Source of the DNA: Desulfuromonadales bacterium | GTDB lineage: Bacteria; Desulfobacterota; Desulfuromonadia; Desulfuromonadales; JAHYIW01 | Length of the DNA stretch: 57,456 bases | Reading direction: 5' to 3' | Assembly: GCA_029210745.1 (NCBI GenBank) | Contig: JARGFI010000013.1 | Location: 1-57,456, forward strand | Shown: positions 1-57,456 of the stretch, one piece after another | How the letters are laid out: each line of letters begins with the position of its first letter | How positions within the stretch are numbered: the first letter of the stretch is position 1 | Program-made: the position numbers and the translations under genes | Notes under the pieces: generated by a model | What the model saw: only the letters and a program-made list of their open reading frames with translations | Told to the model about the DNA's origin: nothing | The model's database searches: none

Positions 1-114
1 CATAAAACTGGCGTTATATCATACACTTGGTGGTTTACCTGAACCGGAGGTAACCCACAGATTCTGCGGATGAACCGCAAATGCAAGCCTTTATATCTAC
101 AACATCCTTGAATC
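1..114. other. Edge region with two small hairpins, no gene assigned
   Basis: No convincing gene is visible here. Two short perfect hairpins occur: TTACCT/AGGTAA at about 37-55 and TGCGG/CCGCA at 67-81. A strong terminator follows directly. One plus-strand frame stays open from the edge to a stop near position 73, so this could be the last codons of an upstream gene. Alternatively it could be the 3' part of a structured RNA. The window is cut too close to decide. Confidence 0.3.
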
Positions 115-160
115 GACCCCGGCGTTCTCCCCTTTACTTACGCCCGGGGTCATTTTTTTA
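115..160 (+). terminator. Rho-independent terminator
   Basis: The stem pairs GACCCCGGCG (115-124) with CGCCCGGGGTC (141-151), with one bulged base, and is followed by a run of seven T. It must end a plus-strand transcript whose body lies mostly left of the window. The MFS gene starts about 35 bp downstream. Confidence 0.8.
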
Positions 161-196
161 TGCAGCAGCCCCCCTCCCCTGTGCCACGAGTCAACA

Positions 197-1498
197 ATGA
201 AAACACGCCCCCCTGCGGAACGCCGCCAAATCCGCGCGAGGATCAGCTGGTGCCTCTACGATTGGGCTAATTCGGCCTTTGCCACGATAATCCTTGCGGC
301 GGTTCTGCCGGTCTATTTTGCTTCTCTGGTTCCTGAAGAGGGGGCCGCCCTTGCGGGGAAAATCAATATTCCGGCGACAGCGTTCTGGGGGTACAGCGTA
401 GCCCTTTCAATGCTTATTGTGGCGCTGGTCGCCGCGCCCCTCGGGGCGCTGGCGGACCGTCATGGTTACCGCGTACGCCTGCTCCGTCTGTTTTGTGTAT
501 GCGGCTCAATTGCAACGGCAACGCTCTTTATGACCGGACCGGGAAGCTACTTGCTGGCCGCTGCCCTCTTTATTATCGGCAACATCTCTTTTGCGGGGGG
601 GAATATATTCTATAACGCATTGCTCCCCACGCTGGTTGCTCCGGGGGAAAAGGACATCAACCGACTCTCATCTTACGGTTTTGCCAGCGGCTACCTGGGC
701 GGAGGGCTGGCACTGCTGCTGGTATTCATTTTGATTCAACGCGGAGAGTGGTTCGGGATTGGTGATCCGGCACTGGCGGCGCGGATCGGTTTTCTGCTTA
801 CCGGGGGGTGGTGGCTGATCTTTGCCCTGCCCTGCCTGCTCCTGATCGACGAGCCCCCGCTCAGGGCGCAAAAAAACAGTCATCCGGGATGGCACGAGAG
901 TTTCCGTCAGTTACGCCGTTATCCTGATTTACTGCGTTTTTTACTGGCTTTTTTGCTCTACAATGACGGGATCCAGACAATTATCGCGGTATCGGCAATC
1001 TTTGCCCGCGAGGAGCTGGGACTGTCGACCGGAACGATCCTCGGCTGTTTCCTGATGATTCAGTTCGTCGCCATGCCCGGTTCATTAATCTTCGGTAAGC
1101 TGGCGACAAAAATCGGCTCCAAATGGACAATTATCTTCAGCCTGGTGATTTTTACCGGGATCGGTTGTTACGCGGCGGTACTGCGCAGCGCGACAGAATT
1201 CTGGATCCTTGGCTTTTTGGTCGCGCTGGTGCTGGGCGGCAGCCAGGCGATCAGTCGCTCATTCTTTGCAACGATGACACCGCCCGGACGACAGGCCGAA
1301 TTTTTCGGGTTCTATGCCATCAGCTCCAAATTCGCGTCGATCTTCGGGCCGCTGATCTTCGCTTTGATCATCGACCTGAGCGGTTCGAACCGCTGGGCCA
1401 TCTTTTCACTTATCGGCTTTTTTCTCGTCGGCGGTGCGCTGCTGATGACCGTCAATCCGCAACGGGCGACCAGGGCACTTTCTGACGCCCGAGATTGA
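197..1498 (+). CDS. MFS transporter, UMF1 (Atg22-like) family
   Basis: This is a 433-residue integral membrane protein with about twelve hydrophobic segments. The N-terminal CLYDWANSAFATI stretch (residues 19-31) matches the YDWANSAF signature of the UMF1 branch of the major facilitator superfamily, which is related to yeast Atg22 vacuolar effluxers. The internal loop at about residues 220-240 is charged, as expected between the two six-helix halves. The substrate is not predictable from sequence; members are usually annotated as putative effluxers. The start at 197 has only a weak Shine-Dalgarno site. The last 47 bp overlap the 3' end of the convergent phosphofructokinase gene, so there is no room for a terminator between them. 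Confidence 0.9.
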   Translation: MKTRPPAERRQIRARISWCLYDWANSAFATIILAAVLPVYFASLVPEEGAALAGKINIPATAFWGYSVALSMLIVALVAAPLGALADRHGYRVRLLRLFCVCGSIATATLFMTGPGSYLLAAALFIIGNISFAGGNIFYNALLPTLVAPGEKDINRLSSYGFASGYLGGGLALLLVFILIQRGEWFGIGDPALAARIGFLLTGGWWLIFALPCLLLIDEPPLRAQKNSHPGWHESFRQLRRYPDLLRFLLAFLLYNDGIQTIIAVSAIFAREELGLSTGTILGCFLMIQFVAMPGSLIFGKLATKIGSKWTIIFSLVIFTGIGCYAAVLRSATEFWILGFLVALVLGGSQAISRSFFATMTPPGRQAEFFGFYAISSKFASIFGPLIFALIIDLSGSNRWAIFSLIGFFLVGGALLMTVNPQRATRALSDARD

Positions 1499-2570
1499 TC
1501 CCCAGTTGCTCGGCGGTGGCGACCAGATTACCCCGTGGATCGACCTGATTAGGCTGACCGACCGCCGCTGCAAGGGAAACCGAGACGATATCTCTCCCGC
1601 GCAAGGCGCACATCCGCCCGAACTGCTGTGCGGCGATCATTTCCACCGCATAAACCCCGAAGCGTGAACCGAGGATGCGATCGAACGATGACGGTGAACC
1701 GCCGCGCTGTAAATGTCCCAGCACCACGGTGCGCGTTTCCATCGCCATGCACTGACCAACCTGCTGCGCCACATAGGCGCCGATCCCGCCCAGCCGTTCG
1801 ACGCCAAGATTCTCCGCGGCACTCTTGACGACCACTTTTTCTCCCGCAAGCGGAGTCGCTCCTTCGGCGACAACGATGATTGAGAAGCGACGGCCACGTT
1901 CCCGCCGTGCCCGCATTGCGGCGCAGACGGCAGAGAAATCGATCGGGATTTCCGGAATCAGGATCACATCGGCCCCTCCGGCAATCCCCGCCTCCAGTGC
2001 AATCCAGCCGGCATCGCGCCCCATGACTTCGACGACCAGCGCACGATGATGACTTTCAGCCGTCGTATGCAGGCGATCAAGCGCCTCCATCACCACTTCG
2101 ACAGCGGTATTGTAGCCGAAGGTGACATCGGTCGCGGAGAGATCATTATCGATCGTCTTCGGAATCCCGACCACCGGCAATCCTTTGGCATAAAGTTGAT
2201 TGGCGATTTTCAGGGTACCATCGCCACCGACCGCAATCAGGGCATCAATCCCGGCTTTTTTAAAATTGGCGATCACGCTGTCGGAGAGATCTTCCTGAAC
2301 GATCTGTCCGTCTCGCTCAACCGGAAAGCTGAACGGGTTGCCACGATTGGAGGTGCCGATAATCGTCCCGCCGCGAGGCAAGATGCCACCGATTTGCGGC
2401 AGGTTCAGTTCGACCGTTTGCAGTTCACCGACCAACCCTTCAAAGCCGTCGCGAATCCCGACGACCCGCCAGTCATGGGTGAAGATTGCCGAACGCACCA
2501 CCCCGCGAATCACCGCATTGAGGCCGGGGCAGTCGCCCCCACCCGTCAAAATCCCGATTGTCTTGCTCAT
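1452..2570 (-). CDS. pfkA: 6-phosphofructokinase
   Basis: The protein phosphorylates fructose 6-phosphate to the 1,6-bisphosphate in glycolysis. At 372 residues it fits the bacterial PFK-A fold. Visible motifs are GGGDCPGLN (10-18), GGDGT (115-119), PKTIDND (137-143) and MGRDAGW (183-189). Gly in GGDG is the ATP-type residue, while Lys in PKTIDND is shared with PPi-dependent enzymes. This mixed G/K combination is known from the 'group III' ATP-PFKs, so ATP use is likely but not certain. An AAGGAG site lies six bases before the ATG. The gene overlaps the convergent MFS gene by 47 bp at the 3' end and is otherwise monocistronic. Confidence 0.95.
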   Translation of the reverse strand: MSKTIGILTGGGDCPGLNAVIRGVVRSAIFTHDWRVVGIRDGFEGLVGELQTVELNLPQIGGILPRGGTIIGTSNRGNPFSFPVERDGQIVQEDLSDSVIANFKKAGIDALIAVGGDGTLKIANQLYAKGLPVVGIPKTIDNDLSATDVTFGYNTAVEVVMEALDRLHTTAESHHRALVVEVMGRDAGWIALEAGIAGGADVILIPEIPIDFSAVCAAMRARRERGRRFSIIVVAEGATPLAGEKVVVKSAAENLGVERLGGIGAYVAQQVGQCMAMETRTVVLGHLQRGGSPSSFDRILGSRFGVYAVEMIAAQQFGRMCALRGRDIVSVSLAAAVGQPNQVDPRGNLVATAEQLGINLGRQKVPWSPVAD

Positions 2571-2681
2571 CGTCTTCTCCTTAAAATTGTTATATATTCA
2601 ATGGGTACATCACTAGCGGAGTTTATTTCGGTTTTCGGTAAATGCGTGAGTGGTATCGTAACATATTGCGGGGAGATTGAA

Positions 2682-2975
2682 ACCCGCCGGTTTATGTTTC
2701 AATCTTCAATGAAAGCTGAAAAGCAACTTCGCGGGTCGCGGCCCGCAGCCGCCTCACTCTTTTGCTGGCCCAAAAGAGTAAGCAGAAAAGGGCCTGCCAT
2801 TGCATGGAGCATGTCGGGTTCGCAGGGTGAGAAATTCAAGGAACGGTGTACGAGGGACACGGTCGATGCGCATCTGCCACGTCTAACGGGGCTGTTCTTT
2901 TCGCCCCGTGCCTGTCGGCATCTTCGTAGTGAACGGGGAATGCTGAATTGAAGCAGTCACGAGACCCGCCGGTTT
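2682..2975. repeat. Putative intergenic repeat element bounded by 12-bp direct repeats
   Basis: The 428-bp gap between pfkA and mtaB (2571-2998) has no credible gene. Within it the 12-mer ACCCGCCGGTTT occurs twice in direct orientation, at 2682-2693 and 2964-2975. They flank about 270 bp that are more GC-rich than the pfkA-proximal side. The enclosed segment has an ACGGGGC/GCCCCGT hairpin near 2885-2912 and an open plus-strand frame that looks like a repeat by-product. The direct repeats suggest an inserted or recombined element, but only one copy is in the window, so its repetitive nature is an inference. Confidence 0.4.
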
Positions 2976-2998
2976 TGTCTTCCGACAAATCAACGAGT

Positions 2999-4294
2999 TT
3001 ACGAGTCAACCAGCGTCCCGCGCAGCAGCTCTCCATCAACCCCGTCAATTCGAACTATAACCGCCCGTCCAACCGACGCATCCCCACCGGCAACGCTCAC
3101 TGACAGGTAATTACGCGACAACCCCTTGCGCAAAGTGCCGCCTTCCACGACCACTTCCAGTTGCGCACCGACAAAACGGGCAGCGTACCGCTGCCAGGAG
3201 CGGTCGCCGAGCTCTCGCAGTTGCGCGGCCCGTTCCTTTTTGACCGCCCCGGAAAGTTGCGCGGGGAGCTGTGCCGCCGGGGTACCGGGGCGACGACTGA
3301 AGGGAAAGACGTGCAGATGTGAAACGGCAAGCGTTTCGATGAACTCAAGGGTGTTGCGATGTTCTGCCGCCGTCTCCCCCGGGAAGCCGCTAATGACATC
3401 GAGGCCAATGGCCGCGTCCGGCAACCGCTCCCGGATCGATGTAATCAGCGCCCGAAATCTGCCGGTGTCATAATGGCGATTCATCCGCCGCAAAATGTTA
3501 TCATCCCCGGATTGCAACGGGATATGGAAGTGTGGACAAATCACCGCAGAGTCAGCGACCAGATCGATCAAAGCGGTAGAAATCTCTGTTGGCTCGATTG
3601 AACCGAGCCGAATGCGGCGCGCATCCGTTTCATCAAGCAGACGTTTCAACAGCTCAACGAGGGTCATATCCGCCGTCAGATCAACGCCATAGCCACCGAT
3701 ATGAATCCCGGTCAGGACGATCTCGGGGTAGCCTTTGGCGGTCAGGGTCCGCACCTGTCTGACGACGTCATCAGCAGGAACCGAACGACTGGCGCCGCGC
3801 GCATAAGGGATGATGCAATAAGAGCAGAAGGCATCACAGCCGTTCTGGATCTGGACAAAGGCGCGGCTGCGATCGGCGAAAGTCGATATTTCGAGGGGTT
3901 GCGCGGTGCCGACGGCACGAATATCGGACACCGCAACGTGCGGTCGGTCTACGCGCAAATGAGCGAGGAAGGCGTTTTTTTCTCCATTGCCAAGGACGAC
4001 TGAGACGCCAGGGAGCGCGGCCAGTTCCTGCGGATTGATTTGCGCATAACAACCGGTGACGACAACGCGACACGCCGGATTGAGGCGCCGGGCGCGGCGA
4101 ATCAGATTGCGTGACTGCGCGTCGGTCGCAGCGGTAACGGTACAGGTATTGACCACCATCAGGTCGGCCCCGGATTCAAATTGCACGGTCGTATAACCGG
4201 CGGCATGGAGCTGCTCTTCGAGCGCAGCGGATTCAAACTGGTTGGTTTTACAACCGAGGGTGGCGATGGCAACCGTCGGACTCACGCGATCCAC
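2999..4294 (-). CDS. mtaB: tRNA (N6-threonylcarbamoyladenosine37-C2) methylthiotransferase MtaB
   Basis: This radical-SAM enzyme converts t6A37 to ms2t6A37 in tRNAs that read ANN codons. The 431 residues show the family order. An N-terminal UPF0004 domain carries cluster-binding Cys15, Cys51 and Cys82. The radical-SAM CX3CX2C motif is Cys153/Cys157/Cys160 (CDAFCSYC). A TRAM-like C-terminal domain follows. TLGCKTNQFE (12-21) is typical of MtaB rather than MiaB. Both candidate starts are GTG: 4294 here, or 4285, which would give a GTGA four-base overlap with the mnmA stop. It is the last gene of the Fe-S/sulfur operon, fitting its need for two [4Fe-4S] clusters and sulfur. Confidence 0.93.
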   Translation of the reverse strand: MDRVSPTVAIATLGCKTNQFESAALEEQLHAAGYTTVQFESGADLMVVNTCTVTAATDAQSRNLIRRARRLNPACRVVVTGCYAQINPQELAALPGVSVVLGNGEKNAFLAHLRVDRPHVAVSDIRAVGTAQPLEISTFADRSRAFVQIQNGCDAFCSYCIIPYARGASRSVPADDVVRQVRTLTAKGYPEIVLTGIHIGGYGVDLTADMTLVELLKRLLDETDARRIRLGSIEPTEISTALIDLVADSAVICPHFHIPLQSGDDNILRRMNRHYDTGRFRALITSIRERLPDAAIGLDVISGFPGETAAEHRNTLEFIETLAVSHLHVFPFSRRPGTPAAQLPAQLSGAVKKERAAQLRELGDRSWQRYAARFVGAQLEVVVEGGTLRKGLSRNYLSVSVAGGDASVGRAVIVRIDGVDGELLRGTLVDS

Positions 4295-5367
4295 CCGCCG
4301 CCGAGGACCCGATCATCGGCATAAAAAACTGCGGCCTGACCGGGGGTGACCCCCTGCTGGGCAACAGCAAAGTGAACCTTGACCTTACCGTCATCAAGGG
4401 GGATCAGCTCGGCCTCGACGCCGGCATGGCGGTAGCGAATCTGGCAGGTACAGCTCAACGTCTTTTGTGGTACGTCGATGAGCCAGTTGACACGATCAAC
4501 CGTGCACGCCATGGTGTCAAGATAGCGACGTTCGCCAACGATCACCCGGCACCGGGCGGCATCGATACCGATCACGTGGAGCGGTTCCCGCCAACTGATC
4601 CCCAACCCTTTCCGTTGGCCGATGGTGTATCGATAAAACCCGTTATGCCGCCCCACAATCGTGCCATCCACGTGGACAATATCCCCGCCCAGGTGTGACA
4701 GATCCTCATGCTCTTCCAGAAAGCGCACATAATCTCCATCCGGAACAAAGCAGATATCCTGACTCTCGGCCTTTTCCGCCACGCGCAGTCCGCAACGAAC
4801 GGCATGAGTCCGCACCTCCGCCTTGGTCATGGTACCAAGGGGGAAGAGCACCAAGGGCAGCTGCTCACGGGTCATCGGGAAAAGAAAGTAGCTCTGATCC
4901 TTGTTCTCATCGAGCCCCCGACGCAGTGCCAGTCTATCCCCTTCCCCGTCGATACGAGCATAGTGACCGGTGGCCAGATAATCGGCGTTCAATTCACGGG
5001 CGCGCCTCAGCAATAATTCAAATTTAAGAATCTGATTGCAGAGCACACAAGGATTCGGCGTTCTCCCGGCCAGATAATCGGCCCGGAACCGATCGATGAC
5101 TTCACGCTGAAAAGCATCTTCAAAATTGACCACGTAAAACGGGATAGCGAGACCTTCGGCAACGCGGCGCGCATCGTGGACATCGTCAGGGGAGCAACAC
5201 GATCCGCAGGCATCGGGATGATTTTCCGCATAGGCGGAGTAATCCCATATCTGCATGGTCATGCCGATCACCTCTGCCCCCTGCTCTTTCAGCAAGGCGG
5301 CGGTGACGGAGGAATCAACACCTCCACTCATTGCCACGACGATTCGTTTCCCGGCGTATCCAGACAT
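4282..5367 (-). CDS. mnmA: tRNA-specific 2-thiouridylase MnmA
   Basis: MnmA thiolates U34 of Lys, Glu and Gln tRNAs using ATP and relayed persulfide sulfur. The P-loop SGGVDSS lies at residues 14-20. The catalytic cysteines are Cys107 in NPCVLCN and Cys206 in SQDICF, numbered from the ATG at 5367. That start gives 361 residues, the usual family length. An in-frame ATG at 5403 would add twelve non-conserved residues, so the downstream start, with an AGGA about 13 bases ahead, is preferred. The CGSCCSPDD stretch (54-62) is a variable metal- or cluster-like motif seen in some members. Its position after iscU suggests IscS as the direct sulfur donor. Confidence 0.95.
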   Translation of the reverse strand: MSGYAGKRIVVAMSGGVDSSVTAALLKEQGAEVIGMTMQIWDYSAYAENHPDACGSCCSPDDVHDARRVAEGLAIPFYVVNFEDAFQREVIDRFRADYLAGRTPNPCVLCNQILKFELLLRRARELNADYLATGHYARIDGEGDRLALRRGLDENKDQSYFLFPMTREQLPLVLFPLGTMTKAEVRTHAVRCGLRVAEKAESQDICFVPDGDYVRFLEEHEDLSHLGGDIVHVDGTIVGRHNGFYRYTIGQRKGLGISWREPLHVIGIDAARCRVIVGERRYLDTMACTVDRVNWLIDVPQKTLSCTCQIRYRHAGVEAELIPLDDGKVKVHFAVAQQGVTPGQAAVFYADDRVLGGGWIA

Positions 5368-5448
5368 TTTCAATGACGATCCTGACGACAAAGGCCGTCG
5401 CATCGCGACAGCCCTTATCTTGAAACTGGTTGAATAAATATGACCTGA

Positions 5449-5814
5449 CTACTTGTTTTCGCGATAGTTCTTAATTGCCTCATGCAAGGCATCCGCAGCC
5501 AGATTCGAGCAGTGAATTTTCTGCGGTGGCAAGCCTTCGAGAGCCTCCTCGACCGCCTTGTTCGTCAATTCCATCGCCTCGTCCAACGTCTTTCCGATCG
5601 CCATTTCAGTGACCATGGAAGAGGTCGCAATGGCGGCACCGCAACCGAACGTCTTGAATTTGACATCGGTGATAACATCATTCTCAATTTTGAGGAAGAT
5701 CTTCATGATATCGCCGCAGGAGGCGTTGCCTACTTCTCCGACACCATCTGCATTTTCGATTTCGCCGACATTGCGGGGGTTGCTGAAGTGATCCATGACT
5801 TTATCAGTATACAT
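5449..5814 (-). CDS. iscU: Iron-sulfur cluster assembly scaffold IscU/NifU-like
   Basis: This cytosolic scaffold builds [2Fe-2S] and [4Fe-4S] clusters with sulfur from IscS. The 121 residues contain the three invariant cysteines, Cys33 (ASCGD), Cys58 (FGCG) and Cys102 (IHCS), with Asp35 and His101 beside them. There is no C-terminal NifU extension. The IscU LPPVK chaperone motif appears as LPPQK (95-99). AAGGAG lies eight bases before the ATG. It sits 22 bp downstream of iscS in the same operon. No hscBA, fdx or iscA follows, so this is a minimal ISC operon. Confidence 0.95.
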   Translation of the reverse strand: MYTDKVMDHFSNPRNVGEIENADGVGEVGNASCGDIMKIFLKIENDVITDVKFKTFGCGAAIATSSMVTEMAIGKTLDEAMELTNKAVEEALEGLPPQKIHCSNLAADALHEAIKNYRENK

Positions 5815-5836
5815 AATATTGGCTCCTTGAATTTTT

Positions 5837-7039
5837 CTATTTCGTTAAAACCGAACAGGTTTCGCAACGATCGGTATGACCACAGTTATACAATGGGCTC
5901 ATATCGCGTAACCGCTGGATCACCGGCGGCAATTTTTCAATCACGTAATCGATATCTTCCGGCGTTGTATCGGTGCCGAGACTAAAGCGCGTGCTCGAAT
6001 GCGCCAGTGACACTTCGACGCACATTGCCCCGAGCACATGGGACGGTTCGAGCGAACCGGAGGTGCATGCTGAACCGGAGGAGGCTGCAATGCCAAGCAT
6101 ATCAAGGTTGAGAAGGATCCCCTCCCCTTCGATATAGGCGAAGCTGACGTTCAACGTGTTCGGCAAACGTTCCGTCGGATGGCCATTGAGCTTGATCTCG
6201 GACACATTGTCAAAGATCCCCTGTTCGAGCCGATCACGCAGTTCTTTTACCCGTCCCCAGACCAGATCAATTTCTTTGCCAGCCAATTCGCACGCCAGCC
6301 CGAGGCCGACGATACCGGCGACGTTGTGGGTCCCCGCACGGCGATGTCGTTCCTGATGCCCCCCATGCATGAAAGGCGTCAGTTTGGTGCCACGGCGGAT
6401 ATAGATCGCGCCGACCCCTTTAGGCGCACCAAGCTTATGGCCGGAGATGACCAGAAGATCGACATTCGCGGTCTGCACATCGACCGGAACCTTACCGACC
6501 GCCTGGACCGCGTCGCTATGAAAACGAATCCCGTGTTTGCGGGCAATCTTGCCGATTTCCGCAATCGGATAAAGATTCCCGGTCTCATTGTTCGCCCACA
6601 TGACCGAGATCAACACCGTTCGGTCGGTAATCGCGGCTTCAAGATCAGCGAGATTGAGCATCCCGTCCGCATCAACCGGCAGATACGTGACTGCGTAACC
6701 AGCTTTTTCCAGATAACCACAGGTTTCCAGCACCGCCGGGTGTTCGACCGTCGTGGTGATGATATGATCCCCTTTGTTCTGCAAAGCTTCCATGGTCCCT
6801 TTCAGGGCCATATTGTCCCCTTCGCTGCCGCATGAAGTGAAAACTATTTCCGCCGGTGAACAATTGATCAGGGCGGCCACTTGCTCACGCGCTTTTTCAA
6901 TGGCTCCGGTCACGGCACGACCTGCCCAGTGCACGCTGGAGGGGTTACCGAATTGTTCTTTGTAAAAAGGCAGGATCGCCTCAAGAACTTCCGGCCGCAC
7001 CCGGGTTGTTGCATTATTATCAAGATATATTTGTCTCAC
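5837..7039 (-). CDS. iscS: Cysteine desulfurase IscS/NifS
   Basis: This PLP enzyme takes sulfur from cysteine as an enzyme persulfide for IscU and MnmA. It has 400 residues. The PLP lysine is Lys202 in SGHKLGAPKG, His100 stacks on the cofactor, and the persulfide Cys325 lies in SSGSACTSGS. The protein is closer to NifS-type than E. coli IscS in its C-terminal region. It ends unusually, with Cys386, Cys392 and Cys395 in NCGHTDRCETC after the usual MSPLY terminus. The start is GTG and overlaps the iscR stop by four bases (GTGA), so the two genes are translationally coupled. NifS naming is possible, but the operon supports an ISC role. Confidence 0.95.
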   Translation of the reverse strand: MRQIYLDNNATTRVRPEVLEAILPFYKEQFGNPSSVHWAGRAVTGAIEKAREQVAALINCSPAEIVFTSCGSEGDNMALKGTMEALQNKGDHIITTTVEHPAVLETCGYLEKAGYAVTYLPVDADGMLNLADLEAAITDRTVLISVMWANNETGNLYPIAEIGKIARKHGIRFHSDAVQAVGKVPVDVQTANVDLLVISGHKLGAPKGVGAIYIRRGTKLTPFMHGGHQERHRRAGTHNVAGIVGLGLACELAGKEIDLVWGRVKELRDRLEQGIFDNVSEIKLNGHPTERLPNTLNVSFAYIEGEGILLNLDMLGIAASSGSACTSGSLEPSHVLGAMCVEVSLAHSSTRFSLGTDTTPEDIDYVIEKLPPVIQRLRDMSPLYNCGHTDRCETCSVLTK

Positions 7040-7497
7040 CTTACATCCTCCGCCAACTGATTTTCATCCACGCGATCGCGCAGTATGCGGTTTTGTGCAT
7101 CATGTGTCAATTCTTCAAGCGAAATCGCAGCCAGAAACTGCCTGATTTTCTCACCCAGGCCGTGCCACACCGCGTGCGTCACGCATTGATCAACACATGA
7201 GCATGTTCCATCGTCGTCCATACATGAAACCGGCACCAGCGATTCCTCAACACTGTCGATAATCTGATCAACCATGATACGATCAGCTGGTCGGGCCAGC
7301 ACGTAGCCGCCACCGGGGCCACGCACACTGTTGACAATCTCGCCACGCCGCAACTTGACAAAGAGCTGCTCCAGATAGGTCAGGGAGATATTCTCCCGCA
7401 CCGAAATATCCTTGAGAGACATCGGTGTTTCCCCACCGTTAAGGGCAAGACTGACCATGGCGCGCACGGCATATTGTGCTTTGGTTGATAACCGCAT
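7036..7497 (-). CDS. iscR: Fe-S cluster-sensing Rrf2 regulator IscR
   Basis: IscR senses Fe-S supply by holding a [2Fe-2S] cluster and represses its own operon when loaded. The 153-residue protein has the Rrf2 winged helix at the N-terminus. Glu43 lies in YLEQLF, the residue that in E. coli IscR restricts apo-protein binding at type 1 sites. Ligand candidates are Cys92, Cys99, Cys101, Cys105 and His108 in the SCMDDDGTCSCVDQCVTH segment, close to E. coli's Cys92/98/104 and His107. Cys101 is extra. A fitting type 1 box lies at 8247-8271 upstream of cysE, so the regulator is encoded second in the operon it should control. Confidence 0.94.
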   Translation of the reverse strand: MRLSTKAQYAVRAMVSLALNGGETPMSLKDISVRENISLTYLEQLFVKLRRGEIVNSVRGPGGGYVLARPADRIMVDQIIDSVEESLVPVSCMDDDGTCSCVDQCVTHAVWHGLGEKIRQFLAAISLEELTHDAQNRILRDRVDENQLAEDVR

Positions 7498-7502
7498 GAT
7501 AA

Positions 7503-8198
7503 CTACGCGCCCTTCGTTCGTTTTTCATCGAGAGCAGCATGCAGTCGTTCCTGCTCGCTGGTCAGGTTTTTCACCCGTTCTTCAAGGTGTCGTACCTGGT
7601 CAAAAAGACAACTGAAGGCTTTGGCAACCGGGTCAGGAAGATTGCTGTGCTCCAGATCATTCCGCTCCTGCTCAACCTTGTCACCATCAGAGATAACGAC
7701 CCGACCGGGAATACCAACGACGGTTGAGTTGTCCGGAACCTCTTTAACAACAACAGAATTTGAACCGATTTTAGCGTTATCGCCAACCTTGAACGGCCCG
7801 AGAATCTTGGCCCCGGAACCGATGACGACATTGTCTCCCAAAGTCGGGTGACGCTTTTCCTTGGCCCAGGAAGTCCCGCCCAGGGTGACTCCGTGATAGA
7901 GCGTACAGTTGGTGCCAATCTCGGCGGTCTCCCCAATCACAACCCCCATGCCGTGATCGACAAAAAACCCCGGACCGATCTTGGCCCCCGGATGGATCTC
8001 GATCCCGGAAAAGAATCGACCGAGATGCGAAATGAAACGTCCCAGCAGCTTAAAGTCATTTTCCCAGCAAAAATGGGCAATGCGGTAAAAAATCATCGCA
8101 TGAAACCCCGGATAACACAAAACAACCTCAAAAACACTGCGCACTGCCGGGTCACGCTCAAAGACCGCCTTGATATCTTCCTTAAATCGTTTTATCAC
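7503..8198 (-). CDS. cysE: Serine O-acetyltransferase CysE/EpsC
   Basis: CysE makes O-acetylserine from serine and acetyl-CoA, the committed step of cysteine synthesis. An N-terminal helical domain ([12 protein letters not shown]) is followed by a left-handed beta-helix of hexapeptide repeats, with catalytic His in [11 protein letters not shown] and in YHGVTLGG. The start was moved to GTG at 8198 (231 residues, beginning with IKRFKED). A perfect AAGGAGG lies six bases before it, and family members begin at this point. An in-frame ATG at 8267 lies inside the IscR box and promoter. As the first gene of the operon, it couples cysteine supply to the desulfurase IscS. Confidence 0.94.
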
Positions 8199-8238
8199 CA
8201 CCAACCTCCTTACCTGAGTAATCATGTCAGTTTTAAGA

Positions 8239-8267
8239 TTGGTAACATACCTGACAGTATGTGTCAA
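8239..8267 (-). promoter_or_regulatory. Probable sigma-70 promoter of the cysE-iscR-iscS-iscU operon
   Basis: A perfect -35 hexamer TTGACA (complement of 8262-8267) is followed after 17 bp by a weak -10, TACCAA (8239-8244). Transcription would start about 30 bp before the cysE GTG. The -35 lies inside the IscR box, the geometry expected for repression. The weak -10 makes the exact start uncertain. Confidence 0.55.
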
Positions 8268-8271
8268 CTAT
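8247..8271 (-). promoter_or_regulatory. Type 1 IscR-binding site
   Basis: Read on the minus strand, the half-sites are ATAGTTGAC and GTCAGGTAT, separated by seven bases. Both fit the E. coli type 1 consensus halves ATASYYGAC and GTCRRSTAT at every position, and the spacer length is identical. The box overlaps the -35 hexamer of the operon that encodes IscR, which argues for cluster-dependent autorepression. Confidence 0.85.
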
Positions 8272-8434
8272 TATTGATCATAAAAAGAGCGCGTCCTGGT
8301 CAACGAATCATTTCGCTTAAATTGATTCAACTTGGCGGAGACATTAAACTTAAACGCAATCATAGTTGATAAAATCTTCAGAATTTAGTTTAATGCTGGA
8401 TTGATAGATGTCTTACGCGTATGAAAGGAACAAT

Positions 8435-10177
8435 ATGTCCTTCAGTGGTGATCTCGAACATCTCCCCATCGTCGATGTGATACAATTGATTCATTCGACA
8501 CAGAAAACCGGCACCCTGCGCATAACGAATGGCCGTAGCGAATGTCAACTGGTCTTTGAAAAAGGCTATATCGTCAGCGCCAACCACGCAAACAACAACG
8601 TTCGGATTGGCAACATTCTGGTTAAAAACGGCGCGATAACTGAAGCGCAACTTGAGCAGACCCTGGCTGTGCAATCAGCAGCGGGGGACCGGCGCCAGCC
8701 GCTGATTGCCGCCCTCATTGAAGGGGGTTCAATCAAAAAAGAAGACGCTTTCAAGGGGCTTGAATCCCTTATCCATCTGACCATTGTCCAGATCCTTTCG
8801 TGGCACAAGGGAACCTTTATCCTGGATGTTGAAAGTGGCAATATCGGCGACAATTACCGCTATTTCCCCGAACAGCTTCACGAGGATTTCCTGCTCGGCA
8901 CGCAAGGCGTATTGATGGATGCGTTACGCATCTTTGACGAAAAAATGCGCGATGGCGAACTTGAGGATGGCGTCTGGGCAGACGAGGACCCGGTTGCAAC
9001 GGAAACAGACCTTGATCTTTCAGCAGAGCTTCTGGGACTGGATGAACTCGACAAACTGGAGCGCGCCATCCCTCAGGTCTATGCGGGGCTGCGCGACCAC
9101 CCTCCGCTTGACAGTCAGCGCGAACGGTTGCGGAAACTGTTGACCACGGCCACGGATGAGGAGCGGGAGTGTTTTGATCGATTTCTGAAAACATTCACCG
9201 CCAGTTCAAAAAACAACGTTCACGGGAACGAGGATGCGGGGGGCATCGTTCTCTTCAGTCATGATGAATTGCTTAAATTTGCCGTCACAACCATACTCAA
9301 ACAGCTCGGTTTTCAGGTCTTTGCCACGGGTGACACGACCGATCTTGAATTCATGACCGGACAATATTTATCCAGGGGGTTCATCCCCCTGGTCTTTTTT
9401 GATTCCCCCGTTCGTTGCGGGGATGGTGCAAGCGAAGCGTCCGTTACAGAGCAACGGCGGCACCTTCAGAACACGCATCCCCAGGCAGCCATTGTCCAGC
9501 TGGCATCCCCGACGACCCCGGAGTTTTCACTCCAGGCTTATCGCGACGGGGTTCTGGCGGTAATGCCGCGCCGGGATCAGGATGTTGATATCGATGCAAC
9601 GATTGCGTTTTATCGAACCCTTCAGGAGTTTTCCACGCACTTTATTGAACGTCAGGAGCAACAGCCCTTTGCTCGTTTCAGTCGCTATTGTGACCAGCTG
9701 GAAAAACTGTCGCTGGCACCGGAACTTTCAGCGGCCCTGCTCTCGTTTGTCAGTGAAATGTTTCAGCGCGGCCTGACATTGATTGTTGCCAAAAATGAGT
9801 TGATTGCTGAACGTGGAATCGGGATCAATACACCGCGAGAGGACGGTCCGACACACGCTCCAAAGATCAAACTGCCCCTTGCGGAAGATTCAATTTTTCG
9901 CCAGGCGGTTACAACCGGAAAAACCTTTTATGCCGAGAGCAACGATGCGATTCTTAAAGAATACCTTTTTTCCGTCATCGGCACCCCGCGGACGGAACGT
10001 GTTCTGCTGCTGCCGTTCAAGAGTCGCGGCAGAGTGATTGCGCTGATCTACGCCGACTTTGGTGAGAACGCTCCGACCGCCACCCACATTGGACTACTCA
10101 AGACACTTGCGGATCACGCCGGGCTGGTCCTTGATGAAGCCCTTTTCCGCAAACAGCTTGAAAAGATGACTCATTAA
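8435..10177 (+). CDS. DUF4388 protein with degenerate receiver and GAF-like regions
   Basis: This 580-residue soluble protein begins with a DUF4388 domain (FSGDLEHLPIVDVIQLIH, KTGTLRI), common in Geobacter and myxobacteria and linked to gliding, pili and signalling. A receiver-like fold at about residues 270-390 starts GGIVLFSHDELLKFAV. It keeps the outline of CheY but has no clear acidic pair, so it is probably not phosphorylated. The last 130 residues resemble a GAF domain (LLPFKSRGRVIALIYADF). ATG 8435 is preferred over 8408 because AAAGGA precedes it and DUF4388 proteins start with MSFSG. It lies 39 bp ahead of a PilT-type ATPase, which suggests a role in controlling pilus retraction; this is inference. 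Confidence 0.8.
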   Translation: MSFSGDLEHLPIVDVIQLIHSTQKTGTLRITNGRSECQLVFEKGYIVSANHANNNVRIGNILVKNGAITEAQLEQTLAVQSAAGDRRQPLIAALIEGGSIKKEDAFKGLESLIHLTIVQILSWHKGTFILDVESGNIGDNYRYFPEQLHEDFLLGTQGVLMDALRIFDEKMRDGELEDGVWADEDPVATETDLDLSAELLGLDELDKLERAIPQVYAGLRDHPPLDSQRERLRKLLTTATDEERECFDRFLKTFTASSKNNVHGNEDAGGIVLFSHDELLKFAVTTILKQLGFQVFATGDTTDLEFMTGQYLSRGFIPLVFFDSPVRCGDGASEASVTEQRRHLQNTHPQAAIVQLASPTTPEFSLQAYRDGVLAVMPRRDQDVDIDATIAFYRTLQEFSTHFIERQEQQPFARFSRYCDQLEKLSLAPELSAALLSFVSEMFQRGLTLIVAKNELIAERGIGINTPREDGPTHAPKIKLPLAEDSIFRQAVTTGKTFYAESNDAILKEYLFSVIGTPRTERVLLLPFKSRGRVIALIYADFGENAPTATHIGLLKTLADHAGLVLDEALFRKQLEKMTH

Positions 10178-10216
10178 GAGTACATTGCAAACAACTTTAT
10201 TCCTGCAGGGATCGTT

Positions 10217-11284
10217 ATGGATGCAAAAACATTTAATCAAATTCTTGAAATTGCCTTTCAAAAGAAGGTATCAGACGTACACTTTGAAGTCGACAACCCG
10301 CCTTTTTTTCGCGGGCGGGGTCAGATCATCCGCTCAAAACTTCCCAATCTTGTCCACGAAGACACTGAATTCATAGCCAAGGCCATTCTCGAACAGAACA
10401 ACCGTGAGCTGAACGATTCAGTCAGGGATTTCGACGCATCATACGCGTTAGATAGCGGCGGACGGTTCCGGGTCAGCATCTTTCGTCAGCGTGGTCATTT
10501 CGGCATCGTGATGCGCGTCATTCCTCCACATATCGGCGATTTCAGCGCACTGAACCTGCCGCCGGTTCTCGGTGAAATCACCAAATCCCCGAATGGGCTG
10601 ATCCTGGTCACCGGACCGACCGGAAACGGGAAATCGACGACCATGGCGTCGATGCTCAGTCACCTCAATAATTTTTTCAGTTACAACATCATCACAATTG
10701 AAGATCCGATCGAATTTCTCTTCACATCAAACAAGAGCTGCATTATTCAACGTGAAGTGGGCATCGATACGGACAACTTTGCCACGGCGCTGAAATCCGC
10801 CCTGCGTATGGATCCCGACGTTATCATGGTGGGTGAAATGCGCGACGCGGAGACGATTGACTCCTGTATCAAGGCGGCAGAAACCGGGCATCTGGTCTTT
10901 TCGACCCTCCATACCCAGGGGGCCGTTTCGACGATCAATCGACTGGTCGGCAACTTCCCCCCTGAATCGCAGGATATCATCCGCCAGCGGCTCGCCGATA
11001 TTCTGGTCGCAACGATCTCGCTCCGGCTGATCAAAGACAAGACCGGCGAAAAAATCTTTCCGGTGGTCGAAATCATGCGCACCACGACGACAATCCAGGC
11101 CTGCATTCGTGAAGGCCGCTTGTCCGAGATTGAAAAACACATTGAAGAAGGGCGTTCACAGTACCATATGCAGACCCTCGATCAGCATCTGATTGAACTC
11201 TGTGAACAAGATGTCATTACCATTGAGGAAGCTAAACGTTTCACTCATTCGACTGATCTTGAGCGCAAATTAACGTTCACCTGA
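10217..11284 (+). CDS. PilT/PilU-type pilus retraction ATPase
   Basis: This is a 355-residue hexameric secretion-type ATPase expected to power type IV pilus retraction at the inner membrane. It has Walker A GPTGNGKST (133-141), the Asp box IEDPIEF (161-167), Walker B VIMVGEMRD (202-210) and the His box HLVFSTLHT (225-233). The C-terminal region reads IREGRLSEIEKHIEEG and then YHMQTLDQHL. This is closer to PilU than to PilT, whose AIRNLIRE motif is not seen. Walker A has Asn in place of the usual Ser. Its DUF4388 neighbour is probably co-transcribed. No pilin or assembly genes are nearby. Confidence 0.9.
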   Translation: MDAKTFNQILEIAFQKKVSDVHFEVDNPPFFRGRGQIIRSKLPNLVHEDTEFIAKAILEQNNRELNDSVRDFDASYALDSGGRFRVSIFRQRGHFGIVMRVIPPHIGDFSALNLPPVLGEITKSPNGLILVTGPTGNGKSTTMASMLSHLNNFFSYNIITIEDPIEFLFTSNKSCIIQREVGIDTDNFATALKSALRMDPDVIMVGEMRDAETIDSCIKAAETGHLVFSTLHTQGAVSTINRLVGNFPPESQDIIRQRLADILVATISLRLIKDKTGEKIFPVVEIMRTTTTIQACIREGRLSEIEKHIEEGRSQYHMQTLDQHLIELCEQDVITIEEAKRFTHSTDLERKLTFT

Positions 11285-11314
11285 CAATTCCGCTCTTAGC
11301 AGTAAAGACCTGGT

Positions 11315-12337
11315 GTGTACCTTTCCTTCTTCTGTTTTTCAACCAAACATTTTTTTTGGCTGGTGTTGCTGGTTGCCGTCATTGCGGGAAATAGCCTCTG
11401 GCTGAGTCAATACACGAATCAAACCGTTGCGCCCATCCTCGAATTAAATACCTACGCAGCGGCTTCCGCGACGTTAAACCGAAGCAATCCCTCCCCTTCC
11501 GTCGGCATGACGCACACTGCTCAGGATCCGTCAATCATTGCAAATGAATACAATTTTCACGGTTATCACCGAGATCGTTTGACGCTTGCTGTATCGATTC
11601 CTCGCAATGAACTCAGAACCTATCAGCACGACTACGGCTATCACCAAACCGAGCTTGACGCTCTGACTGAGCAGCGCCAGGCCGCCCTTACGGGGGCCTA
11701 TCAGCATGCGGTCGAATTATTCCTTGACCAGGCTGAGCTGGACAAGATGTCGGCAAAAATCAATCAGGAATTCGACGCAAAGGTTCACTCTTTTTTTGAG
11801 GAACGCGGCTTTAAGTTTCTGTCCGCCCAACTGGTCACTCCCGATCTCCCCGGAATTGTCAGGCGCAATGTTCATCATCTCAAACCGGTTGCCGTAGCAC
11901 TTGACCAGTTAACCGCACAGATGAATTATGCGGCGGAGGATATTCTCCCCACCGCACTCACTCTGGTGCAGACGGCACTCGCCTATCGCAACATTCCGGA
12001 AGTTATTGACCAACGCCACACGGCCGGCATTTACCCGCCACTGGTAACCCTTGCCGAAGGAGCGGGAGACTGCGACAGCAAGACGGCACTGCTTGCGGCG
12101 ATTTTCCTCAACTGGAATGAGATCCGCCTGATCGGCCTGGGCGTGCCTGATCATTATCTGCTGGGGGTTATGAAAAATCCCGGCAAAGGTGATTTGTTTA
12201 TCGAATACCAGGGGATGCCGTACGTTTTGATGGAACCGGCCGGACCGGCATGGCTCCCGGTTGGAGCGGTCAGTGAATATACCTTGCAAACCTTGAATAG
12301 CGGTGGCGAACTGCAGATCGAACCGTTGTCGATTTGA
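11315..12337 (+). CDS. Membrane-anchored transglutaminase-like protein
   Basis: This 340-residue protein has one N-terminal membrane helix (about 12-30) and a large periplasmic part. The C-terminal third carries a papain/transglutaminase-like pattern: Cys253 in GDCDSKTALLAAI, His280 in DHYLLGV and an acidic residue at 307 in YVLMEPAGP. The spacing fits the Cys-His-acid triad of the transglutaminase-like superfamily. The middle is helical and polar. The GTG start at 11315 has only a weak ribosome site. It lies 30 bp after the PilT-like gene and 30 bp before the DUF350 gene, so all four genes may be one transcript. A protease or crosslinking role is possible but unproven. Confidence 0.7.
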   Translation: MYLSFFCFSTKHFFWLVLLVAVIAGNSLWLSQYTNQTVAPILELNTYAAASATLNRSNPSPSVGMTHTAQDPSIIANEYNFHGYHRDRLTLAVSIPRNELRTYQHDYGYHQTELDALTEQRQAALTGAYQHAVELFLDQAELDKMSAKINQEFDAKVHSFFEERGFKFLSAQLVTPDLPGIVRRNVHHLKPVAVALDQLTAQMNYAAEDILPTALTLVQTALAYRNIPEVIDQRHTAGIYPPLVTLAEGAGDCDSKTALLAAIFLNWNEIRLIGLGVPDHYLLGVMKNPGKGDLFIEYQGMPYVLMEPAGPAWLPVGAVSEYTLQTLNSGGELQIEPLSI

Positions 12338-12367
12338 CCCGCACCCCGTAACGGAGGTACAACCCCA

Positions 12368-12919
12368 ATGTTTACTATGCGCCTTGGTTCCAGCCTGCTG
12401 GAGCTTGCACTGATGATTGTCATGTCGGGACTGATTATAGAGGTCATTTACCGGCTTTTTATTAAAGCCAATCCCGACTTTGATATGGAAGAAGAAATCT
12501 GCAAAGGGAATGCCGCAGTGGGGACGTTGATGGCGGCAATCATGGTTTCTGCGGCATTGTTGCTGATGAATGGTCTGGAAGCGTCGGTCACGTCGTTTCG
12601 TCTGGCGCTGAACGCACCGAGCGCGATGGCAACACCACTCTGGCAAGCGGGGCTGCTCATCTGCGGTCATCTGGTTATTTCATTGGCGATTGCCGTGTTG
12701 ACCATTTCTTTTACGTTGCGTCTGTTCGGCAAATTAACTCGAAAAATCAATCCGGAAATGCACTTGGGTAAAATGCTGAAAAATGGCAATCTCGCCGTTG
12801 GCATTCTCCTTTCCGCAGTGGTTTTTATTTCCGCCATCTATGTCGGCGCAGGCGTCAGCTCGGTCACCAAAGCCCTGGTACCGCAACCGCAGGTCGGACG
12901 TATTCAGTTGATGAAATAA
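12368..12919 (+). CDS. DUF350 family membrane protein
   Basis: This 183-residue protein has about five to six hydrophobic helices, built as a duplication. Each half has the DUF350 signature: KGNAAVGTLMAAIMVSA near 43-59 and NGNLAVGILLSAVVFIS near 138-154, each preceded by a charged stretch. DUF350 (YjfL) proteins are inner-membrane proteins of unknown function, often encoded beside transglutaminase-like or spermidine-synthase-like genes. An ACGGAGGT site precedes the ATG. The gene ends 12 bp from the convergent phosphoglycerate mutase gene, and no terminator is visible between them. Confidence 0.85.
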   Translation: MFTMRLGSSLLELALMIVMSGLIIEVIYRLFIKANPDFDMEEEICKGNAAVGTLMAAIMVSAALLLMNGLEASVTSFRLALNAPSAMATPLWQAGLLICGHLVISLAIAVLTISFTLRLFGKLTRKINPEMHLGKMLKNGNLAVGILLSAVVFISAIYVGAGVSSVTKALVPQPQVGRIQLMK

Positions 12920-12931
12920 CCCGGACTATCG

Positions 12932-14143
12932 TTATCCTTTAATCAACCGTGTCATCAACTGATGACCGGGATCAACAACAACACCGGTCGACAACGCCTG
13001 TGTTTCACTGTAGCCAGTAACCGCAACGGGAGATTTGTATTCACCGGACGATCCATACAGCACAAACGGCACCGCGTCACGAGTATGGGTCATTTTAGCC
13101 ACCGGGGTCGGATGGTCGGGGGTCAGCAGAATCCGGAAATCTTCCTTGGCGTTACGCAAACCGTTCAACACGGTCCCGACCACCAGCTCGTCGAACGATT
13201 CTATCGCCTGAATTTTTTCCTTCAGTAGCCCACCGTGCGCCGCTTCGTCGGGTGCTTCAACATGCAGGTAGACAAAGTCGCGGCTTTTCAGCGCCTCAAG
13301 CGCGTATTCAGCCTTGCCGCGATAATTTGTGTCGATATAGCCGGTCGCGCCGGGGACCTCGATCACATCCAGCCCGGCGTAGATGCCAAGCCCCTTGATC
13401 AAATCAACCGCAGAGATCACCGCGCCACCGGACAGGTTAAACTTTGTCGTCAGCTTTTCCATTCGCGGGGCACGTCCATGCCCCCAGAGCCAGATTGAGT
13501 TGGCAGTAAACTGATCGGTCTGCGCCCGCCGCAAATTGACCGGGTGACTGTGGAGCAGGAGTTGAGACGAGGTCATCAGCTGCAGCAGGGTGTCAGCCCC
13601 GTCACCGCTGGGAAGATAGTTATCAACCGGTTGATTGCTGATATCGTGCGGTGGAGTGAAGTGCAGCTGATCCTTCCCCCCGCGCCAGACCATCAGATGA
13701 CGATACGACACTCCCGGATAAAACATGAACTCGTCGCCACCCAGCTCGCCCTGCAACATGGCGATGATTTCAGCGGCCTCTGCCGTAGAGATGTGCCCGG
13801 CTGAAAAATCAGCCATATAGAGCTTGCCGAAATTCGCTTGCAGGTTGACCAGATTGAGGCGGAAGGCAACATCGTCAGGTGCCAGTTTGACCCCCATGCT
13901 GGCCGCCTCAAGCGGTGCCCGCCCACTGTAGCAGGTCGCCGGATCGTAACCGAACACCGACAGGTTGGCAACGTCACTGCCAGGATGGAATGCCTTGGGG
14001 ATGGTTTCCGCCACGCCGGTCAGACCGGTTGCCGCCAGTTCATCCATAACCGGGGTTTTGGCAGCCTGCAGCGGGGTTTGGCCATCAAGTTCAGCAACCG
14101 GTTCATCGGACATGCCGTCGCCAAGTAACACGATGTACTTCAT
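12932..14143 (-). CDS. apgM: Cofactor-independent phosphoglycerate mutase, ApgM type
   Basis: The protein interconverts 3- and 2-phosphoglycerate in glycolysis and gluconeogenesis with a metal-dependent phosphoserine mechanism. The 403 residues belong to the archaeal-type ApgM branch of the alkaline phosphatase superfamily. The metal site begins LLGDGMSD (6-13). The catalytic serine is probably Ser56 in HPGSDVANL. Later metal ligands lie in VEAPDEAAHGG and LTPDHPTP. ATG 14143 is chosen over the GTG six bases upstream because GAGG stands five bases before it and family members begin MKY. The gene is 26 bp downstream of xerD on the same strand. Confidence 0.93.
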   Translation of the reverse strand: MKYIVLLGDGMSDEPVAELDGQTPLQAAKTPVMDELAATGLTGVAETIPKAFHPGSDVANLSVFGYDPATCYSGRAPLEAASMGVKLAPDDVAFRLNLVNLQANFGKLYMADFSAGHISTAEAAEIIAMLQGELGGDEFMFYPGVSYRHLMVWRGGKDQLHFTPPHDISNQPVDNYLPSGDGADTLLQLMTSSQLLLHSHPVNLRRAQTDQFTANSIWLWGHGRAPRMEKLTTKFNLSGGAVISAVDLIKGLGIYAGLDVIEVPGATGYIDTNYRGKAEYALEALKSRDFVYLHVEAPDEAAHGGLLKEKIQAIESFDELVVGTVLNGLRNAKEDFRILLTPDHPTPVAKMTHTRDAVPFVLYGSSGEYKSPVAVTGYSETQALSTGVVVDPGHQLMTRLIKG

Positions 14144-14169
14144 TTTCACCTCATTGTTACCACGCGATA

Positions 14170-15057
14170 TTATCCGCGTGGGTGATATTGTTCATGAATG
14201 CGCCGCAACCGCTCACGGGTCACGTGCGTATAAATCTGCGTTGTTGAAATATCCGCATGGCCAAGCAGCGTCTGCACCGCACGCAGATCAGCTCCATTTT
14301 CAAGCAGGTGGGTCGCAAATGAATGGCGCAATGTGTGCGGGGTAATGTTCTTGAAAATCCCCGCTTCGCGTGCGCGGCGCTTTATAATCTTCCAGAAGCC
14401 CTGGCGTGTCAAGCCATGTCCTGAGCGATTGAGAAATAAATAAAGACTGCCGGTACCTTTTTCCAGCTTTGGTCGAACCAACGTCAGGTAATCACGTACT
14501 TCCGTTATCGCCATCTCCCCCATTGGCACCAGACGCTGTTTGCTTCTTTTTCCAAATGCCGTCAGATAGCCAACGTCCAGTTGCAGGTCACCACACTTCA
14601 GACCGATCAGCTCCGATACCCGCAACCCTGTCGCGTAGAGGACTTCGAGCATCGCCCGATCGCGCAACGCCATCGGTTCATTCCCTTGAGGCGCGGCAAG
14701 CAACCGTTCGACTTCGGTTGGAGCCAGGGCATACGGTAACGAGCGCATACTTTTCGGCGCACTGACCTGAAGTGTCGGGTTGGTTGAGGAATGTTTTTCA
14801 GCGAGCAGGAATTTATGAAACATCCGCAATGAAACCAGAACTCGTGCCCGCGAGCGCGGCGCCAGCCCTTTGTCTTTGAGATAACCGAGAAAGCGTAAAA
14901 CAATCGCGGGGGTCACCTCATTGACGGTCGTTAGCGGGATACTGCCGAGGAAATCGAGATAGCGGGTCAGGTCACGCCCGTAGGCTTCCAGGGTGTTTTT
15001 TGACAGACCCTTCTCAACCGTCACATAATGAAGAAAAATATCAAGATACTGATCCAT
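14170..15057 (-). CDS. xerD: Tyrosine recombinase XerD
   Basis: XerD resolves chromosome dimers at dif with its partner XerC. The 295 residues have the SAM-like N-terminal DNA-binding domain and a catalytic domain with all six expected residues: Arg146, Lys170, His241, Arg244, His267 and nucleophile Tyr276. The HTLRHSFATHLLENGADLR and LLGHADISTTQIYTHV blocks are closer to XerD than XerC. No mobile-element signs flank it, so a housekeeping role is likely. The ATG at 15057 lies only five bases from the terminal repeat of a MITE-like element, and no good Shine-Dalgarno site is visible. The element may therefore supply its leader. Confidence 0.9.
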   Translation of the reverse strand: MDQYLDIFLHYVTVEKGLSKNTLEAYGRDLTRYLDFLGSIPLTTVNEVTPAIVLRFLGYLKDKGLAPRSRARVLVSLRMFHKFLLAEKHSSTNPTLQVSAPKSMRSLPYALAPTEVERLLAAPQGNEPMALRDRAMLEVLYATGLRVSELIGLKCGDLQLDVGYLTAFGKRSKQRLVPMGEMAITEVRDYLTLVRPKLEKGTGSLYLFLNRSGHGLTRQGFWKIIKRRAREAGIFKNITPHTLRHSFATHLLENGADLRAVQTLLGHADISTTQIYTHVTRERLRRIHEQYHPRG

Positions 15058-15061
15058 AACT

Positions 15062-15225
15062 AGGAGCCTGTCCGAGAATAAGGGCCGCAGCGAAAATCCA
15101 GAAGTTTGAGGGCAGATTTTAGCTCATTTGCAGCCTCATAGCCGTAGCTATGGGGCAAAAAGGAGCTGAAATATGAGCCAAACAGCTGGGTTTGCAGCCG
15201 GTCATTCATTCTCGGACAGGCTCCT
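15062..15225. mobile_element. MITE-like palindromic element between glnD and xerD
   Basis: A perfect 17-bp inverted repeat, AGGAGCCTGTCCGAGAA at 15062-15078 and its complement at 15209-15225, bounds 164 bp. The interior is a long imperfect palindrome centred on CATAGC-cgta-GCTATG (15137-15152). There is no coding capacity, and no clear target-site duplication. The size, terminal repeats and folded interior fit a miniature inverted-repeat transposable element moved by a transposase encoded elsewhere. The right repeat forms the last glnD codons; the left repeat ends five bases before the xerD ATG. Confidence 0.7.
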
Positions 15226-17929
15226 GGCTGGTCAGCTCAAGATCGGCATCAAGCCGACCGCTAAGGGCTTGACGCAATTCATCAAGACGCTCGTCAGAGT
15301 GAATCTTTTGATTGAAGATGTCAGTGACATAAAATGTGTCGGCGACCTGATCGACCTTGGTTGAAATTTTTGATACCGCGATGTATACGCCAAGATCCAG
15401 AAGCGTTTTGGTGATTTCGTACAGCAAACCGACCTTATCCTCCGTGTAAACCTCAACAATCGTGTGATCGACGGAGGTGGCATTATCGATGACAACCCGC
15501 GTCGGACGACGTGGCTTCGGTCGCTCACCACTGAAGAGACCGGCGCGTCTGCGTTCTACCAATCTATCAACACGTTCGCGTCCTTCAATCACGGCACAGA
15601 GCTGATCCTCTACTTTGCGCCATTTCCGCTTATCAACCAAAACATTATCATTTGGCCCCTGAACCTGAAGGATGTCGAGGGCAATTCCGTTTTTCAACGT
15701 ATGGACGCGCGCACCAACAATGTTAATCCCGTTTGCCGCAAGCACGCCGGTTATCAGGGAAAATAGACCCGGCTGGTCGAGCGTTGTCACCATCACGCTG
15801 GAGAATTGGTTCTGCACATCGTGGTCGAGCTTGATCGCAACCGACCGATCCCCCCGACTGAGCATAAAACGAAAATGTTCTGCAATGTCCAGCGAACGAT
15901 AACTCAGGATATAACGGGTACTGACGTGCTTGAGAAGATCACGGACCCGGCGCTCTTCAATCTCGCCATGGAGCCAGGTGAGAATGTTGCGCTTGCGATT
16001 ACGAACCTTCTCCGAGCGCCCTTCGAGGCGGAAATTACCTTGTTCCAGCACACGATAAGCCTTTTCATAAAGCTCTTCAAGTAGAAAGCCTTTCCACTCC
16101 GACCAGACTTCCGGCCCGACAGCGCGAACATCGGCATAAGTCAGCAGGTAGAGCATCCGTAAATTTTCACTCATTCCCATCTGCCGGGCAAAATCGATGA
16201 TCTGTTGATCGTCACTGAGATCCCGCCGTTGCGAAATATGTGTCATCAATAGATGATTTCTCACCAGAAATTCGATCCGCTGGGTGTTTTCCTTGCTGAA
16301 TCCGAAGCGCCGGGCAATCTTCGGGATGAGATCGGCGCCCTGATTGCAGTGATCGCGCCCCTCCCCCTTGCCGATATCGTGGAGTAATGTCGCCAGCAAC
16401 AGCAACCCTTTAAGTTCGACATCAGCAGCCACCTGAGTCAATCCCGGGCGCTCTTCACGACACTCACCACGTAATAGCCTGGCAATTTCTTCGATCGCGA
16501 AGATTGAGTGCACATCGACCGTGTAGATATGATAAGCGTCGTGCTGAACCTTACAATAAATGCGCCCAAACTCAGGAATAAAATGATTCAGGAAACGCAG
16601 ATGATGCATCGTCATCAACGTTGCAAAGATATTATAGGGATCGCGCAAGATCTGCATGAATCCTTCGGCCATCATCCGTGAACGACGTGCCTTGTCGTTG
16701 ATCCGCTTGAGGTTGTCACGAATCATCGACTTCAACGGCACGCTGAACTGGACGTTGTGTTGCTGGCCGAGACGGAAAGCGCGCATCATCCGCGCCGGTT
16801 CGTGCTCGAAGAGATCCTGTCGGGTTGCCCACAGCTCACCGCGCAGGACATAAAAACCCTCTTCAACAGTGCGCCGTCGTAAAAAGCCGACGATTTTATT
16901 CGGCTGGTCATACTGGTTGGTTGACATCGCGATCAACACCGAAGCCAGATGTTCCGTTTGCGTCGCCCATGAATAGTAATCCTGCATAAACTGCTCAACG
17001 GCGGGGGCTTTATGATTGTCCCGGTACCCCAGAAAGCTGGCAATCTTCTCCTGTTCATCAAAATGAAGCTGATCGTTTTTACGAGAGGAAAGGTAATGCA
17101 ACTCATTTCGAATGCGCCAGAGGCGGTCGAGCGACTCCTGAAACTCGTCAGCAGCTTTCTCACTGATAACACCGCTCGTCACCAGACCACGCAAAGATTT
17201 TGCCTTGAACTTGCTTCGCGCGATCCAGAGTGCAGAATGCAAATCGCGTAATCCCCCCTCGCTCTCCTTGATATTCGGTTCAAGCAGATAGACTGAAGAC
17301 CCGAATTTTTGCCGACGGGCCTCATATTCAGCAAGTTTTTCCGCGATGAAACGACGACTGTTCGCACCGAAAACCGGCTTCAGAACCAGCCGCTCATAGA
17401 TTGACATCAAGTCCTCATTCCCCGCCAGATAACGCGAATCGAGCAAGGCTGTCCGCGCGGTCAAATCAGCTCCGGCCATTTCCAGGCAATCGTCGACGGT
17501 ACGCACGCTATAGCCGACATCCTGCTTCAAGTCCCAGAGCAGATAGAGCAGTCGTTCCGCAATCTGTCTGGCAACCACCTGATCTTTCCCTGAATAAAAA
17601 AACAGCAGGTCAAGATCTGAGCGTGGATTCAACTCGGCACGACCGTAGCCACCGATGGCCAGCAGCAGACAATCCGCCCCGGAACCGCCCAGGTCATTGG
17701 CAACTCCACGAAACAGGGAACGTAACAATTCATCGTAAGTCTGCGTTAATTCACTGACAACCAGCGTTCCGCTCGCACCGTTGCGATGCAGTGCACGGAT
17801 CCGCCGGGTATGATAAGCAAGATATTCCTCCGCCGCCTTGCGGAGCAACGTCTGCCGCTCGTCATAGCAGATGTGATGTTCATTCAGTAATGATTCGGGG
17901 AAAAAAGAAAGATGGTCATGACTCATCAT
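15206..17929 (-). CDS. glnD: Bifunctional PII uridylyltransferase/uridylyl-removing enzyme GlnD
   Basis: GlnD uridylylates PII when glutamine is low and removes UMP when it is high. The 907 residues show the full order: nucleotidyltransferase with GGYGRAELNPRSDLDLL near 93-109, a PII-UTase helical linker, an HD domain with LLATLLHDIGKGEGRDH near 500, and two ACT glutamine sensors near the C-terminus. Its substrate PII is encoded at 26674-27012. The ATGA overlap with the upstream amidase gene suggests coupling. The final residues QEPVRE are encoded by the terminal repeat of the neighbouring MITE-like element, with the stop directly after it. The native C-terminus may have been slightly altered. 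Confidence 0.95.
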   Translation of the reverse strand: MMSHDHLSFFPESLLNEHHICYDERQTLLRKAAEEYLAYHTRRIRALHRNGASGTLVVSELTQTYDELLRSLFRGVANDLGGSGADCLLLAIGGYGRAELNPRSDLDLLFFYSGKDQVVARQIAERLLYLLWDLKQDVGYSVRTVDDCLEMAGADLTARTALLDSRYLAGNEDLMSIYERLVLKPVFGANSRRFIAEKLAEYEARRQKFGSSVYLLEPNIKESEGGLRDLHSALWIARSKFKAKSLRGLVTSGVISEKAADEFQESLDRLWRIRNELHYLSSRKNDQLHFDEQEKIASFLGYRDNHKAPAVEQFMQDYYSWATQTEHLASVLIAMSTNQYDQPNKIVGFLRRRTVEEGFYVLRGELWATRQDLFEHEPARMMRAFRLGQQHNVQFSVPLKSMIRDNLKRINDKARRSRMMAEGFMQILRDPYNIFATLMTMHHLRFLNHFIPEFGRIYCKVQHDAYHIYTVDVHSIFAIEEIARLLRGECREERPGLTQVAADVELKGLLLLATLLHDIGKGEGRDHCNQGADLIPKIARRFGFSKENTQRIEFLVRNHLLMTHISQRRDLSDDQQIIDFARQMGMSENLRMLYLLTYADVRAVGPEVWSEWKGFLLEELYEKAYRVLEQGNFRLEGRSEKVRNRKRNILTWLHGEIEERRVRDLLKHVSTRYILSYRSLDIAEHFRFMLSRGDRSVAIKLDHDVQNQFSSVMVTTLDQPGLFSLITGVLAANGINIVGARVHTLKNGIALDILQVQGPNDNVLVDKRKWRKVEDQLCAVIEGRERVDRLVERRRAGLFSGERPKPRRPTRVVIDNATSVDHTIVEVYTEDKVGLLYEITKTLLDLGVYIAVSKISTKVDQVADTFYVTDIFNQKIHSDERLDELRQALSGRLDADLELTSQEPVRE

Positions 17930-19659
17930 TTTGCAGCAATCACTTTGTATGAACCGGCATATTTACGGATGCCACTGACAATTCCGCTGATCGCATGGTT
18001 CTGGTAGACCTGATCGGTCAGCCGTTTCTCACCGCGATGATTACTGATAAATGCCACCTCGACCAGAACTGACGGCATTGTCGCTCCGAGCAGGACATAG
18101 AAAGGTCCCTGCCGCACGCCAAGATCGCGTAACGGCGAGTAATGGCGGGTCAGTTTACTGACCAGTGAAGATTGGATATCGTTTGCCAGGCGACTCGATT
18201 CATTCAACTTTGCATTGGCCATCAGATCAAAGAGGATCAGTTCCAGGTCTCCCACCTGCTTCAGGGATGTCCCGTTCTCCCGCGCGGCAACTGCAGCGGC
18301 TTTGTCATTTTTGGAAAAGTTCAGATAATAGGTTTCAACCCCATGCACTTTGCGATTTTGGTTGGCATTGGCATGAATGGAAATGAAGAGATCGGCATTC
18401 ACCTGATTCGCGATTGCGGTACGTTCCTCAAGACGTAGATAGACATCCCGATCACGCGTTAAAATAACCTCGCATCCAATCTCATCTTCCAGGCGCTTAC
18501 CCAGTTTTTTCGCGAAGTCAAGGACGACATTTTTTTCAAAAACCCGATTGGGCCCGACCGCACCAGGATCCTTGCCACCGTGACCGGCATCGATAACAAC
18601 CCGGTTCAGCACAGGTTCAGCCCCCGCGAGTGCTGGCGGTTTTTTCGTTATCTCCGTGCGTGGGACTGCGGATCTGCCGTGCTCATTCAGCAGTACGGCA
18701 ATCGAGTCATCCGGGGATGTTTTTCCGGCTTGTTCGGGATCTTCTTTCGAAGGTTCTTTAATCGTGGTTCGCACGGTATCATTCCCCTGCACGTCAACAA
18801 CGATTCGATACGGTTCCTCAAGGGCAAACACCTTGTAATCCTGAAAACTGTCCAGATCGATAACCACCCGTACGCAACCGTCTTTAGGCTTTCCGGTCCG
18901 GATACGGCGCAACAACCCATCGTCAACCGTGGTGGCATCGACAATCTCGGCTCCCAATGTTGAGTCTTCAAAATCGATATACAATCGCGGCGGAGCCCCT
19001 TGGGTCAGATTGCCTTTGAGAAAATTGGTTCGATACTTGACCGTGGTACTTAAATCAAGAACGACGCGCGTATACCCCGGGTTGGACCAGAAACGAATCG
19101 CCTCCAGGGTTGCTTTCCCGGTGGACTTGTTACTCTTTTCCCGGGCATCCATCAACTGCGGGGCAAAATGCTTCAGCCGGGTAACAGCCCGCCGTGCCTC
19201 AGCCGCCATGTCGCTGCGGGGGAGCTCCTCAACAATGCGCTGGTAACGAAGAAATGCCTCAGACGGTATCAGCAACGGCTGTTCAAGAAGTTTTCCCGCC
19301 GTCATCAGCGCATCATCGGCAAGATTGCTCTGCGGGTAGGCTGTCGCCATCTCATCATAAGATTCCACCGCCCGCTCCGCATCACCACGCAAGCGTGATA
19401 TCGCGTAAAGCTGTTCACGTGATGAACCGACCATGAAAGCCGCATCGGCGCCGCGCGAGCTGTCCGGATAGCGTTTATGCACGACAGTGAAAAGGTCAAT
19501 CACCTTCCCCCAGTTATCGCGATACAGTTTTTTTTGTGAAGACTCGATCAAACGATAATAGGCGTCACGCGCTTTCCCGTAAGCTGTTTCTGCCGGGGCA
19601 ACCGCGCCAACCGGGGAGCTGAAAAAAATGAACAGCAGAATCAGCAGTAAGCAGCGCAT
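17926..19659 (-). CDS. N-acetylmuramoyl-L-alanine amidase with AMIN domain
   Basis: This periplasmic zinc amidase cuts the bond between MurNAc and L-Ala to split septal peptidoglycan. The 577 residues start with a signal peptide (MRCLLLILLFIFFSSPVGA). A TPR-like helical part (about 25-165) comes next. An AMIN domain (about 185-290) targets the enzyme to the envelope. Amidase_3 follows from about residue 350. Zinc-site motifs are VIDAGHGGKDPGA, the Glu in NRVFEKNVVLDFAK, and ISIHANAN. PSVLVEVAFISN carries the catalytic Glu. The N-terminal TPR extension is longer than in E. coli AmiC. AGGAG lies ten bases ahead of the ATG, inside the end of mutS. Confidence 0.92.
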   Translation of the reverse strand: MRCLLLILLFIFFSSPVGAVAPAETAYGKARDAYYRLIESSQKKLYRDNWGKVIDLFTVVHKRYPDSSRGADAAFMVGSSREQLYAISRLRGDAERAVESYDEMATAYPQSNLADDALMTAGKLLEQPLLIPSEAFLRYQRIVEELPRSDMAAEARRAVTRLKHFAPQLMDAREKSNKSTGKATLEAIRFWSNPGYTRVVLDLSTTVKYRTNFLKGNLTQGAPPRLYIDFEDSTLGAEIVDATTVDDGLLRRIRTGKPKDGCVRVVIDLDSFQDYKVFALEEPYRIVVDVQGNDTVRTTIKEPSKEDPEQAGKTSPDDSIAVLLNEHGRSAVPRTEITKKPPALAGAEPVLNRVVIDAGHGGKDPGAVGPNRVFEKNVVLDFAKKLGKRLEDEIGCEVILTRDRDVYLRLEERTAIANQVNADLFISIHANANQNRKVHGVETYYLNFSKNDKAAAVAARENGTSLKQVGDLELILFDLMANAKLNESSRLANDIQSSLVSKLTRHYSPLRDLGVRQGPFYVLLGATMPSVLVEVAFISNHRGEKRLTDQVYQNHAISGIVSGIRKYAGSYKVIAAK

Positions 19660-19660
19660 A

Positions 19661-22270
19661 TCAGATCAACTCCTGAATTTCAGCCAGCAGATTAAGTGCT
19701 TCGAGGGGTGTGGTGCTGGCGGGGTCGACAGTCCGCAGACGCTCCCGCAGGGGGTCAGCGAGCTGATCAAAAAGAGCCAGTTGTGGATTTTGCATGGGGG
19801 TATCGTGTGTACTGCGCGCCAGGCGCGGCTGCCCCTCCCCGAGATATTCACCCGATTCGAGATTCTTCAAAATTTCTTTTGCGCGGTCGATGATCTCATG
19901 AGGCAATCCAGCCAGGCGCGCAACCTGGATACCATAGGAGTGACTCGCCCCGCCACGGACAATCTTGCGCAAGAAGATAATCCGGTCATTCCACTCCTTG
20001 ACCGCAACATTGTAATTTCTGACCCGCTCACGCGTTGTCGCAAGTTCCGTCAATTCATGATAGTGCGTCGCAAAAAGAGTCCTGGCCGCGCACGGGGCAT
20101 AATCGTGAAGATACTCGGCAACCGCCCACGCAATACTCAGCCCGTCGAAAGTTGAGGTACCGCGACCGATTTCGTCCAGAATAATCAGGCTGCGCCAGGT
20201 TGCATGGTTGAGGATATTTGCGGTTTCTGTCATTTCAACCATGAACGTTGATTGACCTCGCGACAGGTTGTCACTTGCTCCGACCCGCGTGAAGATGCGA
20301 TCGATGATGCCGATGCGGGCCGAATGTGCCGGAACCAGACTCCCCATCTGTGCCATGAGCGCAATCAGCGCAACTTGTCGCATGAATGTCGACTTGCCTG
20401 CCATATTCGGCCCGGTCACAATCAGCAGCTGTTCCTCTGCGGCATCCATCAACACATCATTCGGCACAAACGGTTCAGAAAGGGTCATTGCTTCGATGAC
20501 CGGATGACGCCCTTCGCTAATCATCAAGGTCGTATCGGTCGTCATCTGCGGACGGACATAGTCACGCTGATGGGCAAGATCAGCCAGTCCGGCAATAACG
20601 TCGATGCTTGCCAGGGCATCAGCGGTCGTTTGCAGGCGTTGCCCATGACCGGCAAGCTCGGTCCGCAGCGCCTGAAAAAGCTGATATTCTATATCGACAA
20701 TACGCTCTTCGGCCCCCAGCACCTTCTCTTCATATTCCTTGAGTGCCGGGGTGATAAAGCGTTCCGCATTAGCCAGCGTCTGCTTGCGCATGAAGTCATC
20801 GGGAACCTGTCCCAGATGACTTCTGGTGACTTCGATAAAGTAGCCAAAAACTTTGTTGAATTTGACCTTCAGATTGCTGATTCCGGTGCGCTCGCGTTCG
20901 TCCCTTTCCAGGCGTGCGATCCAGCCTTTTCCTTCCCGACTGATGGTGCGCAATTCGTCGAGCTCACGATTGTAACCGGACTGTATCAGACCACCATCTC
21001 TGAGACTGACCGGAGGCTCAGCAACGATCGATCGTTCAATCAGTGCAGCAAGATCTTGCAGTGGATCAATCGCCCCGCGCAGAGACTGCAAAAGAGGAGC
21101 CTGGCAGTGGCCCAGCGCATCAATTACATCCGGCAGTCGTTCGAGGGACACGCGCAGTGCCACCAGATCACGTGCATTTCCGGTCGCCATGGCAATCCGC
21201 GAATTCAGTCGTTCCAGATCGTAAACCCCGTCCAGGGCGGTGCGTAAATCGTCGCGCAGCAGACTTTCATCGACCAGTTCGGCGACCGCCTCATGGCGAG
21301 CGACGATCGCAGGCAATGAAATCAGCGGTTGCTGAAGCCAGTGACGTAATTTTCTTCCCCCCATCGCCGTTACCGTGCGGTCCAGAACTCCGAGCAGGGA
21401 CCCTGCTTTACGACCATCGTGCAGCGTGACCGTCAGTTCCAGGTTGCGCCGGGTGGTATCGTCAAGCATCATAAAATCACCGGGAGCATAGGTGCTCGGC
21501 GAGCGCAAATGATTAAGCATCCCCCGCTGGGTTTCCTGCAGATAGTGCAGCGCCGCGCCCGCCGCACCTGTCGCGGCAGGCAGATCGTTGCAGCCGAAAG
21601 CATCCAGGGTGTCACAACGATAAAATTCACGCAGCAGGCTCTCGGCACGGTCGCGGGCAAACACCCACGATGGCAGGCGAGTAACGGTCCGGTCGCGGCA
21701 CAGCTCCACCAGCTGTTCAGGCAGCGCCGCTTCATCATCGGCCCCGTTAAGAACAATTTCCCGCGGATCGAGCCCGGCGATTTCATTGCCAAGCGCCTCC
21801 AATGATGAAATTTCCGCAATCCGAAATTCACCGGTGGTAATATCGACCGAGGCAATCCCCCATTGATGCCGATGATCATTGATGACGACGAGATAATTAT
21901 TACGCTTTGGCTGAAGAGAATTTTCATCAACGATCAGTCCCGGCGTAACAACCCTGACCACAGCGCGTTTGACAATCCCCTTGACGTCCTTCGGATCTTC
22001 GATCTGCTCACAGATTGCGACTTTATACCCATTCTCGACCAGCTTCGCGATGTACGGACGACAGCTGTGATAGGGGATACCACAGAGGGGAACCTCGTCA
22101 GCCGCCCCCTTGTTGCGTGACGTCAGGGTAATATCGAGAACCCGCGCGGCAGTGATTGCATCATCAAGAAACATTTCATAAAAGTCACCAAGTCGAAAAA
22201 AAAGAATCGCATCGGGATACTGGTCTTTGATCTCCAGGTATTGACGCATCATTGGAGTGAGTTTGGACAT
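19661..22270 (-). CDS. mutS: DNA mismatch repair protein MutS
   Basis: MutS recognises mismatches and recruits MutL. The protein has 869 residues from ATG 22270; the open frame extends three codons further to a TTG, which is disfavoured because family members start MSKLTPMM. The mismatch-reading FYE motif lies in FRLGDFYEMF near residue 30. The ATPase has Walker A GPNMAGKST near 625 and Walker B LIILDEIGRGTSTFDG. The C-terminal helix-turn-helix dimerisation part is present. Its stop falls one base before the amidase start, making mutS the first gene of a mutS-amidase-glnD-xerD-apgM run. The gap to the divergent hypothetical gene is AT-rich and should hold both promoters. Confidence 0.96.
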   Translation of the reverse strand: MSKLTPMMRQYLEIKDQYPDAILFFRLGDFYEMFLDDAITAARVLDITLTSRNKGAADEVPLCGIPYHSCRPYIAKLVENGYKVAICEQIEDPKDVKGIVKRAVVRVVTPGLIVDENSLQPKRNNYLVVINDHRHQWGIASVDITTGEFRIAEISSLEALGNEIAGLDPREIVLNGADDEAALPEQLVELCRDRTVTRLPSWVFARDRAESLLREFYRCDTLDAFGCNDLPAATGAAGAALHYLQETQRGMLNHLRSPSTYAPGDFMMLDDTTRRNLELTVTLHDGRKAGSLLGVLDRTVTAMGGRKLRHWLQQPLISLPAIVARHEAVAELVDESLLRDDLRTALDGVYDLERLNSRIAMATGNARDLVALRVSLERLPDVIDALGHCQAPLLQSLRGAIDPLQDLAALIERSIVAEPPVSLRDGGLIQSGYNRELDELRTISREGKGWIARLERDERERTGISNLKVKFNKVFGYFIEVTRSHLGQVPDDFMRKQTLANAERFITPALKEYEEKVLGAEERIVDIEYQLFQALRTELAGHGQRLQTTADALASIDVIAGLADLAHQRDYVRPQMTTDTTLMISEGRHPVIEAMTLSEPFVPNDVLMDAAEEQLLIVTGPNMAGKSTFMRQVALIALMAQMGSLVPAHSARIGIIDRIFTRVGASDNLSRGQSTFMVEMTETANILNHATWRSLIILDEIGRGTSTFDGLSIAWAVAEYLHDYAPCAARTLFATHYHELTELATTRERVRNYNVAVKEWNDRIIFLRKIVRGGASHSYGIQVARLAGLPHEIIDRAKEILKNLESGEYLGEGQPRLARSTHDTPMQNPQLALFDQLADPLRERLRTVDPASTTPLEALNLLAEIQELI

Positions 22271-22402
22271 AATCACCAATCGACAAAAGATAAATTCTAA
22301 AAGTCATTTAAAAACACGGTGATATTAACAAAATCAGGGCATGAAGTAAACTCTCAACCGACGCGCTCCAGTAACAGTTTACCTTGACCAAAGGACACGC
22401 TA

Positions 22403-22960
22403 ATGTTAATAAACAGGCGGCTGTTTCAGCACAATGTTACCTATCGGAGACTTATGCCCTGCAACGACACAACCAGTCAACTACTGGACACCAACGCCTA
22501 CAATATCGAAACACTTGAGGATGAAATTCGCGCCGATCAGCTCTGTACCGAACTGCTTAAAAGGTTTTGCCATGAACTGATTGACAACGACGCAGCTGAC
22601 CCGGAAGAGGCCAGCAGACTGGCCCGCGGTGCCGCATATTTCCTCTGCGAATTCGTTATTCCTCAGTGTCGGAAAAATATTTTCCGGATCGATCCACGAA
22701 CTGTTCACCAATTCGCTGGCAACTGGTATATAGTCAACAACCTTGAACCGAACTTGCCCGAGCTGACGGAGCTGCTGACCGGGGTCATGGGCTTCTACTA
22801 TTATTGCGAGCAAATCGGTAAAATTGACCGTGCAACGCGTGATGAAATCAGCGCTCAATGCCGCGAACTCGATTTCTATCAACAACGGATAGAATCATTT
22901 CTTGACCTTGTCGGCGACGGTTTTTTTGCCTGGAACGATGCCTGTCCACCGACAGATTAG
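22403..22960 (+). CDS. Hypothetical protein
   Basis: I do not recognise this 185-residue protein. It is acidic, cysteine-containing (six Cys) and predicted mostly helical, with no signal peptide or membrane segment. Notable stretches are EASRLARGAAYFLCEFVIPQ and ELTELLTGVMGFYYYCEQ. AAAGGA lies seven bases before the ATG at 22403. A second in-frame ATG at 22454 also has a nearby purine run and could be the true start. Its 3' end overlaps in another frame with the open upstream extension of the metal exporter gene, whose likely ATG is 11 bp downstream. The two are probably co-transcribed. Confidence 0.6.
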   Translation: MLINRRLFQHNVTYRRLMPCNDTTSQLLDTNAYNIETLEDEIRADQLCTELLKRFCHELIDNDAADPEEASRLARGAAYFLCEFVIPQCRKNIFRIDPRTVHQFAGNWYIVNNLEPNLPELTELLTGVMGFYYYCEQIGKIDRATRDEISAQCRELDFYQQRIESFLDLVGDGFFAWNDACPPTD

Positions 22961-22970
22961 AACGAAGATC

Positions 22971-23897
22971 ATGTCTACAAGCCCTAAAAAATCTGCCGCC
23001 TATCTGTCTGTTGTGGCGGCAATATCGCTGGCGGCGATCAAACTTCTGATCGGTCTCGCCACCGGATCGCTGGCCGTTCTGGCGTCCGCCGTTGACTCCT
23101 TGCTCGACATCCTTATGTCGAGCATTAATTTCTTTGCCATCCAGCGCGCCGAACAGCCCGCCGACGAGTGCCACCCCTTCGGCCACGGCAAATACGAAAC
23201 ACTTGCAGCTTTTATTCAGGCATTGATCATCGCGGCTTCGGGATTATGGATCATTTTCGAATCGATCCGGCGCCTCTTCGGTGAGATTGAGTTGCGACGC
23301 ATTGACACCGGCATTGCCGTCCTCGCCTTCAGTGCCGTCTGTTCATGGCTGATCGCCCGGCACCTGCGAAAAGTGGCGCGTGCAACCGACTCCCCCGCGC
23401 TTGAAACCGATTCGCTGCATTTTGCCATGGATGTCTACACCAACCTCGCCCTCCTCATCGGTCTGGTTATTGTCAATGTTTTTAATGTCCCGCAACTCGA
23501 TCCAATCCTGTCGCTTGGCGTTGCTCTGTATATTCTGTTTGAAGCACTGCAACTGGTGCGGCGGAGTCTCAACGATGTCCTCGATGCGGAATTACCCAAA
23601 GAGCACCGGGAGCACATTGAGCAACTCCTCAATGAACACCGCGCCGATATCATCAACTATCACAATCTACGCACCCGACAGGCGGGGTCGCAAAAGATTA
23701 TGGATTTTCATCTGACCGTCTGTCGTCATCTGACCGTCGAACAAGCTCACGACATTGCCGACCAGTTGGAGCAAAAGATCGAGAAAGACATTCTGGGTGC
23801 AGACGTGACGATTCACATGGAGCCGTGCAAACGCGAAGATTGCCCCGGTCGCGACGTGTGTATTCCGGAGCGCATGAAGAACCACCAAGCCTTGTAG
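22971..23897 (+). CDS. Cation diffusion facilitator (CDF) metal exporter
   Basis: This inner-membrane proton/divalent-metal antiporter has 308 residues from ATG 22971. The frame is open 23 codons upstream, but those lie within the preceding gene and are not conserved in type. About six membrane helices are visible. Metal-site residues lie in ASAVDSLLDI (helix II) and DSLHFAMDVYTN (helix V), as in FieF-like members, with HPFGHGKYE in the loop before helix III. The cytoplasmic C-terminal ferredoxin-like domain is complete. It ends in MEPCKREDCPGRDVC, three cysteines spaced CX4CX5C, which may add a metal-sensing site. Zn, Fe or Mn are possible substrates; sequence alone does not decide. Confidence 0.9.
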   Translation: MSTSPKKSAAYLSVVAAISLAAIKLLIGLATGSLAVLASAVDSLLDILMSSINFFAIQRAEQPADECHPFGHGKYETLAAFIQALIIAASGLWIIFESIRRLFGEIELRRIDTGIAVLAFSAVCSWLIARHLRKVARATDSPALETDSLHFAMDVYTNLALLIGLVIVNVFNVPQLDPILSLGVALYILFEALQLVRRSLNDVLDAELPKEHREHIEQLLNEHRADIINYHNLRTRQAGSQKIMDFHLTVCRHLTVEQAHDIADQLEQKIEKDILGADVTIHMEPCKREDCPGRDVCIPERMKNHQAL

Positions 23898-24025
23898 GAC
23901 GAAATTTTTGCTTAGCCATCTCATTCTTTTTTGCGAGTGCATCTTGTCGACGTCATGAACCGATTGCCCGCTTTATTCCCTTCGTTTAGCCACTCGATCT
24001 GCACCTGATATAAGGCTGATGAGAA

Positions 24026-25123
24026 ATGTACACATTGATTATTGCAGCACTTTTTTTATTGACTACATTTTCAGCAGGCATCTGTGCACAAGTCACTGAC
24101 AGCGCTCCAACCAAAACCGAAGATTCCGCGCCGCGAACCTTTCCGGTTATCCCCATCGCCTTCAGCACCAACGAAACCGGCGCGGCGATCGGGGTGATGT
24201 ACAACCAGGTGCTCAACAACGGCAGCAAGGACCGCCCCGATAATCTTCAGGCATATACCTACTACTCCAGCAAGGGACTCTACAGCCTGTCCCTCAAGCC
24301 AAGCTTTTTTTTAAACGAAGGGGATTACCACTTCACCGGAGCCGTTTTTACCTCCTATTCGCCAAGCACCTTTTGGGGGGTCGGCAAGGAGGCTGGCGAC
24401 AGTGACCGAGATGAAGATTTCACCAGTGAAACACGCGGCTTTACCGTTGCCGGAACCGCACGCATCGATGGCCCGTACCGGGTCGGCATGTCGCTCTCCT
24501 ACAATCATGAAAAGTTCAGTGATGTCGATCCCGGAGGGTTACTCGCCAGTGGCACGCTGGAAGGATCCTCTGGCGGCGAAGATGTTGGTTTTGGTCTACT
24601 CACCGAAATGGACAGCCGCGATTCAACATTCTGGCCGACCACTGGATCGTTCTGCAAATTAAACGCTGTTATCCATCGTAACGATGTCGGGTCAGATTAT
24701 AACTACAACGAGTACAACCTCGACCTGCGCACCTACCGATCATTAACGACCGACAGCCTGATTGCTCTGCGTTTCATCACCTCAGGGATCGGCGGCGCCC
24801 CGCCCTTTTACGCGTTACGCCAGATCGGCGGTTCTCGCCTGCTTCGCGGCCTGTACGGCGGACGCTATCGTGACCGCTGGCTTTATGCCGCACAAACAGA
24901 GTATCGCGCTCACCTTACCGGACGATTCAGCTGGACCGCCTTTGCCGCACTCGGCAACGTTGCTGAACAGCCTGAAGAACTTTTTGACAACACCCCGCTG
25001 TTAACAGGGGGGTGCGGGATCCGCTTTGCCGTTGATCCTGAAAATCGTGTCAACTTGCGCGTCGATATCGGCCTGTCAAGGCATGGTGTGGCACCAATGG
25101 TGATGATCAATGAAGCGTTTTGA
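24026..25123 (+). CDS. BamA/TamA-family outer-membrane beta-barrel protein
   Basis: This 365-residue protein has a signal peptide (MYTLIIAALFLLTTFSAGICA) and then only a 16-strand-type bacterial surface antigen (D15) barrel, with no POTRA domains. Family signs are PIAFSTNETGAAIGVMY at the barrel start, the IGGSRLLRGLYGGRYRDR segment matching the conserved GG(x)LRG(y/f) lid region, and a terminal phenylalanine for BAM recognition. Barrel-only members are widespread in deltaproteobacteria and of unknown substrate. The gene stands alone between the CDF exporter and glnA and is followed by a strong bidirectional terminator. Confidence 0.85.
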   Translation: MYTLIIAALFLLTTFSAGICAQVTDSAPTKTEDSAPRTFPVIPIAFSTNETGAAIGVMYNQVLNNGSKDRPDNLQAYTYYSSKGLYSLSLKPSFFLNEGDYHFTGAVFTSYSPSTFWGVGKEAGDSDRDEDFTSETRGFTVAGTARIDGPYRVGMSLSYNHEKFSDVDPGGLLASGTLEGSSGGEDVGFGLLTEMDSRDSTFWPTTGSFCKLNAVIHRNDVGSDYNYNEYNLDLRTYRSLTTDSLIALRFITSGIGGAPPFYALRQIGGSRLLRGLYGGRYRDRWLYAAQTEYRAHLTGRFSWTAFAALGNVAEQPEELFDNTPLLTGGCGIRFAVDPENRVNLRVDIGLSRHGVAPMVMINEAF

Positions 25124-25153
25124 ACTTCATCTTCTGACTCGTTCATTCGTCGC

Positions 25154-25186
25154 AAAAAAGCCCCCGACAAAGTCGGGGGCTTTTTT
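25154..25186. terminator. Bidirectional Rho-independent terminator
   Basis: This is a perfect 15-bp stem, AAAAAAGCCCCCGAC / GTCGGGGGCTTTTTT, around an AAA loop. It has A and T tracts on both sides, so it works on either strand. It lies between the convergent barrel-protein gene and glnA. Confidence 0.95.
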
Positions 25187-25206
25187 GTCAACACACAACT
25201 CTAAAA

Positions 25207-26619
25207 TCAGCAGTCAAAATAAAGCGCAAATTCTTCCGGACACGGACGCATCCGCACCGGGTTGACTTCGGCATCCATTTTGTACTCAATCCATTTCTCA
25301 ATCAAATCATCTGTAAAAACATCACCTTTAAGCAGAAACTCATGATCTGCCTTGAGGTTAAGGAGCGCATCTTCCAGCGAGCTGGCAACCGTCGGGACAT
25401 TTTTCAACTCTTCGGGAGAAAGACCGTAGATATCCTTGTCAAGCGGCTGCCCCGGATCAATTTTGTTTTCGATACCGTCAAGACCAGCCATCAACTGCGC
25501 GGCAAAAGCAAGATAACCGTTGCACGCCGGGTCAGGAGTCCGATATTCAACGCGCTTGGCTTTATCATTATTGGTTACCGGGATGCGCAAGGAAGCGGAG
25601 CGATTACGATTCGAATAAGCCAGATTAATCGGGGCTTCAAACCCTGGAACCAGGCGCTTGTAAGAATTGGTGGTCGGATTGGTAAAGGCGCACAGGGCCT
25701 TGGCGTGCTTCATGATCCCGCCGATGTAGTACATCGCCATTTTTGACAGCCCTCCATAGCCGTCACCGGCGAAGAGGTTGACCCCGTCTTTCCACAGCGA
25801 TTGGTGGCAGTGCATACCTGAGCCGTTATCCTGAAAGACTGGCTTCGGCATAAAAGTGACCGTTTTCCCATTACGGACGGCGACGTTTTTAACAATATAT
25901 TTGAACCATTGCAGGGTATCGCCCATATTGAGTAGTGAATCAAAACGCATGTCGATTTCAGATTGGCCACCGGTCGCAACTTCATGATGAACCGCTTCGA
26001 TGTTCATGCCGACACCTTGCAACACTTCCACCATTTCGTTACGCAGATCGATCATCGAATCGGTCGGGGCACAGGGGAAGTACCCTTCCTTGTGCCGCGG
26101 TTTATAACCGAGATTGCCCCCCGCCTCGTCAGCACCGGTGTTCCAGATCCCTTCTTTTGAATCAACCGCATAGAAAGAATGGTTCGAGGCACTGTCATAC
26201 TGAACGTTGTCGAAAATAAAAAATTCCGGCTCGGGACCAAAGTAAGCGGTGTCAGCAATACCGGTCGAGTTCAGGTAGGCTTCGGCCTTTTGCGCGACAA
26301 AACGGGGATCGCGGGTGTACCCTTCCTTGGTGACCGGGTCAACGATGTTGCAGATCAGGCTGAGGGTCGAGGCCTTGACAAAGGGATCAATCTTGGCCGT
26401 TGTCGGGTCGGGCATAATCAGCATGTCACTGTTGTGAATCGGCTGCCAGCCGCGGATCGACGAGCCGTCAAAACCGACCCCCTCTTCAAATATCTCCTCA
26501 CCAAACTCGGCTATCGGGGTACTGAAATGTTGCCAGATACCGACAAAATCAAGGAATTTGTAATCAACCATTTTACAACCATGTTCTGCAGCAAACTTCA
26601 ATACTTCTTTGGGTGTCAT
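25207..26619 (-). CDS. glnA: Type I glutamine synthetase
   Basis: GlnA forms glutamine from glutamate, ammonia and ATP in a dodecamer. From ATG 26619 it has 470 residues. The 26637 ATG upstream is part of the GAGGAG ribosome site itself and is rejected. Active-site blocks are [44 protein letters not shown]-like ([10 protein letters not shown]), and NRSASLRIP. Tyr398 in [11 protein letters not shown] corresponds to the adenylylation tyrosine of GSI-beta enzymes, so control by GlnE and PII is likely. It is the second gene after glnB, 54 bp apart, under a sigma-54 promoter. A terminator lies just past the stop. Confidence 0.97.
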
Positions 26620-26673
26620 GTTTATTTTTCTCCTCATTATCAGTAGGGCTTATGACGGATAATTACGACAGAA

Positions 26674-27045
<372 letters not shown>

Positions 27046-27104
27046 TTACGTTGTTCACACCCGTCTTGAAACCTCAATCTTGATGAGACTGGACATTATC
27101 TGTC

Positions 27105-27120
27105 AGCAAATATTTTGCCA
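27105..27120 (-). promoter_or_regulatory. Sigma-54 (-24/-12) promoter of glnBA
   Basis: On the minus strand the 16-mer TGGCAAAATATTTGCT has the -24 GG and -12 GC dinucleotides exactly ten bases apart. It otherwise fits TGGCAN7TTGCW. It lies about 93 bp before the glnB ATG; initiation would be near 27094. An NtrC-type activator is expected, but I could not identify a clear NtrC site in the AT-rich 27121-27300 stretch. The rest of the 27013-27382 gap must also hold the promoter of the divergent kinase gene and shows no gene. Confidence 0.85.
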
Positions 27121-27382
27121 ACACCACCACACTGAAAAAAATACCTGTAACTTTATGATATTAAAGATTAATTATAAAAAAACAACGAGCATAAAAATCA
27201 GTTTAAAAACCAAACGCATATAATTTATGCAACTCTTACAGTCAGTGGTTAAAAAACAGCCTCTCACATCAATTTTTACGCTCACATTCTAACCAACTGT
27301 AAACTTGACGCAAGCGTACTCAAAAGCCTACTATGGGCCTCGCATACTTACAATCAAATTTCAATGTATTCAGGAGGCCGCA

Positions 27383-29005
27383 GTGAAACAGCCCGTCGAC
27401 ATTCTCCTGGTTGATGACAGTCCGACCCATCTGGCGATACTCGCGGACCTTCTGCTGGAATCAGGTTATCGTGTCGCAACAGCTGGTGACGGGATCGACG
27501 CGATCAACAAAATAAAAGACAATCCTCCGGCCTTGATTCTATCCGACGTCATCATGCCAAGGTTGAACGGTTACCATCTCTGCCGTTTGTTGAAGAATGA
27601 TCCGGCGACCATGGCCCTGCCTGTAATCTTGTTGACAAATTTAAATGAACGCAACGATAGCTTCTGGGGTGAACACGCCGGTGCCGACCTGTTCCTTGAA
27701 AAAAATATCGCCCCGGAAAAACTTCTCGCGCAGATCAAACCGTTCCTTGAAAAATCCCGGCACATTTCTCACCCCGCCACCGGCACATACGAGGATGATA
27801 TCCACGACCGCATCAACCATATCCTTGATCAATTGCTCTACGATTCAACCGTCTCAAATAAAATTCTTGAGCTGACCAGCCTGGCGCACAATCACCGGCA
27901 ACTGGCAACCGAATTCGTCCAGTTCTTGTCGAAGCTTTGCCGCTTTGACACCATTTTACTCATATTGCCGACCCATTGTGACGACTTCACACTATTTATC
28001 CAGACGGCTGAAAAATCGGATCCCCACGAATATTATTGCCAGCTGCAAACAAAAACCCCTGACTTGCCCTTGTATCGTGAAATCAGACACACCGTAAGAC
28101 TCGGGATCGGCACCCCGGTCAACACCGGCAGTTTGCATCTCGCACATCATGCCCTGTTTCAGATTGATGGAAAATTCTCGGGCGCGTTCGCTTTTTTCCG
28201 TGATGACCAACTTTCTGACCGGGTCGCTCATGCACTCAAGGTTGTTGCTGAACGGCTGCAGGTCGTTATTCGGGATATTGTCACCCTGAACGACATCGAA
28301 AGGTTCAAGGGTGATTTTGTCTCCATGCTGGTACACGATCTGCGTTCGCCCCTGACCAGTATCAAGGGGTTCAATGATATCCTGACGAGCAAAATCTTGG
28401 GACCGATCAACAGCGAGCAACAATCGGCATTAGCCTCCGTGCAAGAGAATTGTGCTCGAATGCTGGTCCTGATCGAGGACCTTCTGGAGATCTCAAAACT
28501 GGAACAGAGGAAACTGGATATCCACCCTGGTCCTGTCAATCTGGAACATCTGGCAGAAACCGCTAAAAACATCCTTCAAGCCCAGTTTGATGCAGGGAAG
28601 CTGGAGGTTATTCTCGATTTTAAATCGAGAGGGAAATATGTCATTGCAGATGGCAAACAAATTGGCAGAGTTTTTTCCAACCTGCTATCAAACGCGATTA
28701 AATTCACCCCGCAAAAGGGTCGGATCAAGCTGGAGATCGTCGACGAAAGCACCGTTAATGGAGATTATCTGCGGGTCAAAATCACGGATAACGGCCCCGG
28801 CATCCCGGCACATCAGCAACACCAGCTCTTCAATCGCTATATGCAATTAAACTCATCAGGATTATTCAATCAAGGGACAGGTCTGGGGTTGGCAATCAGC
28901 AAAGAAATCGTTCAATTGCATGACGGTGAAATAAGTGTCACCAGCCCGGTCGATTCCCAGGGCGGCAGTTGCTTCAGCTTTACCCTCCCCACATTCGAAA
29001 GCTAG
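27383..29005 (+). CDS. Receiver-histidine kinase fusion protein
   Basis: This 540-residue cytosolic signalling protein has an N-terminal CheY-like receiver, a central 170-residue GAF-like region, a HisKA helix pair and a HATPase domain. In the receiver, acidic Asp11/Asp12 and phosphoacceptor Asp55 (LILSDVIMP) are intact. The kinase has His318 in LVHDLRSPLTSIKGF, the N-box with Asn437 (NLLSNAIKF), DNGPGIP and GTGLGLAIS. The start is a GTG at 27383, five bases after a perfect AGGAGG. An ATG 78 bp upstream lacks such a site. A receiver-first layout suggests it acts inside a phosphorelay, with partners elsewhere. It is divergent from glnB, but a link to nitrogen control is only positional. Confidence 0.9.
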   Translation: MKQPVDILLVDDSPTHLAILADLLLESGYRVATAGDGIDAINKIKDNPPALILSDVIMPRLNGYHLCRLLKNDPATMALPVILLTNLNERNDSFWGEHAGADLFLEKNIAPEKLLAQIKPFLEKSRHISHPATGTYEDDIHDRINHILDQLLYDSTVSNKILELTSLAHNHRQLATEFVQFLSKLCRFDTILLILPTHCDDFTLFIQTAEKSDPHEYYCQLQTKTPDLPLYREIRHTVRLGIGTPVNTGSLHLAHHALFQIDGKFSGAFAFFRDDQLSDRVAHALKVVAERLQVVIRDIVTLNDIERFKGDFVSMLVHDLRSPLTSIKGFNDILTSKILGPINSEQQSALASVQENCARMLVLIEDLLEISKLEQRKLDIHPGPVNLEHLAETAKNILQAQFDAGKLEVILDFKSRGKYVIADGKQIGRVFSNLLSNAIKFTPQKGRIKLEIVDESTVNGDYLRVKITDNGPGIPAHQQHQLFNRYMQLNSSGLFNQGTGLGLAISKEIVQLHDGEISVTSPVDSQGGSCFSFTLPTFES

Positions 29006-29010
29006 CGCGA

Positions 29011-29193
29011 TCAGACGTATTTGCGGCCGGGAAGCGGTTTTTCGAAAGTCTCCTGCAAAACCCAGCCGATATCGAATGATTGCCCGCAGCTTGGGCAGAT
29101 CAGGCCGACTTTGTTCCCTTTTTCTGTGGCCATGAAAGAAATGTGAAAACCGCGCTCGTAATTACAGCTGATACATCGACGAATCTCCGCCAT
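29011..29193 (-). CDS. Small zinc-ribbon protein
   Basis: This is a 60-residue protein with two CXXC knuckles, CISC (8-11) and CPSC (34-37), separated by a polar strand-rich stretch, as in a rubredoxin-like or zinc-ribbon fold. The C-terminus FDIGWVLQETFEKPLPGRKYV is conserved-looking and polar. A strong GAGGAGG lies five bases before the ATG, which supports it as a real gene. It follows the thioesterase gene by 20 bp and converges on the kinase gene with five bases between stops. Function is unknown. Confidence 0.7.
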   Translation of the reverse strand: MAEIRRCISCNYERGFHISFMATEKGNKVGLICPSCGQSFDIGWVLQETFEKPLPGRKYV

Positions 29194-29213
29194 AACAACC
29201 TCCTCGCGTTGTT

Positions 29214-29627
29214 TTAAAGCTTCTCGTACTGCATGATCGCCGCCCTGAACTCTGGCGGTAAACGTCGTGGCCGACGTTCATTATAATCGAATGCGACCAG
29301 TTGCGTAACACCTTCGGCAACAACAATCTGCTCCCTTTCAATCCGATATTCCATGACCAAGGCAGAATTACGCAACGCACTGACCTTGACACCGATCTCC
29401 AGGAGGTCACCGAGAAACATTTCCTGTCGATAAAAAACCTGCGCTTCCGGAAGAATGATGCCGCAGTTCTGCCCAATATCAAGTTCTGAATAAGGGCCAA
29501 GGTGTGCCAGATAGGCAATCCGCGCATCGTGAAAAAAATTAAGGACGGCAGAATTCGCGACATGACCACCGTAATTAACGTCTGCAACACGCACGGAGTA
29601 AGGAAGAATGAAGTTATAGTGATCCAT
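29214..29627 (-). CDS. Acyl-CoA thioesterase, 4HBT (YbgC-like) hotdog family
   Basis: This 137-residue hotdog-fold protein probably hydrolyses acyl-CoA or aryl-CoA thioesters. The active-site loop VRVADVNYGGHVANSAVLNF carries Asp16 at the position of the catalytic Asp/Glu in 4HBT enzymes, followed by the long hotdog helix. Segments ALVMEYRIER and EGVTQLVAFD are the matching strands. The natural substrate is not predictable. It lies 22 bp downstream of mutM on the same strand. Confidence 0.85.
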   Translation of the reverse strand: MDHYNFILPYSVRVADVNYGGHVANSAVLNFFHDARIAYLAHLGPYSELDIGQNCGIILPEAQVFYRQEMFLGDLLEIGVKVSALRNSALVMEYRIEREQIVVAEGVTQLVAFDYNERRPRRLPPEFRAAIMQYEKL

Positions 29628-29648
29628 ACGGGTACCCGGAGATGATTG

Positions 29649-30464
29649 TCAGTGTTGACAATAAGCACAATAAACCGTTGCTCGTTGCGCGATTCTGATC
29701 GATTTCAAGGCGCAACCACACGTTCTGCACGGTTGCCCGCCACAGCCGTAAACAAGTAAATTATTTCTGAAATAGCCCGGCCTGGCCGAACTGTCGAAAA
29801 AATCGCGCAAGGTTGTTCCGCCAGCATCGATCGCTTCGCTGAGAACATCCTTGATCGATTCGGCCAAAAGCTGATAGCGGGTGGCAGCTATTCTCCCTGC
29901 CGCACGTAGCGGATGGATCCCGGCCCGGAACAACGCTTCACTGGCGTAAATGTTCCCGACCCCGACAACGATCTGCTGATCCATGATAAAAGATTTAACC
30001 GCAATTTTACGGCCACGTGATCTTTGAAACAGGGATTGACCGTTAAATTCACGGATTAATGGCTCCGGACCGAGATGGCATAACAGCGGATGTTCTTCAG
30101 CAGCATCACCGATCAACGCCACCAGTCCGAATTTGCGCGGATCGTGAAACCTGATAACGGTGTCATTGCCAAGGTGAATGTCGACATGATCGTGGCGGTC
30201 GCAAGGTGTTCCCGCCGACACAATCCTGAGATGACCTGACATGCCTAGGTGAATCAGCAAAGTGCCGATATCAAGGCGAAAGAGCAGGTATTTGGCACGT
30301 CTGTCAAGTTTAAGTATTTTTCGTCCAGACAACCGCGATGACAAATCGGCCGGAAGTGGCAGACGCAAGCGCGCGACCCGACAGACCACCGATGTGATTG
30401 TCTGCCCTTCGACAACGGGGGCAATGCCGCGACGACTTGTTTCAACTTCAGGAAGTTCCGGCAC
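29649..30464 (-). CDS. mutM: Formamidopyrimidine-DNA glycosylase (Fpg/MutM)
   Basis: Fpg removes 8-oxoguanine and formamidopyrimidines and nicks the abasic site. The true start is GTG at 30464, which places the catalytic proline at position 2 in PELPEVE, as the mechanism needs; the frame itself is open 50 codons further upstream. Protein length is 271. Glu3 and Lys58 (LDRRAKYLLF) are conserved, the H2TH helix contains VGVGNIYASEALF, and the C-terminal zinc finger has four cysteines (CGGQPCRTCGC and YCAYC). Gene order NTF2-like protein, mutM, thioesterase suggests one leftward transcript. Confidence 0.95.
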   Translation of the reverse strand: MPELPEVETSRRGIAPVVEGQTITSVVCRVARLRLPLPADLSSRLSGRKILKLDRRAKYLLFRLDIGTLLIHLGMSGHLRIVSAGTPCDRHDHVDIHLGNDTVIRFHDPRKFGLVALIGDAAEEHPLLCHLGPEPLIREFNGQSLFQRSRGRKIAVKSFIMDQQIVVGVGNIYASEALFRAGIHPLRAAGRIAATRYQLLAESIKDVLSEAIDAGGTTLRDFFDSSARPGYFRNNLLVYGCGGQPCRTCGCALKSIRIAQRATVYCAYCQH

Positions 30465-30480
30465 GGTTATATCTTTCTGC

Positions 30481-30897
30481 TCAAAACCAGGGATGTCCTT
30501 TAAAACAATCAGCGGTAACCGAGCTCTGACGATAAACCGCTTCAGTGACGACCAGACGACAACTCGACAGCAAGCGCCAGCAGCCATCTTCCCGCTGTAA
30601 TTCATGCAACTCAAAAAAGAATTCGGTCACGCCGGTGACAACACATTTGGATTTTCCACCAACAGAGGCAGACGAACCGTCAACGGACAAGAATTCAACA
30701 GCAAAGGCCTCAATATGGAGGAGTTCAAGCTGGTGCCGACAAGCATAATCAAGATAATCATCAACGTCGGGAAAAGAAGCACGAAAGTTCGAAGCACTGT
30801 GGGCGCTGTTGTAAATCGCGACAAAATCGCCAGCAGTGTGCGCCGCAACGCGTTTTTCAATAACCTGTTGCGGAGAAAGGCTGTCCATAACGATCAT
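30481..30897 (-). CDS. YchJ-like NTF2-fold protein
   Basis: This small protein of 138 residues (or 135 from the ATG at 30888) resembles the NTF2-like domain of the UPF0225/YchJ family. The N-terminal SPQQVIEKRVAAHTAGDF and the middle DDYLDYACR match the helices. HELQREDGCWRLLSS matches the last strand (usually DGRWYYVDG-like). The SEC-C zinc motifs found at the ends of full YchJ are missing. The ATG at 30897 shares one base with the stop of the permease gene (TGATG). No catalytic function is assigned to the family. Confidence 0.6.
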   Translation of the reverse strand: MIVMDSLSPQQVIEKRVAAHTAGDFVAIYNSAHSASNFRASFPDVDDYLDYACRHQLELLHIEAFAVEFLSVDGSSASVGGKSKCVVTGVTEFFFELHELQREDGCWRLLSSCRLVVTEAVYRQSSVTADCFKGHPWF

Positions 30898-31757
30898 CAG
30901 TCGCCGAGACGGGGGTCAAGTGCGTCCCGCACCCCTTCCCCGAGCAGATTATAACCAAGGACGGTGACCAGAATAGCGCAACCGGGGAAAAAGGATAACC
31001 ACCAGGCCGTCCCCAGCGTCTGTTTTCCGGCAATCAACATATTCCCCCAGGAAGGCGTCGGCGGCTGCACACCGATCCCGAGAAAAGACAGAGCACTTTC
31101 AGTTAATATGGCTCCAGCAATCCCAAGGGTCGCGGCAACCAGCACCGGCGATAAGGCGCTGGGCAGAATATGACGGAAAATAATGCGCAGATCACTCCCC
31201 CCCACGACCCTGGCAGCGAGGACAAAGTCTCGTTCGCGCAACGAGAGAAATTCGGCGCGAACCATCCGCGCAATCCCCATCCATCCGGTCAGACCGATAA
31301 TAATCATAATATTCCAGATAGAGGGTTCAAGCAACGCGATTACCGCGAGGATCAGAAAAAAGGTTGGAAAGCAGAGCATGATATCGACCAGACGCATCAT
31401 CACCGCATCTGTTTTCCCCCCGTAGTAACCGGCAAGCGCGCCATACGTTACACCGATGACAGAAGCAATGCCTATCGCAACAAAACCGACCAGCAACGAA
31501 ATCCGTGCGCCATGGACGATCCTGGTCAAAACATCACGGCCAAGATCATCGGTGCCGAGAAAATGTGCGGGACTGGGGGGGGAGAGACGTCTGGAGACAT
31601 CGATGGCGCCAGGATCCTGGCAAAAAAACGGAGCAACAAAAGCCAAAAAAAACATGAACAACACGATGATACCACCGCAAACGGCCATGCGATTACGCAA
31701 CATCCGCGCGATAAAATTTTGCTGTACCCAAATAACCGTCATATCGAAGAGAATCAC
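30897..31757 (-). CDS. Peptide ABC transporter permease, OppC/DppC type
   Basis: This inner-membrane permease of 286 residues has an N-terminal helix followed by five more. SPAHFLGTDDLGRDVLTRIVHGARISL is the OppC_N/BPD signature region. The EAA loop facing the ATPase is RDFVLAARVVGGSDLRIIFRHILPS. It should pair with the OppB-type protein at 33710-34699 and the binding protein at 34705-36321, yet two unrelated genes lie between the permeases. The start is a GTG overlapping the upstream stop (GTGA). No ATPase gene lies in the window, so the system borrows one from elsewhere. Confidence 0.92.
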   Translation of the reverse strand: MILFDMTVIWVQQNFIARMLRNRMAVCGGIIVLFMFFLAFVAPFFCQDPGAIDVSRRLSPPSPAHFLGTDDLGRDVLTRIVHGARISLLVGFVAIGIASVIGVTYGALAGYYGGKTDAVMMRLVDIMLCFPTFFLILAVIALLEPSIWNIMIIIGLTGWMGIARMVRAEFLSLRERDFVLAARVVGGSDLRIIFRHILPSALSPVLVAATLGIAGAILTESALSFLGIGVQPPTPSWGNMLIAGKQTLGTAWWLSFFPGCAILVTVLGYNLLGEGVRDALDPRLGD

Positions 31758-32404
31758 TTCAAACGTTCATAATCACGCAAGGTGATAATCCCCTTATCAA
31801 GCAATATCTTGCACAGCAGCTCAATCTTCTGTTCCATGGTCTCCGCGCTTTTTACAACCGGTTTCTGTAAATTATCGAGAGTGCGTCCGGAGAACTCATC
31901 CTCTTCCGGGGTAATCATCTGAATGGAGTTATATTGATCAACAGCGCTGTCGATCTCTTCCTTGTCGTAAAATTTACTGATCGCTTTCTGAATAGAAACC
32001 TCGGTGGATAAGGCAGCTCTGACCCGACAGCCAGTGATAAACTGAATTTCATCAATAACATTAAGATTTGTCGGATCGGTCATCGCCACCAACAGTAACT
32101 GCACGCCGTTGGTTTCCTTCTTGGCGACCGGGATAATATTGTATTCTTTGGCCTTGGCAACCGGAATGCATTTAATCACGCTGTCAGGGATATCTTTGCC
32201 GGTCAGATTGACTCGTGGCAACTTCAGTTGATCAGACAGTGATTTCAGCAGTATTTCCTCGGTAACATAGCCAAGTTTAATCAGCGAGTTACCAAGCCTC
32301 CCCCCCCAGTTGCGTTGACGGGACAGCGCCGAATTCAATTGAAATTCGTCAATAACACCTGCATTGATGAGAATTTCTCCAAGTTTCAGATTTTTTTGTG
32401 CCAT
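31754..32404 (-). CDS. Orphan MshEN/GspE N-terminal domain protein
   Basis: This 216-residue soluble protein consists of the N-terminal domain of GspE/PilB/MshE ATPases without the ATPase. The RLGNSLIKLGYVTEEILLKSL block (spaced RLG...G...L...L, then DQLKLPRVNL) matches the MshEN motif, which binds cyclic di-GMP in Vibrio MshE. An earlier LGEILINAGVIDEFQLNSAL looks like a second, weaker copy. The C-terminal 60 residues are acidic and then helical. It is coupled by a GTGA overlap to the OppC-type permease. A c-di-GMP or protein-binding regulatory role is inferred; ligand residues need checking by alignment. Confidence 0.75.
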   Translation of the reverse strand: MAQKNLKLGEILINAGVIDEFQLNSALSRQRNWGGRLGNSLIKLGYVTEEILLKSLSDQLKLPRVNLTGKDIPDSVIKCIPVAKAKEYNIIPVAKKETNGVQLLLVAMTDPTNLNVIDEIQFITGCRVRAALSTEVSIQKAISKFYDKEEIDSAVDQYNSIQMITPEEDEFSGRTLDNLQKPVVKSAETMEQKIELLCKILLDKGIITLRDYERLK

Positions 32405-32441
32405 ATTGTGTTAATGCTCCTGACGATCAGTGCCGTCAACA

Positions 32442-33605
32442 TTACTCAAGAATGATTTCGACGCGTCGATTTATCTGCCGACCAAACTGTGTTGAGTTGT
32501 CCTCCAGCGGTTTTCCCTCACCAAAACCGATCGCCCGGATTCTCTCCGGCGCGATATTAAACACATCAATCAGCTGCTGACGAACCTTTTCCGCCCGCTC
32601 TTGCGAAAGGCGCTGATTGACACCCGCTGCCCCAGTGCTGTCTGTATGCCCCTCGACACGTAAACTTTTTTGCGGATTTTCATTCAAGTATTCGGCAATA
32701 TTTTTCAACATCTCCCGGTCTCGTTCCTGCACGCCATTCGACCCCGGTTGGAAACGAATTACAGCAGGTTGCGGAACGGCCTTTTTCATAACCGGAACCA
32801 CCGGAGCTGTTGCTACGGCATTGACAGGTGCAGGCACGGCAACATCCTCGGCAACACTGACGGGTTCATTATCGACCCTTCCCGCTGACGTGGCGGGGCG
32901 GTGGTCATCATCCGCAGGGGTGACCGCTTCCGCGTCACTGACAAGCGGACACCCAACCGTGTTAACCGGCGTCCCGAGCGGTGTCGCCGGGCAACGATCA
33001 AGGCTGTCGATAATACCGTCGTTATCAGCATCAGTATCGGCAGGTTTTGGTTTTACGCCACCAAATTGAGAATTGATTCCGATTGAGTAGGTAACGTTGC
33101 GCTTATCCTGCATCGTCTCGCTCCAGAAAAGAACGTGACGAACATCAATTCTGACTGGCAGCTCAGGAAAAACGTCAATCTTCATCCCCGCGCCGTAATT
33201 TACAAACTCTTCAGAGAAAGAGTATCCGCTGCTGGGGTTAACGCTCCAGCGTCCAAACCCGCCGGCAAGATAAAAAACAGACAAATCCGAAGGATTCAGG
33301 TGGTAGAGTATATCGGTTTTGAGAAAAAACATGTCGGGAATATGCGGTCCACCAACGCGGCTATAGACATCATCCGCTACCGCCGCCGAAGCTTCCATCT
33401 GCCAGTGCTCGGTAAAATTGTACCCCAGACCGAGGGTATAGATTTTAGTATCACGCCAGGGCTGATCGTTGTCAAAATGGTAATACCCTATCGTTGGACT
33501 AACGGTAATCGCACCCCCACGGTTTTCTGAAAAAGCCGTGAACGGACAGGCAAAAACGACCAACAAAAGTGCAACCAATTTTGCGTTAAACAACATTATA
33601 CGCAT
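32442..33605 (-). CDS. OmpA-family outer-membrane protein with TSP3-type linker
   Basis: This 387-residue protein anchors the outer membrane to peptidoglycan. It has a signal peptide (MRIMLFNAKLVALLLVVFAC), then an eight-stranded OmpA-like barrel (about 25-190). A calcium-type repeat DTDADNDGIIDSLDRCP and a Val/Pro/Ala-rich linker follow. The C-terminal OmpA domain has LRVEGHTDSTGA and NQRLSQERAEKVRQQL, the diaminopimelate-binding region. The ATG at 33605 is chosen because GGGGGA lies just before it; 33617 is possible. It sits within the peptide-transport gene run, 37 bp before the MshEN gene. Confidence 0.9.
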   Translation of the reverse strand: MRIMLFNAKLVALLLVVFACPFTAFSENRGGAITVSPTIGYYHFDNDQPWRDTKIYTLGLGYNFTEHWQMEASAAVADDVYSRVGGPHIPDMFFLKTDILYHLNPSDLSVFYLAGGFGRWSVNPSSGYSFSEEFVNYGAGMKIDVFPELPVRIDVRHVLFWSETMQDKRNVTYSIGINSQFGGVKPKPADTDADNDGIIDSLDRCPATPLGTPVNTVGCPLVSDAEAVTPADDDHRPATSAGRVDNEPVSVAEDVAVPAPVNAVATAPVVPVMKKAVPQPAVIRFQPGSNGVQERDREMLKNIAEYLNENPQKSLRVEGHTDSTGAAGVNQRLSQERAEKVRQQLIDVFNIAPERIRAIGFGEGKPLEDNSTQFGRQINRRVEIILE

Positions 33606-33709
33606 CACATCCCCCATAAAATTAAATGGATCAATCTCTTGTCAAGTTAAAAGTAACAGCACATAGTTACAGGAAAACATAATAAAAATCAATGGTCTCT
33701 TCGCAAAAA

Positions 33710-34699
33710 CTAGCGCGAAGCAGGCGAGTGGCGAATGCGCGGATCAGCTATCGCATAAGCAATATCCGCTAATAAATTCCCGGCCAGAGTCAATACGGCG
33801 CCCATCACCAGAACTCCCATGATTAACGGATAGTCTCGCATCATCACCCCGTCGTAAAAAAGTTTACCCATGCCAGGAATAGCAAAGATCGTCTCAAAGA
33901 TCACGCTGCCTCCGATCAAGCCGGGAACCGACAAGCCAAGAATAGTAATGAGCGGAAGAAGGGCGTTGCGCAAGGCATGTTTGCCGATAACAACCTGCTC
34001 CGGCAATCCTTTGGCGCGTGCAGTGAGAATGAAATCCTGCCCGATAACCTCAAGCATATTCGAGCGCATATAACGGGAAAACCCCGCCAGTCCGCCGAAC
34101 GCGGAGATCAGTACCGGAAGGATCAAGTGGCGGGCAACATCAAAAAACCGCCCGACTGGACCAAGGTATTCGTAGCCGAGTGATTTAATACCGGAAACCG
34201 GCAATAAACCGTAGCGAACCCCGAGTAAATCCATAAGGAGCAGGGCCAACCAAAACGACGGCATCGCGAAGCCGATAAAAACCAGAATCGTTGTGGATTT
34301 ATCGAAAAATGAATTACGCCGGATAGCCGCAACGATTCCCAGGGGGATCGCGACCACGAGAATCACCAGAATGGCCAACAGGTTAATCATGATTGTTACC
34401 GGCAAACGTTCAAGCACCTTGTCTCGCACCAGCCGGTGATCGGAGGCAAAGGAACGCCCGAAATCAAGGACCGCGAGCCGCCCGAGCCACTTTCCATAGC
34501 GGACCAGCAACGGCTTGTCCAGGTCGTACTGTAGCCGCAGCCGTTGCTGATATTCCGCACTTACGTCCGGGTTCATCTGGGTCTGCAAGTCGGTCGGCTC
34601 GCCGGGCGCGAGATTGATAACAATAAAAGAAATAAGTGTGATTCCAATCAAGAGCGGAATCATCATCAGCAGACGTCGAAAAATATACCGCAGCATCAT
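33710..34699 (-). CDS. Peptide ABC transporter permease, OppB/DppB type
   Basis: This inner-membrane permease of 329 residues starts [21 protein letters not shown], the standard OppB N-terminal helix with RR before it. The LAPGEPTD segment follows it. The EAA loop near residue 220 reads [23 protein letters not shown], and the end is [15 protein letters not shown], all typical. It lies five bases downstream of the substrate-binding protein gene. Two tandem ATGs occur at 34699 and 34696; an AGGGGGA run abuts the first, so the second may be preferred. Its OppC partner is 2 kb further on, past ompA and the MshEN gene. Confidence 0.93.
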
Positions 34700-34704
34700 T
34701 CCCC

Positions 34705-36321
34705 CTATCGAGAGTACTTTTGCTCGGCGGCGGGAACGTACCAGTGAATAAAGTTATACCTGATACCTGCAGGTGCCGCGTTTATCCCTCGAAAACGTTT
34801 GGCAACAACGGGTAACGCTTCTGGAATATAAAGAAAAGTATACGGTTGTTCTTCGGCCAAAATTTCCTGGAAACGATCATAATATTTTTTGCGTTCGACC
34901 AGATCGAAAGTGCGCCGCCCTTTTTCCAGCATGTCATCGACATCATCATTTTTAAACCCGATAAAATTCAATTCACGCGGGCCAGTCTTGCTCGAATGCC
35001 AGATATTGTACTGATCAGGTTCAGGGGTTCCGGACCAGCCGAGAATCGTCGCGTCAAAGTTTCCCGGATTAATAAATTCCTGCAGAAACGAGGCCCACTC
35101 AATGACCCGCAACTTGACGTCGACACCAATTTCACGAAAGCGCCGCTGAATGATCTCTCCCGTTTTGACACGCAGATCATTCCCCTGATTGGTGACGATC
35201 GTAAAAGTGAACGGTTTTCCATCATGATCAACGATTCCGTCGCTATCGGTGTCCGTCCAGCCAGCTTCAGCCAACAGCTTCCTGGCCACCACCGGGTCAT
35301 AAGGGTAGTGCTTCACCCGGTCGTTATAGACCCATGAGTCCGGTTTGTAGGGCCCGGTTGCCGGGCGACCGAGACCAAGCAGGACGCCGTCAACAATTTC
35401 GTCCTTGTTGATCGCGTGCGACAACGCCTGACGCACCCGTTTATCCTCAAAGAGCGGGTTACGCAGATTGTAGCCGAGGTACGTATAGCCAAATGAAAGA
35501 TAACGAAATTTATTGAAGTTACGCGAAAATGCCGGGGTATCGGTCTGCGTTTGATACTGCATCGGCGTCAACCCCATGAAGTCCAGCCCACCTGATTGCA
35601 GTTCCAGAAATTGTGTCGATAAATCAGGGATCAAGCGATAAACGATGCGTTTTATGTAAGGTGGTTTCTCAAAGTAGTCAGGATTCGCCTCAAGGACAAG
35701 CTTTTCACCACTCACCCACTCTTTGAACCGATAAGGGCCAGTACCGATCGGAGCACGCGACAAACGACTCGTCGTAATGTCCTGTCCTTCGAGCAGATGT
35801 TGCGGATGAATAGCCACCCCCCAACTGATCAGCGCCGGAGCATAGGGTTGATCGTAGCTGACCCGAAAGGTGCCGGGGTCAGGAGCTTCGGCCCTGGTTA
35901 CCTGTCGATAACGCTCGGCATAAGCGGTGGGGGTAGCCGGATCAATGAACATGCGGTAGGTAAAGAGAACATCAGCGGACGTAAAAGGTGTCCCGTCGTG
36001 CCACAATACCCCCTTGCGCAAATGAAATGTAATCGTTCTCTGGTCTGCTGAAATCTCCCATGATTCCGCCAGGTCTCCCTCGATCTTCAGCTCCTTGTCA
36101 TAACGAACCAGGCCATTATAAATCAACCCGTTAATGTCGGCCGATGCAGAATCGGAAGACAGCACCGGCAAAAGGTTGCTCGGTTCGCCGATCGATGCCT
36201 CGATAAAGGTGTCACCGAACGCCGGTTTATCTTCAACCGTGCGCTGTACGGGCACCGACTGACGATCACAACCCGCAATACAGAGTGTACCCATGATAAA
36301 AATAACCATAAACCGGTGCAT
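34705..36321 (-). CDS. Peptide ABC transporter substrate-binding lipoprotein
   Basis: This 538-residue SBP_bac_5 (DppA/OppA-like) protein delivers peptides or similar ligands to the permease. The signal peptide ends in lipobox IAGC (residues about 14-17), so it is lipid-anchored. Family landmarks are [16 protein letters not shown] at the N-terminus, [17 protein letters not shown], and [19 protein letters not shown]. The ATG at 36321 has AAGGA nine bases upstream; the 36330 frame start is a TTG and is rejected. The ligand cannot be named. [14 protein letters not shown] stretch near residue 360 resembles a calcium loop, unusual for the family. Confidence 0.92.
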
Positions 36322-36334
36322 AATTCTCAATCCT

Positions 36335-37132
36335 TCAAGTATCGCTCAGTTCGAATTTGACCGCACTGTCAGGAACATCCAGTTCAAAACGTTGCGCGGG
36401 AATGATGCCATTCACGGTCGGCGAATCAAATTCTATCAGCACGCTACTTTGGGCCGCCGGAAATTTGAGATGAATAACGGAGGCAAAGCCTTCCGCCGTG
36501 AAAGCGGAATATTCGACCGTCAACAGGATCTGATCCCCTCGCCACAAGCGCCCGGTAGTCAGCATTTTCTGCTGATTAAAGCGTAATTCCTGTGACAAAC
36601 GGTCAGCGGACAAAGTCACGACGTGATGACCGTCAGCATCGATCTCCGCGTGAAACGCCGCGCGACCGATCGACGGTAAACGTCCCAGCAACAGCGCGAC
36701 AAAATCGCTTCCAGCAAGAGGAATGTGCGTCAAACGATAAAAACTTTCAACCGAGGCGGGACTTTTGAAATAACGATTTTCAGCGGGGAGAAAATAGCTG
36801 AGCGACTCCCCGTCGTTCACCAGAATATAGACCGGGCGGCCGAATAAACTGTACAGTTCAGCTCTTAATTTATCGGGAGATTCTGCAAACAGGGCATGAT
36901 TGCCGCTGAAGCTCTTGTCACCCATCGTGATCCTGATATCAGCCAGACCGGTAACGGAGGTGAAGGTCGTGAAGTACTTTGCAAAATCCTCTTGCAGGAG
37001 TTCTTGTTCAAAAGCAGGTGCTCCAGATGTCGAAAACAGTGATGAACATCCGCCCAGAAGCCCGCCGACAAACACCACCAGAAGAGTGAAAATGCCGCAC
37101 CAATAACGAATCATCCTTGAACCATGAACCAT
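36335..37132 (-). CDS. LolB/DUF4292-like outer-membrane lipoprotein
   Basis: This 265-residue lipoprotein has a signal peptide with lipobox LGGC and then a twisted beta-sheet sequence like the LolB/LppX superfamily (DUF4292). Landmarks are TSVTGLADIRITMGDKSFSG, PDKLRAELYSLFGRPVYILVNDG and the closing FELDVPDSAVKFELSD. LolB receives lipoproteins at the outer membrane, but DUF4292 members have not been shown to do so in this group. The start ATG at 37132 shares one base with the TPR gene stop (TGATG), with GGAGG ten bases ahead. The pair TPR lipoprotein plus LolB-like is translationally coupled. Confidence 0.75.
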   Translation of the reverse strand: MVHGSRMIRYWCGIFTLLVVFVGGLLGGCSSLFSTSGAPAFEQELLQEDFAKYFTTFTSVTGLADIRITMGDKSFSGNHALFAESPDKLRAELYSLFGRPVYILVNDGESLSYFLPAENRYFKSPASVESFYRLTHIPLAGSDFVALLLGRLPSIGRAAFHAEIDADGHHVVTLSADRLSQELRFNQQKMLTTGRLWRGDQILLTVEYSAFTAEGFASVIHLKFPAAQSSVLIEFDSPTVNGIIPAQRFELDVPDSAVKFELSDT

Positions 37133-38841
37133 CAGGGGAGTGCCTCCAGCTTCTGCCGGATACGTTTTGTCTCGGCGGGGACACGCGCAATAATTTTCTC
37201 GTAGAGGGCTCGCGCCCGCTCCCCGTCTCCCATTGCCCGACAAATATCGGCAAGGTGCTCAGTGACAACCATGTCATCAGGAAGTTCAAGAATGACTTTT
37301 TCCAGTGCACGCCGCGCTTCTTCGAGGCGTCCCGACTTGAAATAAATCCATCCTATCGTGTCGGCAATATGTGCTCCCTGATTCAAGGCATAGGCCTCTT
37401 GTGCCATCCGCAACGCCTCTTCGAGCATTATCCCTTCTTCAGCATAAGAGTAGGCAACGTAATTGAGTGCATCCGCATGTTTTGGCTCAAGGAGCAGCAC
37501 TTGTTGCATCACCTCACGCGCCCGATCACGCTGCTTCATCTGTTCCAGCACAACCCCCTGGTGATAAAGCAGATCTACCGTTTCGGGGAAACGTTCCAAC
37601 CCCTGATCCAGAATGGCGATTGCGGCAGAATAATCCCCCTCGCTTTCATACACTGACGCCAGCGCTGAATAAACTTCAGCTCTGGCATCGGGGTGAGCAA
37701 TAATCTCCCGGAAAGTCGCAATGGCAGCATCGCGCTGCTGCAAGACGTGATAGAGGAATCCCCGGTGATAGAGGGAATCGAGATAAAGTGACGAGTCTTC
37801 CGGAATCGAAACAAATGCGTCAAGCGCCTCACTGTAACGTTCGTCTCGTTCAAGCGCCGACCCGTAATAGTAACGAATTTCAGTCAAATCGGGATTAACT
37901 GCAAGAATGGTTGCAAACGAAGCCGCTGCAGCCTGGTAATGATCGTCCTCAATTTCCAGCAGACCAAGTTTTCGATGCGCCTCAAGATCAAGCGGGGCTG
38001 CGACGAGCAATAATTTCAATTCTCTTTTCGCCTCACTGCGTAAATCTCGTTCAATGTAGAGGTCGATCAGTTTCCGCCGCAAGGGGGTGCTGTCGTCGGT
38101 GGAATTGATTGCTGTGTTTAACAGTCTCTCGGCAGCAGCAAATTCCCCGCGCTCATTCAACATCATAGCCAGATCAATAACCGCCGGTTCGTAATCGGGC
38201 TGATCAGTTAAAATTTCGCGCAGCACCTTTTCCGCCGCAGCTGGCGAATTTTCTTTCAAAAGGATTCGCGCCAGGACCATGCGTCCGGTCAGGGTAGCAG
38301 GATTTAATTTGAGCAGACGGCGTAAAGTCGCTTCAGCCGCTGAAAAGTTTTCCTGTTTGTCATAAGCAAGGGCGAGATGAATATAAGGCTTTTCGATCTC
38401 AGGGGACAAGATCACCAGGCGCTCAAAGTAACGCACCGCGTCTTGATAATGACCGGTTCGAAAAGCAAGCGTGCCTAGTTGCCATAAGGTTTCGAGGTTG
38501 TCGGGATCCAGTTGATCGACAATTTCCGCTGCCTCCAGGGCGGCTGGATAAGCTTCGCTGCGAAGGGCCAATTCAATAAAAAACTTACGCAGATAAATTG
38601 ACTCTGGATCGGCATCCACGGCCTGCTGCATCGACCTGAACGCGGCTGACAAGTCGCCACGGGCAAGTTGCAGCCGAGCCCTGCCATAAAAATAAAGACT
38701 CTTCGACTCAGGTGCATCAAAAGCAGAGTGATAACTGTCGGAAACAACGGTATCAGCGGAATGTCCACCAACGATCAAGGGGAGAGCACAGCCGGACAAA
38801 AACAAGAGGCCTGTGAAAAATAAATAAACGGATTTTGACAT
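37132..38841 (-). CDS. TPR-repeat lipoprotein
   Basis: This 569-residue protein carries a lipoprotein signal (MSKSVYLFFTGLLFLSGC, lipobox LSGC at 15-18) followed almost entirely by tetratricopeptide repeats, about a dozen, with W/LG/Y/A/P positions recurring every 34 residues (for example LETLWQLGTLAFRTGHYQDAVRYFERL). Such proteins scaffold envelope complexes; no enzyme domain is present. It heads the leftward gene run. Its Shine-Dalgarno is weak. The divergent gap 38842-39063 must carry promoters for both sides and shows no gene. Confidence 0.85.
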   Translation of the reverse strand: MSKSVYLFFTGLLFLSGCALPLIVGGHSADTVVSDSYHSAFDAPESKSLYFYGRARLQLARGDLSAAFRSMQQAVDADPESIYLRKFFIELALRSEAYPAALEAAEIVDQLDPDNLETLWQLGTLAFRTGHYQDAVRYFERLVILSPEIEKPYIHLALAYDKQENFSAAEATLRRLLKLNPATLTGRMVLARILLKENSPAAAEKVLREILTDQPDYEPAVIDLAMMLNERGEFAAAERLLNTAINSTDDSTPLRRKLIDLYIERDLRSEAKRELKLLLVAAPLDLEAHRKLGLLEIEDDHYQAAAASFATILAVNPDLTEIRYYYGSALERDERYSEALDAFVSIPEDSSLYLDSLYHRGFLYHVLQQRDAAIATFREIIAHPDARAEVYSALASVYESEGDYSAAIAILDQGLERFPETVDLLYHQGVVLEQMKQRDRAREVMQQVLLLEPKHADALNYVAYSYAEEGIMLEEALRMAQEAYALNQGAHIADTIGWIYFKSGRLEEARRALEKVILELPDDMVVTEHLADICRAMGDGERARALYEKIIARVPAETKRIRQKLEALP

Positions 38842-39063
38842 TTTAAATTGCAGCCCAACTTCAAAGCATTTATGTTCTTGAAATAACTGTCATCAAACTA
38901 TCATTTCGCCTTTAAGTGGTCAAACTATCTTTTAGTTCTTCATCCGCTCTGAATCGACTCAAACCAGTAACTTCTGCCAAATTCAAGAAGGGTATCGACA
39001 CCGGGGAAAAGCTCCATTATACTTGGCCGTAAAGTGAATTGTCACAATCCATGAGAGTCTGAC

Positions 39064-39309
39064 ATGAAACGAATCAACAAGGAACAGTTGCGTGATGCGT
39101 GGATTCTGTTTTTCATCCTTGGCATCATCATGCTGAACTATCCCTTTCTGGAGATATTCAACAAAACCGTGCAAGTCATGGGGATTCCCCTGCTGGTTGC
39201 ATATTTTTTCATTGGCTGGCCAATCTCGATCCTGGTCATCTTTTTCTTTTCTCGTTCACTGACCACCAAAGGGGATAAGAAAGAAAAAGACCCCCTTGAG
39301 AGCTTATGA
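39064..39309 (+). CDS. Small two-helix membrane protein paired with symporter-like sensor
   Basis: This 81-residue protein has two hydrophobic helices (about 12-31 and 38-62) and a charged tail rich in Lys/Asp/Glu. The layout matches the small DUF3311/DUF4212-type subunits that precede sodium:solute symporter genes. Its ATG follows GAG ten bases upstream, and its stop overlaps the next start by four bases (ATGA), so the two products are probably made in equal amounts. It may be an assembly or regulatory subunit of the fused symporter-phosphatase. Confidence 0.75.
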   Translation: MKRINKEQLRDAWILFFILGIIMLNYPFLEIFNKTVQVMGIPLLVAYFFIGWPISILVIFFFSRSLTTKGDKKEKDPLESL

Positions 39310-42300
39310 TTCCAACTGGCATAGTCACGACAATCACTTTTTTGTATTTTGTCCTGCTCTTCTCGGTCGCCTACTACGCGGACCAGCGCCGCAAGAGCGA
39401 TCGCAGCCTGATATCAAACCCCAACATCTACGCCCTTTCGCTGGCGGTCTACTGCTCGTCCTGGACCTTCTATGGCAGTGTTGGCCGGGCCGCGACCAGC
39501 GGTCTTGATTTCATTGCCATTTATGTTGGACCAACGCTGATAGCGTTCGCCTGGTGGTTTCTGCTACGCAAAATGGTGCGCATCAGTAAAGAACAAAATA
39601 TCGTCACCATTGCCGACTTTATCTCCAGCCGTTATGGAAAATCAGTTTTTCTCGGTGCGGTTGTGACAATCTTCGCGATTATCGGCATCACCCCCTACAT
39701 TGCCCTGCAACTAAAGGCCATTGCCCACACCTATAACCTGATCGCGTTATCGCCCCCTTCAGCAGTTGACGACTATGCACTCCAATTTCCGACTTTCATC
39801 GATACCGCCTTGTTCGCAGCCATCATCCTTGGCGTGTTCGGCGTCCTGTTTGGAGCCCGAAACCTTGATGCTACGGATCGTCACGAGGGGCTGGTTGCGG
39901 CGGTTGCGTTCGAATCGCTGGTTAAACTGGTGGCCTTTTTGTCTGTCGGTATTTTTGTCACTTACGGGATATTTGACGGGTTCGGGGATATTTTCAGTCG
40001 CTTTCTTGAACGCTTTCCAGAACGCGCCGATCTGCTTTTGTTGAATACCGAAAAAGTCCCCTACTCAACCTGGTTCACCCTTACCTTTGTCTCAATGATG
40101 GCCTTTATGTTCCTGCCCCGCCAGTTCCATATTATGGTCATCGAAAATTCGCAGGAAGACCACATCAAATCGGCCATGTGGCAATTCCCGACTTACCTCT
40201 TTCTGATCAATCTTTTTGTGATTCCGATTGCGCTGGGTGGTTTGCTCCTGTTTGGCGGAGACAACTCAGCGGCAGATTACTTCGTGATTTCCATTCCGTT
40301 GCAGGCCAATCACCCATGGCTGGCACTCTTCGTCTTCATCGGCGGATTTTCCGCGGCAGCGGGAATGGTCATGATTTCTTCGGTATCCCTCGCCACGATG
40401 ATTCTCAACCATCTGGTCATGCCGATTATCTTGCGGATTCCGTCCCTGGCGAGCAAGAACCTTTCGCGCACCTTGATCAATATCAAGCGCAGTGCGATCA
40501 TGGCTGTTGTCCTGATCGGTTATATCTATTACAAAATCATCGGCGACTCCTACGCACTGGTTAATATCGGCCTGATCTCTTTTATTGCCGCAACCCAGTT
40601 TGCCCCGGCGATGATCGGCGGTATCTACTGGCGGCAGTCGACCCGATTCGGAGCAAGTACCGGCATGATTGCGGGATTTACTGTCTGGTTCTATACCTTG
40701 CTGATCCCGGCGTTCTGCCGCTCAAACTGGTTGCCGAATGATATCATCGACCATGGATTATTTGGCATCACCTTGCTCAAACCGCTTGAGTTATTTGGCC
40801 TGAGCGGTTTTGATATGTGGACCCATTCTCTTTTCTGGACGTTGTTTTTTAATCTCGGCTGTTATCTGACCATTTCATTACTGTCCACTCCGAGTGCAAC
40901 CGAAAGAGAACAAGTCCATAAATTCGTCGATGTTTTTTCAACCCGTGTCCCCCAAATTGAACGTAAACGTTTCAACAAAGCCCCCTCCCTGCTCGAATTT
41001 GTCGAATTAATGACCAAATTTATCGGTGAAAAACAAGCTCATGCAGCGATCTCCGAGTATCTTGGAGATCGTGACATTGACGAAAAAGGCAGCGTTTCCG
41101 AGAATGAGTTATTAACCCTGAAAAGCTTTGCCGAACGCACCCTCGCCGGTTCTGTCGGCGCCGCACCGGCCAGAATCATCATTGACAACTACCTTGTCAC
41201 CCGGGGCAGTACCATGGAAGACGTCTTCGATATTTTTGGTTCGGTCACTCTCAGCCGTACCAGTAGTCGGGAGCAACTCAGTGTCCTCTACGAGTCCGCC
41301 CGTGCGGTTTCCGGGGGCGACAACTTAAATGAAATCCTGGACAACATTTTACACATCTTGCGTCAGCAGTTTAAATTTGACCTGTGTACGATCCGGCTGC
41401 TGGACGAAGAACGTTCACTGCTGACCGTCATCGCCCAGGATGGCATGAGCACTGCGCATTTCGATAATGCGGACCGTGATTTGACGATGAACAATTATGT
41501 CGGTGCGACCTTCTTGACGAATAAGGAAACCGTCATCAACGATGTCGAGTTGATGAAACGATCACAATTTATCGGCATTATCCAGCGTGAAGGTATCAAG
41601 TCGTTTGCCCACATGCCGATTACCATCGAAGGCCAGCCGATCGGCGTCCTTTCAGTTTTTTCAAAAAGTGTCAAAGGAATATTCACTCCCGAGTTTATCG
41701 AACTCTTCCACAGCCTCGCCGTACAGATTGGTATCGCCAAACGCAATGCGGATCAAACCGAGCACCTCATTGCAGCACGTGAGCAGCGAAAAGAGTTGCA
41801 GATCGCCAAAACCATCCAACTCGGGTTACTCCCCTTAAAAGCCCCTGACATTGCAGGGATTGACCTTGCCGGTATCTGCGTGCCCGCCCGTCAGGTGGGG
41901 GGGGATTACTACGATATTCTCCCGACGGATCGTGATACTATCGACCTCGTGATTGCTGACGTCTCGGGCCATAATGTCGGCGCGGCACTGATCATGGCGG
42001 AAACCAGAACATTCATTCATTCTAAAATCAATGAGAATTACCCCTTGTCGGTCATGCTTAATCAGCTGAACGAATTTTTTCATGATGATTTGTCCCGCGC
42101 CGAACTGTTTGTCACCATGTTTTACCTTCGTTATACCCTTGGCAGGAGAACCCTGACCTACACCAACGCCGGGCACAACAAGCCTCTGCTCTGGAGAAAA
42201 GCCACTGAAGAATGCGAATACCTTGATACCGAAGGAATGATCCTGGGGATCAAGAGAAATGTTATTTTTGAAGAACATCAGACAGTCATGCAGCCGGGAG

Positions 42301-42515
42301 ACATCCTCCTCCTTTACACGGACGGAATTGTTGAAGCAGAAAACTCACAAGGGGATTTCTTTGGTATCGAAAGACTGAGCGCACTGCTCAATGAGCACCA
42401 TACCTTACAGGCACAACAAATGATTGATACAATTATGCAACAGGTCAGACTTTTTACCGGGCTGCATTCTTTTGTAGATGATATCTCACTCTTGATTATG
42501 AAAGTTACAGACTGA
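39306..42515 (+). CDS. Sodium:solute symporter-like sensor fused to GAF and SpoIIE-type PP2C phosphatase
   Basis: This 1069-residue membrane protein has an SSS (SLC5-like) domain with about 13 helices to about residue 535 (SWTFYGSVGRAATSGLDF, IGITPYIALQLKAIAHTYN). A helical STAC-like linker (about 545-650), a GAF domain (about 665-810) and a SpoIIE/RsbU serine phosphatase (about 835-1068) follow. The phosphatase keeps the metal-binding Asp residues in GGDYYDI, IADVSGHNVGAALIM, LLYTDGIVEA and VDDISLL. The SSS domain resembles those of CbrA-type sensor kinases, so it should sense or transport a solute and drive dephosphorylation of the STAS protein encoded next. Solute identity is unknown. Confidence 0.88.
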   Translation: MIPTGIVTTITFLYFVLLFSVAYYADQRRKSDRSLISNPNIYALSLAVYCSSWTFYGSVGRAATSGLDFIAIYVGPTLIAFAWWFLLRKMVRISKEQNIVTIADFISSRYGKSVFLGAVVTIFAIIGITPYIALQLKAIAHTYNLIALSPPSAVDDYALQFPTFIDTALFAAIILGVFGVLFGARNLDATDRHEGLVAAVAFESLVKLVAFLSVGIFVTYGIFDGFGDIFSRFLERFPERADLLLLNTEKVPYSTWFTLTFVSMMAFMFLPRQFHIMVIENSQEDHIKSAMWQFPTYLFLINLFVIPIALGGLLLFGGDNSAADYFVISIPLQANHPWLALFVFIGGFSAAAGMVMISSVSLATMILNHLVMPIILRIPSLASKNLSRTLINIKRSAIMAVVLIGYIYYKIIGDSYALVNIGLISFIAATQFAPAMIGGIYWRQSTRFGASTGMIAGFTVWFYTLLIPAFCRSNWLPNDIIDHGLFGITLLKPLELFGLSGFDMWTHSLFWTLFFNLGCYLTISLLSTPSATEREQVHKFVDVFSTRVPQIERKRFNKAPSLLEFVELMTKFIGEKQAHAAISEYLGDRDIDEKGSVSENELLTLKSFAERTLAGSVGAAPARIIIDNYLVTRGSTMEDVFDIFGSVTLSRTSSREQLSVLYESARAVSGGDNLNEILDNILHILRQQFKFDLCTIRLLDEERSLLTVIAQDGMSTAHFDNADRDLTMNNYVGATFLTNKETVINDVELMKRSQFIGIIQREGIKSFAHMPITIEGQPIGVLSVFSKSVKGIFTPEFIELFHSLAVQIGIAKRNADQTEHLIAAREQRKELQIAKTIQLGLLPLKAPDIAGIDLAGICVPARQVGGDYYDILPTDRDTIDLVIADVSGHNVGAALIMAETRTFIHSKINENYPLSVMLNQLNEFFHDDLSRAELFVTMFYLRYTLGRRTLTYTNAGHNKPLLWRKATEECEYLDTEGMILGIKRNVIFEEHQTVMQPGDILLLYTDGIVEAENSQGDFFGIERLSALLNEHHTLQAQQMIDTIMQQVRLFTGLHSFVDDISLLIMKVTD

Positions 42516-42585
42516 AAATCCATAACTATGTTATTATTGAGAGGGTTTGAATAAACGTGTCAGAAAGTATACCGAGGAGCAAAAA

Positions 42586-42921
42586 ATGGAACTGATTCTT
42601 GACGAAAAAAACGGCATCGTCACCATCACCGTAGAAGAGGAACGCCTTGATGCGCACAACAGCGGCGAGCTGAAAACCAGAATGACCAGCCTGTTCGAGG
42701 ATGAGAAAAGTAACATCATTGTCAACCTCAAGGCTGTTCGTTTTGTTGATTCTTCAGGGCTTGGCGCCCTGGTCTCAGGCTTTAAAAACGCGAGTGCGCG
42801 CAATGGCAACCTGAAGCTCTGTGGACTCCAGCCACAGGTTAAATCGATGTTCGAATTGACCCGGCTGCATCGAGTCTTTGAAATATTCACCGACAGTGAA
42901 GAAGCCTTCAGCAGTTTCTGA
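42586..42921 (+). CDS. STAS-domain anti-sigma factor antagonist (RsbV/SpoIIAA-like)
   Basis: This is a 111-residue single STAS domain. The phosphorylatable serine lies in VRFVDSSGLGALVSG, Ser56 or Ser57. In partner switching the unphosphorylated form binds the kinase/anti-sigma protein. The ATG at 42586 has GAGGAG six bases upstream; the 42547 frame start does not. It lies 70 bp after the phosphatase gene and 14 bp before the kinase gene, giving a phosphatase-antagonist-kinase order. The direct target is likely the next gene product, and the dephosphorylating enzyme the preceding one. Confidence 0.92.
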   Translation: MELILDEKNGIVTITVEEERLDAHNSGELKTRMTSLFEDEKSNIIVNLKAVRFVDSSGLGALVSGFKNASARNGNLKLCGLQPQVKSMFELTRLHRVFEIFTDSEEAFSSF

Positions 42922-42935
42922 TTTTCGGGTAAGTG

Positions 42936-43361
42936 ATGCGTGAACGTATCGACATTGACATCAAGGTGCCAAATCAGACCCGCTATTTAAGCTTGATCGG
43001 CAAGATTGGCGAGGATGTGGCACGGACCATCAAAAGATTCGATGGTGACAGGGAGAAGCTCGCCTACAATGTCAACGTCGTACTGACCGAGGCAATGGCA
43101 AACGCCATTCTCCACGCCAACCGGGATACACTGGATCCCGAAGTACACGTCCGGATATCAGTTTTGAACCGGGTGTTGACCATTGAGGTGTTTGATCAGG
43201 GGCAGGGTTTTGATATCGACGCACTGCCCGCCCATAACCCGGACAGTTGTCATGAGTCAGGGCGCGGTATTTACATTATGCGCTCCCTGATGGATCGTAT
43301 CAGCTATAAAAAATCGAAGAACGGCTATGTGCTCGTCATGGTTAAATCGCTTTCTTCCTGA
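42936..43361 (+). CDS. RsbW/SpoIIAB-like anti-sigma serine kinase
   Basis: This 141-residue GHKL ATPase has an N-box with NVVLTEAMANAILHAN, a G1 box VFDQGQGFD, and a G2-like box GRGIYIMRSLMD. It should phosphorylate the STAS protein and, in its free state, hold a partner such as a sigma factor or other output protein. The ATG at 42936 directly follows an in-frame GTG; either could start translation. No sigma factor gene adjoins, so the output partner is encoded elsewhere or is not a sigma factor. It ends 36 bp from a convergent gene. Confidence 0.9.
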   Translation: MRERIDIDIKVPNQTRYLSLIGKIGEDVARTIKRFDGDREKLAYNVNVVLTEAMANAILHANRDTLDPEVHVRISVLNRVLTIEVFDQGQGFDIDALPAHNPDSCHESGRGIYIMRSLMDRISYKKSKNGYVLVMVKSLSS

Positions 43362-43397
43362 CAACGCACCTCAGATTAAATCTCAGCACAATTCTCG

Positions 43398-44030
43398 TCA
43401 CAACCAACAACCAATCAATGATTCAAGCTCTTTATGGTGAGTGACACAACATTCGCCGGGGAAACTGGTCTGATACCCGACAAAACGAATCTTTGCACGT
43501 TGCGCAGCGAGTTGATCAAGGTGTGAATCACCAATAAACACCAGTTCATCCGGGTCAATTTCCAGTTGTCGTGAAACCAGCTGCAACATATCGGGACAAG
43601 GTTTGGGCCGGGCAACATCGTGGCTGGTGACCACCGCTGAAAAATAGTGTCGTAACGCGAAATGTTCGAGAATTTCGTGCATACTCGCGCCGCGATTGGT
43701 CGCCACAGCCAACCGAAACCGCTTCGTCAAGGTGGTCAACGCTCCTTCAATCCCCGGCTCCAGCTGCATGAACGGCATAAATTGCCGAAAACCGAGTGTC
43801 GCTGCAAAATCAAGCGCGGCGGCAACTCGCTCCTGGCCGAGCAATTCGGCAAAAACGACCGGGCTTGCAGCCGTATGACACAGGTAGGCGCGTTGCCGGT
43901 CTTCCTCATCAGCCCGAACCGGTGCGACGCCAAAATATTCCAGCACAGTATTATAGTAGGCAAGATTGGCGGCACGACTTTCAAATAAAACGCCGTCGCA
44001 ATCGAAGACCACACCACGCGTCACAGGCAT
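43398..44030 (-). CDS. HAD-superfamily phosphatase
   Basis: This is a 210-residue HAD-IA hydrolase of phosphoglycolate-phosphatase type. Motif I is VVFDCDGVLFES (nucleophile Asp and acid Asp), motif II VATNRG, the motif III region is RPKPCPDML, and motif IV is FIGDSHLD. The start ATG at 44030 overlaps the lgt stop by one base (TAATG); the frame extends upstream through lgt but that part is not coding. A phosphorylated small molecule is the expected substrate, unspecified. It is co-transcribed with lgt. Confidence 0.88.
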   Translation of the reverse strand: MPVTRGVVFDCDGVLFESRAANLAYYNTVLEYFGVAPVRADEEDRQRAYLCHTAASPVVFAELLGQERVAAALDFAATLGFRQFMPFMQLEPGIEGALTTLTKRFRLAVATNRGASMHEILEHFALRHYFSAVVTSHDVARPKPCPDMLQLVSRQLEIDPDELVFIGDSHLDQLAAQRAKIRFVGYQTSFPGECCVTHHKELESLIGCWL

Positions 44031-44812
44031 TATTTCGCTCCCCGTTGACAAACGTAATAAATCCCGGCAACGCCTGTCAGCATCATCGGCAAAGACAACC
44101 ACTGCCCCATACTCAATCCCGCGGCAAGAAGTCCCAGATGGGCGTCCGGCTGGCGAAAATATTCTATGCCGAAGCGGCATAATCCATACCCGAAAAGGAA
44201 CGCGAAACAAACAAAACCCAGCGGGAAATGGCGTCGATGAAACCACCACAGCAGGAGAAAGAGGAACACCCCTTCAAAAAATGCTTCATACAATTGACTG
44301 GGGTGTCGCGGCACCGGCCCTGCCCCAGGGAAAACCATCCCCCATCTAACCGTCGTTGTTCTTCCCCATAATTCAGCATTAATAAAATTGCCGATGCGCC
44401 CGAAAAACAGGCCAATCGGTGCAGCACCAGCGAGCAGATCACCGACCATCAACCGCGACAACTTGCGCCGCCAGCAAAAGATCATCCCGGCAACAAAAAC
44501 CCCGAGAAAACCTCCATGAAAGCTCATGCCCCCTTCCCATACTGCAAACATCCTCAGCGGATTAGCCAAAAAATAAGGCAAATTGTAGAACAACACATAA
44601 CCGAGCCGACCACCGACAACAACACCAATGATACATTGAAAGATAAGATCCCCGACATCATCTCTGGACAGCGCAAAATTACGCACGCGAACCAGATAGT
44701 TTATGTAGAGGTATCCACCGAGAAAACCGCACAAGTACATCAGACCGTACCAGCGCACAGCCAATGGGCCGAGGCGAAAAATTATCGGATCAAAGTGGGG
44801 ATAGGAAAGCAT
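44030..44812 (-). CDS. lgt: Prolipoprotein diacylglyceryl transferase
   Basis: Lgt attaches diacylglycerol to the lipobox cysteine of prolipoproteins in the inner membrane. The 260 residues have seven hydrophobic segments, the signature GRIGNFINAELWGR (essential Arg/Asn region), GGMSFHGGFLG with the conserved His near residue 98, and HPSQLYEA. AGGAGG lies four bases before the ATG. Several lipoproteins encoded in this window (TPR, LolB-like, binding protein) are its expected substrates. Confidence 0.96.
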   Translation of the reverse strand: MLSYPHFDPIIFRLGPLAVRWYGLMYLCGFLGGYLYINYLVRVRNFALSRDDVGDLIFQCIIGVVVGGRLGYVLFYNLPYFLANPLRMFAVWEGGMSFHGGFLGVFVAGMIFCWRRKLSRLMVGDLLAGAAPIGLFFGRIGNFINAELWGRTTTVRWGMVFPGAGPVPRHPSQLYEAFFEGVFLFLLLWWFHRRHFPLGFVCFAFLFGYGLCRFGIEYFRQPDAHLGLLAAGLSMGQWLSLPMMLTGVAGIYYVCQRGAK

Positions 44813-44838
44813 GTCTCCTCCTGAACATCTAATGTGGT

Positions 44839-45777
44839 TTACGTCAGTGCGCGAATTTTACGCAACAAGTCGGACATATCAGCTGGTATCGGTGCCGTGC
44901 AGTTTAACATTTCACCGCTGACCGGATGAGCCAGGGCCAGGGTTTGTGAATGCAACATCGTGCGTGGCACATCTTGCTCGTGCCATGCAACAGCCCCTCC
45001 ATAAAAGGAATCGCCCAGAATCGGACACCCGGTTTCAGACAGATGAACCCTGATCTGGTGAGACCGACCGGTCAGAATTTTTACTTCAAGCAACGCCGTG
45101 TCGGCAAATTGTTCAATCACGCGGTAATGGGTAACCGCTTCCTTGCCACCGTACGATACCGATTTTACACGGTTTGCATCGCGTGTTCGCGCCAGGTTGG
45201 AAACGATCTCCCGTTCCGCAGTCGGCGGCTGTCCCGCAACCAGCGCCAGGTAGCTTTTTTCCACCCGTCGTTCAGAAAATGCCTGGGTCAATGGCCGATG
45301 TGCCCGAACATGAGTCGAAAAAAGAATCGCCCCGGAAGTTTCCCGGTCAAGGCGCTGAATCATCCCCAATTCGGGCTTCCTCTGCGCATGCCGACTGTGG
45401 TCAGTGCCGAGCAAAGTCAATACCGCCTCGTAAAGTGTCCCTTTATAACGTGCGGCAGTTGGTTGTGTTTCGACCAGTGGTGGTTTCGACAAAACCAGCA
45501 AATACTGGTCCTGATAGAGAATATCATCCGCCGCGACGCGATATGGAATGAGGGGTAACCCGTCGAGTGTGACCTCAAGCACATCACCGCAAACAACGTC
45601 CACACCACATTTCCTGATTCGTCGTCCATTGTGACTCACACCGCCGATATCAATAATCTTGCGCAGGAATGTGCGGCTCAATTCCGGTTCAACAGCCGGC
45701 AGGTATTGATCCAGGCGCATCCCGGAATGGCTGGCATCAACGCAGCGTCGATATGTTTTTCTTGTTACATCCGCCAT
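44839..45777 (-). CDS. RluA-family RNA pseudouridine synthase
   Basis: This 312-residue enzyme isomerises uridines in rRNA or tRNA. An S4-like domain (MRLDQYLPAVEPELSRTFLRKII) precedes the catalytic domain, with nucleophile Asp in IQRLDRETSGAILFS. LLEVKILTGRSHQIRVHLSETG is the conserved RluA C-motif. ATG 45777 is chosen because family members start near the S4 domain; the frame runs 40 codons upstream, across the likely 6S RNA promoter region. It cannot be assigned to RluC or RluD by eye. It lies 26 bp upstream of lgt on the same strand. Confidence 0.9.
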   Translation of the reverse strand: MADVTRKTYRRCVDASHSGMRLDQYLPAVEPELSRTFLRKIIDIGGVSHNGRRIRKCGVDVVCGDVLEVTLDGLPLIPYRVAADDILYQDQYLLVLSKPPLVETQPTAARYKGTLYEAVLTLLGTDHSRHAQRKPELGMIQRLDRETSGAILFSTHVRAHRPLTQAFSERRVEKSYLALVAGQPPTAEREIVSNLARTRDANRVKSVSYGGKEAVTHYRVIEQFADTALLEVKILTGRSHQIRVHLSETGCPILGDSFYGGAVAWHEQDVPRTMLHSQTLALAHPVSGEMLNCTAPIPADMSDLLRKIRALT

Positions 45778-45853
45778 AATGTACCGAAAAAAGATTAGCC
45801 ACAGATTGACTTGCAGCTTGACCATGATATCGTGGCTATGAAGCGCCAACAAC

Positions 45854-46019
45854 TTCGGGATGGATGATTGGCATAGGAGCATGACCAACACACCCAAGCA
45901 GGTTCAAATCAAGGAATGGTGAGCAAGCCCGTAACAAAGAACGGGACGCCTTAAGTTCCTCTACCTGGGCCTAAATGTTGCGCAGGGTCATGATTACATG
46001 ACCGTCGCCATCCCGAAAT
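45854..46019 (+). ncRNA. ssrS: 6S RNA
   Basis: This segment folds as a long rod. The ends TTCGGGATGG and CCATCCCGAA pair, then CATGACC (45880-45886) with GGTCATG (45986-45992), then an apical hairpin of CCCG/CGGG near 45926-45943. The inner GGTGAGCA...GCCTTAA signature, flanking the apical stem, is that of 6S RNA, which binds sigma-70 holoenzyme by mimicking an open promoter. Length of about 165-180 nt fits. TTGACT-N17-TATCGT at 45806-45834 is a possible promoter, so the 5' end could be a few bases earlier. A terminator follows at once. Confidence 0.85.
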
Positions 46020-46020
46020 A

Positions 46021-46068
46021 CAAAACTCGAAAGCCCCGTCTGATGACAGGGCTTTCGAGTTTTGTATA
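46021..46068. terminator. Bidirectional Rho-independent terminator after 6S RNA and ihfB
   Basis: The stem pairs CAAAACTCGAAAGCCC (46021-46036) with GGGCTTTCGAGTTTTG (46049-46064) around a 12-base loop. It is T-rich on the plus side and equally usable from the minus side. It separates 6S RNA from the convergent ihfB gene. Confidence 0.93.
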
Positions 46069-46098
46069 ATCAGATGTTATCCCGCCAGAGGTCGACAC

Positions 46099-46380
46099 TC
46101 ATGTGCTTGCGACTCTTTCACGCAGATCCTTCCCCGTTTTGAAGAATGGTGTCTTTTTTGCCGGAATTCGCACCACTTCACCACTTTTTGGATTTCTTGC
46201 TTCGCGGGCATCACGACAACGCACTGTAAACGAACCAAAACCACGGATCTCAACACGTTCACCGGCAACCAATGCATCACCGATGCTGTCGAATATCGTA
46301 TTGACAATCGATTCTGCATCACGCTTGTTCAGAATATCGTTTGACTCCATCAATTGTTCAATCAACTTACTTTTCGTCAT
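46099..46380 (-). CDS. ihfB: Integration host factor subunit beta
   Basis: IHF-beta pairs with IHF-alpha to bend DNA at specific sites and assists sigma-54 promoters such as that of glnBA. The 93 residues begin MTKSKLIEQLMES. They carry the HU/IHF signature GFGSFTVRCRDAREARNP, whose tip includes the conserved proline that intercalates, and IPAKKTPFFKTGKDLRE. GGAGGT lies seven bases before the ATG. It sits downstream of rpsA, as in many Proteobacteria, 175 bp apart. Confidence 0.95.
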   Translation of the reverse strand: MTKSKLIEQLMESNDILNKRDAESIVNTIFDSIGDALVAGERVEIRGFGSFTVRCRDAREARNPKSGEVVRIPAKKTPFFKTGKDLRERVAST

Positions 46381-46511
46381 TTTTCACCTCCAGCGGATCA
46401 AGGATTATCCGCTCAACAACCAAACAACGCAATGATAACATTGAGCATTCTGAACCGAAAAAACAAGACAAAAAGCGCTCATCGGACGTGGCGCCCCAAA
46501 CGATTTTTACT

Positions 46512-46550
46512 CGTATCGGGTGCTGCCGCCGGGCGGCAGCACCCGATACG
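46512..46550 (-). other. Perfect 18-bp hairpin just after rpsA
   Basis: CGTATCGGGTGCTGCCGC pairs perfectly with its complement across a CGG loop, four bases beyond the rpsA stop. There is no T run after it on the minus strand (AGTAAAAATCG), so it is not a classical terminator. It may stabilise the rpsA 3' end or separate rpsA and ihfB expression. Confidence 0.6.
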
Positions 46551-46554
46551 CTGT

Positions 46555-48303
46555 TTACTTGACTTCCTTGCCTTCAGATCCGCTATTTGATTTATCCATG
46601 GCCCCTTGCAATAAATCACCGAAATTCGACGTCGCGGTTTGTTGGGCACCGAGGAATGCATCAACTTCCGCTTTCTCCTTCTGGTGCGCCAGATGTTTGA
46701 TCGACAGGGCGATCTTGCGATCAACCGTGTCAACATTCAGTACAACAGCTTCGAGGTTTTCGTCGACACTGGCAAAATTCTTCGGCGAATCAATTTTTTC
46801 TTTGCTGATCTCAGATACATGAATCAGCCCTTCGATCCCCTCTTCGATCTCAAGGAAAATACCAAAGTCCGTTACCGAGGTCACGACACCATTAACGATC
46901 GTTCCCGGCAAGTACTTCTTCGGGATATCTTGCCACGGGTCACTGGACAACTGTTTAACACCGAGTGAAAAACGCTCATTTTCACGATCGATATTAAGTA
47001 CCACAGCCTTGACTGTGTCCCCTTTTTTATAGAGCTCCGAAGGATGCTTAATGCGCTTGATCCACGACAGATCGGAAATATGAACCAGACCATCGATCCC
47101 TTCGTCAACCCCGACAAAGATACCGAAATCGGTAATATTCTTGACCTGACCTTCGATGATCGTTCCGATCGGGAACTTCTCACCGATAACCTCCCAGGGG
47201 TTCGGATCAACCTGCTTCAGCCCCAGCGAAATGCGACGGTTGTCAACGTCAAGCGCCAGAACCACGCTTTCGACTTCATCACCAACGGCAAGCAACTTGT
47301 TCGGGTGCTTGACGCGTTTGGTCCAACTCATTTCCGAAACATGAATCAACCCTTCAACACCTTCTTCGAGTTCGATAAATGCACCGTACTCCGTCAGACT
47401 GACAACCTTACCCGTAACCCGACTGTCGATAACATACTTGTCTGCCACAGCCAGCCAGGGATCAGGAGTAATTTGTTTCAGGCCGAGGGAAACCCGCTCT
47501 TTCTCACGGTCATACTTGAGAATCTGAACATTTATACTATCGCCCACATTGAGAATATCGGAAGGATGAGTCACCCGTCCCCAAGACATGTCAGTAATGT
47601 GCAGCAACCCATCGATACCGCCCAGGTCGATAAATGCACCGTAGTCGGTCAGGTTCTTGACGACCCCCTCGATAACCAAACCTTCTTCAAGTTTGGCCAG
47701 GGTATCGCTACGCATCCCTTCGCGTCGGTCTTCAAGCAAAACCCGGCGGGAGAGAACGATATTCCCGCGCCGCTTGTTCAGCTTGATAATTTTGAACTGG
47801 TAGGTTTCACCAATCATTTTTTCAAGATTACGTACTGGCCGCAGATCAACCTGTGATCCGGGCAGGAAGGCATTCACGCCGATATCGACGGACAAGCCGC
47901 CCTTGATCCGCGCGACGATGCGGCCATCAACGACGGCATCCTCTTCGAGCATGTTCCAGATTTTCTGACGATCGGCTTTTTCTTTCGACAGACAGATCAG
48001 CCCGCTATCAGCCTCGGTTCCTTCATACATAACATCGTAGGTATCACCGATCTTGACATCAATCTGAACGCCTTCATCGGTGAACTCGCGTAGCGGGATG
48101 ACCCCTTCGGATTTAAACCCGACGTCAACCACCACTGCGTCTCCCGCGATCTGTACGACAGTACCGGTAACGACATCGCCGTAGTTGAGCTCCTTGAGAC
48201 TGTTCTCGAACATATCGGCGAAACTTTCTTCCATTTCACCAAGCTCTTCATTTTCCAGTTCGTCAATCTGTGCTTCGTTAGTTGTTGCGTTATTTTCCAC
48301 CAT
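46555..48303 (-). CDS. rpsA: 30S ribosomal protein S1
   Basis: S1 binds mRNA leaders on the 30S subunit. The 582 residues contain six S1 (OB-fold) repeats; domains 3-6 show the repeated pattern GxVxxxTDFGIFVxxxxGIDGLVHISDLSW. The N-terminal acidic extension (residues 1-30, rich in Glu/Asn) is typical of deltaproteobacterial S1. The ribosome site is weak (GGGGTAG well upstream), in keeping with S1's own need and autoregulation. The gap to cmk (48304-48510) shows no ispH, which often sits here in relatives. Confidence 0.97.
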   Translation of the reverse strand: MVENNATTNEAQIDELENEELGEMEESFADMFENSLKELNYGDVVTGTVVQIAGDAVVVDVGFKSEGVIPLREFTDEGVQIDVKIGDTYDVMYEGTEADSGLICLSKEKADRQKIWNMLEEDAVVDGRIVARIKGGLSVDIGVNAFLPGSQVDLRPVRNLEKMIGETYQFKIIKLNKRRGNIVLSRRVLLEDRREGMRSDTLAKLEEGLVIEGVVKNLTDYGAFIDLGGIDGLLHITDMSWGRVTHPSDILNVGDSINVQILKYDREKERVSLGLKQITPDPWLAVADKYVIDSRVTGKVVSLTEYGAFIELEEGVEGLIHVSEMSWTKRVKHPNKLLAVGDEVESVVLALDVDNRRISLGLKQVDPNPWEVIGEKFPIGTIIEGQVKNITDFGIFVGVDEGIDGLVHISDLSWIKRIKHPSELYKKGDTVKAVVLNIDRENERFSLGVKQLSSDPWQDIPKKYLPGTIVNGVVTSVTDFGIFLEIEEGIEGLIHVSEISKEKIDSPKNFASVDENLEAVVLNVDTVDRKIALSIKHLAHQKEKAEVDAFLGAQQTATSNFGDLLQGAMDKSNSGSEGKEVK

Positions 48304-48510
48304 TTAAGAGACTACCCCCTGCGAATTTCCCGTCGTTCGACGACGAGTGACGTTTTGTCATGGGTCGGGACGATAACATAAAGCATTTTAAAAAACAAAC
48401 GTTATTTAACAGTACTTTTGGTCGATTATGGGCGCTGGTGCCGGTGCACGCGAGGGCAATCAGCAGCATCTTTTCCGCAACCATGCACAAAAGCGCGGAA
48501 CATACGCCGA

Positions 48511-49209
48511 TCATGAAGAAGGAGCAGCGGTGTCACAATGAGCACGCCAACGCTCGACTTCACTGACCATCACCTGCAACACCGCATCAATATCAAGAAA
48601 GGAACTGTCGATAACCATGGCATCGGCGGCCTGTACCAGCGGAGCATGCGTGCGGGCACTGTCTGCCGCATCACGCTCTTCAATCTCGCGCACCGTCTGT
48701 GCCAGGTCAACTGCAACCCCCTTATCCCGCAACTCGTTATAGCGTCGCCGACCCCGTTCCGCCGCTGATGCACTGAGAAAAAACTTCACTTCGGCATCAG
48801 GAAAGACCGCCGTCCCGATATCACGCCCCTCCAGCACCACCCCTCCAGCGGCGGCAATTTTTCTCTGTTGAGCCGTCATCGCCGCCCGGACTTCCGGGCA
48901 GGCGGCCACCACTGCGGTCAGTTGGCTGATCTGTGGGGTGCGAATCGCCGTGGTGACATCCGCACCATCCAGCAGCACCCGCTCCCCTCCCCCGTCACGC
49001 TGAAAAGTAATCGAAATCTCGGCACACAAGCGCGCCAGTGCGGCACCATCATCGGTTGCTACCCCCTGACGCGTGGCGGCCAGGGCTACCGTACGATACA
49101 TCGCCCCGGTATCCAGGTTCAGGTAGCCGAACTCAGCCGCCAGCAACTTGCTCAACGTACTTTTCCCCGCACCGGACGGTCCGTCGATGGCAATAATCGG
49201 TTCACGCAT
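48511..49209 (-). CDS. cmk: Cytidylate kinase
   Basis: Cmk phosphorylates CMP and dCMP. The 232 residues have P-loop AIDGPSGAGKST (8-19), LNLDTGAMYR (33-42) and VVLEGRDIGTAVFPDA near 127-142. The ATG at 49209 follows an in-frame GTG at 49212; GGAG lies nine bases before the ATG. It follows the aroA stop by three bases and precedes rpsA by 207 bp, a conserved arrangement. The C-terminus ERWRAHCDTAAPSS is slightly extended. Confidence 0.95.
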   Translation of the reverse strand: MREPIIAIDGPSGAGKSTLSKLLAAEFGYLNLDTGAMYRTVALAATRQGVATDDGAALARLCAEISITFQRDGGGERVLLDGADVTTAIRTPQISQLTAVVAACPEVRAAMTAQQRKIAAAGGVVLEGRDIGTAVFPDAEVKFFLSASAAERGRRRYNELRDKGVAVDLAQTVREIEERDAADSARTHAPLVQAADAMVIDSSFLDIDAVLQVMVSEVERWRAHCDTAAPSS

Positions 49210-49212
49210 CAC

Positions 49213-50511
49213 TTAACGCTCCGACCGACACGTATCGAGCAGTGTCCAGAAATCAGGAAACGAGGTCGCCGTGCAGCCGATATCGTCAATCGTCACCGGA
49301 CCCGTCGCAGCTAAAGCCGCCACCGCCATACTCATGGCAACCCGGTGATCGCCGTGGGAACGAACGGCACCTCCCGCGAGAGCATCGCCACCATGAATCC
49401 GCATCCCATCGTCCAGCGCCGTGACCCGTGCCCCCAACCGGGTCAATTCCGCGGTCATTGACGCAATCCGGTCGGTCTCTTTAACCCTCAGTTCATGGGC
49501 ATCGCGAATGAGCGTTGTGCCTTGCGCGAATGCCGCCGCGACGCTCACCACCGGCAACTCATCGATGGCCCGTGGCACCAATTCACCGCCGATCTCAATC
49601 CCGTGCAGATCACTGCTTTTTACCAACAGGTCAGCAACCGGCTCCCCGGCGGCTTCGCGGGCATTGAGGATACAGATAGAGCCCCCCATCTGTTGCAGGA
49701 TATCGACGATTCCACTGCGCGTGGGGTTCATGCCAACGTTACGCACCAGCAATTCCGAACCGGGAACGATCAGCGCGGCGACCAGCAAGAACGCCGCCGA
49801 GGAAATATCGCCCGGCACCAGGATGTCGCGCGCTTCAAGCCGGGGATGACCGACAATCGTGACCCCGCCGGAAAACGGTTTGATCTCGGCACCGAAATAA
49901 CTCAACATGCGTTCACTATGATCCCGTGACAGATGGGGTTCATAGACCGTCGTCTCACCGTCGCAGAAAAGCCCCGCCAGCAGCAGGGATGATTTCACTT
50001 GAGCACTGGCGATGGGAGAATGATAGCTCAATGAATGCAGTCCGCCGCCAACGATCGCCAGCGGAGCTTTGTCACCACCCTCGCGACCGAAGATCCGCGC
50101 CCCCATCTCGGTCAGCGGACCAACTACCCGCTTCATCGGTCGACGCCGCAGATATTTATCCCCGGTCAATACTGAAAAAAAAGGTTGTGCCGCAAGCAGA
50201 CCGGTCATCAGCCGCATCGTCGTGCCGGAGTTGCCGCAATCAATGACATCGAGCGGCTCTTCCAGCCCCTTCAGCCCCCGCCCGTGAATAATGATTTCGC
50301 CATTCTCACATTCCTCGATTTCAACCCCCATCAAACGAAAGGCGTTGAGGGTCGAAAGATTATCTTCGCCGCGTAGAAAACCCTGCACCCTGGTTTTCCC
50401 TGCGGCCATCGCTCCGATCATGATCGAGCGATGCGAAATCGACTTGTCGCCGGGAACCGTGATCTCCCCGCGCAATCCGCCAGTCGCTGATATTTCTCGT
50501 GATTTTGTCAT
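49213..50511 (-). CDS. aroA: 3-phosphoshikimate 1-carboxyvinyltransferase (EPSP synthase)
   Basis: AroA joins shikimate 3-phosphate and PEP in aromatic amino acid synthesis. The 432 residues have [12 protein letters not shown] (20-31), [11 protein letters not shown] (92-102), [16 protein letters not shown] and HGDHRVAMS, all active-site blocks. The Ala/Gly pattern at the GNSGTT loop and the RPMKR variant point to a class II-like enzyme as in Bacillus, rather than the E. coli class. It is the third gene of pheA-tyrA-aroA-cmk. Confidence 0.96.
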
Positions 50512-50545
50512 TGAATCCCGCCTTGAAAAAAGTTCAAGTTACACA

Positions 50546-51427
50546 TTATTGTATCGCGTCACGGCTCTTCTTTGAACGCGCAAAGAACGCGAACAAACTG
50601 TTCCCGTCAGCGTCGGCAATGTCCGCTTTCAGCTCCTTCAGAGAAGCTTCAAACCGTTCAATCATCTCCAGCAGTGCCGACTGGTTGGTCAGGGCGATGT
50701 CACGCCACATTGCCGGATCGGACGACGCAATGCGGGTAAAGTCACGGAACCCGCCGGCAGAATATTCAAGAATATTTTCTTCGTAGCGATCATAACTGCC
50801 CACCGCATTAACCAGCGCATAGGCAACCATGTGCGGCAGATGACTGATCGCGGCCAGAATCCGGTCATGTTTTTCAACTTCCATCACCACCACGTCACTG
50901 CCGACCACCTGCCACATACGCCGGATCGTCTCCAGCGCGGCAGCAGGAGTGCACGGGGTCGGAGTGAGGATACACCGGCGCTCGCGATAGAGGGTCGAAA
51001 AGGCCGCCGCCGCACCGGACTTCTCCGTCCCGGCGATCGGATGCCCAGGCACAAAATGGATCCCCGCCGGCAGCTTCGGTTCGATACCGGCGATGATCGA
51101 CGCCTTGACACTGCCCCCATCGGTGATGATCGCTCCCGGTTTGCAATGCGGTGCCAGCGCCAGTGCCACATCAGGCAACGCTTGTACCGGTGTCGCCAGA
51201 AAGATCACATCTGCATCCTTGACCCCGGCGGCCCCGTCACGGGTTATTTCATCGACCACCCCGAGTTCCAGCGCCAGATCAAGATTTTCCTGCCCGCGTC
51301 CGATACCAACGACCGAGCCGACCGCACCGGCCTCTTTCAGTGCCAACGCCAGTGACCCGCCGATCAGCCCGACCCCGACAACGGCCAGTCTGGTAATAAA
51401 AAAATCATTCATGATGAGGGTACTCAT
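50546..51427 (-). CDS. tyrA: Prephenate dehydrogenase
   Basis: TyrA oxidatively decarboxylates prephenate to 4-hydroxyphenylpyruvate. The 293-residue protein has an NAD-binding GVGLIGGSLALALKEAG, the catalytic HPIAGTEKSGA segment and the helical dimerisation domain (AISHLPHMVAYALVNAV). There is no chorismate mutase or ACT domain. The start is uncertain: ATG 51427 is used here, 51412 (MNDFFITRL) is also possible, and 51433 is a TTG. It lies between pheA and aroA. Confidence 0.93.
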   Translation of the reverse strand: MSTLIMNDFFITRLAVVGVGLIGGSLALALKEAGAVGSVVGIGRGQENLDLALELGVVDEITRDGAAGVKDADVIFLATPVQALPDVALALAPHCKPGAIITDGGSVKASIIAGIEPKLPAGIHFVPGHPIAGTEKSGAAAAFSTLYRERRCILTPTPCTPAAALETIRRMWQVVGSDVVVMEVEKHDRILAAISHLPHMVAYALVNAVGSYDRYEENILEYSAGGFRDFTRIASSDPAMWRDIALTNQSALLEMIERFEASLKELKADIADADGNSLFAFFARSKKSRDAIQ

Positions 51428-51451
51428 TGTCAAAGCAAGGGTGCGCTGCCA

Positions 51452-52522
51452 TCAGCGGGCACTCTGGTAAGAACCGAGGATTTTAAGAAATTGGCAGTAG
51501 CCGCGCAGGTCCTCGATGGCCGCCGCGACATTGGCTTCCTGAATATGCCCTTCCATATCGAGATAAAAAACATATTCCCAGGCCTTTGATTTCATCGGGC
51601 GACTCTCGATCTTGCTCAAGTTGATATTGCGTTTGCTGAATGGTTCGAGCATGCGGAACAGAATCCCCGGTTCATCCTTGATACTGAACATGATTGAGGT
51701 CTTGTCTTTCCCGGAAGGATCGGGGGTATTCTTGCCGATCACCAAAAATCGGGTGAAGTTGTGGGGGTTATCCTCGATTTTCTTTTTAACCACCTTCAGA
51801 CCATACAGACTCGCCGCCATTTCACTGGCAATCGCCGCCGCCGCCGGATCATCAACAACCATCTGCGCCGCCCGTGCGGTACTGCCGACATCGACCAGGG
51901 TGGCGTCGGGGAGGTTCTCGTCCAACCAGCTGCGGCATTGACCCAGCGCCTGCGGATGAGAAATGACCTTGCGAATATCACTCAGCTCCCCCGCAGCAGA
52001 GAGCAGGTCGTGGGAAATTTCGAGCAGCACTTCGGCAATCACCTTGAGTTCAGAAGCAACAAACATATCAAGCGTGTGCGAAACCACCCCTTCATTCGAA
52101 TTTTCGACCGGCACCACCCCGTATTTGGCGCGGTCGCGTTCAACTTCTTCAAAAACAGAGGGGATGCTCTTGAGTGCCACCAGCTGTGCGGACATGCCGA
52201 ACTGACGCATTGCCGCAACATGGGTGAAGGTTGCCTGCGGACCGAGAAACGCGACCTTAAGCGGCTGTTCAAGCGACAGCGATGCGGAGATGATTTCCCG
52301 AAAAACCCGGGGGATTGCGGCCGTCGGAAACGGCCCTTTATTGGTGGCCGTCAAACGGTCGAATATCGCCGTTTCACGACTCGGCACAAAATATTCACAC
52401 TGTTCACCACTTTTGGTTTTACCGACTTCAATCGCGACCTGGGCACGTTGGTTCAACAGGTCAAGAATCTCGTCGTCAAGTTTGTCAATATGTTGGCGCA
52501 GATCATCAAGGTTGTTCGCCAT
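51452..52522 (-). CDS. pheA: Bifunctional chorismate mutase/prephenate dehydratase
   Basis: PheA makes phenylpyruvate from chorismate. The 356 residues begin with an AroQ helical mutase (LRQHIDKLDDEILDLLNQRAQVA, 8-30). The dehydratase follows (KVAFLGPQATFTHVAA, VPVENSNEGVV with TxxxG-like NEGVVSHTLD). A C-terminal ACT domain has the phenylalanine-binding ESRPMKSKAWEYVFYLD, giving feedback control. AAGGAG lies six bases before the ATG. It opens the aromatic operon that runs to cmk and probably rpsA. Confidence 0.96.
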   Translation of the reverse strand: MANNLDDLRQHIDKLDDEILDLLNQRAQVAIEVGKTKSGEQCEYFVPSRETAIFDRLTATNKGPFPTAAIPRVFREIISASLSLEQPLKVAFLGPQATFTHVAAMRQFGMSAQLVALKSIPSVFEEVERDRAKYGVVPVENSNEGVVSHTLDMFVASELKVIAEVLLEISHDLLSAAGELSDIRKVISHPQALGQCRSWLDENLPDATLVDVGSTARAAQMVVDDPAAAAIASEMAASLYGLKVVKKKIEDNPHNFTRFLVIGKNTPDPSGKDKTSIMFSIKDEPGILFRMLEPFSKRNINLSKIESRPMKSKAWEYVFYLDMEGHIQEANVAAAIEDLRGYCQFLKILGSYQSAR

Positions 52523-52650
52523 CGGTGGCTCCTTTTACTCAATGGGAATGAAGAGAGGGCAAAATGTAGCCTATCGACGTATAAAAATCAATTCGCTTGT
52601 GAGTGCTGGCAGCATTCCGCTGCTCAACACCGTCGCGCCATCAAATAAAA

Positions 52651-52685
52651 CGCCTGCGTAACCGGTGGTACCCGGTTCGCAGGCG
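52651..52685 (-). terminator. Rho-independent terminator of the double zinc-ribbon gene
   Basis: CGCCTGCG and AACCGG pair with CCGGTT and CGCAGGCG across a short loop. On the minus strand the stem is followed by TTTTATTTGAT. It lies 30 bp past the stop of the zinc-ribbon gene and protects the pheA promoter region from read-through. Confidence 0.85.
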
Positions 52686-52714
52686 AATATTTTTGGGTTG
52701 TGTTGCTCGCACAC

Positions 52715-53098
52715 CTACATGGTTGAATAGTCGTCAGATTCAACCATGTCGCCGGAAGCATCGAGGAAAGAATCGCGCTGTGAGTCTTTGACAACTTCAA
52801 CCTTGTCATGAGCTACAGAGCAGACCGTACCGCAAACCTTGCATTCAAAAAGTTCTTCATGAAACTGAAACGCATTCAGGTCCGTCTCATAACTTACCAT
52901 AAAACGGCAGGTGGGACAGACAAAATCGGTATTGACAATCTGCCTTTTTTTCACCCGTCCCTTGATGATTTTCAGAGCGTCATTCTGGAATGTCCAGATC
53001 CCCCCGCAGTCGCCACATTCGCGCGCGTCCTGAGAAAACCCTTCCGCATGAAGATCAATTTCCACATGTTTTCTGCTTTTGCACAACGGACATTTCAT
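52715..53098 (-). CDS. Double zinc-ribbon protein
   Basis: This 127-residue protein has two CXXC pairs in each half, CPLC (3-6) with CGDC (28-31) and CPTC with CKVC, and so should bind two zinc ions. The C-terminal 30 residues are acidic and probably disordered. ATG 53098 is preferred over 53104 because AAGGAG stands seven bases upstream. It has its own terminator and is probably monocistronic. Function is unknown; it resembles small Geobacter proteins with paired ribbons. It marks the last core-like gene before the restriction locus. Confidence 0.75.
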   Translation of the reverse strand: MKCPLCKSRKHVEIDLHAEGFSQDARECGDCGGIWTFQNDALKIIKGRVKKRQIVNTDFVCPTCRFMVSYETDLNAFQFHEELFECKVCGTVCSVAHDKVEVVKDSQRDSFLDASGDMVESDDYSTM

Positions 53099-53266
53099 AA
53101 CCACACTCCTTATAAATGACAGTCAAGAGGGGATTACCACTGGACACTATCCACATCGTTTGTTTTACATTCTACATTAGAACGCGGGGTTTGGCCATAC
53201 TCACGCCTCAACAGACTTGCGCCCCAACATACACCCGGAATTTAACGAACAAACGCTCGCATCATC

Positions 53267-56508
<3,242 letters not shown>

Positions 56509-56509
<1 letters not shown>

Positions 56510-57189
56510 CAAAACCCTCGTTTCTGTTTGCGGACCCGGTACAAGCGCTCGGTAAAGCCACCCTTGCTTTCAAACTCTTTGGCGAGCCGCGCCACCTGGC
56601 GATCGAGCAGGGCGCAGGCGACCGCAAGCAGTACCAAAGCGGCGTTGGCGGCAAGCTCAGGGTAAATCCTGGTGGACAGCGTGGTCTTTGTGAACCCTGT
56701 GGACCCTGTGGACCCTGTGGACTCTGAGCCCGAAAGGTTATCATGTCCACTCGGTCTACTCTGTCCACCCGGTCCACAACCCACCAACCGTTTCCCAACT
56801 TCCCCCACCCAGCGCGCCACCTCATCGGCGCTTTGGCAGCGCCGATCAACCAGCTCCTGACGTAGCGGGTGCTCCCGCTCCCATTGCGCCAACCCGCGCT
56901 GGCGCAAAAAGTCTTCATAATCGAGCTTCAGCTCTTCCAGACTCGCCCGCGCCACCTGCGTCAGTTTCAGCTCGGTCTTCTTCGAGGTCGCCGAGGCCTG
57001 CGACCCCTCGGCGATGTTCTGCACCCCCGAGCGCGCCGCCTGCACCATCTGATCGCGGGTGCGGCTGAAGCGGTCGATGTAGGCCTCGACAAAACGCACC
57101 GTCAGGTCAAAGACCAGTTGCGCCACCTGAAAGCTCTTCAGCTTGCGGTAGCCGCCGTGCGGCGGGATCAATGGCTCATCGCTCTTCAT
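56509..57189 (-). CDS. Four-helix-bundle (23S rRNA IVS-like) suffix-domain protein of restriction locus
   Basis: This 226-residue protein has the four-helix-bundle fold of 23S rRNA intervening-sequence proteins in its first 110 residues (FQVAQLVFDLTVRFVEAYI, DQMVQAARSGVQNIAEGSQAS, SLEELKLDYEDFLRQRGL). A C-terminal suffix domain ends RLYRVRKQKRGF. Such proteins occur beside type I restriction genes; their role is unknown. The linker (about 135-175) is Gly/Ser/Thr-rich and encoded by two 9-bp-period arrays. GAGGGGGA lies seven bases ahead of the ATG at 57189; the 57231 frame start has none. It is coupled to hsdR by TGATG and follows the HTH gene by 20 bp. Confidence 0.85.
56669..56780. repeat. 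Two 9-bp-period tandem arrays in opposite orientation
   Basis: At 56672-56725 six units of the GTGGACCCT type (GTGGACAGC, GTGGTCTTT, GTGAACCCT, GTGGACCCT twice, GTGGACTCT) run on the plus strand. At 56742-56780 four units of the complementary type (GTCCACTCG, GTCTACTCT, GTCCACCCG, GTCCACAAC) follow. Units are nine bases, so copy-number change keeps the frame. They encode the Gly/Ser/Thr-rich linker of the four-helix-bundle protein. Confidence 0.8.
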
Positions 57190-57209
57190 AGCAGGTTCCC
57201 CCTCGCTGA

Positions 57210-57456
57210 TTATTGTTCGACAATCTCCCAATGTCCGCCTTTGGCCGGGCCGACGCGCCGCAATAAACCTTTTTCCTGAAGAATCCGGAGATTTCTTTCA
57301 ATCGAGCGTTCAGTTACCCCGATCCGCACGGAAAGCTCGGCGATGGTAACCTCTGCATTGGCACGAACTTCGTCCAGAATTTTCCCCGACGTTTTCCCCG
57401 ACGTTTTCCCCGACGTTTTCCCCGACGTTTTCCCCGACGTTTTCCCCGACGTTTTC
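57210..57456 (-). CDS. C-terminus of HTH protein with (SGKT)n linker (AlbA/Schlafen-type regulator), partial
   Basis: Only the last 81 codons are inside the window; the gene continues beyond the right edge. Six full SGKT repeats (57380-57451) lead into a winged-helix domain, ILDEVRANAEVTIAELSV then VTERSIERNLRILQEKGLLR and GGHWEIVEQ. Proteins of this form, an AlbA_2/Schlafen-like nucleic-acid-binding domain followed by SGKT repeats and a helix-turn-helix, are common and often sit in type I restriction operons. The N-terminal domain cannot be confirmed here. It precedes the four-helix-bundle gene by 20 bp and is probably co-transcribed with hsdR. Confidence 0.75.
   Translation of the reverse strand, partial: KTSGKTSGKTSGKTSGKTSGKTSGKILDEVRANAEVTIAELSVRIGVTERSIERNLRILQEKGLLRRVGPAKGGHWEIVEQ
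57380..57456. repeat. 12-bp in-frame tandem repeat running off the window
   Basis: The unit TTTTCCCCGACG is repeated six times without change, plus five bases, up to the edge. Being a multiple of three it adds four residues (Ser-Gly-Lys-Thr) per copy on the minus strand. Perfect identity of units suggests recent expansion or copy-number instability. Confidence 0.95.

Follow-up and report, generated by a model that had tools for sequence, protein, structure and literature searches.

A compact four-gene operon on the + strand (positions 39064-43361) was identified by ORF calling. It encodes a small membrane protein, an SLC5-STAC-GAF-PP2C fusion, a STAS protein and an RsbW-type kinase, and this arrangement is real and conserved in Desulfuromonadia. 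We consider it fairly probable that the operon combines a transceptor phosphatase, gated by a carboxylate (most likely acetate), with an RsbV/RsbW-type partner switch that it feeds; the partner would be encoded elsewhere. Positions refer to the window, the whole stretch of 57,456 nucleotides that was analysed, in which tRNA and Rfam scans gave no matches.

Operon organization

39064..39309, + strand: small subunit with two transmembrane helices, 81 aa, CbrX-type judged by place and topology (ORF, hydropathy, synteny)
39306..42515, + strand: SLC5-STAC-GAF-SpoIIE/PP2C transceptor phosphatase (predicted), 1069 aa (ORF, Pfam, 10ed_A match, AlphaFold2, Foldseek)
39315..40928, + strand: SLC5 (SSS) transporter domain, about aa 4-541 (10ed_A match, AlphaFold2 helices, Foldseek)
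39924..39926, + strand: Lys207 codon, counterpart of the Na2-site K196 of CbrA (ortholog alignment)
40989..41201, + strand: STAC domain, four helices, aa 562-632 (alignment to the 10ed STAC, AlphaFold2, conservation)
41322..41738, + strand: GAF domain, aa 673-811 (Pfam 5.7e-17, 2qyb match)
41688..41828, + strand: long linker helix from GAF to PP2C, aa 795-841 (AlphaFold2 model)
41841..42506, + strand: SpoIIE/PP2C domain, aa 846-1067, metal Asp motifs all present (Pfam 1.1e-52, alignment)
42586..42921, + strand: STAS (RsbV-like) protein, 111 aa, DSSGLG phosphoserine motif (Pfam, alignment)
42936..43361, + strand: RsbW-like serine kinase, about 141 aa (HATPase_c_2 7e-23, N and G boxes)

The fusion start overlaps the stop of the small gene by 4 bases (ATGA). 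For the STAS gene the best start was the ATG at 42586, with the end at 42921, and the kinase gene starts at ATG 42936 (alternatively GTG 42933) and ends at 43361. Catalytic motifs are intact throughout the operon. A conserved upstream promoter, TCGACA-17-TATAMT (20 of 45 loci), is not claimed, because in relatives this region resembles the coding end of the upstream gene.

The small coupled membrane subunit of the original prediction was recovered. The 81 aa protein showed two helices in the hydropathy analysis, its gene shares the 4-base overlap with the fusion, and it occupied position −1 in every relative of the order whose flank was long enough. A similar small ORF precedes most of the histidine kinase (HK)-output relatives. 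The protein matched no Pfam or NCBIfam family and no PDB chain, and DUF4212 (TIGR03647), considered as its identity, gave no match. Typed by place and topology, it is a CbrX-type two-helix subunit, common to the kinase-output relatives.

Domains of the fusion protein

Pfam detected SpoIIE (E = 1e-52), GAF_2 (6e-17) and SSF (5e-8) in the fusion. Residues 10-632 matched the CbrA SLC5-STAC cryo-EM chain 10ed_A with E = 5.5e-76, and the alignment extended through the STAC of 10ed. Because of this direct match, the SLC5 identity is secure despite the weak SSF score (5.3e-8). The AlphaFold2 model (pLDDT 81) showed the transporter, a four-helix STAC (562-632), the GAF domain, a long helix (795-841) and the PP2C. 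In Foldseek, the SLC5 domain resembled NIS (TMt 0.72), SMCT1 (TMt 0.74) and SGLT, the GAF domain resembled 2qyb (TMt 0.87), and the PP2C domain resembled the PP2C of RssB/RsbX/SiaA. The 2qyb GAF is 58-70% identical to Geobacteraceae orthologs, which gives this orphan Geobacter sulfurreducens structure (2QYB) a context.

The C-terminus is SpoIIE/PP2C rather than a histidine kinase output with a response regulator. Acidic residues of its GGDYYD, DVSGH, TDG and DD motifs were invariant in 42/42 class orthologs. The modelled linker helix (aa 795-841) is comparable to the coiled-coil linkers of RsbU, and such linkers switch PPM phosphatases (PMC12143880). The one-chain order SSS/SLC5, STAC, GAF and PP2C and the CbrA-type kinship, both predicted originally, were borne out by the Pfam, 10ed_A and AlphaFold2 results. 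Neither of the two outcomes named against that prediction was seen: 10ed_A, Pfam SSF and Foldseek all gave an SLC5 N-terminal domain, and the PP2C metal Asp residues were retained throughout.

STAS protein and kinase

As expected, a STAS antagonist and an RsbW-like kinase share the operon with the fusion. The STAS protein matched Pfam STAS (1e-21). The kinase matched Pfam HATPase_c_2 (7e-23) and, under the equivalog cut-off, NCBIfam RsbW (5e-15); a plasmid search for the kinase gave distant matches only. The STAS DSSGLG motif and the kinase N and G boxes were invariant in 28/28. This genome holds one stand-alone STAS protein and one stand-alone RsbW-like kinase, both in this operon, and the fusion phosphatase should control this only RsbV/RsbW-type switch.

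Conservation and origin

A search for the same domain order in related genomes, proposed earlier, gave fusion matches in 132/146 Desulfuromonadia genomes. The four genes stayed together in 29/29 order relatives, a count that took in only those with enough flanking sequence (n = 29). With the invariant motifs, this synteny indicates that the arrangement is not due to chance. The kinase was found in 140/146 class genomes, in nearly all as a single copy. Outside one family (f3), six genomes had no fusion match; five of them also had no kinase, and the sixth had a distant kinase only. In f3 the fusion is lost and the STAS-kinase pair is retained, which suggests some other input or role for the pair there. 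A neighbouring APH/AAA_33 protein was considered as the alternative input of f3, but it also stands beside intact operons, so it is probably a bystander.

The PP2C-output fusions formed one clade in the tree (SH-aLRT 99). Outside the class, the SLC5-STAC(-GAF) module with a similar small upstream gene terminates in a histidine kinase. Since the same module and small gene occur with the kinase, and all PP2C outputs fall in one clade, the alignments and tree point to a single output swap: the transporter-sensor was apparently joined to the serine phosphatase once, long ago. This is a class-wide natural exchange of outputs on one transporter-sensor: Desulfuromonadia have a serine phosphatase where most sampled lineages have a histidine kinase. 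The exchange lends support to the idea that sensors with coiled-coil linkers can be traded between kinases and phosphatases (PMC12143880). In these acetate-oxidising Geobacter relatives, the signal output that nutrient sensing drives is probably of a different type.

Ion site and ligand of the transporter domain

The fusion TM motif SAAAGM has G353 and M354 at Na2-ligand positions, and canonical sodium ligands are missing there. We take these to be the positions where PutP would carry the Ser/Thr Na2 ligands. Lys207, present in 41/42 class orthologs and in every HK group examined, aligns with CbrA K196, which occupies the Na2 site (PMC13022988). Sodium coupling was rejected on this ground and is unlikely for this SLC5 domain, so the Na+ driving implied by the term 'symporter' did not hold up. 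With Lys207 filling the Na2 site, the protein would be at most proton-linked, or a purely ligand-gated transceptor.

Two residues of the CbrA histidine pocket are replaced in 42/42 class orthologs (A56->T and F248->S/A). Histidine is an unlikely ligand given these two changes, A56->T and F248->S, which are common to acs-linked relatives. All nine majority pocket residues examined were the same in kinase relatives whose genes lie next to acetyl-CoA synthetase and acetate-type symporter genes. As the pocket matches these relatives and not CbrA, our best guess for the SLC5 ligand is acetate or a comparable short carboxylate. Acetate genes adjoined 0/58 of the PP2C-output loci examined.

Family f3 appears to be kin of Pelobacter carbinolicus. 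Acetate oxidation is absent in P. carbinolicus (PMC3543383), and loss of the fusion from its apparent kin supports our explanation. If acetate is the ligand, a direct regulatory link would run from the donor of metal and electrode respiration to gene control in Geobacter and Desulfuromonas.

Proposed mechanism

The SLC5 domain, proton-linked or ligand-gated and not Na+-driven, would be held with the CbrX-type two-helix subunit, and its ligand would be a small carboxylate, with acetate the likeliest. The conformation of the domain would pass through STAC, GAF and the dimerising helical linker and turn the PP2C on or off. Active PP2C would remove from the STAS protein the phosphate that the RsbW-like kinase would put on. 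The phosphorylation state of STAS would then decide whether the kinase or STAS itself holds the partner encoded elsewhere. This explanation is supported by the domains and motifs, synteny, co-occurrence of kinase and fusion, the one PP2C clade, sharing of the small gene, and conservation of Lys207 and the pocket. The lack of acetate genes beside the PP2C-output loci and the survival of the STAS-kinase pair without the fusion in f3 count against it.

CbrA stripped of its SLC5 domain retains autophosphorylation and the activation of a target, so its cytosolic part signals alone (PMC7918813), and the true ligand of the fusion could therefore be read by the GAF domain. The SLC5 domain would then be merely a membrane anchor or plain transporter, and the intracellular GAF would set phosphatase activity. 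The whole PP2C clade retains the GAF, as do the nearest HK relatives within the phylum, which fits this alternative. However, the pocket residues, Lys207 and above all STAC are strongly constrained: mean pairwise identity was highest for STAC (81%), followed by SLC5 (72%), GAF (65%) and PP2C (59%). We regard sensing by the GAF instead of the transporter as unlikely.

Target of the switch

The output partner was predicted to be absent from the locus, and no partner gene accompanied the operon among the neighbourhoods compared. Recurrent neighbours were a TPR gene, an ABC-type substrate-binding gene, a HAD phosphatase, and Lgt-like and RluD-like genes; they are housekeeping in kind, and no hidden partner was found among them. 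The genome encodes three sigma-70-family factors (RpoD, RpoS-like and RpoH-like) and no SigB/SigF-type factor of the kind dedicated to an RsbU/V/W switch.

This set of factors leaves the RpoS-like protein as a candidate target. The kinase would sequester RpoS and dephosphorylated STAS would free it, as in CrsR-CrsA/HsbR-HsbA; binding of RpoS by RsbW-like domains is known from Shewanella and Pseudomonas (PMC6482189), and the RpoS-less genomes G147 and G150 also have no kinase. Against this, five class genomes, one of them (G071) complete in a single contig, keep the kinase with no RpoS match, and G070, G073 and G129 retain RpoS without the kinase. RpoS was therefore rejected as an obligatory target, and sigma-S control is quite improbable overall.

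A stronger contender, which we hold possible while leaning against it, is that STAS itself is the output and binds a non-sigma partner, for instance a cyclase or an anti-sigma factor; SypA and HsbA are precedents. Among the soluble subunits, conservation is by a wide margin highest in STAS (mean pairwise identity 81% vs 66% for the kinase), and STAS-only outputs are known (PMC8256260; PMC6482189). Its two enzyme interfaces alone may account for this conservation, though, and the operon is accompanied by no gene for such a partner. The widest form of our preferred carboxylate-gated reading is rather doubtful: the whole class would have given up the two-component output of a transceptor that senses acetate in favour of a serine phosphatase, and extracellular acetate, the main electron donor, would set the STAS switch on a non-SigB/SigF target.

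Comparison with known systems

Proteins with SSS, GAF, PP2C_SIG and HATPase were listed, and not studied, for Actinobacteria in a 2021 review (PMC7918813), so the novelty is less than first implied. By their listed domains, they have SSS, GAF and PP2C in one chain; unlike here, the kinase lies within the same chain. Our literature search found no paper on the SLC5-STAC-GAF-PP2C fusion in Geobacter.

CbrXA/CbrB of Pseudomonas (PDB 10ed) shares the SLC5 fold, Na2-site Lys, STAC and a translationally coupled two-helix subunit directly upstream, with overlapping stop and start. It differs in having a histidine kinase, PAS and response regulator, whereas the fusion has PP2C and GAF, no response regulator, and the two pocket replacements described above. 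CrbS/CrbR and RpuS/RpuR, whose SLC5/STAC kinases serve the use of acetate and pyruvate, belong to the same sensor family; for CrbS, the nine shared pocket residues belong to relatives defined by their acs/acetate-symporter neighbourhood. Those systems use phosphotransfer to a response regulator, in contrast to the serine dephosphorylation predicted here.

RsbU/RsbV/RsbW and SpoIIE/SpoIIAA/SpoIIAB likewise comprise PP2C, STAS substrate and GHKL kinase as one set with intact motifs, and in RsbU a helical linker also precedes the PP2C. The present operon differs from them in its transporter-fold input and in having no sigma factor, in the operon or of SigB/SigF type in the genome. CrsR-CrsA/HsbR-HsbA, RpoS switches of Gram-negative bacteria without SigB, also combine STAS with an RsbW-like domain, but REC, PP2C and kinase there form one protein, whereas the present operon encodes the kinase separately and has SLC5-STAC-GAF as its sensor.

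Operon organization

Four co-directional genes occupied positions 39064-43361 of the window, with a TPR gene diverging on one side and a HAD-type gene converging on the other.

37132-38841, minus strand, TPR gene, divergent
39064-39309, plus strand, small gene, two-helix CbrX-type subunit (81 aa)
39306-42515, plus strand, fusion, SLC5-STAC-GAF-SpoIIE/PP2C transceptor phosphatase (1069 aa)
42586-42921, plus strand, STAS gene
42936-43361, plus strand, kinase gene
43398-44249, minus strand, HAD-type gene, convergent

The start of the fusion overlapped the stop of the small gene (ATGA at 39306), and the starts of STAS (ATG 42586) and the kinase (ATG 42936) were placed by orthologs. The operon carried the Pfam domains SSF, GAF, SpoIIE, STAS, and HATPase_c_2. 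Motifs were intact in all three switch components: the acidic residues of PP2C, DSSGLG in STAS, and the N and G boxes of the kinase.

A sigma-70-like promoter (TCGACA-17-TATACT) was observed upstream at 38995-39023; in relatives these letters resemble the end of the coding sequence of an APH/AAA_33-type gene lying upstream, for which the window holds no ORF. In the stretch 44030-45897, genes named from sequence reading as Lgt-like (44030-44812, minus) and RluD-like (44839-45897, minus) stayed close to the operon in 29 and 23, respectively, of the loci compared.

Predicted structure and transporter pocket

In the AlphaFold2 model of the fusion, built from 42 class orthologs, a transmembrane transporter is followed by STAC, a bundle of four helices spanning 562-632, and then by GAF, a helix of 47 residues, and a PP2C fold. 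The pTM of 0.55 (pLDDT 81) leaves the placement of the domains uncertain. Foldseek matched the model to NIS, SGLT, and SMCT1, to the GAF structure 2qyb, and to the PP2C of RssB, RsbX, and SiaA. 2qyb was deposited as a putative G. sulfurreducens membrane protein. It shares 58-70% identity with the GAF domain of PP2C fusions from Geobacteraceae and so probably derives from an ortholog of the fusion.

In CbrA, the Pseudomonas SLC5/STAC histidine kinase, K196 occupies the Na2 site, Y51, S53, W55, A56, F71, Y75, F248, and F406 neighbor the histidine, and the helical hairpin CbrX attaches to the SLC5 domain (PMC13022988). K207 of the fusion was kept in 41/42 class orthologs, and its pocket residues were Y49, T/S51, W53, T54, F69, Y73, S/A263, and F426. 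The majority pocket residues were common to kinase relatives adjoining acetate-CoA ligase and TIGR03647/TIGR03648 symporters, and the known SLC5/STAC kinases CrbS and RpuS control acetate and pyruvate use, respectively (PMC9100948, PMC5715377); for these reasons the ligand may be a short carboxylate. Acetate is the likeliest one, a tentative assignment. The pocket is common to the entire non-CbrA part of the family, so it rules out histidine better than it proves acetate. Acetate genes were found near none of the 58 PP2C-output loci examined.

Distribution and loss

Four-gene synteny was kept in 29/29 order relatives with sufficient flanking DNA. At E<=1e-60 the fusion was matched, mostly at full length, in 132/146 class genomes; the kinase was present in 140/146, as a single copy in all except two of these. 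From the named genera in the fusion set (including Geothermobacter, Desulfuromonas, Malonomonas, Geobacter, Geomonas, and Citrifermentans) we read the class as Desulfuromonadia.

No fusion match was obtained at this threshold in 14/146 genomes. Eight of these belonged to one family and retained the kinase; in the loci read (L097-L102), STAS and kinase stood at the same syntenic site adjoining the TPR gene, and the fusion and small subunit were gone. The pair must therefore have another input or role in this family. One genome of the family, of 3,665,893 bases, is presumably Pelobacter (Syntrophotalea) carbinolica. Pelobacter carbinolicus does not oxidize acetate (PMC3543383). Five of the other six genomes also had no kinase match, and the sixth (G109) had only a distant one.

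In some genomes there were additional copies of the fusion with neither STAS nor kinase close by, which suggests that multiple sensors may feed a single switch. One of them, G011, had two more transceptor phosphatase genes (L063:7086-10295 and 14997-18188, minus), ~5 kb apart, with DUF3482 and DUF2868 proteins between them and STAS and kinase absent nearby. Elsewhere, one ortholog (L006, G020:C1:2788806-2792012, in a single-contig 4.7 Mb genome) had one in-frame TAG at residue 689 in the GAF domain, a column mainly Q/K in relatives; this may be a sequencing error, a broken gene, or read-through.

Probable origin by output exchange

Outside the class, the fusion match usually ended at residue 640-840, and the loci read terminated in histidine kinases. 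In a quick-method SLC5-STAC tree of 91 sequences, where placement of the long CbrA branch is unsure, the PP2C-output proteins all grouped in a single clade (SH-aLRT 99), whose closest neighbors were the SLC5-STAC-GAF-kinase proteins of the phylum. Most kinase-output genes were preceded by a comparable two-helix small ORF. The single clade, the kinase ends outside the class, and the common small ORF make one kinase-to-phosphatase exchange the simplest history. Frequent neighbors of the kinase-output relatives (L155-L192) were CBS/DUF294-type and DnaQ-type exonuclease proteins, sometimes joined by acetyl-CoA synthetase and a symporter of the acetate type.

The system is not new in kind: both SLC5/STAC kinases and RsbU-type switches have been described, and proteins combining SSS with GAF and PP2C are already listed for Actinobacteria (PMC7918813). 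New within the literature searched are a STAC-type member that is conserved across the class and has STAS and kinase as separate proteins, its descent through an exchange of output, the lysine replacing sodium in its transporter, and the separable fusion loss in one family.

Proposed switch mechanism and candidate targets

Sequence and its comparison across genomes show the architecture, intact motifs, operon, single swap, and loss pattern. On well-founded family knowledge, the kinase would phosphorylate STAS, PP2C would strip this phosphate, and the linker helix would govern PP2C dimerization (PMC12143880). We infer that the SLC5 state gates PP2C via STAC with acetate as ligand; the direction of response and the target belong to the same inferred part.

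The kinase was the sole stand-alone RsbW-like protein of the source genome (other matches were proteins of 403-765 aa), and the STAS protein the sole stand-alone STAS. One additional SpoIIE phosphatase (272 aa, apparently soluble, G000:C24:35864-36448) could also target this STAS protein. From sequence reading, the sigma-70-family factors were RpoD, RpoS-like, and RpoH-like only. By likeness to the RpoS-linked analogues CrsR/HsbR (PMC6482189), RpoS is a tempting candidate target, a reading weakened by five genomes, one of them single-contig, that retained the kinase without RpoS. STAS was far more conserved than the kinase (81% versus 66%), which fits an output borne by STAS without proving it.
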